Assembly: GCA_018993265.1 (NCBI GenBank)
Contig: JAGKSW010000080.1
Span: 1 to 39,749, forward strand
From: Nostoc sp. TH1S01
Lineage (GTDB): Bacteria > Cyanobacteriota > Cyanobacteriia > Cyanobacteriales > Nostocaceae
DNA length: 39,749 bases
Direction: 5' to 3'
Shown here: positions 1 through 39,749 of the stretch, piece after piece
Numbering within the stretch: position 1 is the first letter of the stretch
Layout of the letters: the number at the start of each line of letters is the position of its first letter
Program-made: the position numbers and the translations under genes
The notes under the pieces: generated by a model
The model's database searches: none
The model's input: only the letters and a program-made list of their open reading frames with translations
What the model was told of the DNA's origin: nothing

Positions 1-383
1 AAACGGGGGAGTGGCTCAATGTCATATTCATCACCAGGAGTTTTAGAAACTACTTCTAAAACAAACTGTGGAACAATATCTTTCTCTTCCCAAACAACAT
101 AGCTTGAACGAGATTTACCTGCTTTGCGTCGTTCGACTCCTAAGCTTAAAAAACCATCGGGAACTACTGGTACTAAATGACTCACACCAGTTGTATGATA
201 AATACCCATATCTACGCCAAAAAACCAGTCGTTACGCTTTGCCCAAATAGATTCCAACAGAAACAACAAAAGATTTGGAATAAAATTTTGGTCTTCATTA
301 TCCACAGGCGTATCATCCGAACAAGGCAATTCTGCACTGGTCGGTAGAGTTCGATAAGAGTCAAATTTTACCATAGGTAACAT
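1..383 (-). CDS. Uma2 family (DUF820) endonuclease-like protein, partial
   Basis: The gene runs off the left edge of the window, so only the first ~127 residues are present. The translation has the Uma2/DUF820 pattern: an early segment with ESIWAKRNDWFFGVDMGIY, then VPVVPDGFLSLGVE, then VLEVVSKTPGDEYD. These correspond to the PD-(D/E)XK-like core, in which the Asp of VPDG and the Glu of LEVVS would be the metal-binding pair. The family is greatly expanded in cyanobacteria and has a predicted restriction-endonuclease fold, but its physiological role is not established. Two Met codons are possible starts (383 and 374). It diverges from the NurA-type gene with about 80 bases between them, which must hold both promoters. 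Family assignment is fairly secure; substrate is unknown. Confidence 0.75.
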   Translation of the reverse strand, partial: MLPMVKFDSYRTLPTSAELPCSDDTPVDNEDQNFIPNLLLFLLESIWAKRNDWFFGVDMGIYHTTGVSHLVPVVPDGFLSLGVERRKAGKSRSSYVVWEEKDIVPQFVLEVVSKTPGDEYDIEPLPR

Positions 384-462
384 TTTGTGGTCATTTGACC
401 GATAAGCCGTGTCTAGAATTATATTTTATGCTTAATTAATTAATGGCTTCAGTTAAAAATCT

Positions 463-1638
463 ATGCTTGACCTGACAAAATTAGCGCGGCAAATGCAAGG
501 TTTAAGTCAGCATCTCTCACAAGAAGCTGTTGCTGGTCGCCAGCGTTTAGAATTAGCGCAACAACATTTAATCAATGCTTACGCGTGTCAGCAAGATTTA
601 ATTGAACGTCAAGAAAAATGGCGAGATCGCATTTTATTTGCTAATGCTACCCCGATTGAACCGTTAGAAACTCGGATTGATATTCCTGTTCCACCTAAAG
701 TACATACCGTTATCGCTACCGACGGTTCACAAATTGCACCCAGTCACCACGAAATTGCTTATTGCTATCTCTTAAATATCGGCAGAGTTGTTTTACACTA
801 CGGTCAAAATCGCCATCCACTGCTTGATAGTTTGCCAGAGGTATTTTACCGCCACGAAGATTTATATGCGTCACGTCAGTGGGGAATTAGAACTGAAGAA
901 TGGATGGGTTTTTGTCGGACTGCGAGTGAAGCAACGGTATTGGCTGAATTAGCTTGTGCAGCTAAGGGAGACGCACCAGCCTTAGCAATGGTGGATGGTT
1001 CGTTAGTTTATTGGTTTTTAGAACAGTTACCACTAGAGGCACGCGATCGCATTTTACCGCCGATTTTGCAAGCTTGGCAGCAGCTGCGTGATGCCGGAAT
1101 TCCCTTAATGGGTTATCTCAGCGCCTCTCGGAATGTGGAAGGAATTAACTTTTTACGGTTGATGGCTTGTCCCCATCCTGTTCCCGACTGTGTAAGTTAT
1201 TGTCCCAACCAGTTAGAAAAAGTTCCTTGCAAAGTTTTTGAACCTTTACGAGATACATCTTTGTGGTCAACCCAACTCCAGCCGGGACAACGCGGCCCTC
1301 TATGGCGGAGTAATGCTCGCATTTTAGAGTTTTATGAAGGACAAAGCATTTGTTTTTGTTACGTCCACGTAGGTACTGAAATTGCTCGCATCGAAGTCCC
1401 AGCCTGGGTTGTGGAAAATACAGTTATGTTTGATGAAGCCTTGGGTTTAATGCTGGCGCAAGTTCAAAAAGGATATGGCTACCCAGTGGCGATCGCCGAA
1501 GCACATAATCAAGCTGTGGTCAGAGGTGGCGATAAAGCGCGTTTCTTCGCTCTTTTAGAAAAACAAATGATTAAAGCTGGCTTAAAAAATGTTGGTACTT
1601 CTTACAAAGAAGCTCGAAAACGCGGAAGTATCGCTTAA
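463..1638 (+). CDS. NurA domain-containing protein
   Basis: A 391-residue protein of the NurA superfamily (Mn-dependent 5'-3' nuclease, RNase H-like fold). In archaea NurA works with HerA and Mre11-Rad50 in DNA-end resection. Landmarks are IATDGSQ (Asp87, the expected first metal ligand), AMVDGSLVYW (Asp178, second acidic motif) and a C-terminal IAEAHNQAVV segment typical of the family. A helical N-terminal stretch (~1-55) precedes the nuclease core. No HerA-like ATPase is next to it here. Cyanobacteria commonly carry this protein as a stand-alone gene, so the archaeal repair role is only an analogy. The ATG at 463 is used; another ATG at 441 is in a different frame. Confidence 0.85.
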   Translation: MLDLTKLARQMQGLSQHLSQEAVAGRQRLELAQQHLINAYACQQDLIERQEKWRDRILFANATPIEPLETRIDIPVPPKVHTVIATDGSQIAPSHHEIAYCYLLNIGRVVLHYGQNRHPLLDSLPEVFYRHEDLYASRQWGIRTEEWMGFCRTASEATVLAELACAAKGDAPALAMVDGSLVYWFLEQLPLEARDRILPPILQAWQQLRDAGIPLMGYLSASRNVEGINFLRLMACPHPVPDCVSYCPNQLEKVPCKVFEPLRDTSLWSTQLQPGQRGPLWRSNARILEFYEGQSICFCYVHVGTEIARIEVPAWVVENTVMFDEALGLMLAQVQKGYGYPVAIAEAHNQAVVRGGDKARFFALLEKQMIKAGLKNVGTSYKEARKRGSIA

Positions 1639-1711
1639 AAGTTGATATCTAGCAATTTTAGGGGATGGGGAATAAATAGAATTGCTAACTTATTTTATTT
1701 GTAAACAATTA

Positions 1712-2023
1712 TCAACTTTTTACCAACGTAATTAAGTCTACCTTCGTAACACTTCTTATTTTAATTTGATGCAATTCATGTTTACTTAATACTTTTTTAG
1801 GGAAATCTATACTTAGAAGATTGGGTAATAAATAGCTACTCGTACTCGAAAACATCAAGTTATCAGGTGAATTAATCACATCACGATGTAGTGTGGGTGT
1901 GTCAAACTGCCGTAAATATGAATAAACTCCGATTGCTATTAACCGACTAATTTTATCTTGTCGAGTTCTTAGTGCTTGATTGGCATGACTTGTGATATTG
2001 GAGAAAAAATTAATCCTCCCAAA
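1712..2023 (-). pseudogene. Startless ORF remnant, unrecognised
   Basis: On the minus strand an open frame of 103 codons runs from a stop at 2024-2026 to a TGA at 1712-1714. No usable start codon lies near its N-terminus, although the translation looks protein-like (for example LIAIGVYSYLRQFDTPTL and SPDNLMFSSTSSYLLPNLLS). A neighbouring frame begins with sensible residues (IDLGGLIFSPISQVMPIK) before a stop, which suggests a frameshift near 1975-2000 in a once longer gene. I do not recognise the family. This segment fills most of the space between the NurA gene and the histidine kinase. Confidence 0.35.
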
Positions 2024-2072
2024 TCAATATTTTCAAAGTTGATAAAGTCAAACACAACTGGCAAACTTGAAT

Positions 2073-4799
2073 ATGCAAACACAAGTTCAATTAACTGGAT
2101 ACCAATCACAAGAGCAATATTCTCGCTTCTTTTCTCTGTCTTTAGACTTACTATGTATTGCTGGTTTTGATGGTTATTTTAAAGAAATCAATCCAGCCTG
2201 GACAAAAATATTAGGTTGGTCAGAGCAAGAATTATTAAGTAAGCCATTCATTGAATTTGTACATCCTGCGGATAAAGATAATACACTTTTAGGAGCTAAA
2301 AAATTAGCGATGTCTTTCGAGACAATTTGTTTTGAAAATCGCTATTTATGCCGCGATGGTGCTTATAAATGGCTGTCTTGGTCTTCAACGCCATTTATTG
2401 AAGAACAGTTGATTTATGCTGTAGCTCGTGATGTTACTTTGCAAAAAGAGAATGAGATCGCATTACAAAAAACTATTCAAGAGTTAGAAGCATTCAAATT
2501 TGCATTAAATGCTCATTCTTTAGTAGCAATTACTGATGCAACAGGCAGAATAAATTATGCTAACGATAAATTTTGTCAGGTTTCCCAATACTCTAGAGAA
2601 GAACTATTAGGACAAGACCATCGTATAATTAATTCTGGATACCATTCTCCGGAATTCTTCACAAATTTATGGCAAACTATTGCCGCAGGTAACATCTGGA
2701 GAGGAGAGATTAAGAATAAAGCTAAAGATAACAGTTTTTATTGGGTAGATACGCTAATTGTACCCATGTTGAATAGCAATGGTAAACCCCAACAATATGT
2801 GGCTATTCGTACAGATATCACACAGCGTAAGCTTTCTGAGTTAGCTTTGTTAGAGCGATCGCGTTTATCATTATTAAGTGCAGAAGTTAGTTTATCGTTA
2901 TCTCAAAGTGGCACGCTTGCCGAAATTCTTCAAAGTTGCATAAATACAATATCAAAATATCTCGATGTTAACTTTGTATGTATTTGGACTTTTGAAAAGC
3001 AAACACAAGAGTTAGAATTCCAAGCTGGCGTTCATTGTCAAAATGCTAACTGCAATGCTTTCAGTAGCAATCAAGATTTTCCTCATGATATCGTTGTAGC
3101 TAATAAAATTGTTGGGTTAATGTCGCAAAACTACCAACCAATTTTGAATGAAGAAGTTGCAGTTAATTATGCCGATAATCTCCTTGAGCAAAAATTATCT
3201 ATGTTGCGCTTTTCTGCTTATCCTTTAATTGTTGAGGAAGAATTAATCGGCATTATGGCTTTGTTTACTCAGGAAGTTTTTAATGAACCCGCCCATAATA
3301 TGTTAAATTGGATTGCCAATAATATTGCAGTTGCCGTTGATAGAATTTGGGCGAGAGAAGAATTGCTGAGTCGCAGAGAAGCATTATTACTACGTTTAGC
3401 TAGTCAAATTCGCAGTTCCCTTGACCTAGATACAATTCTCGAAACTGCTGTTAATGAAATTCGCAGTTTATTGCAAGTTGACCGTTGCTATTTTCTGCAA
3501 TATTCTCCAGATTTTTCGCAACCTTATCTCACCATTACTCACGAAGCACGCAACCTTAATTTACCTTCTATCTTAGGTAATTTATCTTTGCAAAATCATG
3601 ATTTATTAGCAAAAATGCTTTTAAGTCAGGAGTTAGTTTGTATAGACAGGAATCAGGGAGATTTTTCTTTTCAGCCTAATGTACAAGTACTATTAAACGA
3701 GTTTGGCATTACCGCTCAATTGCTATTACCAGTTAAAAGCAATGCTGGTGAATTAGGTGCAATTGTTTGTAGTCATTGCTATGGCGATCGCATTTGGAGT
3801 ACTAGTGATATTGGAATTTTACAAGCCGTGACTGATCAGTTAGCGATCGCCGTAGATCATGCCCAATTATATACTCAAAGTCAAGCTGCAACTCTAGCAG
3901 CCCAAGCTCAGGCTGAAAAACTCACTCAAGCTTTACATCAATTACAGCAAACTCAATCGCAATTAATTCAACACGAAAAAATGTCTAGCTTGGGACAATT
4001 AGTAGCTGGAGTTGCTCATGAGATAAATAATCCCGTGAACTTTATTCATGGCAATATTAATTATGCTAATGAATATGTTGATAACTTACTCACGCTCCTG
4101 AATCTCTATCGAGAACAGTATCCCGAACCTACACCAGAAATTGCTGAATTTGAGGCAGAAGTTGATTTAGATTTTCTGACTGACGATTTATCAAAAATTC
4201 TCAGTTCTATGAAAATGGGTACTAATAGAATTAGAGAAATTGTTTTGAATTTGCGAAACTTTTCTCGTCTAGATGAAGCTGATAAAAAGTTAGTAGATAT
4301 TCATGAAGGTATTGATAATACCTTGCTAATTTTACACCATCGCTGGAAAAATAATGGGATTGGTTTAGGTATATCTGTTATTAGAGAATACGGTAATTTG
4401 CCATTAGTCGATTGCTATCCTGGAAAGTTGAACCAGGTATTTATGAATATTTTAACCAATGCAATTGATGCCTTGGAAGAGACAATAATTCAAGCAAAAA
4501 GCTTGGAAGATAATTACAAAGAAAAACTCAAACCGACCATTCTGATTCGTACAGAAAATTTAGATAAAAACTCCATTACTATCAAGATTAAAGATAATGG
4601 TTCTGGGATGACGGAAGAAATTAGAAGCCGTTTATTTGACCCATTCTTCACAACCAAGCCTGTAGGGAAAGGTACAGGTTTAGGATTATCTATTAGCTAT
4701 CAAATTATTGTAGAAAAACACAGTGGTAGCTTGGAATGTATCTCCGAACCAGGAAAAGGTACAGAATTTGTCATTAAAATTCCTGTAAAGTTAAACTAA
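2073..4799 (+). CDS. PAS-PAS-GAF-GAF hybrid-input sensor histidine kinase
   Basis: A soluble histidine kinase of about 908 residues with no predicted membrane segment. Domains in order: PAS (~15-125), PAS with PAC tail ending in AIRTDITQRK (~135-255), GAF (~265-440), GAF (~455-615), a coiled linker, then the kinase core. The H-box is GVAHEINNPVNF with the phosphoacceptor His near residue 649. The N-box is NILTNAIDALEE, the G1 box KDNGSGM, the F-box DPFFTTKP and the G2 box GKGTGLGLS. The core is therefore complete. Neither GAF shows a bilin-attachment Cys motif, so it is not obviously a cyanobacteriochrome. No response regulator is adjacent, so it probably signals to a regulator elsewhere. An in-frame TTG at 2067 is an alternative start; I prefer the ATG at 2073, although neither has a clear ribosome-binding site. 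Confidence 0.9.
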   Translation: MQTQVQLTGYQSQEQYSRFFSLSLDLLCIAGFDGYFKEINPAWTKILGWSEQELLSKPFIEFVHPADKDNTLLGAKKLAMSFETICFENRYLCRDGAYKWLSWSSTPFIEEQLIYAVARDVTLQKENEIALQKTIQELEAFKFALNAHSLVAITDATGRINYANDKFCQVSQYSREELLGQDHRIINSGYHSPEFFTNLWQTIAAGNIWRGEIKNKAKDNSFYWVDTLIVPMLNSNGKPQQYVAIRTDITQRKLSELALLERSRLSLLSAEVSLSLSQSGTLAEILQSCINTISKYLDVNFVCIWTFEKQTQELEFQAGVHCQNANCNAFSSNQDFPHDIVVANKIVGLMSQNYQPILNEEVAVNYADNLLEQKLSMLRFSAYPLIVEEELIGIMALFTQEVFNEPAHNMLNWIANNIAVAVDRIWAREELLSRREALLLRLASQIRSSLDLDTILETAVNEIRSLLQVDRCYFLQYSPDFSQPYLTITHEARNLNLPSILGNLSLQNHDLLAKMLLSQELVCIDRNQGDFSFQPNVQVLLNEFGITAQLLLPVKSNAGELGAIVCSHCYGDRIWSTSDIGILQAVTDQLAIAVDHAQLYTQSQAATLAAQAQAEKLTQALHQLQQTQSQLIQHEKMSSLGQLVAGVAHEINNPVNFIHGNINYANEYVDNLLTLLNLYREQYPEPTPEIAEFEAEVDLDFLTDDLSKILSSMKMGTNRIREIVLNLRNFSRLDEADKKLVDIHEGIDNTLLILHHRWKNNGIGLGISVIREYGNLPLVDCYPGKLNQVFMNILTNAIDALEETIIQAKSLEDNYKEKLKPTILIRTENLDKNSITIKIKDNGSGMTEEIRSRLFDPFFTTKPVGKGTGLGLSISYQIIVEKHSGSLECISEPGKGTEFVIKIPVKLN

Positions 4800-4805
4800 A
4801 AGTTG

Positions 4806-4837
4806 CAGTAGAGACACAATTAACTGTGTCTCTACTG
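4806..4837 (+). terminator. 13-bp palindrome after histidine kinase gene
   Basis: Perfect arms CAGTAGAGACACA and TGTGTCTCTACTG flank a 6-base loop, starting 6 bases after the kinase stop codon. There is no T-run, so it may act as an RNA-stabilising or attenuating hairpin, or be a copy of a dispersed cyanobacterial palindromic repeat. Confidence 0.6.
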
Positions 4838-4904
4838 AAATACCCAAAGCTGTCGGCGATCGCCTAAACTATCTAACATAGGATTAGCGATACAACGGTC
4901 AGCG

Positions 4905-5690
4905 ATGCAAAATATCAATCAATTTAGCACTACAGGGCTAAGTTTAGAGCTATTCCATGTCCAGACAAACACGGCTTTTGACTTACCACCCAATCTGACA
5001 GTGATTCGGATTGGTAAGCCAAATGATCAGCATTCGCCTGATATTGATGTTTCCAGTTTGCCAAATGCGGAAGTAGTTTCTCGCATTCACGCTCAAATTA
5101 TAGTGGATGCTAGTAATTACTTGATTGAAGACTTAGGTAGTTCTAACGGGACATTTCTCAACGATGTTAAGCTGGAAGCAGGAACTAGATATCAGTTAAA
5201 AGTAGGCGATCGCATCGAGCTTGGGCAAAATCATTCTGTAACTTTTATTTTGCAAAATTCCCAAGAACATTCACCAGCTTTACTGACATCTTCTCAAATC
5301 ACTCAAATTGCACCCCAACTAGTTGAGCAAAACCAATCAATTGTGGTAGATAAAACAACCAAGCTAGTAGGTTTAACTTTGATAGTTACCAGCATTGTGC
5401 TTTTAACTGCCAATGTTAGAATCGGCATATTTTTTGGTTTACCTAGCGTCCTTCTCTGTTTTGCTGGAATTTTTGTGTTGTGTCAGCAACGTGTTAATCG
5501 CAATCTCGGCTGGATTTTGATTGCCATAGGAATCGTCATCATTATATTTACTGGTCGTCTTTTTGCCTCAGTTAACCTCTTATTATTAATCGCAACTTCC
5601 GCTTTATTTTTTATCGGTTATCTACTTTTCACCACAGGTAAAATATTTGGTTATGATTGGCGATCGCTACCACAAATAATTAATAAATAG
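4905..5690 (+). CDS. FHA domain protein with C-terminal membrane domain
   Basis: A 261-residue protein whose N-terminal half is a forkhead-associated domain, a reader of phosphothreonine peptides. The diagnostic residues are present: IRIG (~34-37), SRIHAQ with Ser59, Arg60 and His62, and GSSNGTFLN at 78-86. Residues ~152-250 are hydrophobic and form about four membrane helices, so the FHA domain should face the cytoplasm from the membrane. This would let it recruit a substrate of a Ser/Thr kinase, but no such kinase is in the window. It lies about 105 bases downstream of the histidine kinase with a hairpin between them, so co-transcription is uncertain. A strong terminator follows. Confidence 0.85.
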   Translation: MQNINQFSTTGLSLELFHVQTNTAFDLPPNLTVIRIGKPNDQHSPDIDVSSLPNAEVVSRIHAQIIVDASNYLIEDLGSSNGTFLNDVKLEAGTRYQLKVGDRIELGQNHSVTFILQNSQEHSPALLTSSQITQIAPQLVEQNQSIVVDKTTKLVGLTLIVTSIVLLTANVRIGIFFGLPSVLLCFAGIFVLCQQRVNRNLGWILIAIGIVIIIFTGRLFASVNLLLLIATSALFFIGYLLFTTGKIFGYDWRSLPQIINK

Positions 5691-5694
5691 AAAA

Positions 5695-5726
5695 AAGGTT
5701 ACGCCATGAGCGTAACCTTGGTTTTC
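5695..5726 (+). terminator. Rho-independent terminator of the FHA gene
   Basis: Perfect 10-bp arms AAGGTTACGC and GCGTAACCTT with a 5-base loop begin 4 bases after the stop codon and are followed by GGTTTTCT. Confidence 0.85.
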
Positions 5727-5729
5727 TGT

Positions 5730-5875
5730 ACTATAGCAATCCTATCTGAGTTGTGAAAAATATTCTTTTTAACGAACCGCAAAGGACGCATAGACGCGAT
5801 AGCGGCTTCCCGAAGGGTAGGACACAAAGAAAGAGAAGAAAGAGAATTTCACAAATGATTTAGGATTGCTATAGT
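5730..5875. mobile_element. MITE-like element with ~29-bp terminal inverted repeats
   Basis: The ends ACTATAGCAATCCTA...TTGTGAAA (5730-5758) and their inverted partner (5847-5875) match at 25 of 29 positions by hand alignment. The 146-bp interior has no coding capacity. It contains a dispersed-repeat core, CGGCTTCCCGAAGGGTA (5803-5819), which recurs at 10118-10134. A related short element with ATAGCAGTCCTA ends lies at 15238-15310. No clear target duplication is visible. Confidence 0.6.
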
Positions 5876-5905
5876 TCAATTTAAAAATTGGTTTTGCGTC
5901 AGTCC

Positions 5906-8647
5906 TTAAACAATCACAAAATTGCTGACATCCAATGCAGGCGCACCAGATAGTTGAGCGAGTTGCACCTGTCTAAATCCACCAGCATTACCATCTTGGT
6001 CAAAGTACAACGCACCAGTAGTGTCGTTATAAATAAATCTTTGATCAGCAGTTGTTGTAGAGGTTCCCAAAGTAAACTGACCAATCGACAGCGCCCCTGC
6101 TAATAAACCACCTCCAAAACCAGCAGCAGATATCCGAATGATGTCATCACTAATGCTGAAGTCAGTAATAGTATCTGTACCTTCATTGAAACTATTAAAG
6201 ACAAAGGTATTTCCACCGCCGCCACCAGAGATTAAATCATTACCTCTGCCACCGATGAGAACATCATTGCCATTACCGCCGATGAGGGTATCATTACCCG
6301 TACCACCGTCGAGGGTATTATTACCAGAAGCGCCAACAGCTGAAAGCTCATCATTACCACTACCGCCATTGAGGGTGTTATTTCCATGCGAATAATCCAC
6401 AATTAGGATGTCGTTACCACCAGCAGCATTGAGGATATTATTCCCCAGGGAGGCAACCGCAGACAGATAATCATCAGAATTTTCACTATTAAGGATGTTA
6501 TCGCCGGTTGACTGATCCACATTTAAGGTATTGCGTCCAGCACCACCATTGAGGGTATTATTACCAGTTGAACCAATTGCCGAAAGGTAATCATTACCAC
6601 TACCACCATCAAGCAGGTTATTGCCGCTTGACTCATCCACATCTAATGTATCGTCACCACTACCACCATTGAGGGTGTTATCACCAGATGAACGATAGGC
6701 GGAAAGGGTATCGTTACCGTTGTCACCATTAAGGCTGTTATCACCTGTGGAATCGTTAACGTTGAAGGTATCATTACCTTCGCCACCATTGAGGGTGTTA
6801 CTCCCAGATGAAGCAACAGCAGATAGATAATCAGCACCAGCATCTCCATTGAGGGTGTTATCCCCTGTGGAATCGTTCACATCTAATGTATCTATCCCAT
6901 TACCACCATTGAGGATGTTATTGCCAAAAGCACCAACCGCCGACAGATAATCATTACCAGTACCACCATTGAGGATGTTATAGCCGATTGACTGATCCAC
7001 AATTACGATGTCGTTACCGCCTCCAGCATCAAGGAGGTTATTCCCCTCGGAACCAACCGCCGACAGATAATCATTACCTGCACCACCATTGAGGATGTTA
7101 TAGCCGATTGACTGATCCACATTTAAAGTATCCTCTCCATCACCGCCATAGAGAGTATTGCTGCCAAATGAATCAATCGCTGACAGATAATCATCTCCAG
7201 CACCACCATCAAGCACGTTATTACCGGTTGACTGATCCACATCTAACGTATCGTCATCACTACCACCATTGAGGGTGTTATCCCCAGATGAACGATAGGC
7301 GGAAAGGGTATCGTTATCGTTGTCACCATTGAGGCTGTTATCCCCGGTGGAATCGTTAACGTTTAAGGTATCATCACCTACACCACCATTCAGGGTGTTA
7401 TCACCAGATGAAGCGATCGCCGAAAGATAATCATCACCTGTATCACCATTGAGGGTATTATCCCCTGTGGAATCGTCAATATTTAAGGTATCTATCCCAT
7501 TACCGCCATTGAGGGTGTTATTCCCAAAAGCACCAACCGCCGACAGATAATCATCATCTGTACCACCATTGAGGGTGTTATTGCCTGTGGACTGATCAAT
7601 AATTAATCTGTCGTTACCGCCTTCACCGTTGAGGGTGTTATTCCCCTCGGAACCAACCGCCGACAGATAATCATCACCCGCACCACCATTAAGATCATTA
7701 GCGCCGCTTGACTGATCCACATTTAAGGTATCGGCTTCGCCACCACCATAGAGGCTGTTATTCCCAGATGAATCAATCGCCGACAGATAATCATCACCCG
7801 CACCACCATAGAGGGTGTTATTACCGCTTGACTGATCTACATCTAATGAATCACCCCCATTACCACCGTCGAGGGTGTTGTCACCAGTTGAACGATAAGC
7901 CGTCAGGGTATCGTCACCGTTATTACCATTGAGGGTGTTATTACCTGTGGAATCGCTAATGTTTAAAGTATCATCGCCTAAGCCACCGTTGAGGGTGTTA
8001 TTCCCAGTTGAAGCAACAGCAGAAAGATAATCATCACCCGCACCACCATAGAGGGTGTTATTACCTGTGGAATCGTCAATATTTAAGGTATCTATTCCAT
8101 TACCACCATAGAGGGTGTTATTCCCAGAAGCACCAATAGCAGACAGTTCATCATCACCAGCACTACCATCGAGTACATTATTCCCGTCGGAATAATCGAC
8201 AATTAATCTGTCGTTACCATCTCCACCATTGAGGAGGTTGCTTCCAAATGAAGCGATCGCCGACAGATAATCATCATCAGCACCACCATAAAGTAGGTTA
8301 TTGCCAGTTGACTGATCCACATTTAAAATATCTTCCCCATTTCCACCGCTGAGGGTGTTAATTCCCAATGAACCAACCGCCGATAGATAATCATCCCCAT
8401 CTGCACCATTCAGCACGTTATTGCCACTTGACAAATCCGCATCTAATATGTCATCGCCATTAGCACCGTTGAGGACGCTATTACCAGATGTAGCAGTGAC
8501 GAGCAGAGTATCATCATCAGCACCACCCTCTAAAATATCGTTGCCCCCGTTACCCGATAAAATATCAATTCCGGCAAAGCCTCTAATAATATCATCACCA
8601 GTTGTGCCGATGAGATTATCATCGCCATTAGTGCCATTAATTGCCAT
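5906..8647 (-). CDS. RTX-like calcium-binding repeat protein, type I secretion candidate
   Basis: A 913-residue, very acidic, Gly/Asn/Asp-rich protein. Residues 1-58 hold ordinary RTX nonapeptides (GTNGDDNLI). Residues 59-778 are 36 consecutive 20-residue units, each with one GGxGxDxL nonapeptide followed by an 11-residue linker of the type xxxSxGNNx. Most units alternate between a DYLSAxxS form and a DTLNVDxS form. Residues 779-812 return to classic nonapeptides, and the last ~100 residues (starting NTFVFNSFNEGTDTITDF) are the C-terminal domain typical of type I-secreted cyanobacterial RTX proteins. No signal peptide is present, as expected for type I secretion, and no ABC/HlyD/TolC genes are nearby. 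Calcium-dependent beta-roll folding and a surface or extracellular location follow from the family. The start has AGGT eight bases upstream. Confidence 0.85.
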   Translation of the reverse strand: MAINGTNGDDNLIGTTGDDIIRGFAGIDILSGNGGNDILEGGADDDTLLVTATSGNSVLNGANGDDILDADLSSGNNVLNGADGDDYLSAVGSLGINTLSGGNGEDILNVDQSTGNNLLYGGADDDYLSAIASFGSNLLNGGDGNDRLIVDYSDGNNVLDGSAGDDELSAIGASGNNTLYGGNGIDTLNIDDSTGNNTLYGGAGDDYLSAVASTGNNTLNGGLGDDTLNISDSTGNNTLNGNNGDDTLTAYRSTGDNTLDGGNGGDSLDVDQSSGNNTLYGGAGDDYLSAIDSSGNNSLYGGGEADTLNVDQSSGANDLNGGAGDDYLSAVGSEGNNTLNGEGGNDRLIIDQSTGNNTLNGGTDDDYLSAVGAFGNNTLNGGNGIDTLNIDDSTGDNTLNGDTGDDYLSAIASSGDNTLNGGVGDDTLNVNDSTGDNSLNGDNDNDTLSAYRSSGDNTLNGGSDDDTLDVDQSTGNNVLDGGAGDDYLSAIDSFGSNTLYGGDGEDTLNVDQSIGYNILNGGAGNDYLSAVGSEGNNLLDAGGGNDIVIVDQSIGYNILNGGTGNDYLSAVGAFGNNILNGGNGIDTLDVNDSTGDNTLNGDAGADYLSAVASSGSNTLNGGEGNDTFNVNDSTGDNSLNGDNGNDTLSAYRSSGDNTLNGGSGDDTLDVDESSGNNLLDGGSGNDYLSAIGSTGNNTLNGGAGRNTLNVDQSTGDNILNSENSDDYLSAVASLGNNILNAAGGNDILIVDYSHGNNTLNGGSGNDELSAVGASGNNTLDGGTGNDTLIGGNGNDVLIGGRGNDLISGGGGGNTFVFNSFNEGTDTITDFSISDDIIRISAAGFGGGLLAGALSIGQFTLGTSTTTADQRFIYNDTTGALYFDQDGNAGGFRQVQLAQLSGAPALDVSNFVIV
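6314..8473 (-). repeat. 36 tandem 60-bp repeats with 600-bp super-period
   Basis: This is the coding array of the RTX-like protein. All 36 units are exactly 60 bp, with no indels. Every tenth unit is most alike: the unit reading AYRS occurs as numbers 10, 20 and 30, near 7870-7930, 7270-7330 and 6670-6730. The GIDTL unit occurs as 7, 17 and 27. The DNA therefore holds about 3.6 copies of a 600-bp block, which points to segmental duplication of ten-unit blocks. Confidence 0.9.
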
Positions 8648-9240
8648 AACTTTTACCTAAAATAAATTGATTGTTTCAGTCAGTTGAAAGTTTTCAAATT
8701 ACATGTTTTGCTGTTTTATGAAAAAAACATGCCGATAGCCGTTGCTTTCAGCATTTTTTTCGTGAGTATAAAAGCAATAAAATTCGGTTAAATTTTAAAT
8801 GCACAATTTGCAACATAATGTTGGCTTTTGCTGTCGCATTAACTAAGTACAAACATATTTAACTAAAGCATATCTGGATTACATAACATAGTAATTTTTT
8901 ATAAAGTTTTTCCTACTAATTCTCAAGAGACCCATAGACATTACAGATAAGAATCCAGGAGCCAGAATGCGGGAAATTTTATGTCTAATTCTTTTCATTC
9001 AATAGATTAATCATGCGCTCATTGCTGTTAAATCTGATCCTTCGACAGGCTCCCTTCGAGAAGCTCAGGGCATCGCCAGGAATCGCTTCTGACTCCTGAT
9101 TGCTAAATTTTTACCACAACAGATTGATTTTTATCCTTATTGTTCAATTGGTATGGAATGTGCTTCTTAAAAGTATTAGAAAAGTTGGCTAATAAAATGA
9201 GTGCGTCTATCTAGAACTGATAAACTTTTTCAAGTATGTA

Positions 9241-9290
9241 TCAAGATTATTAAAATTAATATTAGACAATACCAATTTTAATAATCTTGA
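9241..9290. repeat. 17-bp perfect inverted repeat in the gene-free spacer
   Basis: The arms TCAAGATTATTAAAATT (9241-9257) and AATTTTAATAATCTTGA (9274-9290) flank a 16-base loop. The hairpin is AT-rich with no T-tail, and no gene ends nearby. It could be a transposon-end remnant or a structured transcript. Confidence 0.55.
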
Positions 9291-10117
9291 CTATACATTA
9301 ATCTATTTAACATAGAACTACTGCACTCTGAGATTATCTTCACAGAGTGAATGTATGCTCTTAGCAAGCTAGCTGCTGGATTTTTTTATAAAATTGGTAT
9401 GTATGCTATTTTTAGCTGTTATCTCTGCATTCTCTGTGCCTCTATGAATTCCTAGATAAGCACTCATATTTAGGCGCTATTTTAACCATCCTTTGATCAT
9501 TAGCGATCGCTAATAAAGCATCAAAAAATCAAGCTTAAAGATGTATGTGACACAGAAAGGCACTACCACGCTTACATTGTGGGCTGTTACCTGCGTTTAT
9601 TGAGCTTAAAAGCTAGGTAATATCTAAATAATTTATTGAAATTGTACTGTATATTTACTGAGGTGTCTATTCTCACCAAAAGCATCTTTACATACTCTTT
9701 ACAGTAACTACAAGAGCTACATACAAAGGCATAGCAATCCTTATATTTGTGTATAACTCACTTTTTGATAGCAAAGAAATATGGTAAAGGAAGTAAGTGA
9801 GAAATTTTGCTAGATTGGAGATTGTCAAGATGCTAATTTTATCTATGATGAATAAAAAATAAAAAAATCCTTAAAAAATTAATTATGTTACATTATTTAA
9901 ATTTTAATTACATTACCAATCATTCACTCAAGACACATATTTGTGTACTATTCAAAGCGACTTATCTGGGTTCAATTTGTAGCGGAAGAATATTAAGTAT
10001 TTGTGAGAAAAATACACAACCCAATATGAGTATCTTCTTTTATATGCTTTAGTTACTAACTTTTATTTGGTACATAACTTACGTATTGGTCACGGAATCA
10101 CATAGACACGCTTGACT

Positions 10118-10184
10118 CGGCTTCCCGAAGGGTACCACAGAGGAGCCAGTGCGTTGCGGAGGTTCCCCGCGTTGGAGCAACTGA
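10118..10184. repeat. Dispersed palindromic repeat cluster
   Basis: The core CGGCTTCCCGAAGGGTA (10118-10134) is shared with the MITE at 5803-5819. The adjacent stretch GAGCCAGTGCGTTGCGGAGG... (10143-10184) is a diverged copy of the 56-bp insertion at 21856-21911 in the transposase pseudogene. Both look like mobile short repeats. Confidence 0.6.
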
Positions 10185-10247
10185 CATAGCACAGAGTTCA
10201 CTGAGAAACAAGAGTGTTAGAGATATTTTGCTTAAGTCCGGTTGTCG

Positions 10248-11015
10248 TCATTTCTGAGGTAAACCATCTTGAAAAACTAGTAATTCTCCTGGTTGGATTG
10301 TCGTCCAGACTTCGTTATCGGTGAGGGGGGTAGTAGCGATGACGGCGACGCGATCGCTTGGTGAAGTCAACTCCCGAAAATCTACCGTCATATCTTGATC
10401 AATCAAGTGGGCTGCGGCGAAGGGGGCTTGACGGACAATGTAGGTGAGTTTAGTCGAACAGTGGGCAAAAAAATGCTCTCCATCTGACAACAAATAGTTA
10501 AAAACACCGACTTGTGCTATTTCAGCAGTAATTTGACGCAAAACAATATTAAGTTTTTCTAAGGGAGGTTTACCGTGAGGGAAAGCTTCTCGGAGAGTTT
10601 CTAACATGATACAGAATGCTTTTTCACTGTCGGTATTGCCTACGGGTTCGTAAAAACCCATATTCTGAGGATGAAAATCTGGCAAATTTCCATTATGGGC
10701 AAATACCCAATACCTACCCCACAGTTCTCTCTGGAACGGATGACAGTTTCTTAATGCTACCTCACCCTGGGTTGCTTTACGGATATGGGCGATAACATGG
10801 GTAGAGTGGATGGGATAGCGCCTAACTAAATCTGCTACTGGAGATGTCACCGAAGGTTTGTCATCTAAAAATAAGCGACATCCCTTGTCTTCAAAAAATG
10901 CAATACCCCAACCGTCGCTATGATCGTCTGTTTTTCCTCCGCGTGCTGAAAAACCTTCAAAGGAAAAGCAAATATCTGTGGGAACATTGCAGTTCATCCC
11001 TAGCAGCTGGCACAT
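10248..11015 (-). CDS. Class II glutamine amidotransferase (YafJ-like)
   Basis: A 255-residue stand-alone Ntn-hydrolase of the glutamine amidotransferase type II family. The start is fixed by chemistry: Met1 is removed to expose Cys2 (MCQLLG) as the N-terminal nucleophile. Further family marks are HSDGWG (32-37), HIRKAT (~77-82) and FAHNGN (~106-111), which form the glutamine-binding and oxyanion sites. It has no fused synthase domain, so it releases ammonia for an unidentified partner, or acts as a glutaminase or amidohydrolase as some YafJ/EgtC-type relatives do. No ergothioneine genes are close by. It follows the GPH symporter gene on the same strand, but a hairpin separates them, so it probably has its own promoter. 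Confidence 0.85.
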   Translation of the reverse strand: MCQLLGMNCNVPTDICFSFEGFSARGGKTDDHSDGWGIAFFEDKGCRLFLDDKPSVTSPVADLVRRYPIHSTHVIAHIRKATQGEVALRNCHPFQRELWGRYWVFAHNGNLPDFHPQNMGFYEPVGNTDSEKAFCIMLETLREAFPHGKPPLEKLNIVLRQITAEIAQVGVFNYLLSDGEHFFAHCSTKLTYIVRQAPFAAAHLIDQDMTVDFRELTSPSDRVAVIATTPLTDNEVWTTIQPGELLVFQDGLPQK

Positions 11016-11069
11016 AATCAGTAACTATGAGTTTGAGTATGTTTGATTTGAGAAAACTGTCAGACCTTC

Positions 11070-11102
11070 AGATTCCCGACTTATTGAAGAAGTCGGGAAT
11101 CT
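11070..11102 (-). terminator. Hairpin after the GPH symporter gene
   Basis: The 13-bp perfect arms AGATTCCCGACTT and AAGTCGGGAATCT have a 7-base loop. The hairpin sits about 95 bases beyond the symporter stop, on the minus-strand exit path. The sequence resembles a palindrome often scattered in cyanobacterial genomes and lacks a long T-run. Confidence 0.55.
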
Positions 11103-11196
11103 TTCTGCTCTATACTATTAAAAACATATTTGTAGATAGTTTTAGTTCAAATAGTGCTAAAAAGCATTTATTAAAAAAACTGAACTCTGCTAGTTT

Positions 11197-12648
11197 TTAG
11201 TTTTCCTTGTTTGCCTGACGTTCTTTCAGCTTTAACAATATTTCCGCGTGCATTTCCCTAGTAATTGGGTAAAAATACGTCAAAACTAAACCACAAATTA
11301 AACAAACAGTTGGTATAGGGCCAACAGCAAAGCGAATCGCTGTGAGTGCAGATTCTGGTTGAACAGGTAGAGTGCTTTGCCCAGCTACAGCTTCTTTAAA
11401 ACCAGCAGATTGTAAAGCATTACCTACTAGGAATAACCCAAACGCTAAGCCAAATTTTTGTAACAACACCATAAACCCATAAAATATACCTTCGCGGCGT
11501 TGTCCAGTTTGGAGTTCATCTAATTCAATCACATCTGGAATCATCGACCAAGGAACTAAATAAGCTGTAGACACGCCTACACCAGCCATGACAGCCATGA
11601 CATACATCAAAACTAATTGACCAGGCTGTAAGAAAAATAGTCCAGACGCGGCGATAATCCATAAACTCATTCCCAGAAAATAAACAACTTTTTTGCCAAT
11701 TTTTGTACTTAAATTGCTCCAAACAAATAACATGATTAAGGCAGTACCTTGAACAGCAATCATCACTGTAGGTACGTCTGCTTCTGTCAGGTGCATACAG
11801 TCAGTAGCAAAATAGGGAATGATGCTAGCTGTAATTTGAACAGCTAGCCAAGAAAAAAGATATATCCCAATTACAAATAGAAAAGGTCTATTAGTAAAAA
11901 CAATTTTTAACTGTTCAAAGAAGGAAATGGAAGGTGATTCTTCCAATTGGATGCGCTTGGCTTCAAAGGCTAAAATGCGATCGCGAACTCCAAAAATGCA
12001 CCAATACAAAGAAACAACAGAAATTACAGCACAAATTATGGCTAAGATAAAATATTGTTGTTGGCGGTCAGCAATATGAGAAAAAACTATTTGTGCCAAA
12101 ATCAACGATAAAATACTGCCACCAATCGAAAAAGTAAAGCGGAAACTGTTGAGGCTGGTGCGTTCATCATAATCTTGGGTGAGTTCAGGAGTCATAGCCG
12201 TATAAGGCAAATTCACAACAGTGTAAAACACCTGAGATATCAACCCAATTACGACGTAATACCAAAACAAAGCCCAAATATTAGCACTGCGATCGCTGCT
12301 AAATTGCGGTACAATCCACTGCAAGAAAAAGAAAATACTAAAAGGAATTGCACCATATAACATCCAAGGAAGACGACGACCCCAACGCCGAGATTTTGTT
12401 TTATCAGTCAATAGTCCGACAAAAGGATCGTTAATTGCATCCCAGATTTTGCCAATCAACAACACGCTACCAGCCAAACCTGCGGGAATCCCAGCAACAT
12501 TTGTAAAAAAAACTAACAAGAAAAATATGGAAATATTGGCAGTAACTGCCGGGCCTAAATCGCCTGCACCGTAAGCCAGTTTTGTTTTAAAATCCAGTTT
12601 TGGACTCAAAGCCTGATTTTGAGCAGAATTATCGGCAGAATCGTTCAT
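11197..12648 (-). CDS. MFS transporter, GPH (glycoside-pentoside-hexuronide) family
   Basis: A 483-residue polytopic membrane protein with about 12 transmembrane helices. The N-terminal pattern is typical of the GPH/MelB family: LAYGAGDLGPA, then IGKIWDAINDPFVGLLTDKT with the conserved acidic residues of helix II and the loop RRWGRR. GPH members are sugar-cation symporters, although several cyanobacterial and plant relatives carry other solutes; the substrate here cannot be read. A polar N-terminal tail of ~17 residues precedes the core. The gene diverges from the phosphoribosyltransferase gene with ~70 bases between them. Confidence 0.85.
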   Translation of the reverse strand: MNDSADNSAQNQALSPKLDFKTKLAYGAGDLGPAVTANISIFFLLVFFTNVAGIPAGLAGSVLLIGKIWDAINDPFVGLLTDKTKSRRWGRRLPWMLYGAIPFSIFFFLQWIVPQFSSDRSANIWALFWYYVVIGLISQVFYTVVNLPYTAMTPELTQDYDERTSLNSFRFTFSIGGSILSLILAQIVFSHIADRQQQYFILAIICAVISVVSLYWCIFGVRDRILAFEAKRIQLEESPSISFFEQLKIVFTNRPFLFVIGIYLFSWLAVQITASIIPYFATDCMHLTEADVPTVMIAVQGTALIMLFVWSNLSTKIGKKVVYFLGMSLWIIAASGLFFLQPGQLVLMYVMAVMAGVGVSTAYLVPWSMIPDVIELDELQTGQRREGIFYGFMVLLQKFGLAFGLFLVGNALQSAGFKEAVAGQSTLPVQPESALTAIRFAVGPIPTVCLICGLVLTYFYPITREMHAEILLKLKERQANKEN

Positions 12649-12718
12649 AATATCTGAGGCTCGTATTAAAATAAAAAGTTTGCGATCGCTATCAGTATTA
12701 CCTCAAATTACTTTTTTT

Positions 12719-13237
12719 ATGCCAGACCTTTACGTTTCTTGGTCAGAATACCACTATAAAATTGAACAACTGGCTGTTCAGGTATATCAATCTGGTTGGG
12801 AATTCGACCAAATTGTTTGCCTAGCCAGAGGCGGACTGCGAGTCGGAGATATTATTTCGCGGATATATCAAAAGCCATTGGCCATTTTAGCGACATCTTC
12901 TTACAGTGGCCCCGGTAAACAAGAGCGAGGCAATCTGACGTTTTCTCATCATTTAACGATGACCACAGAAAAGTTAGGTTCCCGAATTCTTTTGATTGAC
13001 GACTTGGTAGACTCTGGGATTACTCTTCAACAGACAATTCCTTGGTTAAGGGAACATGTAGATTCTGCCATTAAAGAAATTCGCAGCGCCGTCATTTGGT
13101 ATAAAGCCTGTTCAGTGATAGAACCTGATTATTACGTCGATTACTTACCGGACAATCCTTGGATTCACCAACCCTTTGAACATTATGAACATACTAGTCC
13201 CGCAGATTTGGCAGAAAAGCTGAGTCAACTATGCTGA
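12719..13237 (+). CDS. Phosphoribosyltransferase (hypoxanthine/xanthine-type, COG2236-like)
   Basis: A 172-residue type I PRTase. The PRPP-binding loop is ILLIDDLVDSGIT, and an early CLARGGLRVGD segment is the PPi loop. Proteins of this kind use PRPP to salvage purine bases, although base specificity cannot be deduced here. I start at the ATG at 12719: the frame is open upstream to a TTG at 12680, but the intervening residues (RSLSVLPQITFF) do not belong to the family. The TTTTTTT run just upstream leaves no Shine-Dalgarno sequence. Diverges from the GPH symporter. Confidence 0.8.
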   Translation: MPDLYVSWSEYHYKIEQLAVQVYQSGWEFDQIVCLARGGLRVGDIISRIYQKPLAILATSSYSGPGKQERGNLTFSHHLTMTTEKLGSRILLIDDLVDSGITLQQTIPWLREHVDSAIKEIRSAVIWYKACSVIEPDYYVDYLPDNPWIHQPFEHYEHTSPADLAEKLSQLC

Positions 13238-13293
13238 GGGAAGAACCAAAGGGGAAAGGTTTAGGGGTGTATCAGGCGATAAAAATAATCACA

Positions 13294-13314
13294 AATGACC
13301 AATGACTAATGACT
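13294..13314. repeat. Heptameric short tandem repeat (3 x 7)
   Basis: AATGACC-AATGACT-AATGACT lies between the convergent PRTase and AEC genes. Such degenerate heptamer runs are characteristic of heterocystous cyanobacterial genomes. Confidence 0.7.
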
Positions 13315-13317
13315 AAT

Positions 13318-14235
13318 TCAAAACAACCATAACCACACAGGCAAAGTCACCAGCAACAGCAGGACTCCCAACGCTAGGGAAGTTACGGCGAGGTCGCGGT
13401 CAAGATTGAAAGTTTCAGCCAGCACCATTGTCGCAAAAGCTGGCGGCATAGCCATTTGTAAAACAATGACCTTGGCGGCAGAACCAGTCACACCAAACAG
13501 TGATAAGGTACTGCCGAGAAGCAGAGGAACTAAAAGCATTTTGATTGCCAAGCTCACAGCAGCTTGTGGTACTCTTTGCCAAGAAGTCAGCAGAGAAAGA
13601 CGCATTCCTATTAATACTAGAGATAAAGCGACAGCAACCCAACCTAATTTTTCTAGATAAAATTCCGTAGTAGTCGGGATAGCGACTTGGCGAAACAGTA
13701 AGCCAAAACCAAAACTCCACAAGGCTGGATTAATTAAAATAGCCTGAGCCATTTGCCAGTAGTTTGTTCCTCCGTAGCCAAAACGAGATGCTAGGGCTAC
13801 ACCCAAACCGTAAGCGCCAAACAGTGAACCCAGTAAATCGTAAAATAAAGCCCAGGCAAAATAATCTTGGCCTACCATTGCTAAAGTTACAGGAAAGCCA
13901 ATATAACCTGTATTACCTACCATTGCCGCTAGGATCAAACTTCCCTGAGTTGGGTGCTGGAAAGTTGTATTTGTAAGATAAGCTTGTCCTTTAATCGTTA
14001 ACCAAGCCAAAAATGCGCCTAATAGAATGGCTAAATGAGCGATCGCAGGTGCAATCCAAATATGTGCCGATAGGTCAGCTTGACGCAAAAAAGCAACAAT
14101 ACTTACAGGTACTCCCACCCAAAAAAGGAACTGACCCAAACGCTGTGGAACTGTGGCAGGCAGTTTCCGTCCCAGGAAAAATCCGATTAAAATTAAGCCT
14201 ACCAGTTTGACGTATAGTTCTAGGAGGTTTGCCAA
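13318..14235 (-). CDS. AEC family transporter (auxin efflux carrier-type permease)
   Basis: A 305-residue membrane protein with about ten hydrophobic helices in two five-helix halves. Typical features are the N-terminal LVGLILIGFFLGRKLP, the MVGNTGYIGFPVTLAMVG motif containing the NTGYIGFP signature (~105-120) and a C-terminal MAMPPAFATMVLAETF helix. The family exports small carboxylates or amphipathic acids by secondary transport; the solute is unknown. The gene ends next to the PRTase gene (convergent) and diverges from the D,D-carboxypeptidase gene. Confidence 0.85.
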   Translation of the reverse strand: MANLLELYVKLVGLILIGFFLGRKLPATVPQRLGQFLFWVGVPVSIVAFLRQADLSAHIWIAPAIAHLAILLGAFLAWLTIKGQAYLTNTTFQHPTQGSLILAAMVGNTGYIGFPVTLAMVGQDYFAWALFYDLLGSLFGAYGLGVALASRFGYGGTNYWQMAQAILINPALWSFGFGLLFRQVAIPTTTEFYLEKLGWVAVALSLVLIGMRLSLLTSWQRVPQAAVSLAIKMLLVPLLLGSTLSLFGVTGSAAKVIVLQMAMPPAFATMVLAETFNLDRDLAVTSLALGVLLLLVTLPVWLWLF

Positions 14236-14335
14236 AATTTCACTATTAAAGACAGATGTAAAATGTAGCGAATATGCTAATCTCTGTCCAGTCTACAGTC
14301 TGTTATGAATTTTGAACAAAAGCAGGAGTTAACCC

Positions 14336-15154
14336 TTGAATAAAGCTGGGTTTTCTGGAAAACCCCCAAACTCGTCCGGTGATTCAGGTGATGACATTCC
14401 AGTAGCTTTACGCGATACTCCTGATGTCGCATCCAAGACACCCTTACAACCCTTGGTTTTGCTGATTGGGGGAGTCGCGGGATTTATCCTGTTGGCTGTA
14501 GTTAGTGGTTTTTTGTTTTCTCTCACTACACCGAAAAAAAACACCGATTCTTCATCTTCACCAGCAGATTCTCTGAGTGCAACAACTCCAGCCACGGCTA
14601 ACTCAGCAAATCCCCAAGATAATAATGTGGTATTGGGACATTTGGCATACCCAGAAGCACCAGAGTCAGAGTTAGTACCAATTACCGCCGATCGCCGCAT
14701 CAGAATGCGAAAAGCTGCGGCGGAAAAGTTTCGCGCCATGACCCAAGCTGCGCGGAGTGCGGGGGTAATTTTAGTGCCAATTTCTGGCTTTCGCTCTGTG
14801 AAAGAACAAGAGCAATTATTTTTTGAAGTCGGGGCGCAACGCAATCAAACTCCAGCCCAAAGAGCCGCCCTGAGTGCGCCGCCTGGACATAGTGAACATC
14901 ACACAGGTTATGCAGCCGATATCGGAGATGGCTCTGCACCAGCTACTAATCTTCAGGCTAACTTTGATCAAACCAAAGCTTTTGGCTGGCTACAAGCAAA
15001 TGCAGCTCGCTTCGGCTTTGAGATGTCTTTTCCTAAAGATAATGTGCAAGGTGTGAGTTATGAACCCTGGCATTGGCGTTTTGTAGGCGATCGCCAAAGT
15101 CTAGAAACTTTTTATAAAGCTAGAAATTTAAAACCAGCTAAGGCATCACCATAA
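14336..15154 (+). CDS. D-alanyl-D-alanine carboxypeptidase family (VanY-like, M15B)
   Basis: A 272-residue membrane-anchored peptidase. A cytoplasmic tail of ~37 residues is followed by one transmembrane helix (~38-63), a Ser/Thr-rich linker (~70-95) and the periplasmic M15 domain. The zinc site is complete: the SxHxxGxAxD motif (SEHHTGYAAD) provides His and Asp, and EPWHWRF provides the third His. It trims the terminal D-Ala from peptidoglycan stem peptides. The start is TTG at 14336, supported by AGGAG seven bases upstream. A long antisense frame covers the first half but has no family character. Confidence 0.88.
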   Translation: MNKAGFSGKPPNSSGDSGDDIPVALRDTPDVASKTPLQPLVLLIGGVAGFILLAVVSGFLFSLTTPKKNTDSSSSPADSLSATTPATANSANPQDNNVVLGHLAYPEAPESELVPITADRRIRMRKAAAEKFRAMTQAARSAGVILVPISGFRSVKEQEQLFFEVGAQRNQTPAQRAALSAPPGHSEHHTGYAADIGDGSAPATNLQANFDQTKAFGWLQANAARFGFEMSFPKDNVQGVSYEPWHWRFVGDRQSLETFYKARNLKPAKASP

Positions 15155-15160
15155 ATAAAA

Positions 15161-15188
15161 TCTGAAGTCTGAATTCTGAATTCTGAAT
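15161..15188. repeat. Heptameric short tandem repeat (4 x 7)
   Basis: TCTGAAG followed by three TCTGAAT heptamers lies directly after the carboxypeptidase gene, then an inverted AATTCAGA stretch that can pair with it. Confidence 0.7.
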
Positions 15189-15237
15189 TCAATTCAGACT
15201 CCTGACTCGTTAATTCTCATAAGGTTACAAAAATTTC

Positions 15238-15310
15238 ATAGCAGTCCTAAATGTTTGACAAACATTTCTCTTCCTTGTCTCCTTTCTCACATATCAAATA
15301 GGACTGCTAT
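15238..15310. mobile_element. Small MITE-like element, 12-bp inverted ends
   Basis: The ends ATAGCAGTCCTA (15238-15249) and TAGGACTGCTAT (15299-15310) are perfect inverted repeats. They differ by one base from the ATAGCAATCCTA ends of the element at 5730-5875, so both probably belong to one family. Confidence 0.5.
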
Positions 15311-15319
15311 CTGTTAATC

Positions 15320-15643
15320 CTATTTCTCCGCATTTTCAAAATCTGTCAACGCACAAGCAAACTCTCTAAAAGCTGTTTTAATTAGCACCTCTCGCATCGT
15401 TCTTTCTAAGGAAGAATTACGAATCATATCCGTCAATTCTAAAAATAGATATGACACAATAAAACGGTCTTGGCGGTCAATTTGTTTCAGGCAATTCAAG
15501 ATAAAATCATAAAGCTCTGTTTTTCTGGGTTTACTTTGTTCCTCCCAGATTTTGAATGCTAATTGAAAAGTTTTTAGGCGTATCTCACTCATATTGTAGG
15601 AAGTGTCTTTGTAGCGAATTGACACGCGTTGAGGCATTTCCAT
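15320..15643 (-). CDS. Hypothetical protein, 107 aa
   Basis: A small charged, mostly helical protein with no membrane segment or recognisable motif. The sequence is well formed (LKTFQLAFKIWEEQ, FIVSYLFLELTDMIRN, LERTMREVLIKTAFREFA) and looks like a real gene. I do not recognise the family. Met1 and Met3 are both possible starts, and neither has a strong ribosome-binding site. It diverges from the diguanylate cyclase gene across a ~320-base spacer and ends beside the small MITE at 15238-15310. Confidence 0.55.
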   Translation of the reverse strand: MEMPQRVSIRYKDTSYNMSEIRLKTFQLAFKIWEEQSKPRKTELYDFILNCLKQIDRQDRFIVSYLFLELTDMIRNSSLERTMREVLIKTAFREFACALTDFENAEK

Positions 15644-15967
15644 AGGTTGTGGTGTAGAGAATTTATGTGAAATATTATTCAGTCGTTTTCTCGCTCATCC
15701 GGAGAAATGCACAATAATGAAAGAGATAGTTTAATATTGAATTCTATTAATTCAATGATTTGTATATTTTCTATTGCTCAGATACTTGATCGATTAAAAG
15801 CACTGCTTTAATTAGAACTTGATGAACATCTGTGTATATGAGTATCTTTATATAATTAATTGTATTAACATTGACAAACTAGGAAATATATGATTGGGTG
15901 AAAACTAAGGGGTAAGCTGATAACCCACAAGGAACTGCAACATCTTTTGCAGTTAAGCTGAGGGAAT
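15644..15967. promoter_or_regulatory. Spacer and structured leader before diguanylate cyclase
   Basis: This 324-base divergent spacer has no gene. Its last 60 bases can fold: GGGT/AACCC pairs around 15910-15928, and AACTGCAA/TTGCAGTT is a perfect 8-bp stem near 15934-15955, followed closely by the start codon at 15968. The AAGCTGA string occurs in both parts. It does not match the c-di-GMP riboswitch consensus that I know. It may be a translational control element. Confidence 0.35.
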
Positions 15968-16813
15968 ATGAATTTAATTAAAATCTTAGATAATCAACCT
16001 AAATGGCGCATCATTTTGCTCAGTGTTTTACTCACAAGCTTAATAGGTTGGTTAGACTACCAGATACCACCAGAAATTTTAATAGCAATTTTTTATTTAA
16101 TTCCTATTGGTATTACTACTTGGTTTGGTGACAATTGTAGTGGAATATTAATTTCATTGATTAGTGCCGTTACCAATTTATTAGTAAATCAAAGACAAAA
16201 TTTTCACTATTTACATCCTCTAGTTCCTTATTGGAATACAGTAGTAATTTTAGTATTTTTCTTGTTTACTAACTACCTTTTATCACAACAAAAACTCACA
16301 TTAAAAAACTTGGAAAAGCTAGCTCGGACTGATGATTTAACTGGGTTAAACAACAGGTCATTTTTTTTAGAATTAGTCAATATTGAAATTCATAAATCTT
16401 TAAGACATAAAGAACCATTAACTATTGCTTATTTTGATGTTGATAATTTTAAATTTGTTAATGACCAGTTTGGTCATACCGTTGGCGATCGCCTACTATG
16501 TTTAGTGGCAGAAAATGCTAAAAATAATCTACGTAAAATTGATATAATCGCCAGACTGGGTGGTGATGAATTTGCGATTTTATTACCACGCACTGGTTAT
16601 GAAGCATCAGAAATAGTATTACAGAGATTACACAAAACCTTATCATCTGCCATGCAGGTACAAAATTGGCCTGTAACATTGAGTATTGGCGCAATTACTT
16701 TTATTAAACCACCAGCGTCGGTCACTGAAATAATAGAAAGAGCCGATAATTTAATGTATGGTGCCAAAAAAAAGGGTAAAAACTTACTACACCACGAATT
16801 AGCAACTGATTAA
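15968..16813 (+). CDS. Membrane-bound diguanylate cyclase (GGDEF)
   Basis: A 281-residue protein with an N-terminal membrane region of about four helices (residues ~15-110) that probably senses a membrane or periplasmic cue. A short linker leads to a GGDEF domain. The catalytic motif GGDEF is intact at residues 198-202. An RxxD inhibitory site (RKID) lies five residues upstream, so product feedback by c-di-GMP is expected. The DDLTGLNNR and YFDVDNFKFVND stretches mark the start of the domain and the metal-binding Asp. It should make c-di-GMP from two GTP. No EAL domain is fused. A hairpin leader precedes it. Confidence 0.9.
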   Translation: MNLIKILDNQPKWRIILLSVLLTSLIGWLDYQIPPEILIAIFYLIPIGITTWFGDNCSGILISLISAVTNLLVNQRQNFHYLHPLVPYWNTVVILVFFLFTNYLLSQQKLTLKNLEKLARTDDLTGLNNRSFFLELVNIEIHKSLRHKEPLTIAYFDVDNFKFVNDQFGHTVGDRLLCLVAENAKNNLRKIDIIARLGGDEFAILLPRTGYEASEIVLQRLHKTLSSAMQVQNWPVTLSIGAITFIKPPASVTEIIERADNLMYGAKKKGKNLLHHELATD

Positions 16814-16867
16814 GTAGATGAATCACAGTAAAAAAAGGTAAAAATAATAAAGCAAACGGAACAATCA

Positions 16868-16896
16868 GGCGAGGGAAGAGATATCTCGCCATTTTG
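16868..16896 (+). terminator. Weak terminator after diguanylate cyclase gene
   Basis: GGCGAG and CTCGCC form a 6-bp GC-rich stem with an 11-base loop, followed by ATTTTGG. It lies ~55 bases after the stop codon and upstream of the DUF1838 gene. Confidence 0.5.
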
Positions 16897-16945
16897 GCTT
16901 ATTTAAGACTACTCTTTGTTTAGTAAGTTAAAGAGGAGATGCAAA

Positions 16946-17761
16946 ATGGTAATAGCAGTTAAAGAATTTGATGCACAACAATGGGTCAAAACTCGCTCTT
17001 CCCTCGACTCTAATGAATCTACATTCTTAATTTGGCAAGGAAAAATTTATAGTTTTATTCCCGGAGAGAAAAGAAAACTATTATTTAAAATGCTTGGCGT
17101 GAGCGTCAGTAGATGCATTTCCACCCAAGAAGGTAGTTGGGATTTTACGTCTCGTGAACTAACTTATTACTTAAACCCAGAAACGGAAGAAATTTTACAG
17201 AAATGGGAAAATCCTTGGACTGGTGAAACTGTAACTGTATTACACGTTGCTAATAATCCGGTGCAAGGACATTTTAAAGGTAAATTTCCGGCACAAGTTG
17301 AGGGGGATACAGCAACTTTTGTATTTGATATTTTTCCTACCTATCCCAACCCTCTGGCGGAAGATCCGAAATTTGCCGAATATAGTCCTTATGAAACTTA
17401 TCAAGCAGCAGAATTATTTAAATTATCTGTACCAACCGCAGATTTATTCAATACAGAACTCAATTCAGTTTCTCAACTAAAACTAAGTTGGGATAGGATT
17501 GGGCAATGGCTACCTTGGATGAAAATGGGCGATCGCTCTGGTAATCTCATCTATAGTGCTTTTGGCAGAAAAGTTAGTGGTTTAGCAGAATTACCCCAGC
17601 TACTCCAAGATGAAATTAATCATCGCGTTCCTTTATATAAACAAGCTCCTAAAGCATTTTCTGATGGGGAGGATATGACTTCTTGGCTGTACTTTCAAAA
17701 GCATTTTGATGCTTACTTAGCCGGCGAAATCTTTCCCTTACCAGAAGCAGAGGAATTGTAA
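16946..17761 (+). CDS. DUF1838 family protein
   Basis: A 271-residue protein with the features I associate with DUF1838: an early WQGKIYSFIPGE, LLFKMLGVSVSRC, the segment RELTYYLNPETEEIL, and WENPWTGETVTVLHVANNPV. The C-terminal part has SWLYFQKHFDAYLAGEIFPLP. The function of the family is unknown. No signal peptide or membrane helix is seen. The frame is open to a TTG at 16916, but an AGAGGAG ribosome-binding site eight bases upstream decides for the ATG at 16946. It appears monocistronic. Confidence 0.75.
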   Translation: MVIAVKEFDAQQWVKTRSSLDSNESTFLIWQGKIYSFIPGEKRKLLFKMLGVSVSRCISTQEGSWDFTSRELTYYLNPETEEILQKWENPWTGETVTVLHVANNPVQGHFKGKFPAQVEGDTATFVFDIFPTYPNPLAEDPKFAEYSPYETYQAAELFKLSVPTADLFNTELNSVSQLKLSWDRIGQWLPWMKMGDRSGNLIYSAFGRKVSGLAELPQLLQDEINHRVPLYKQAPKAFSDGEDMTSWLYFQKHFDAYLAGEIFPLPEAEEL

Positions 17762-17832
17762 TGTGGTGTTGAAGAGTTAGTGAAGAGCTAAATTATAAGA
17801 ATTCAGGAGTCAGAATCCAGGAGCCAGAAGGT

Positions 17833-18309
17833 CTATTCCGCATTCAAAGCCTTGCGGAACACCACCTTATCTTCCCCTGCCTTGTAAAAGTCACGAATAC
17901 GCGCCTCCTCCTCGAAACCGCACTTTGTGTAGAAAGCCCGCGCTCGGTCATAGCTTGGAAGCCCCGAAGTTTCGACCAACAAAATCCGCTGACCACTTGC
18001 CCGTAAGGCATTTTCCACATACTCCACCAGTGCTTTTCCTCGCCCTTGCCGCTGGTAGTTGGGATGCACAACAATCATTAACAAGTCCCACGTCCCATCC
18101 GTAAACGGGGCAGGTGCGTAGTAGGCCACCCCGCACGGCTCTCCATTCTCCTCATCGGTGAGCCACACATGACCGTCGCCGATGTTGCCACTGAAGTAAC
18201 TCGCCAGCACTTTGCTCAGTTCTTCGGTTTCGTTCGCGGGGAATAGCTCTGCTGCTACTGCGATCGCAATTAATGCCGCTGCATCATCGGGCGTACTAGG
18301 TCGAATCAT
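17833..18309 (-). CDS. GNAT family N-acetyltransferase
   Basis: A 158-residue acetyltransferase. The acetyl-CoA-binding motif A is VVHPNYQRQGRGKAL (~79-93; the consensus is Q/RxxGxG/A), and the C-terminal YTKCGFEEEARIRDFY matches motif B. The acceptor substrate cannot be inferred. Start choice: the open frame reaches a TTG at 18366, but the ATG at 18309 has GGAG six bases upstream and fits the family start (MIRPSTPDD). Its codons look markedly richer in G and C than those of the surrounding genes, which suggests horizontal acquisition. Confidence 0.85.
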   Translation of the reverse strand: MIRPSTPDDAAALIAIAVAAELFPANETEELSKVLASYFSGNIGDGHVWLTDEENGEPCGVAYYAPAPFTDGTWDLLMIVVHPNYQRQGRGKALVEYVENALRASGQRILLVETSGLPSYDRARAFYTKCGFEEEARIRDFYKAGEDKVVFRKALNAE

Positions 18310-18484
18310 AGGGAACTCCAGTGCTGTCTTTTCATCAGATTGATGCGTGTCTGTACTGCGTACCAATATACATGATGCAGATAGCTTTTATCCGCATAGT
18401 GAAACGGTATAAGTAGGGTTGGCAGAAAAAGTTATCTGTGAGGACAGGGAACAGTAAACGGGGAAAAGTTTCAGCTATTTAGGG

Positions 18485-18601
18485 CTTGCCAATTCACATC
18501 TTGCACAAAGCCTCCCAACGCACTGCTTCACCGCTTGCGCGTCTACGTTTTTATAGCCCCGAATTCCATTCGTCGGGGCTAGGTGCAAGATATGTGCCAA
18601 G
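18485..18601. repeat. Inverted-repeat element with internal hairpin, possible IS200/IS605-type remnant
   Basis: CTTGCCAATTCACATCTTGCAC at the left and GTGCAAGATATGTGCCAAG at the right form imperfect inverted ends. Inside is a 9-bp hairpin, TAGCCCCGA/TCGGGGCTA (18554-18581). Hairpins of this kind mark the ends of IS200/IS605-type elements, but no transposase or tnpB fragment is recognisable, so the assignment is tentative. Confidence 0.35.
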
Positions 18602-18640
18602 TTTTGATGGTAGGTATTCGCTATCTCAACCCTGCCAAAA

Positions 18641-19009
18641 TCAAAACTTTCGCATATTGTTACTTACAGGGTCAAATCCTTTAGAAAACAAGGTGCTGTC
18701 ATCATAATAAGCTCCACTTAAATCTGCGCCATAGAGCTTAGTAAAGTTGAGTTTCGCACCCCGGAGATTTGCTTCTTTTAATTTGACACCACATAAATTA
18801 GCTCTGGTTAAATTTGCTTTTGCCAGATTAGCACGGCTCAAGTCTGCTCCCCAGAGTTTGGCTTTAGCAAGGTTAGCTTGACTCAAGTCTGCTCCCCATA
18901 AATTAATTCCTGGTAAGTAAGCAGAGATTAACCTAGCTCGACTTAAATTTGCTGCGGGAAAATATCGTTCACCTGCGGCGTAACTGCGCTTGAGTTGTTC
19001 AGCATCCAT
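18641..19009 (-). CDS. Pentapeptide repeat protein
   Basis: A 122-residue protein. Residues ~20-100 are tandem pentapeptides of the A(D/N)LSx form (ANLSRARLISAYL, GADLSQANLAKAKL, GADLSRANLAKANL), predicted to form a right-handed quadrilateral beta-helix. There is no signal peptide. Members range from gyrase protectors to proteins of unknown role, and cyanobacteria have many. Its ATG overlaps the last codons of the upstream 107-residue gene by 11 bases (ATGGATGCTGA), so the two are translationally coupled. Confidence 0.85.
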   Translation of the reverse strand: MDAEQLKRSYAAGERYFPAANLSRARLISAYLPGINLWGADLSQANLAKAKLWGADLSRANLAKANLTRANLCGVKLKEANLRGAKLNFTKLYGADLSGAYYDDSTLFSKGFDPVSNNMRKF

Positions 19010-19322
19010 GAGTTGTGTTGACCTTTTTCAGTAATAGAGAAGTAATTTGTTCCCATTCCTGGTTTAGCTCTCCTACAAACTCTGGCTGACTACTGCGACG
19101 ATACCAGTAACGTGCATTATGCAAATCACCTTCTTTACGATGTAAATAAGCGTGAACCCAAGCACTGTCTACATCACTGGCATTTTGGACTATTTCATGA
19201 GCTTGGTTCCAATTACCTTGTTTGTCATACCACAGAGCTTGCAGTGCTTTTGGTAGGGTTTGCGGACATGAAACCAGTTTGTCGATCAATCGCAAGAATT
19301 CCTGGGTATTCACGATCGCCAC
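18999..19322 (-). CDS. Conserved hypothetical protein, 107 aa
   Basis: A small acidic soluble protein containing WNQAHEIVQNASD and WVHAYLHRKEGDLHNARYWYRR, a pattern I know from many bacterial hypothetical proteins of about this length with no assigned function. The helical Trp/Tyr-rich stretch resembles a single TPR/SEL1-like pair, but that is weak. Start is uncertain: GTG at 19322 is crowded by its GGAG, whereas GTG at 19313 has that GGAG at a normal eight-base distance. It is the first gene of a two-gene unit with the pentapeptide-repeat gene. Confidence 0.7.
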   Translation of the reverse strand: MAIVNTQEFLRLIDKLVSCPQTLPKALQALWYDKQGNWNQAHEIVQNASDVDSAWVHAYLHRKEGDLHNARYWYRRSSQPEFVGELNQEWEQITSLLLKKVNTTHGC

Positions 19323-19435
19323 TCCACAACTATCAAACCTCTATTTCTAAGATACTTGGCGATCGCCCTTCATTACAATTATTATTGCAAACTGGAAAAT
19401 ACAGCTAAGGTAAGGCTATTCTTCAGGAGGTGAAT

Positions 19436-20074
19436 ATGGCCTTTAGTAGTTATAAATCCATTGCTGAAGTTCTCAAAACATTTCAGATTATCTACACTGA
19501 AGCTAATTTTGTTCTAGCAACAGAGTTTAATATTTCCCATTATTTTCGAGAAGACTTAGCAATTGTTATGCGCGAAGGTGTAGTGGATAATTCTGAATTT
19601 GCTATTTGTGAAAACTTAATTTATCCTGTCCTGAAAGAAGTTTGGAAGCAGTACAATAGTAAGTTCACTTTATGGAGTCATCAATCACTAAATTATGATG
19701 AGCAATTATCAGCATTTCCTGAGTATATTTTAGCTAAACGTTCACCTTTAGGGAAAATCGTTTTTGATAAACCATACTTTATTTTAGTGGAAGCCAAGCA
19801 AGATAATTTTGAAGCATATTGGGCGCAATGTTTAGCAGAAATGATTGCTGCTCAAAGACTTAATCAAGAATTTTCAGTGATTATCTACGGTATTGTTTCT
19901 AATGGTGCAGTCTGGCAATTCGGTAAACTAGAAGCACAAAAATTTACCAGAAATATTACACCTTACACTATTTATGAATTAGATAATTTATTTGCCACTG
20001 TCAACTATATTTTTCACCAATGCCAATTACAACTAGATAATTTACTGATATCTCAGCCTAATCTTTCAACTTGA
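19436..20074 (+). CDS. Predicted PD-(D/E)XK-like hypothetical protein
   Basis: A 212-residue soluble protein conserved among cyanobacteria as far as I recognise it, with no named function. The region FPEYILAKRSPLG...KPYFILVEAKQDNFEAYWAQCLAEMIAAQ looks like a PD-(D/E)XK nuclease core: a proline plus acidic residue, then the E-A-K of LVEAK, then a QC/AQ helix. Without a structural comparison this remains a prediction. The start ATG at 19436 is set by a strong AGGAGGTG ribosome-binding site at 19425-19432 (the GTG at 19430 lies inside it). Its 3' end overlaps the convergent Rieske gene by 22 bases. Confidence 0.65.
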   Translation: MAFSSYKSIAEVLKTFQIIYTEANFVLATEFNISHYFREDLAIVMREGVVDNSEFAICENLIYPVLKEVWKQYNSKFTLWSHQSLNYDEQLSAFPEYILAKRSPLGKIVFDKPYFILVEAKQDNFEAYWAQCLAEMIAAQRLNQEFSVIIYGIVSNGAVWQFGKLEAQKFTRNITPYTIYELDNLFATVNYIFHQCQLQLDNLLISQPNLST

Positions 20075-21117
20075 TTTCGCATCAATCTTTGTACACTTAC
20101 TAAAGCTCGGTTTAATTCATAATTACGTCGTTGCGGATTCTGTAAATATGCCTGTTGTTCTTCTTCAATCATTTGTACATCTTGCACAACTAAACCCTCA
20201 AGTAATTTTTGGGCTGCATTAAATAAACTATTTTTGACAAACTTTCTAAACCCTATAGGTAATTTATGCAATCGCCAAAAGGCATTGAGTGATGTGAAGT
20301 GAATTAAATAAGCTTTAGTTTGTGTCTCATTGACAGGACACAATAAACAATAAATTTTAAAATCTTTGCCTAATGTAGATTGCCAATGGGGATAAATATA
20401 ACTGACATCTAATGGTTCTGGATGTAGTTTTCGCAATGCGGGAAAAAATAACTGGGAAATCGACCAAATTTTATCGATTTTATAATAACTTTGGGCTGTA
20501 TAATGAGCATCTACACGGTGTTCATTTTCATCAATATCTTGTAAAGATGCTGCTGCCCAAGCTTGTAAATCTTGATGTAAATGTCCGTGATACATATCCA
20601 TCAAGTTTTCAATTAAATAAGAATAATGGGCTTGACAATTAATTACTGTCACTGAAGCAATATAATTCAAATGTTCCCACTCTGGTAAACCCATTGGTTC
20701 GACAGATAATTCTGCATTACCAGGAAACAGCCAGATAAAACCGTCTTGTTCTTTGACTGGGTAGCGGCGAATTTGACAGTTTGGTAGTTTTTGATTTGCA
20801 GCTAAATAAGGAACTTCTGTACATTCACCAGATGAATTGAACCGCCAACCGTGATAAGCGCATTCCAATTCATTACCGATCGCTTGTCCGTGGCTAAGTT
20901 TAACTTGCCGATGGGGACAACGGTCTTCTAAAGCGTGGATTTTACCTGTATTATCGCGGTAAAGTGCGATCGCCTGATGCCAAAGTACCACTCCCAGAGG
21001 CTTATTTGTTACCTCATTACTCTGTGCAACTACATACCAGTGATTAGGATTAATGCCTAATTGACGCACATCACCAGTTTGCACTGTTTGAGAGAGAGAT
21101 GACATAGACTCGTACAT
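20053..21117 (-). CDS. Rieske [2Fe-2S] aromatic ring-hydroxylating oxygenase, alpha subunit
   Basis: A 354-residue non-heme iron oxygenase. The Rieske cluster ligands are CPH (Cys67, His69) and CAYH (Cys86, His89). The mononuclear-iron site follows in ENLMDMYHGHLHQ, which holds the usual Asn/Asp bridge and the two His of the facial triad. It resembles the cyanobacterial group related to pheophorbide a oxygenase, chlorophyllide a oxygenase and Tic55-like proteins, which act on pigments or aromatic compounds. The substrate here is unknown, and electron donors are not encoded nearby. Met1 at 21117 and Met5 at 21105 are alternative starts. The last 22 bases overlap the convergent neighbour. Confidence 0.88.
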   Translation of the reverse strand: MYESMSSLSQTVQTGDVRQLGINPNHWYVVAQSNEVTNKPLGVVLWHQAIALYRDNTGKIHALEDRCPHRQVKLSHGQAIGNELECAYHGWRFNSSGECTEVPYLAANQKLPNCQIRRYPVKEQDGFIWLFPGNAELSVEPMGLPEWEHLNYIASVTVINCQAHYSYLIENLMDMYHGHLHQDLQAWAAASLQDIDENEHRVDAHYTAQSYYKIDKIWSISQLFFPALRKLHPEPLDVSYIYPHWQSTLGKDFKIYCLLCPVNETQTKAYLIHFTSLNAFWRLHKLPIGFRKFVKNSLFNAAQKLLEGLVVQDVQMIEEEQQAYLQNPQRRNYELNRALVSVQRLMRNQVERLG

Positions 21118-21855
21118 TATTTTTATCTTGAGACTTTCAATGTACTGCCCACTTTTTGTAGATTCAGGTGCAGCTAAGAATAGCTTATCAGTAAGACACT
21201 CATCTATTTTAAAGAATACATATTACTTGCAGAGCTTGCGATCGCGTCCTTCTACATCATCGCTATTAGAGCTAATTTGTAAACTAAAGTAAAATACTTA
21301 CCTTGTAAGGGTTCCAGGAAGTTGAGTTAATACAGTACTTATTCGCTGAAACTTAGACCTCGTAATGAGTTGAGTCTCCTTAAAATTTTCTTTACGAATC
21401 AGATCTAAGCTACAACAATGGGTGCGGGTTGTGGAAAACCGAGAAGCTAACCAAGCGTGCGGCAATAGTCGATTGCCAATCTGTGGAGAATGGAACAATG
21501 GTGTCACAGGATCTTGGTTTTGATTGCGGCAAGTTAGTAAAAGGACGTAAACGCCATTTGCTGGTAGACTACTAGGATTGGTCTTAATGGTTGTAGTGAC
21601 ATCAGCATATGAATCAGACCAAGCGGGAGCAAAGAAATTATTTGCACAAGCCTACAACAGGATCAGCGATCGCCTGACACGGTTAGTTTGTATTTGGGTT
21701 GATGCTGGATACCAAGGTGAGGGTTTTATGAAATGGGTTATGGACACTTAGCATTGGATTTTAGAGGTTGTACGTCGTCCAACTGATACCAAAGGCTTTG
21801 TTCTTCTACCAAAACGTTGGGTTGTTGAGCGCAGTTTTGGTTGGTTTAATTGGTG

Positions 21856-21911
21856 AGCCAGCGCGTTGCGGGGGTTTCCCCCGTTGTAGCGACTGGCGAA
21901 CCCGAAGGGTG
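21856..21911. mobile_element. 56-bp repeat inserted in transposase pseudogene
   Basis: Flanking GGTG occurs at both ends (21852-21855 and 21908-21911). Taking out 56 bases restores the transposase frame exactly. The insert, beginning AGCCAGCGCGTTGCGGG and containing the palindromes GGGGG/CCCCC and CCAG/CTGG, matches the dispersed repeat at 10143-10184. Confidence 0.7.
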
Positions 21912-21925
21912 TCGCCGGTTAAGTA

Positions 21926-22045
21926 GTGAAACAAAATTAATTACACAAAGTCATTGCGAATGCAGCGAAGCGAAAGGAAGCAATCGCAAGGGCTGGGATT
22001 GCTTCGCTTCGTTCGCAATGACTGTAATTAATTTTGCGTGGTTAC
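21926..22045. mobile_element. 120-bp MITE inserted in transposase pseudogene, 7-bp target duplication
   Basis: TTAAGTA lies at both boundaries (21919-21925 and 22046-22052). Excising 127 bases restores the transposase reading RLSKDYE. The ends are inverted repeats sharing AAAATTAATTACA and GTCATTGCGAA in both arms (21926-21960 and 22012-22045). The central part (GCAGCGAAGCGAAAGGAAGCA...) is a motif scattered widely in cyanobacterial spacers. Confidence 0.8.
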
Positions 22046-22249
22046 TTAAGTAAAGACTACGAAATTTTACCGCATACCCATGAAACATTTGTGCAAGTCG
22101 CAATGATTCGGTTAATGCTGAGAAGACTTGCTTGATTGATTAGTTTCATACTTGACAAACATCCTCTCAGAGATTGATAAATATTTTCTGGCTTTAAGTT
22201 TAAAGATGCGCCATCTTCTTCATCACCATTTAAAGCAGCTTCTTTTAAT

Positions 22250-22270
22250 TTTTACCTTTTAACTTTTGAC
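22250..22270. repeat. Heptameric short tandem repeat (3 x 7)
   Basis: TTTTACC-TTTTAAC-TTTTGAC, just downstream of the AI-2E transporter gene. Confidence 0.6.
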
Positions 22271-22294
22271 TTTATTTTGCCCCTAGCCCCTAAA

Positions 22295-23431
22295 TTAATC
22301 TTCTTTTGGCAAATTCTCTTCCACAGAAGTAGGGGGATTTTCCTCATACAATTCATCATGATTATTAGGAGGGTTGCAAACTATCACCACTTCAGTTTCT
22401 TTGGAGTGATGAATTCCCCATTGGTCTAATACATCTTTGATTAAAATTTCTTGTACCCAAATTTTAGCAACAACTGTTAAAGGTAAGGCTAAAAATAATC
22501 CTAAAAAGCCGAAGAATGTTACAAAAAATAGTTGAGAAATTAAGGTCACAGCGGGTAACAATGAAACTTGTTGCGCCATAACATAAGGTGTAATAAAATT
22601 ACTTTCAGTTTGTTGAATAAAAAAGTAGAGAATCAAGACAGCAACAGACTTCCAAGGGTTATCTAATAAAGCGATCGCCATAGCTGGTATTACACTCATT
22701 GTTGGGCCTAAGTTGGGTATCAAGTTCAAAAATCCTGCCAAAATTCCTAAAGCCAAGGCTGCTTTTACACCCAAAACTGATAAGCCAACCACACTCATCA
22801 AGCCGACGACACCCATCGCAATTAGCGCACCTGTTACCCATCCTTGCAATGAAACTTCGCATTTATCTAAAATGCCATCTACCCGACGGCGATAAAACGA
22901 AGGAAACACGCGAATAAAGACTCGGCGGTAAGCTAAAGGATCAGCTAACAGCATCCCAGTCCACACCAGCACCAACAAAACCTTCAGAACAACTTCTAAA
23001 GAACTGGAGACAAACGCAAAAGAACTCCCCAAGACACGATTGATAAAAGGTTGTGCTTGCTGAATTAAACTATTGAGATCGGGAATGTAGGGAACTAATT
23101 GGCTAGGAACCCTGGTTTTCATTTCATCCAGCCAACTATTAAAGCGTTCTAAACCTTGGGGAACCCGGTAAGTTAATTCATGAAATTGTTGGGCAAAAGG
23201 TGGCACAATCAACAGGAAAAAACCCACCACCACAGCAAAAAAGATAGCTACCGAAAGCAGTACAGCAAATCCCCGCTTCAGGCCAAGGCGTTGGAAACGC
23301 TTTGCTAACCGATTTAACGTGGTTGCTAACACCACGGCGGCAAACATCAGCAACAAAACTTCTTTGATTTGCCACAAGATGTATAAAGAAAGAACTATGG
23401 CGATTAAACCGATCCATTGACCAAGGTTCAC
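22295..23431 (-). CDS. AI-2E family (PerM/UPF0118) transporter
   Basis: A 378-residue membrane protein with about eight hydrophobic helices: a pair at the N-terminus (WIGLIAIVLSLYILWQI, LLLMFAAVVLATTL), a third near 55-80, then a soluble stretch (~85-140), and the typical C-terminal group including GILAGFLNLIPNLGPTMSVIPA, the family signature. The last ~45 residues are polar and acidic. Family members have been linked to AI-2 export, cation/proton exchange or hydrophobic-compound export, so the solute is not predictable. It lies upstream of a small membrane-protein gene on the opposite side of FtsH. Confidence 0.88.
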   Translation of the reverse strand: MNLGQWIGLIAIVLSLYILWQIKEVLLLMFAAVVLATTLNRLAKRFQRLGLKRGFAVLLSVAIFFAVVVGFFLLIVPPFAQQFHELTYRVPQGLERFNSWLDEMKTRVPSQLVPYIPDLNSLIQQAQPFINRVLGSSFAFVSSSLEVVLKVLLVLVWTGMLLADPLAYRRVFIRVFPSFYRRRVDGILDKCEVSLQGWVTGALIAMGVVGLMSVVGLSVLGVKAALALGILAGFLNLIPNLGPTMSVIPAMAIALLDNPWKSVAVLILYFFIQQTESNFITPYVMAQQVSLLPAVTLISQLFFVTFFGFLGLFLALPLTVVAKIWVQEILIKDVLDQWGIHHSKETEVVIVCNPPNNHDELYEENPPTSVEENLPKED

Positions 23432-23516
23432 AGGCTGACTCCCGGCTGTTGGTGTGATGCTTCTGGTGATGCAGTTAGGTTAGCTGATTTTAGCGATAAC
23501 GCCCAGATGATTTAAG

Positions 23517-23708
23517 TTAAGTTTGTTTTTGGGTTTGGAATCGCCGGAATAAAGCGATCGCCATGATCACAGTCGGTGACAAAACTAAGATTAAGGCGTT
23601 TGCCATCGTCGCAGGAACCGGCACACTTGGCAAAATGTACTTAATTACCGCAGATAACAAAGCTGACAGTACAAGTAGTTTGGCAATAAAAATTAGCTGG
23701 TTTGGCAT
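23517..23708 (-). CDS. Small two-helix membrane protein
   Basis: A 63-residue protein consisting essentially of two transmembrane helices (about residues 4-22 and 33-52) and a short basic tail (RRFQTQKQT). The open frame extends to 23795, but the upstream residues are not hydrophobic and the ATG at 23708 gives a sensible start (MPNQLIFIAK). I know similar small proteins as cyanobacterial hypotheticals, without an assigned role. It is ~85 bases upstream of the AI-2E transporter gene on the same strand, and could be co-transcribed with it. Confidence 0.55.
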   Translation of the reverse strand: MPNQLIFIAKLLVLSALLSAVIKYILPSVPVPATMANALILVLSPTVIMAIALFRRFQTQKQT

Positions 23709-23801
23709 AGCAGTACGGCAATTCACCTTTTCCTGTAGGGTATACCCGAATATAGGCTCAATGGAAGACTCTCTACAATATTCATATAAATACACAACCT
23801 A

Positions 23802-23829
23802 GAGGTTAGGGGCTAGAGGCTAGAGGCTA
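23802..23829. repeat. Heptameric short tandem repeat (4 x 7)
   Basis: GAGGTTA-GGGGCTA-GAGGCTA-GAGGCTA lies in the divergent spacer before ftsH. A second set of degenerate repeats (GTCAAGG/GTCAAGA/GTCAATA) follows at about 23899-23925. Confidence 0.75.
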
Positions 23830-23996
23830 GTGTGTTTTGTGCTGCACTCAGAAAAACTTTGAGTTCAACAACTTCAGCCGAAAACATCGCCTTATTAGTC
23901 AAGGGTCAAGAGTCAATAGTAAATAGTAATCAATTTTTTCACTATGGACGATTGACTATGGACTTTTGACAAAAAATTAATCAAGGATACATCAAA

Positions 23997-25934
23997 ATGC
24001 CTGTAGAAAAAAATAACAAAAATTCTATCAAACCGCCGCGCATCCGGCAGTTTGGTGGTAGCTTACTAATTCTGGTGACTCTGTTATTACTGCTTAATTT
24101 TATTGTTCCTAGTTTCTTTGGCCCGCGATTGCCACAAGTGCCTTATAGTGACTTTGTTGCTTTAGTACAACAAGGTAAAGTAGACCGCGCCGTTGTGGGA
24201 AGCGATCGCATTGAGTATACTATCAAAGCACAAACTCCCGATGGCAAAACTACTGAACAGGTATTTGCGACTACACCCGTTGCCCTAGATTTAGATTTAC
24301 CTAAAATTCTGCGCGAGAATAAGGTTGAATTTGCTGCACCCTTACCAGACCAAAATAGTTGGATTGGTACTCTCCTCAGTTGGGTTGCACCTCCATTAAT
24401 ATTCTTTGGGATTTGGGGCTTTTTAATTAATCGCCAAGGTGGTGGCCCGGCTGCACTCACAGTTGGTAAAAGCAAAGCCCGGATTTATTCTGAAGGTAGC
24501 ACAGGGGTAAAATTCCCTGATGTGGCTGGGGTAGATGAAGCCAAAGCCGAACTCGAAGAAATTGTAGATTTTCTCAAGAATGCGACCAAATACACCAACT
24601 TAGGCGCGAAAATTCCTAAAGGTGTGTTGTTAGTTGGGCCTCCGGGTACAGGTAAAACACTACTAGCAAAAGCGATCGCTGGGGAAGCGGGCGTTCCCTT
24701 CTTCAGTATTTCGGGTTCAGAATTTATCGAATTGTTCGTTGGTGTTGGTGCGGCGCGTGTCCGTGATTTGTTTGAACAAGCCAAACAGCAAGCGCCTTGT
24801 ATTGTCTTCATCGATGAATTAGACGCGTTGGGTAAATCTCGCGGTGGTGCAGGTGGATTTGTCGGCGGTAACGATGAACGGGAACAAACCCTCAACCAAT
24901 TACTCACCGAAATGGATGGCTTTGATGCCAACACTGGGGTAATTATCATTGCTGCAACCAACCGTCCCGAAGTACTAGACCCTGCTTTGCGCCGTCCTGG
25001 ACGCTTCGACCGTCAAGTTGTGGTCGATCGCCCTGATAAAATTGGTCGAGAAGCAATTCTCAAAGTTCATGCACGTAATGTTAAATTGGCGGATGATGTT
25101 AACCTCGCCACCATCGCCATCAGAACTCCTGGTTTTGCTGGTGCAGACTTAGCCAATCTTGTCAACGAAGCCGCATTGTTAGCTGCAAGGCAAAATCGCC
25201 CAGCCGTGACAATGGCAGATTTTAACGAAGCGATCGAACGGGTAGTTGCAGGTTTAGAAAAACGCTCTCGTGTACTCAACGAAACCGAGAAAAAGACCGT
25301 CGCTTATCACGAAGTTGGTCACGCCATCATTGGTGCGTTAATGCCTGGGGCAGGTAAAGTCGAAAAAATCTCCGTGGTTCCCCGTGGTGTCGGCGCATTG
25401 GGATATACCATTCAAATGCCAGAAGAAGACCGCTTCTTGATGATTGAAGATGAAATTCGCGGTCGCATTGCTACCTTATTGGGTGGACGTTCCGCCGAAG
25501 AAATCGTCTTTGGCAAAGTCTCCACAGGCGCGAGTGACGATATTCAAAAAGCCACCGACTTAGCCGAACGTTACGTTACCTTGTATGGGATGAGCGATAA
25601 ACTTGGCCCTGTCGCCTTTGAGAAAACCCAACAGCAGTTTCTTGATGGTTACGGTAACGCCCGTCGCGCTATCAGTCCCCAAGTCGCCCAAGAAATTGAC
25701 CAAGAAGTAAAGCAAATAGTAGATAACGCTCATCATATTGCTTTGAGCATTCTGCAACAAAACCGCGACTTGTTAGAAGAAACCGCCCAAGAACTACTGC
25801 AAAGAGAAATTCTCGAAGGTTCAGACTTGCGCGATCGCCTCAAGCAAGCCAAAGCCCCCGAAGAACTGTCAGAATGGTTACGTTCAGGAAATGTATCAGC
25901 AGATATACCCCTGATGCAATCTGTACTGAATTAA
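23997..25934 (+). CDS. ftsH: ATP-dependent zinc metalloprotease FtsH
   Basis: A 645-residue full-length FtsH. Two N-terminal membrane helices (~18-38 and ~122-142) flank a lumenal or periplasmic domain. The AAA+ module follows: Walker A GPPGTGKT at 214-221, Walker [10 protein letters not shown], and the second region of homology with RPGRFDRQ. The metalloprotease site HEVGH lies at 438-442, with the third zinc ligand expected in [13 protein letters not shown]. In cyanobacteria FtsH hexamers degrade damaged D1 and other membrane proteins. Several paralogs exist, and which one this is cannot be decided here. HEVGH rather than HEAGH is a tolerated variant. A strong terminator follows. Confidence 0.95.
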
Positions 25935-25949
25935 ATAATTAAATTTGTG

Positions 25950-25989
25950 TGGTGTGTTGTTGCAAAAGACAACACACCATATTTTTTTA
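25950..25989 (+). terminator. Rho-independent terminator of ftsH
   Basis: The 11-bp perfect arms TGGTGTGTTGT and ACAACACACCA with an 8-base loop are followed by ATATTTTTTT. Confidence 0.93.
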
Positions 25990-26108
25990 TGGCTTAAACA
26001 AGAAACCTCTCAAACTCTCATTCCTCAGCGTACTCTGTGTCTCTGTGGTTCGTAATACCCTATTCTGTGCTTAAAATAATTAACCGCAGATGGACGCGGA
26101 TGAATCTT

Positions 26109-26444
26109 TTAAGCCACACCATAATCTGTGTACTGTCTTTTATACGGAGGTTGCAGTCCCAAAACAATGTCATCTTTGGGAACACCCATCTTAACCAACT
26201 CTTCAGCCGGATTTTGATCTGTTAAATTCTGCTGAAGCCAGATTTTTCCGTTTTTAATGTCCAAGTGGATAATACAGCGATAAACGCGGTCAAATTGTTG
26301 CCAACCTACATTCATCCACTGATAATGATCTCGTTCTGTATCAAAGATAAGTTGCGTTTCAACCTGCTCATCTGAAATATCGTCACTAGCATAATCAGTA
26401 AGCAAGGTCTGAATGTACTCGCGGTATTTAGCTATTTTATCCAT
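26109..26444 (-). CDS. xisI: XisI family protein (fdxN element excision controlling factor-like)
   Basis: A 111-residue protein matching the XisI family closely: MDKIAKYREYIQTLLTDYAS, the central YQWMNVGWQQFDRVYRCIIHLDI and the C-terminal VPKDDIVLGLQPPYKR. In Anabaena, XisH and XisI are needed with the recombinase XisF to excise the fdxN element from the chromosome in heterocysts. However, xisHI pairs are spread widely in cyanobacteria with no fdxN element, so their general function is unknown. Its start overlaps a short ORF that resembles the end of XisH. An intact xisH is missing. Confidence 0.88.
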   Translation of the reverse strand: MDKIAKYREYIQTLLTDYASDDISDEQVETQLIFDTERDHYQWMNVGWQQFDRVYRCIIHLDIKNGKIWLQQNLTDQNPAEELVKMGVPKDDIVLGLQPPYKRQYTDYGVA

Positions 26445-26533
26445 TGCACAATCACCTCGTTTACCGGATCATAGCCCTGTTCTGTCACTTCCGGAAAACA
26501 ATAATCGTAGCGAAACACTGGACTTTTATCTAA
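26432..26533 (-). pseudogene. Probable C-terminal remnant of xisH
   Basis: A 33-codon open frame without a start, preceded by an in-frame TGA (26534-26536), ends in YDPVNEVIVQWIK and a stop that overlaps the xisI start by 13 bases. XisH proteins commonly end in a similar tyrosine-Asn/Asp-Pro...VIxQWI pattern and overlap xisI the same way. Only this tail is left. The match is short, so other origins are possible. Confidence 0.45.
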
Positions 26534-26712
26534 TCAAGGTTTGAGCTTTTCTTTTCTAATAGAAACTAAAATTTGTAGCCAAAAACTAAAAATTCAAGAT
26601 CCGAAAAGCTTTCAGCGATTGGGTTTTCCCAGTCAGACACAAGAGGCATAGACAACTAACAACACTAGATATTTTTGTAATGCTGTCTGTGTAAATTCAA
26701 GTTGAAAGACTT

Positions 26713-27585
26713 TTAGCTCCAAATTTTTTGAATATTATTTAAATTAATGTTTTCTATATATTTTGGGTGGAGTACGATCCTTATTTCTTCAGTTGTAATC
26801 TTACCTTCCTCTTCAATTGCATTCGCTATTGCTAATAAATTTAACTCCAACAATTGAGTAGGATTCAGTCGAATTCCTGTTACACCACTTCCAATTAATG
26901 GAATATTGATAGACTTACCTCGTGAATCAATACGTGCTTTCTTCCAAAATTTTTCTAGAGCAATCCACATTTTTGAAACATTGCAATTATCATCTGGGAT
27001 TTGTCCTTTTAGCTCAGTTTCAGTAAGAGCAAATAACATATAATCTTGACCATTCAACATCAGGGTTGCAGTAGTACCTAGAGGATAATATTTTTCTTTT
27101 TGCTGCGTTACACTTCTATATGATTCTTGATAAATTTCATACTGTAAAGCCTTAGATAGAGTTTCTTGATAAACATCAAATCCTCTATCCCCTTCATGGC
27201 TTGTAACAAACTTATGAATAAGTTTATTTTGTAGACTTGTAGCCACTACTTGAATTTCGTAAAAGTATCTACTAACGGGGATTACCTTAAAACCAGTAAA
27301 TGAAAATAAATCTCCAAAAATAATTTCTATTGAAGTATTTCCATATCTAAAATTTATACTTTTAGGTACAGCAGTTTTATAAGTTCCAATTAAACTGCTT
27401 ATTAATACAAAAGCAAAAAACTTTATTTCTCCGGAAAAGTATTTTCCAGCATTTTGTACAATACTAAGTAGAGGTTCTAAAATTGTCCAAATAGCCGCAT
27501 AAGCAATAAATATATTTACGAGAAAATGAAATGGCTTATTCTTGATGCCAATCTTAACTCGATGAAAAAAATTATTGCTATTCAT
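26713..27585 (-). CDS. Membrane-anchored macro domain protein (Thoeris ThsA-type macro domain, DUF6430-like)
   Basis: A 290-residue protein. Two membrane helices occupy about 19-40 and 55-72 with a short loop between. A macro-fold domain follows (~84-285), of the type found in ThsA of type II Thoeris. Landmarks are IEIIFGDLF (~86-94), GFKVIPVSRYF, YYPLGTTATL, the DYMLFALTETEL strand and SINIPLIGSGVTGIR, the phosphate-loop equivalent. In characterised type II Thoeris, a TIR enzyme makes an ADP-ribose-derived signal that binds this macro domain and triggers the membrane helices. The gene starts 40 bases after the enzyme gene upstream and should be its effector. I infer the defence role; the fold assignment rests on pattern recognition. 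Confidence 0.75.
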   Translation of the reverse strand: MNSNNFFHRVKIGIKNKPFHFLVNIFIAYAAIWTILEPLLSIVQNAGKYFSGEIKFFAFVLISSLIGTYKTAVPKSINFRYGNTSIEIIFGDLFSFTGFKVIPVSRYFYEIQVVATSLQNKLIHKFVTSHEGDRGFDVYQETLSKALQYEIYQESYRSVTQQKEKYYPLGTTATLMLNGQDYMLFALTETELKGQIPDDNCNVSKMWIALEKFWKKARIDSRGKSINIPLIGSGVTGIRLNPTQLLELNLLAIANAIEEEGKITTEEIRIVLHPKYIENINLNNIQKIWS

Positions 27586-27625
27586 GACTTTTAATTACTT
27601 TAATAATTGAACAGCATAGGCTCTT

Positions 27626-28411
27626 CTAGCTAGGCTTTCGACTATTGTTTTTATTACTGTTTGTCCTTTTCTGCTGTTGTGGTTCCTGATTAGTTTGATT
27701 TCCTAAAGCTACAAGTGCTTGTAAACTGTCAGGATTTTGTATTGCAGCAGTCATTAATTGACCAAAAAACTGCATTGTTAAAGCATTATTTTTATCCTCT
27801 CGGTCTTGCTCTCGTGTATTATATAAAACAGATACAATATTTGTGATTAGATTTATATTTTCCTTCATTTCAAAAAGGTCAATAGCCATTCTACTATTAA
27901 TTTGGTGAAGGTTAGCAATCATAGCTTGTTCATTATCTTCATCAGAAGATTGAGGAACAATAAAAGTAACTGGACTCGCTGCTGACCATCCCCCGTTCTC
28001 AATACTCTCAATTTGCCCTTTCAACTCAGATTTCGCATCCTCAACTGTGTCAAGTTCTAGTCGATAAAATACAGTACGAACATCATAAATATCAAACGGA
28101 GGTTTACTGTTATTTTCCATCATATGTATGAACGGTTTACGAATTGCATGGCGTATACCAAGTTCATACATTACGTTGGGATTTTCACCAGTCAAATCTG
28201 CAATTACTATATCTGCATCATTAAGTGCTTGTAAAACTTGTGTTGTTATTCTACCTGCTGTTTGTATTTGATCTGCTCTAATGATTTCATAGCTTAAATC
28301 ATCCAGAACAGGCTTAAGTATATGACGTAAAACTCCATCAGAGCGTTTTCTCTCATCAGAATCCGGTTCTCCGATGGGACAAGCTACAAAACAGGTTTTA
28401 GTTGCAACCAT
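27626..28411 (-). CDS. Nucleoside deoxyribosyltransferase/TIR-like domain protein with coiled tail
   Basis: A 261-residue protein. Residues ~5-115 have the nucleoside 2-deoxyribosyltransferase-like core: KTCFVACPIGEP at the first strand, NDADIVIADLTG (Asp67, Asp72) and NPNVMYELGIRHA with the presumed catalytic Glu83. This fold is related to TIR NADases. Residues ~150-230 are helical (NLHQINSRMAIDLFEMKENI, DREDKNNALTMQFFGQL), followed by a Gln/Asn-rich tail. Upstream of the macro protein in an operon, it is the likely NAD-dependent signal-producing partner, but NADase activity is inferred. A GTG at 28417 is an alternative start. The 5' region has a consensus-like promoter. Confidence 0.75.
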   Translation of the reverse strand: MVATKTCFVACPIGEPDSDERKRSDGVLRHILKPVLDDLSYEIIRADQIQTAGRITTQVLQALNDADIVIADLTGENPNVMYELGIRHAIRKPFIHMMENNSKPPFDIYDVRTVFYRLELDTVEDAKSELKGQIESIENGGWSAASPVTFIVPQSSDEDNEQAMIANLHQINSRMAIDLFEMKENINLITNIVSVLYNTREQDREDKNNALTMQFFGQLMTAAIQNPDSLQALVALGNQTNQEPQQQKRTNSNKNNSRKPS

Positions 28412-28714
28412 ACACACTTTCTATTAAATGTAGTATTTGAGTGCAAAACAGCTCATGCTAGAATAGTACATATGCTCGTATTCGTCAAGCTTCAGTATTG
28501 TTTATTACACTAACAAATTTAGCAATAGTAAAAAATTATAATTATTGAGCCAAAGCCATGTGCCAAGCAAATAGCGATCGCCATAATTAATCACTGCACA
28601 TCAATAAAGACTATCAAACCCACAACTTTCCTACCCCTACACCCACTCCCCATGTTCCTTAATCCGGCGAACTCACGTATATTTAAGGTGTAGCTGACTA
28701 TCTAGAGGTTTAAC
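28412..28714. other. Spacer between the NDT-like/macro operon and aroA
   Basis: The divergent spacer holds the minus-strand promoter at 28460-28488 and an AGAGG ribosome-binding site for aroA at 28704-28708. It has an AT-rich centre with one HIP1 octamer, and no gene is seen. Confidence 0.6.
28460..28488 (-). promoter_or_regulatory. Sigma70-like promoter of the NDT-like/macro operon
   Basis: On the minus strand TTGACG (28483-28488) and TATTCT (28460-28465) are separated by exactly 17 bases, about 50 bases upstream of the start codon. This is close to consensus and gives the pair its own promoter. Confidence 0.6.
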
Positions 28715-29995
28715 GTGGATACCATTGCTATACCTGCTCTTAATCGCCCAGTGGATGCCACGGTAGAGATTCCTGGTTCTAAAAGTATTACAAATCGGGC
28801 ATTACTTGTTGCTGCTTTAGCGCAAGGCGACTCAATTTTAGAAAATGCCTTATTTAGTGAAGACAGTGAATATTTTGCCAAATGTGTCGAAAATTTGGGG
28901 ATTCCCATCACCTTGAATCCTGACATAGCACAGATGCAGGTGTCAGGCAAAGGTGGGGAAATTCCCGCAACCCAGGCGGATTTATTTGTCGGTTTAGCAG
29001 GTACAGCCGCGCGGTTTATCTCAGCTTTGGTAGTACTCGGTAAGGGGGAATATCGCTTAGATGGTGTACCGAGAATGCGGGAAAGGCCAATGGGCGATAT
29101 GTTAACAGTGTTCCAAACAGGCGGAACAACCGTTAACTTTGAGGGTAATGCTGGCTATATGCCCTACACTATCTACAGTCAGCAATTTGCTGGTGGACAT
29201 ATTCGCATCAAAGCCAATCAAACTAGTCAACAACTTTCAGCCTTACTGATGATTGCGCCTTATGCTCAAAAAGACACAATTATTGAAGTGGAAGGCACAC
29301 TAGTTTCTCAATCTTACGTGAAAATGACTTGTCGCCTCATGGCAGATTTTGGCGTAGAGGTGAATCAAGTTGGCGACAATCAATTTCATATCAAAGCGGG
29401 ACAGCGTTACCAACCGCGACATTACACCATAGAACCAGATGCGTCGAATGCGTCTTACTTTTTTGCTGCGGCTGCTGTGACTGGTGGACGGGTGCGGGTT
29501 AAGTATTTAACCAAGCAATCTTATCAGGGTGATATTCTGTGGCTGAATGTTCTAGAACAGATGGGTTGTCAAGTACGTGAGGCTGATGATTATATCGAAG
29601 TTACCGGGCCAGAACAATTACAGGGTATTGATATTGATATGAATGATATATCTGACTTGGTACAAACATTAGGAGCGATCGCGCCTTTTGCCAATTCACC
29701 TGTTACCATCCGTAATGTCGAACATATCCGCTACAAAGAAACTGAACGCATCCGCGCTGTGGTGACTGAATTACGTCGCTTAGGTGTCAAGGTTGAAGAA
29801 TTTGCCGATGGGTTAAAGGTTGAACCTAGTCCAATTACACCAGCCGCCATTGAAACTTATCACGATCATCGTATGGCAATGGCATTTGCTGTCACAGGCT
29901 TAAAGGTTCCCGGAATTGTGATTCAAGATCCAGGTTGTACGGCTAAAACTTTTCCCGACTACTTCACCCGATTTTTTAAAATGATTCAACAATAG
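28715..29995 (+). CDS. aroA: 3-phosphoshikimate 1-carboxyvinyltransferase (EPSP synthase)
   Basis: A 426-residue enzyme of the shikimate pathway that transfers the enolpyruvyl group of PEP to shikimate 3-phosphate. The family marks are PGSKSITNRALL near residue 20, AGTAARF (substrate-binding), RERPMGD, the KETERIR Lys/Arg cluster and the TYHDHRMAMAF C-terminal motif. The start is GTG, supported by AGAGG at six bases' distance. Length is normal. It is a single-gene unit in a housekeeping part of the chromosome, next to hisS and a small conserved protein. Confidence 0.92.
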   Translation: MDTIAIPALNRPVDATVEIPGSKSITNRALLVAALAQGDSILENALFSEDSEYFAKCVENLGIPITLNPDIAQMQVSGKGGEIPATQADLFVGLAGTAARFISALVVLGKGEYRLDGVPRMRERPMGDMLTVFQTGGTTVNFEGNAGYMPYTIYSQQFAGGHIRIKANQTSQQLSALLMIAPYAQKDTIIEVEGTLVSQSYVKMTCRLMADFGVEVNQVGDNQFHIKAGQRYQPRHYTIEPDASNASYFFAAAAVTGGRVRVKYLTKQSYQGDILWLNVLEQMGCQVREADDYIEVTGPEQLQGIDIDMNDISDLVQTLGAIAPFANSPVTIRNVEHIRYKETERIRAVVTELRRLGVKVEEFADGLKVEPSPITPAAIETYHDHRMAMAFAVTGLKVPGIVIQDPGCTAKTFPDYFTRFFKMIQQ

Positions 29996-30066
29996 CTGGC
30001 TAATATTCAGTTCCTACCTTATCCTAACGATTATATTCACGCTAACCTACTTATAGGAGTTGCATC

Positions 30067-30513
30067 ATGTCTAACATACGTGAAGAAATGCCTGTACTGG
30101 CACGTCATGAAGGCGATTGGGTAGGAACTTATACACTAGTAGATACAGAAGGCAAAATTTTAGATAAACATAACTCGCATTTAAGCTGTCAATTTCCCGA
30201 TGATAGCCCTTATTCTTACTACCAAATCAATCGCTACACCTGGGCTGATGGTAAACAAGAAGAACATAAATTTCCCGGAACATATCGTGATAAATTCCTC
30301 TATTTTGATACAGAACGCATTGAAGGAAAAGCCTGGGAAATAGATGATTATACTGTAATTTTATGGTTTTCTTATAAGACAGTCCCAGCAGCATATTTGT
30401 ATGAAATGATTCAAATTAGTCCCGATAATAACTATCGCGCCCGCACATGGCATTGGTTTAAAAATCATCAAATTTACCAACGTACCTTAATTCAAGAACA
30501 AAGAGTTAGATAG
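30067..30513 (+). CDS. Conserved cyanobacterial small protein, lipocalin-like, function unknown
   Basis: A 148-residue protein rich in Trp, Tyr and His with beta-strand character: ARHEGDWVGTYTLVDTEGKI, then YYQINRYTWADGK, LYFDTERIEGKAWE, and ARTWHWFKNHQIYQRTLI. I know this as a cyanobacterial conserved protein of unknown function, with a possible lipocalin-like barrel. A DUF3598-like assignment is possible but unsure, since that family is usually longer. There is no signal peptide. The ribosome-binding site AGGAG lies ten bases upstream of ATG. It lies between aroA and hisS on the same strand. Confidence 0.65.
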   Translation: MSNIREEMPVLARHEGDWVGTYTLVDTEGKILDKHNSHLSCQFPDDSPYSYYQINRYTWADGKQEEHKFPGTYRDKFLYFDTERIEGKAWEIDDYTVILWFSYKTVPAAYLYEMIQISPDNNYRARTWHWFKNHQIYQRTLIQEQRVR

Positions 30514-30547
30514 TCATCTAAAAATTCAAAAATAGTTTCCAGCTAAG

Positions 30548-30578
30548 GTGCGTTAACGTAGTGTAACGCACTATTTTA
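30548..30578 (+). terminator. Terminator between the small conserved gene and hisS
   Basis: The 8-bp arms GTGCGTTA/TAACGCAC with an 8-base loop are followed by TATTTTATG. It lies ~35 bases after the small gene's stop and ~50 before hisS. Confidence 0.65.
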
Positions 30579-30626
30579 TGACATAATAGATAGTTCATTA
30601 TATTTAAATTTAAATAGATTACTCAC

Positions 30627-32015
30627 ATGGCAAAGACTGACAAAATTAACTTTTCTACTCCTAGCGGTTTTCCTGAATTTTTACCTAGCGAAAAACGTTT
30701 AGAATTATATTTACTAGATACCATCCGTAGAGTTTATGAAAGCTATGGATTTACACCCATAGAAACCCCCGCAGTTGAAAGGTTAGAAGTATTACAAGCT
30801 AAAGGTAATCAAGGCGACAATATTATTTATGGTATCGACCCAATCTTACCACCAAATCGCCAAGCAGAAAAAGATAAAGCCGGCGAAACAGGTTCCGAAG
30901 CACGCGCTTTAAAATTTGACCAAACTGTTCCTTTAGCAGCGTATATTGCCCGTCATTTAAATGAATTAACTTTCCCGTTTGCCCGTTATCAAATGGATGT
31001 CGTATTTCGGGGAGAAAGAGCGAAAGATGGACGTTTTCGGCAATTTCGCCAGTGTGATATTGATGTAATTGCGCGGCGTGACCTCAGCTTATTATATGAC
31101 GCACAAATGCCAGCAATTATCACCGAAATATTTGAGGCAATTAACATCGGTGACTTCTTAATTCGCATCAATAACCGCAAAATATTAACTGGGTTTTTTC
31201 AGTCATTAGGCATTGCCGAAAATCAAATTAAAACCTGTATTAGTATTATTGATAATCTAGAAAAAATTGGCGAAACTAAAGTCAAACAAGAATTAGAAAA
31301 AGAAGGTATTTCACCAGAAAATACCCAAAAAATTATTGATTTCATCAAAATTGACGGTAATGTTAATGAAGTATTAGATAAACTTAAACACCTGTCACAA
31401 AACTTACCAGAAGCCGAGCAATTTAGTTTGGGTGTGACTGAATTAGAAACAGTAATTACAGGTGTACGTAACTTGGGAGTTCCTGATAAACGTTTTTGTA
31501 TTGATTTAGCGATCGCCCGTGGTTTAAATTACTATACAGGCACAGTTTACGAAACTACCCTCATCGGTCATGAAGCATTAGGAAGTATCTGTTCTGGCGG
31601 CAGATATGAAGAATTAGTCGGGATGTTTATCGGCGAGAAAATGCCAGGAGTTGGTATTTCTATTGGCTTAACTCGCTTAATTAGTAGACTACTCAAAGCA
31701 GGTATTTTAAATACTCTACCTGCAACACCAGCCCAAGTAGTAGTAGTAAATCTGCAAGAAGATTTAATGCCGACTTATTTAAAAGTATCCCAACAGTTAC
31801 GCCAAGCAGGCATTAATGTAATTACCAACTTTGAAAAACGCCCATTAGGTAAACAATTCCAAGCCGCAGATAAACAAGGAATTAGATTTTGTGTAATCAT
31901 CGGTGCTGATGAAGCCGCAGCCCAAAAATCATCGCTTAAAGATTTGCAAACAGGCGAACAAGTAGAAGTAGCATTAGCAGATTTAGCTGAAGAAGTTAAA
32001 CTTAGGCTGATGTAA
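30627..32015 (+). CDS. hisS: Histidine-tRNA ligase
   Basis: A 462-residue class II aminoacyl-tRNA synthetase. Motifs are FTPIETPAVERLEVL near the start, FDQTVPLAAYIARH (motif-1 side), VVFRGERAKDGRFRQFRQCDID (motif 2 with the His-binding loop), ARGLNYYTGTVYETTL (HisA-type motif), GSICSGGRYEELVGMF (motif 3 region) and the C-terminal anticodon-binding domain. It charges tRNA-His. It appears to have its own promoter region. Length is normal. Confidence 0.94.
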   Translation: MAKTDKINFSTPSGFPEFLPSEKRLELYLLDTIRRVYESYGFTPIETPAVERLEVLQAKGNQGDNIIYGIDPILPPNRQAEKDKAGETGSEARALKFDQTVPLAAYIARHLNELTFPFARYQMDVVFRGERAKDGRFRQFRQCDIDVIARRDLSLLYDAQMPAIITEIFEAINIGDFLIRINNRKILTGFFQSLGIAENQIKTCISIIDNLEKIGETKVKQELEKEGISPENTQKIIDFIKIDGNVNEVLDKLKHLSQNLPEAEQFSLGVTELETVITGVRNLGVPDKRFCIDLAIARGLNYYTGTVYETTLIGHEALGSICSGGRYEELVGMFIGEKMPGVGISIGLTRLISRLLKAGILNTLPATPAQVVVVNLQEDLMPTYLKVSQQLRQAGINVITNFEKRPLGKQFQAADKQGIRFCVIIGADEAAAQKSSLKDLQTGEQVEVALADLAEEVKLRLM

Positions 32016-32300
32016 ATCCAAAATTTATCAGGGTGCTGGTGAAGTACCTACATGCTAGAGTAGGCGATCACATCCAAATTTTGACTTTGCCATTTAAAAT
32101 TGTCTCAAGAGTCAACCAGACCCATAAACGCGATCATGAATATCGTTTTGTCGTAAAGCACACCACTAAATTGCCGCATTGACGTAAATTACTTATGTGC
32201 CAAGTGTTTGCTCTGCTTCATCTGCAAACCTGAGTATACTTATAATGGTGCATTATAATACGAGTGTATTTCTACTTATATAACTTACAATCGACAAGAA
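32016..32300. other. Spacer before the AAA-TOPRIM gene, possible ORF remnant
   Basis: There is no confirmed gene. A GTG-started frame of 47 codons (32039-32182) reads VKYLHARVGDHIQILTLPFK... and ends at TGA; it may be a remnant or chance. The AT-rich block with TATAATGGTGCATTATAAT at 32241-32260 is a plausible promoter for the gene that starts at 32301. Confidence 0.35.
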
Positions 32301-33626
32301 ATGTATCATTTTGATCAAAGACCAGATACAGTATTCTCAGAGCAAACTCAACATTTACTGGAAGACATAAAGCAATCTAGCTATTCGGTCTTGTGTGGTC
32401 GCAACAATTGTGGAAAATCTTTTATATTAAAAACTCTCACTCAAAGTATTGGGGAAAAAGCTTCGTATCTGGGGCCAGCGAGATATCAAAATTTTCATGT
32501 CCTAGACTACTATACGCCCAATAGAAATAGAATAAAGGAACGATGGCATAGCTTTATAAGTCTCTGGCAGAATCAGCAACAAAATATAGATAATTCTCCT
32601 CTAAACTTGCAGCAAGCAATTGCTCAACTCAATGATCATAAGCGAGAGCAATTAATAGAAATCATGCAAAAGCTGTTGAATTCTAAGATGGAGATAAAGT
32701 TTTCTGTTCCAGAAAACTCGATGTCGCAAAAATATATATCTGTAGACGAACATAATATTTCCTTTACAAGTTCAGGTTATCGTCTAATTACTACTCTAGT
32801 TACATCGCTTTTGGATGAAGAGGCTGATACATTTCTTATAGACGAACCTGAATTAGGAGTAAGTCCTGAAGCACAAGGAATTTTTTCTGACTTTATATTT
32901 GATGAAAATGTTAGAGCTAAATACTTCAGTCACATTAAAACTTTAATTTTAGCGACACATTCAACTATTTTTCTGGATAGAAATAATATTTTAAATAATT
33001 ATTGGATTGAAAAAAAGAATAATTATATCGACATCTCTAAAGTTTCATCTGTTGCTGATATAAACAAAATTCACTTCTTCCTGCTTGGCAATAGATTAGA
33101 AGCATTATATATGCCTTCTGCCATTATAATAGTTGAAGGTAAATGCGATCATAAGTTTATTGAGAGAGTGGTAAGTACTCGATATGAAGGATTCAAGTTT
33201 AGTGTAATTCAAGCAAATGGTGATGGCAGGATACGCGAAGTATTCAATATAGCTAAAACCCTGTTCGGAGATATACAAAAAAGTCCTTATAAAGAAAGAA
33301 TTTTTGCGGTGTTAGATTCTGTACATGGAAAAGGTTTGGTTGAACAGTTGCAAAAGATGGGAGTAAGCCAAGAAAATATTGTTGTATGGACTAAAAATGG
33401 AATTGAATATTATTATCCACCCTCTATAATTAAGAGTATATTTTCTTCAGATAGTGAGTTAAGAATGAATGGAGATCGTATTTGTTCAAATGGCTTGGAA
33501 TATACAAAAAACGAGCTGGCTGATATGATCATCTCTAAAATTGATAAGAATACAGAATATAATCAGGAATTTTTGAATGAATTTTTAAGTAAAGTTGAAG
33601 CTGCTATTGGTATAACACGGTGCTGA
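32301..33626 (+). CDS. AAA-family ATPase with TOPRIM-like domain (OLD family-like)
   Basis: A 441-residue protein. The ABC-type ATPase half has Walker A GRNNCGKS (33-40), the signature SSGYR, Walker B TFLIDEPELGVSPEAQ (Asp181/Glu182) and an H-loop ATHSTIFLDR. The C-terminal half is a TOPRIM-like domain: the acidic glutamate in IIIVEGKCDHKF (Glu279), then FAVLDSVHGKG (Asp339), where a DxD would be expected and the second Asp is missing, and GIEYYYP. OLD-type AAA-TOPRIM proteins act as phage-defence nucleases (for example in Gabija, PARIS and retron systems). No partner gene lies beside it. It is a likely orphan defence gene; activity may be weakened by the altered TOPRIM motif. Confidence 0.75.
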   Translation: MYHFDQRPDTVFSEQTQHLLEDIKQSSYSVLCGRNNCGKSFILKTLTQSIGEKASYLGPARYQNFHVLDYYTPNRNRIKERWHSFISLWQNQQQNIDNSPLNLQQAIAQLNDHKREQLIEIMQKLLNSKMEIKFSVPENSMSQKYISVDEHNISFTSSGYRLITTLVTSLLDEEADTFLIDEPELGVSPEAQGIFSDFIFDENVRAKYFSHIKTLILATHSTIFLDRNNILNNYWIEKKNNYIDISKVSSVADINKIHFFLLGNRLEALYMPSAIIIVEGKCDHKFIERVVSTRYEGFKFSVIQANGDGRIREVFNIAKTLFGDIQKSPYKERIFAVLDSVHGKGLVEQLQKMGVSQENIVVWTKNGIEYYYPPSIIKSIFSSDSELRMNGDRICSNGLEYTKNELADMIISKIDKNTEYNQEFLNEFLSKVEAAIGITRC

Positions 33627-33676
33627 ATTTTAGTGATACTGCATAATAATTAAGCTAATTTGTACTATTAAAAATT

Positions 33677-34483
33677 ATGTTCAGACCTAATAGACTAAAA
33701 AAAATGCTCCAAGCCAGTTCTCAACCAATTGGGTGCTGGATTTTTTTCTCAGATAGTGACTCAATTGAACTTCTTTCTATGTGTGGGTTCGATGCCTTTA
33801 TCATCGACCACGAACATGGCGCGATGGAAATGGGTATCTTAGTAGAGCAACTCCGCGCCGCCCAGGCGACAGATGTTACTTGTATTTTGCGTGTACCTTC
33901 AAACGATCCAGTTTATATCAAGCGAGCCTTGGACATGGGTGTGGAAGGTATAGTCGTTCCGACTGTCGAATCAGCAGATGAAGCGCGAGCAATTGTCGCT
34001 GCAACCCGCTATCGACCTCATGGCGGACACCGAGGTGTCGGTTATCCAGAGAGCCGAGCAGCCAACTGGGGTTTAGCAGAGCTAGAATATGCTGCCAATT
34101 ATCAAGAGAACCTAATTGTAGCTGTTATCGTTGAAACTCGTCGGGGTTTTGAGAATGTTAAGGAAATTGCCGCAGTTGACGGGATCGATATGGTAATTTT
34201 AGGAGCAGGCGATTTGATGGCAGACATCGCAGACGATTTTGCTGCACTCACTAAGTTAGGAACGTACAATAATTCAGAACTTGACCGATTGTTGACGGAA
34301 GCCGAAGCGATAGTTCGTTCCACCCCTAATTGCTGGCTTGGCGGTGTCAGTCGTCATGCCGCAGGAGGTTGCGAACTATTTGCTAAAGGCTATGATTTCG
34401 TGCTACCTGCTGCTGATGGCTGGTTGCTGGCTGATGCTGCACGATCGCTTGTCGCTGCCATGAAAGGTAATCTGGGAAAATGA
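33677..34483 (+). CDS. HpcH/HpaI aldolase family protein
   Basis: A 268-residue class II pyruvate-type aldolase (4-hydroxy-2-oxo-acid aldolase/citrate-lyase beta superfamily). The catalytic region FIIDHEHGAMEM contains the conserved His45, and the metal ligands are Glu153 in VIVETRRG and Asp179 in LGAGDLM. RYRPHGGHRGVG provides the phosphate/pyruvate loop. The usual reaction is reversible cleavage of a 4-hydroxy-2-oxo acid into pyruvate and an aldehyde; the actual substrate is unknown. The gene ends nine bases from the convergent alpha/beta-hydrolase gene, and so belongs to the metabolic cluster to the right, although transcribed the other way. It shares its strand with the AAA-TOPRIM gene, 50 bases downstream of it. 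Confidence 0.85.
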   Translation: MFRPNRLKKMLQASSQPIGCWIFFSDSDSIELLSMCGFDAFIIDHEHGAMEMGILVEQLRAAQATDVTCILRVPSNDPVYIKRALDMGVEGIVVPTVESADEARAIVAATRYRPHGGHRGVGYPESRAANWGLAELEYAANYQENLIVAVIVETRRGFENVKEIAAVDGIDMVILGAGDLMADIADDFAALTKLGTYNNSELDRLLTEAEAIVRSTPNCWLGGVSRHAAGGCELFAKGYDFVLPAADGWLLADAARSLVAAMKGNLGK

Positions 34484-34492
34484 GCGGCTGAA

Positions 34493-35314
34493 CTATTCTG
34501 AGTTCTGCAAAAACTGGATAACTACCTTCGCTACTTCTTCAGGTATCTGATTCATCATGCAAATTGTTCCTTCGGGAAATTCAGCAACTTTGCCATGCGG
34601 AATTGCTTGAGAAAGAAAATACCGATCGCCAGCTTTTGCTAAACTCAATCTTTCAAATTCTTTGACATCATCCATTCCCCAAATAATCAGAGTTGGACAC
34701 TTAATAGAACGAAATCTTTCTGGTGCATCTAGACAGTAATTGCCTACAGCCCAAACTGCATACAAAGGATGACCAAAACATTTTAAATCGTCTAATACCC
34801 AACGATGATTTAATTCAGCAGAGCCTACATATCGAGATCGGGCTAACCATCTTTGCATGAGGTGAGAGCCATCATCTTTGATTTTAAAACCTTCCTCAAA
34901 CATTCTGAATAGTTGCGCTTGTCCGCCTTCACCAAAACCAGCTACGTTACCTAAAATCAGTTTATCAATGCGATCGCCATAAGTTGCTGTGACTTCTCCC
35001 GCCACAAAAGCACCTGTATGGTTGCCCATAATGCTGGTTTTTTCTATACCTAATTCATCTAAAAGTGCGATCGCTGTTTTTGCATAGTCAGCAATTGTAT
35101 ACATTCGCGGTGGTTTATCCGAATCACCAAACCCCATCAAATCCATTGCTATAACTCGTCTGTGTTCAGCCAGAATCGGCATCAGTTCTCGGTATTCATC
35201 ACTACTGCGGGGGTTCATGTGCAGCAACAGCAAAGGTTCACCCTCGCCGCCGATGCGATAAAGAATCTGTCCATCTTCTGTGTCTAGAAAAGCTCGTTTA
35301 ATTTTTTGGTTCAT
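34493..35314 (-). CDS. Alpha/beta-hydrolase fold protein, paralog 1 (His at nucleophile position)
   Basis: A 273-residue protein with the alpha/beta-hydrolase core and cap. The elbow reads MGNHTGAFVAGE, so the position normally held by Ser, Asp or Cys is His99 (GNHTG, 97-101). The HG oxyanion motif is HMNPRSS. The His of the triad, expected after EFPEG, is replaced (TICMMNQ), while the acid region IIWGMDD remains. GNHTG/GHHTG-type elbows occur in a known subgroup of these proteins; their chemistry is not settled. It is paralogous to the gene at 36357-37175, with identical blocks (RAFLDTEDGQILYRIGGEGE). It is the last gene of the four-gene minus-strand unit, 57 bases after the BKACE gene. Confidence 0.85.
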   Translation of the reverse strand: MNQKIKRAFLDTEDGQILYRIGGEGEPLLLLHMNPRSSDEYRELMPILAEHRRVIAMDLMGFGDSDKPPRMYTIADYAKTAIALLDELGIEKTSIMGNHTGAFVAGEVTATYGDRIDKLILGNVAGFGEGGQAQLFRMFEEGFKIKDDGSHLMQRWLARSRYVGSAELNHRWVLDDLKCFGHPLYAVWAVGNYCLDAPERFRSIKCPTLIIWGMDDVKEFERLSLAKAGDRYFLSQAIPHGKVAEFPEGTICMMNQIPEEVAKVVIQFLQNSE

Positions 35315-35371
35315 ATTTTTGGGCGATCGCAGTTACATTTCTTCTAAGTTGGCATTGCCTAACTAAATTAT

Positions 35372-36295
35372 TTATGAGTTAGCAGTTACATACTCTTGCT
35401 TTTGAGAAGCTCTCGGTGACATCTTCAGAATCTCCCGTGCTTGTGCTGGTGTAGCAACTTCCCGGCCGAGAGAGTGTGCCATCTTCGCAACCATCTCAAC
35501 TAACTCGCCGTTGTGCGGCGTGCCAAAGCGAGTGTAAGCATAATCTCCTAGTCCAATACCGACATGACCTCCCAGAGTAATTGCCCAGGCTGCCACCCTC
35601 ATCACGTCGCCATTCCAGCAAAGCGCCAACCACTGATTCCCCGCAGGAACCTCAGCCACAAACGCCTGCAAACCATGTATAGTTGCAGCAGCACCAGCAG
35701 GCATAACTTCTCCCGTAAAAACAAACTCCCAAAGTGTTTCCCGTGGCAGAAGCCCCATTTCTTGGAAGCAACGCGCTGTTCGCATTTGTCCTACGTCCCA
35801 ACAGACGGAACTAACGTAAACATTGTGTTTCTTGAATACTTCCAGTACTGCCCGGAGGTTATCACGAGTATTAACATACACCTGATCGTAAGTATCGAAC
35901 TGTTTGGTCTGGGGATTCCAGAAGTCCACGTTCAATGACCCAAAATCCACAGGAGCCATGTCAACCCGTAACACTGGATCATCATTCACCGCCAAGATGT
36001 GCCGCACGCGATCCTCTACTTGATTCTGTGTAATGTAGCCCAGCGTCGGATGGATTAAAAGATCCGTCTGTTCCCGAATTCCCTCTATCACTTCCAGATA
36101 AAGTTCAACATCGTTGCGCGGTTTGCCACTTTCTGGGTCTCGCCCGTGCCAATGGAATATCGAAGCTCCTGCTTCCCAAGCACGAACTGCGTCGCGGATA
36201 ATCTCTTTAGGAGAGTAGGGTACAGCAGGATTTTCTGTGCGATCGGCTATTTCGTTACAACGACACTCAATAATCAATGGTAATTCGTTGTTCAT
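35372..36295 (-). CDS. BKACE family protein (3-keto-5-aminohexanoate cleavage enzyme-like, DUF849)
   Basis: A 307-residue zinc-dependent beta-keto acid cleavage enzyme. The HxH zinc motif is ASIFHWHGRD (His48, His50), and LGGHVGIGLGDY near residue 240 supplies a further conserved His. The N-terminus PLIIECRCNE is typical. These enzymes condense a beta-keto acid with acetyl-CoA to give acetoacetate and a new acyl-CoA, or the reverse. The identity of the keto acid varies widely across the family and cannot be read here. It lies between the two alpha/beta-hydrolase paralogs in a four-gene operon, 57-62 bases from each. Confidence 0.88.
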   Translation of the reverse strand: MNNELPLIIECRCNEIADRTENPAVPYSPKEIIRDAVRAWEAGASIFHWHGRDPESGKPRNDVELYLEVIEGIREQTDLLIHPTLGYITQNQVEDRVRHILAVNDDPVLRVDMAPVDFGSLNVDFWNPQTKQFDTYDQVYVNTRDNLRAVLEVFKKHNVYVSSVCWDVGQMRTARCFQEMGLLPRETLWEFVFTGEVMPAGAAATIHGLQAFVAEVPAGNQWLALCWNGDVMRVAAWAITLGGHVGIGLGDYAYTRFGTPHNGELVEMVAKMAHSLGREVATPAQAREILKMSPRASQKQEYVTANS

Positions 36296-36356
36296 TGTCT
36301 TCCTTCTAAATAGGTAGGCAGATTTATTTGTCAGATGAAATACATCTAAAAATCAC

Positions 36357-37175
36357 TTAATACTTTTCCAAAAAATCAACTACTACTTTTAATACTTCTT
36401 CTGGCATTTGATTAACCATCCACATGGTTCCACCTTCTATTTCAACTGTTTGACTATGAGGAATAACTTCCTGGAGCCAAGATTGATTTTCAGGTTTTGC
36501 TAAACCAAATTTTTCTAAAGGTTCTAAGCCTTTTTCTCCCCACAAAACCAGAGTTGGACACTTAATCAAACGAAATCTTTCTTTCGCCGCCAGACAATAG
36601 TTTGCTACTGCCAAACCAGGATATATAGGAGAGCCAAAGCACTTCAAATCATCTAAAACACAACGGTGATTTAACTCTCCTGTGCCGACGTAATTAACGC
36701 GAGATAACCATTGTGCCATCAAATGAGAGCCATCTTCTTTCACTTGATATCCTTGAGAATATCTCTGGTAAATTTTGTCTTTTTCTTCTGCGTCAAATCC
36801 AAATACATTGCAGAGCATGAGTTTATCTATTCGTTCTGGGTAGGCGGCTGCAAATTCTCCGGCGATATAACCTCCTGTCAGACTACCGAAAATGCTTGTC
36901 TTTGTTATACCTAATTCATCCAAAAGTGCGATCGCATTTTTGGCATAGTCAGCAACAGAATAAACTCTAGGAGGCTGATCAGAATCACCTAAACCCATTA
37001 AATCCATTGCAATTACTAATTTTTTCTCTGCCAAAATCGGCATCAATTCTTTAAATTCATCACTACTGCGGGGAGTCATGTGCAGTAAAAGTATGGCTTC
37101 ACCTTCTCCTCCTATGCGGTAAAGAATTTGCCCATCTTCTGTATCTAAAAATGCTCGTTTGATGCGTTGGCTCAT
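36357..37175 (-). CDS. Alpha/beta-hydrolase fold protein, paralog 2 (Leu at nucleophile position)
   Basis: A 272-residue paralog of the 34493-35314 gene, aligned almost without gaps. Its elbow reads FGSLTGGYIAGE: GSLTG at 97-101 places Leu99 where the nucleophile should be. The third-triad His is also absent (EGGTMWMVNQ), and the acid region reads LWGEKGLEPL. As far as I can see no canonical triad survives, so it is unlikely to be a standard serine hydrolase. It could be a binding, lyase-type or cofactor-independent enzyme, or a partner of paralog 1. The start is ATG, 75 bases downstream of the amidohydrolase gene. Confidence 0.85.
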   Translation of the reverse strand: MSQRIKRAFLDTEDGQILYRIGGEGEAILLLHMTPRSSDEFKELMPILAEKKLVIAMDLMGLGDSDQPPRVYSVADYAKNAIALLDELGITKTSIFGSLTGGYIAGEFAAAYPERIDKLMLCNVFGFDAEEKDKIYQRYSQGYQVKEDGSHLMAQWLSRVNYVGTGELNHRCVLDDLKCFGSPIYPGLAVANYCLAAKERFRLIKCPTLVLWGEKGLEPLEKFGLAKPENQSWLQEVIPHSQTVEIEGGTMWMVNQMPEEVLKVVVDFLEKY

Positions 37176-37250
37176 TTTTTCATACTCCCTGCTTGACTGA
37201 AATTGAAATTCAGATTTAATATTACTAACCTCGGATAATACACCTACTCT

Positions 37251-38744
37251 TTAAATTGCAGAATAGGGGCGTTTCAAATAACGCCCAGTTGGTGAACCTA
37301 TAACTTGTCCGTTGTGATAAATTAAATTTCCGCGTAAAAAGGTACTCTTCACCCTTCCTCTTAACTCTACACCTTCAAAAGGAGTGTAACCTTGTTGTGA
37401 CTCCGACTCAGCAGCACTTACCACAAAGCTTTCATTTGGGTCTACCAATACCAAGTCTGCATCGTAGCCAATAGCAATATCACCTTTTTCTAGCAACCCA
37501 AAGCGCCGCGATGGGTTCCACGATAACAACTTAGCAATATGGTTATAAGACATCCCTCGCTTGCTACCTTCACTAAATACACCCGAAAGTAAATATTCTG
37601 TACCGCCAAAACCAGACTTGGCTAACCAAATATTATTCGGATCTTTTGCACTGCGTTTTTGTTCAGCAGAACAGCAAGCATGGTCACTAACTATCCAATC
37701 TACTTGATTATTTAGTACCGCTTGCCATAAGTATTCCACATCAGCACGAGGCCGAATAGGCGGGTTAACTTTTGCCAAAGTACCATTAGGTGTATCAACA
37801 TCTAATAGTAAATGTCCAACAGTCACTTCTCGCCGAAAATTAATATGGGGAAAAGCAGTTTGCATCTTCAAAGCTGCTTCCATTGCTTTGCGCGAACTGA
37901 GATGTAACAAATTGATATTTGCACAGTTAGTTTCATGTGCCAAATAAGAAGCAATGCAAATTGCTAACCCTTCAGAATGCGGTGGACGTGCTGCACTATA
38001 AGCGTGCAGTCCACTCAGGCTAGAATCGTTTTCGACTATTTTGGTATAAGCATTGAGAATTTCTGCAACTTCGCAATGCAAACTCAAGCTGATAGTATCT
38101 CGCGCTGCTGGATGTTCTGCCATCAAGCCAGTGATACCGCGCATAATAAATTCAAAATGGGCGAAGTCGTAGCGTTCCTCTTTATTGATCATCAAAAATA
38201 AGTTTTGGTGGTCTGATAGACCATGCAACCCATAGCCACCATAAAACATGAATATTTTAAATGAAGTTACGCCATGTTCTGCAAACAATAGAGGAATTTC
38301 GTCGATATGTTGACTAGCTATAGGTGCAATGTGATAGCTGTAATCTACAAAAAAATTACCTGCGGATAACGCCAGTACTTCGGGAAAAAAATCGCGGTAG
38401 GAACCGCCTTTATTTAGATAATATTGTCCTGTGCGAATGTAATTGAGACTAGTTGTGACTCCCCCCATTGCGGCGGCTTTACTTTCAGTCACTGCATCTT
38501 TATCAAGGGGTTGATAGATCCCAATGTGCATGTGAGCATCCACCACCCCAGGAAAACCCAGCAAGTTTTTGGCATCGAATACTTCTAAGGCTTGGTTTGC
38601 GCTAATATTAGGAGCAATTTCAGCAAATTTTCCATCCTTAATGCCTACATCAAGTAGTTCAACAGCCTCATCATGTGGACGAACAACGCGCACATTTTTG
38701 ATAATTGTATCTAATACAGGAGGTTCAGACACAGTAGACCTCAC
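37251..38744 (-). CDS. Dihydroorotase/hydantoinase-family cyclic amidohydrolase
   Basis: A 497-residue metal-dependent amidohydrolase. The bimetal site is complete: HMH (His71, His73) in VDAHMHIG, Lys163 in TSFKIFMFY (likely carboxylated), His223 in SLHCE, His281 in LLHLSS and Asp354 in VSDHAC. Relatives hydrolyse cyclic amides such as dihydroorotate, hydantoins, allantoin or dihydropyrimidines. The ring substrate here is not known. It lies at the head of a four-gene minus-strand operon (amidohydrolase, hydrolase paralog 2, BKACE, hydrolase paralog 1). A start at GTG 38732, preceded by GAGG at six bases, is as plausible as GTG 38744. It diverges from the AspH-type oxygenase gene across ~120 bases. 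Confidence 0.85.
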   Translation of the reverse strand: MRSTVSEPPVLDTIIKNVRVVRPHDEAVELLDVGIKDGKFAEIAPNISANQALEVFDAKNLLGFPGVVDAHMHIGIYQPLDKDAVTESKAAAMGGVTTSLNYIRTGQYYLNKGGSYRDFFPEVLALSAGNFFVDYSYHIAPIASQHIDEIPLLFAEHGVTSFKIFMFYGGYGLHGLSDHQNLFLMINKEERYDFAHFEFIMRGITGLMAEHPAARDTISLSLHCEVAEILNAYTKIVENDSSLSGLHAYSAARPPHSEGLAICIASYLAHETNCANINLLHLSSRKAMEAALKMQTAFPHINFRREVTVGHLLLDVDTPNGTLAKVNPPIRPRADVEYLWQAVLNNQVDWIVSDHACCSAEQKRSAKDPNNIWLAKSGFGGTEYLLSGVFSEGSKRGMSYNHIAKLLSWNPSRRFGLLEKGDIAIGYDADLVLVDPNESFVVSAAESESQQGYTPFEGVELRGRVKSTFLRGNLIYHNGQVIGSPTGRYLKRPYSAI

Positions 38745-38867
38745 ACTAAAATAAATACAGCAGCTTCAGTTCTGGTTAACCAGGAATTTCAACATCGTAC
38801 CGGAACCCAAGCTAAAACCCATGATTATGTAACAGTTTTTTATTCAATCATCTTGAGGATAAACGCA

Positions 38868-39662
38868 ATGGAAACTTTTAATGAATATCATCTCAATCCA
38901 GAGCAATTTCCTTTCCTGAAAACTCTTCAAGATAACTGGCAAGTAATTAGAGATGAATTTACTAACTTTGTTAAGCAGGCATCCAATGAGGAGTTAAAAT
39001 TTGCCTACGATGTTTTAGGTCCTAAAAGTAAAACAATAAAAACTAAAGGTGATTCTAAATATAGTGCCTTTGGAATTTTATTTCAAGGGTTGTTTATTGA
39101 AGAATATATTCAATTACATCAAATACAATATCCAGATTACAGCACAGATGAGGCTTCAGACAAAGCATTTGTCTTAAGAAAGAAATATTTCCCCAATCTG
39201 GCGATCGCAATAGAAAAAATTAACTTTAATGATGATAATATCCTCAGAAATGTGTACTTTGGAACTTTTCATCCCGGATTAGATATCAAGCTTCATGTTA
39301 ACTATAATCCTCACATGAATCGAGGCTATTTAGGATTAATTGTGCCAGAGGGGGATATAGCTATGAAAATATGCCATGACAAGCTTTATTGGCACGAAGG
39401 AAAATTCTTAATTTTAGATCATAGTTACCCACATTGCCCGCACAATTACACCAATTATGATAGAACTGTTTTAGTTGTAGACTTTTTTAAACCGGATAAA
39501 CCTAGAGCAGAAGTGATTCAATTTGAAAAGGAACAAGTTACCGAACGTATGCGTGATAATCCTTACAGCTTAGGTGTGTTTGGCAAGAGTGATAAAGCTA
39601 AAGAAGAAGATTTTATCAAATATGGTTTAGCTCATCAGTTAGAGTGGGATAAAGCTTTATAA
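38868..39662 (+). CDS. Aspartyl/asparaginyl beta-hydroxylase (AspH)-type oxygenase
   Basis: A 264-residue Fe(II)/2-oxoglutarate-dependent oxygenase of the AspH family. The iron-site signatures are GTFHPGLDI (His135) and LDHSYPHCPH (His189), followed by TNYDRTVLVVDFF, whose Arg199 should hold 2-oxoglutarate. The family uses two His without a carboxylate ligand. The central WHEGKFLIL is also typical. It hydroxylates peptides or small molecules; the substrate here is unknown. The ATG at 38868 is chosen over an upstream TTG at 38853 because GAGGATAA precedes it. It diverges from the amidohydrolase operon, so a shared regulatory region and pathway are plausible. The gene ends ~90 bases before the window edge. 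Confidence 0.8.
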   Translation: METFNEYHLNPEQFPFLKTLQDNWQVIRDEFTNFVKQASNEELKFAYDVLGPKSKTIKTKGDSKYSAFGILFQGLFIEEYIQLHQIQYPDYSTDEASDKAFVLRKKYFPNLAIAIEKINFNDDNILRNVYFGTFHPGLDIKLHVNYNPHMNRGYLGLIVPEGDIAMKICHDKLYWHEGKFLILDHSYPHCPHNYTNYDRTVLVVDFFKPDKPRAEVIQFEKEQVTERMRDNPYSLGVFGKSDKAKEEDFIKYGLAHQLEWDKAL

Positions 39663-39749
39663 GTTTTATCTCCACACTTTTTCAGCAAAATAATGGAGTG
39701 GAAAAAGTTGTCCAATTTAGCTGTCAATAAGAGACCATTTATAAAGTAA

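Follow-up and report, generated by a model that had tools for sequence, protein, structure and literature searches.

A cassette of a predicted NDT-fold enzyme gene and a membrane-macro thsA gene in Nostoc sp. TH1S01, a candidate Thoeris-like variant

Results

Layout and origin of the cassette

In the window, by which we mean the whole stretch of 39,749 nucleotides of Nostoc sp. TH1S01 that was analysed, two genes with complete reading frames lie on one strand at a distance of 40 bases, at the place and in the arrangement that the first-pass annotation had described from the letters. The features of the region are as follows.

26109..26444, minus strand: xisI, intact, a neighbour outside the cassette (PF08869, 2e-47, 1-110 of 110)
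26445..26709, minus strand: xisH remnant, named by position and by eye (comparison with L178)
26710..28632: insert with both genes, about 1.9 kb, little else inside (blastn against L178 and L180, junction sequences)
26713..27585, minus strand: thsA gene, TM-macro ThsA effector of 290 aa (PF20016, PADLOC PDLC00410, hydropathy, match to 8v6q)
27586..27625, minus strand: intergenic gap of 40 bases, the enzyme gene being upstream of thsA
27626..28417, minus strand: gene of the predicted NDT-fold/TIR-like enzyme, 263 aa from GTG (phrog_3634, weak PF05014, PDLC00733, AlphaFold2 model, Foldseek)
28488-28460, minus strand: promoter-like site TTGACG-17-TATTCT upstream of the enzyme gene (9/12 positions)
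32301-33626, plus strand: OLD-like AAA gene with weak TOPRIM match, outside the insert

It is noted that for the enzyme the ATG at 28411 is a likelier start than the GTG, giving 261 residues; the residue numbers of the enzyme are counted from this ATG, and if it is the start, the numbering of Glu83 used earlier is right. The promoter-like site had been taken for a near-consensus promoter of the operon's own, which is not upheld, because sites of this kind are no commoner in the region than chance supplies (11 versus 9.9, sd 2.8, in shuffles). No terminator-like site was found in 26400-28720.

The surroundings were compared with those in other genomes of the same genus. Ten genomes were searched for aroA, and the seven whose aroA is 91% identical or more were compared, the three that gave distant aroA matches only being left out. 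In five of the seven loci (L175-L178 and L180) both flanks lie on one stretch, and in all five the pair is absent between them; in L174 and L179 the similarity to the window is confined to the right of the pair. In L178 and L180 the flank similarity by blastn stops at 26709 and restarts at 28632-28633, and xisH continues there beyond the point where the insert of the window begins, while in L175, L176 and L177 a larger stretch than the insert is absent. The left end of the insert thus lies within xisH, a few bases from the stop codon of thsA, and the right end lies upstream of the enzyme gene, about 215 bases from its start. Because both genes are within one insert that is absent from the same-genus loci compared, they probably arrived together, into xisH. 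No convincing repeats were seen at the insert ends, and searching plasmids with the DNA of the insert gave no match. Among the ten same-genus genomes a PF20016 gene is present in G1096 only, where it is adjoined by a DUF4062 gene, and a genome-wide search of one of the ten, G520, gave no homologue of the enzyme. The G+C content is 30% and 36% in the two cassette genes versus 44-47% in aroA and ftsH, low G+C being not unique to the cassette (whole window 39.6%, AAA gene 33%).

As regards the neighbours, the decay of a xisHI pair reported before holds for xisH, which is broken, and does not hold for xisI, which is intact over PF08869 1-110 of 110. At 26475-26648 the xisH remnant also contains 174 bases that L178 lacks, a small and independent insertion. 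The AAA-TOPRIM gene described nearby does exist; it is OLD-like, its match to TOPRIM is weak, and it lies outside the insert, past aroA and other genes. A local defence island was considered and rejected, since the OLD-like gene, being outside the insert and behind housekeeping genes, gives it no support. By eye, no CBASS component was found among the ORFs of 20000-34000.

The membrane protein and its macro pocket

The downstream protein matches PF20016 (ThsA_Macro) with an E-value of 5.6e-29 and 101.6 bits, about four times the cut-off of 25, and matches the PADLOC ThsA model PDLC00410 with 2.9e-43 over residues 5-290 of 290, so that its earlier description as a ThsA of type II layout with a macro domain is borne out. 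The macro domain covers residues 86-273 and matches the ThsA macro structure 8v6q (3.1e-08). Before it stand two N-terminal hydrophobic stretches, at about 17-45 and 48-74, which agree, by hydropathy only, with the two membrane helices that had been described; one further hydropathy window above threshold starts from residue 86, within the macro domain. The best matches of five TM-macro proteins from other loci are other PADLOC ThsA models and not PDLC00410, and judged by these matches the ThsA of the window is on another branch than the five tested. Its identity to five other cyanobacterial ThsA proteins is 24-30%. In tblastn searches with this ThsA nothing was found among plasmids, and among phages there was one weak match (2e-3), where the adjoining gene looks TIR-like.

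For the pocket, we took 8v6q for EcThsA, because the residues that Shi 2024 (PMC11204291) gives by letter and number are in register with it. The ADPR-cleft residues compared were D83, L113, N114, S175, S217, G218, T220, H259 and K262, together with D100 of the loop. The ligand residues D83, S217, G218, T220 and H259 of EcThsA are kept as D92, S233, G234, T236 and H273 here, and S175 is replaced by Thr; from comparison of two alignments, L113 is probably also kept and N114 is probably Q119, K262 is not kept, and N96 and D100 of the pocket loop correspond to S105 and Y109. In EcThsA, D100 and N96 stabilise the pocket loop, and according to earlier work cited there, the BaThs system became inactive when the equivalents of D100 and N114 were changed together (Shi 2024, PMC11204291). 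Since D100, N96, K262 and probably N114 are not conserved, the binding may differ or fail in the protein of the window. A pocket that is present but altered fits with a ligand related to, yet different from, the ADP-ribose and adenine dinucleotides that ThsA macro domains bind according to Shi 2024 (PMC11204291), and it fits also with a weakened pocket.

Family and fold of the upstream enzyme

The upstream protein matches phrog_3634, a phage protein family of unknown function, with 5.8e-58 over residues 6-247 and profile positions 3-234 of 237, the C-terminal part included. Its match to PF05014 is below the cut-off (26.7 versus 28.8 bits, 6.4e-06), and it matches model positions 250-376 of the PADLOC model PDLC00733, 'Effector, TIR' of CBASS, with 1e-14; the model is matched by all 48 of the aligned enzyme rows described below. 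No Pfam match to PF08937 or TIR, or to DUF4062 (PF13271), was found in it up to E 10. The hhalign probabilities are 0.1% with 8 ThsB proteins, 0.4% with DUF4062 and, for the enzyme profile, 0.2% with LlNDT; these three comparison profiles are thin, and therefore the lack of a significant match does not show that the folds are different. With PDB chains the enzyme profile gave nothing significant, the best E-value, 0.012, belonging to a coiled coil, with DNPH1/Rcl at 0.018.

An AlphaFold2 model built from 48 sequences (mean pLDDT 84.1, pTM 0.61) has an alpha/beta domain of the NDT/TIR type at residues 5-138, followed by long C-terminal helices at 157-203 and 210-241, so that the long coiled C-terminal part noticed earlier is modelled indeed as long helices. 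Among the best 50 of 71 Foldseek matches (E up to 0.001), ranks 1-24 are NDTs and rank 25 is DNPH1, after which TIR proteins follow, with E-values of 1.5e-07 for the NDT 8rh3, 7.1e-05 for TIR-APAZ 8i87 and 1.9e-04 for TIR-STING 9lmq; against the NDT targets the TM-scores reach moderate values of about 0.5-0.7. The fold is therefore predicted to be NDT-like. The NDT and TIR folds are members of one superfamily, TIR-APAZ 8i87 and TIR-STING 9lmq are NAD cleavers, and Retron-Eco1, cited in PMC12774641, is reportedly a precedent for NAD hydrolysis by an NDT fold.

Active site and candidate substrate

The alignment of 48 rows consists of the protein of the window and 47 homologues, taken from the 73 of 80 loci with an intact frame of 200-420 residues. 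F8, R21, N77, N79, Y82, E83, R87 and P105-F106-D107 are identical in all 48 rows, E83 being the catalytic Glu. As reference NDTs we used ten cyanobacterial PF05014 proteins of the 11 above the cut-off (L191 being left out), and in all ten a Tyr stands opposite F8, an Asp opposite N79 and a Glu opposite E83 in three alignment modes. If the alignment gap before E83 is removed, the NDT Asp faces N77, which is likewise Asn in 48/48 rows. An alignment with LlNDT alone put C7 rather than F8 opposite the NDT Tyr; this register was set aside, because insert columns were dropped in it and the Y-L/F-A-x-P motif of the ten NDTs fixes the register in the three modes.

In eight aligned ThsB proteins both the Tyr and the Glu are kept (8/8). 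It is known that TIR ThsBs with TM-macro effectors can carry an NDT-like Tyr-Glu site, the Tyr being described for three ThsB subfamilies, and that Phe or Ala is the usual residue at the Tyr position of NADase TIRs (Shi 2024, PMC11204291). Thus, of the earlier proposal that an NDT-superfamily enzyme takes the place of a TIR, one part stands, in that the enzyme is not a ThsB_TIR by sequence and its model fold is NDT-like. The other part has to be changed: the proposal makes the active site more NDT-like than it is, and 'NDT in place of TIR' misleads on this point, as the enzyme shows the reverse of those ThsBs, a predicted NDT fold with the Phe that is common in NADase TIRs.

The two replacements bear on the substrate. 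The change Y7F makes CtNDT a more efficient catalyst with ribonucleosides, and Y5F enables BpNDT to use them (PMC12645435); the LlNDT double mutant Y7F/D72N, by contrast, is worse with ribonucleosides, and D92 of LlNDT contacts the 5'-OH (PMC11647913). If the NDT Asp replaced here by Asn is equated with D92 of LlNDT, as we infer from the alignment, the loss of this residue would remove the charge repelling a 5'-phosphate and so would suit a 5'-phosphorylated substrate. Consequently, the changes of Tyr to Phe and of Asp to Asn, each in 48/48 rows, favour a 5'-phosphorylated ribonucleotide as the putative substrate, NAD+ first.

The same residues weigh on another explanation, namely that we are dealing with a genuine nucleoside 2'-deoxyribosyltransferase or a deoxynucleotide hydrolase, and that a deoxynucleotide product acts as the signal or does the damage. 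The order of the fold matches, NDTs and then DNPH1, and the weak PF05014 match are what this explanation would predict, but both the Tyr and the Asp of NDTs are replaced throughout the 48 rows, the fold search returns also TIR-APAZ 8i87 and TIR-STING 9lmq, and the ligands of ThsA macro domains are ADP-ribose and adenine dinucleotides (Shi 2024, PMC11204291). We thus consider true NDT chemistry to be very improbable.

Occurrence of the pair

The occurrence of the pair was surveyed at the best 80 of 548 confirmed enzyme homologues in genomes (one locus, L086, being on the same contig as one row of the query alignment) and at the best 80 of 352 enzyme homologues in viral contigs, with flanks of up to 5 kb, some shorter. 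The ThsA profile, made from seven ThsA proteins, found 5/5 controls, one of them not in the profile, and 29/30 PF20016 loci, the fragment L049 being missed. ThsA was found beside the enzyme homologues in 0/80 of these genome loci and in 0/80 of these viral loci, where no match was better than E 0.39; conversely, the enzyme was found near other ThsA genes, within about 1.5 kb, in 0/29 PF20016 loci. A PF20016 gene is present in one of the 49 genomes with a close enzyme homologue (50 of the best 80 loci), and it does not adjoin the enzyme. The first-pass annotation had treated rare adjacency as evidence against its reading, and the two genes are in fact rarely adjacent, so that a conserved pairing is not supported: the pair was found once in the searches made and is unique among the loci searched. 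Single-protein scans of viral contigs with either protein gave no relative, the 8-residue patterns used being too strict.

At the 29 other ThsA loci a DUF4062-type gene is beside ThsA in 17 and a remnant of such a gene is near it in one, a ThsB_TIR-type gene is the partner in seven and an ATPase-like gene in one, and three have no partner, one being at a contig end and two being fragments. The 17 are counted on either strand and comprise 16 found by profile (L160 in pieces) and L004 found by a wider stretch; the remnant, near L049/L053, was recognised by eye. These partner labels rest on profiles built from members of the same sets. In a Pfam check of the partners, ThsB_TIR was found in both proteins tested (L051 and L052), DUF4062 was above the cut-off in L038, and two L041 proteins were below it (20.0 and 21.1 versus 24.7 bits). 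As DUF4062-type proteins such as those of L041 score below the Pfam cut-off, the result that PF13271, as an alternative partner, has no match in the genome of the window is a soft one. A ThsB_TIR partner may also be encoded elsewhere in that genome.

Note also that DUF4062-type TIR-like genes adjoin the majority of the TM-macro ThsA genes in the cyanobacteria searched (L037-L041, L050, L146-L152, L154-L156 and L160), and that some ThsA genes sit between two such genes (L041, L050). In Cohnella a TM-macro ThsA gene (L141:1237-2124) overlaps by 4 bases with an upstream gene like an SMC/AAA-type ATPase, with no TIR in view. The available part of a paper on DUF4062 (PMC13174449) mentions operons with defence genes and has no mention of the pairing of ThsA with DUF4062, and no other DUF4062 paper was among the literature matches listed. 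The pairing seen in the window was not found described among the matches listed from the open-access papers searched, a scope that excludes most subscription papers, and within this scope the earlier suggestion of an undescribed variant is upheld.

Relatives of the enzyme and their company

In L021 (736-1923, minus strand), from a cyanobacterium of the same order as that of the window, the enzyme domain (30% identity, blastp 4e-18) is fused to a macro domain. The latter belongs to the general Macro family (PF01661, 27.9 bits versus a cut-off of 22) and had no other match, ThsA included, by phmmer among the ORFs of 274 loci, which places it on another branch than the ThsA macro domains; the fusion thus supports a link of the enzyme family to macro domains and not to ThsA itself. 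Four loci from elsewhere in the wider phylum, L036, L055, L056 and L057, have a small TIR-like gene, by eye, that directly adjoins the gene of an enzyme-domain protein. L055, the one of the four scanned with Pfam, has an enzyme-domain protein with MAP3K_TRAF_bd/TPR-S and a small gene that is PF08937 ThsB_TIR. A further TIR gene stands next in L036 and, by eye, in L057. Judged by these assignments, the enzyme family keeps company with macro and TIR genes.

Homologues are also present in Staphylococcus and Streptococcus phages, in 40 records, of which 19 cover at least 80% of the query, and none of the three phage loci opened (L058, L059 and L274) has a ThsA as a neighbour. They are annotated as hypothetical; in SAP-26 and SA13 they lie among replication-type genes, with their neighbours on the other strand, and in Javan37 the homologue is in the repressor region. 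The phage-borne homologues look like defence cargo. A homologue about half identical in pieces, with broken frames and, by eye, adjoining toxin-antitoxin-like genes, is seen at L017/L035 (G237:C14), with no ThsA in view.

That homologues stand without ThsA implies that the enzyme can work alone, and it leads to the explanation that the two genes came to adjoin by chance in one mobile insert, the enzyme being a self-sufficient abortive-infection NADase and ThsA an orphan that has lost its own ThsB. The phage homologues covering most of the length, with no ThsA in the three phage loci opened, the varied neighbours around homologues in other genomes and the count of 0/160 homologue loci with ThsA (the best 80 of 548 plus the best 80 of 352) are all as expected from this explanation. 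By contrast, the location on one strand with 40 bases between the genes, the insert of about 1.9 kb with little else in it, the completeness of both frames and the enzyme-macro fusion in L021 argue against it. We regard chance neighbourhood as unlikely, while it deserves serious consideration.

Discussion

The cassette is real and complete, and it joins known types of parts in a rare new combination. We propose that it is a rare Thoeris-like variant in which ThsA, the membrane effector, responds to an ADP-ribose-type signal made by the enzyme, to which reading we give a probability of roughly 0.5. In the model, the upstream enzyme would be an NDT-fold N-glycosidase or base-exchange enzyme of the phrog_3634 family. 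Phage infection would be sensed, probably via the oligomerisation of the helical C-terminal part of the enzyme, upon which the enzyme would take as its substrate a 5'-phosphorylated ribonucleotide, NAD+ being the likeliest, and release ADP-ribose or an ADP-ribosyl base-exchange product. This product would bind the macro domain of ThsA, and ThsA would then oligomerise via its two-helix membrane part, damage the membrane and abort the infection.

A variation of this scheme is that two effectors act in series: the enzyme would only deplete NAD+, and ThsA would answer free ADP-ribose as a downstream killer, with no dedicated messenger. The macro domain of EcThsA does bind ADPR, and about 30-fold more weakly than IAD (Shi 2024, PMC11204291), and the DUF4062 protein Swarozyc, a TIR-like NADase, works by NAD+ depletion according to the available part of PMC13174449; the characterised TM-macro systems, on the other hand, point to base-exchange products that bind more tightly (Shi 2024, PMC11204291). 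The present data fit a dedicated messenger and ADPR in series alike; we hold the latter to be improbable.

Returning to the proposed signalling from the enzyme to ThsA, a wider interpretation can be put forward tentatively. TM-macro ThsA proteins could be plug-in killers for which a partner was recruited, each time independently, from at least three enzyme families with hardly any sequence resemblance to one another (ThsB_TIR, DUF4062 and the NDT-fold phrog_3634), and here the Phe/Asn enzyme could make from NAD+ a new ADP-ribosyl messenger that is read by a divergent macro pocket; we see this as a possible, somewhat doubtful extension. If the enzyme feeds ThsA, the large phage- and plasmid-borne family of phrog_3634 and its kin would become a testable class of makers of NAD+-derived signals, and Thoeris signalling could do without the classical ThsB TIR.

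Comparison with known systems

The enzyme resembles the phrog_3634 proteins over residues 6-247, the C-terminal part included, whereas no ThsA accompanies the phrog_3634-type homologues at the loci examined in phages, viral contigs and genomes. It resembles the CBASS effector model PDLC00733 ('TIR') over model positions 250-376, while about 250 N-terminal positions of that model are absent from it. With the NDTs (CtNDT, LlNDT) and DNPH1 it shares the predicted fold and the catalytic Glu; it differs from NDTs by the Tyr-to-Phe and Asp-to-Asn changes (48/48), by the extra helical region and by a PF05014 score below the cut-off. The DUF4062 NADases, such as Swarozyc, are likewise a TIR-like NADase family and are the usual cyanobacterial neighbour of TM-macro ThsA, but they have no detectable profile similarity to the enzyme (hhalign 0.4%), and Swarozyc, as described in the available part of PMC13174449, acts without ThsA.

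Compared with type II (TM-macro) Thoeris (EcThs, BaThs), the cassette differs in that no ThsB with a TIR domain was found as the neighbour of thsA in it (Pfam up to E 10; hhalign 0.1% to 8 ThsB), the enzyme being not ThsB_TIR (PF08937) by sequence and having Phe in place of the Tyr that is invariant in the 8 aligned ThsBs; in addition, the enzyme has a helical C-terminal part, and ThsA has a divergent pocket loop. What the cassette has in common with type II Thoeris is a TM-macro ThsA, an enzyme of the TIR/NDT superfamily with a catalytic Glu, and the small size of the whole.
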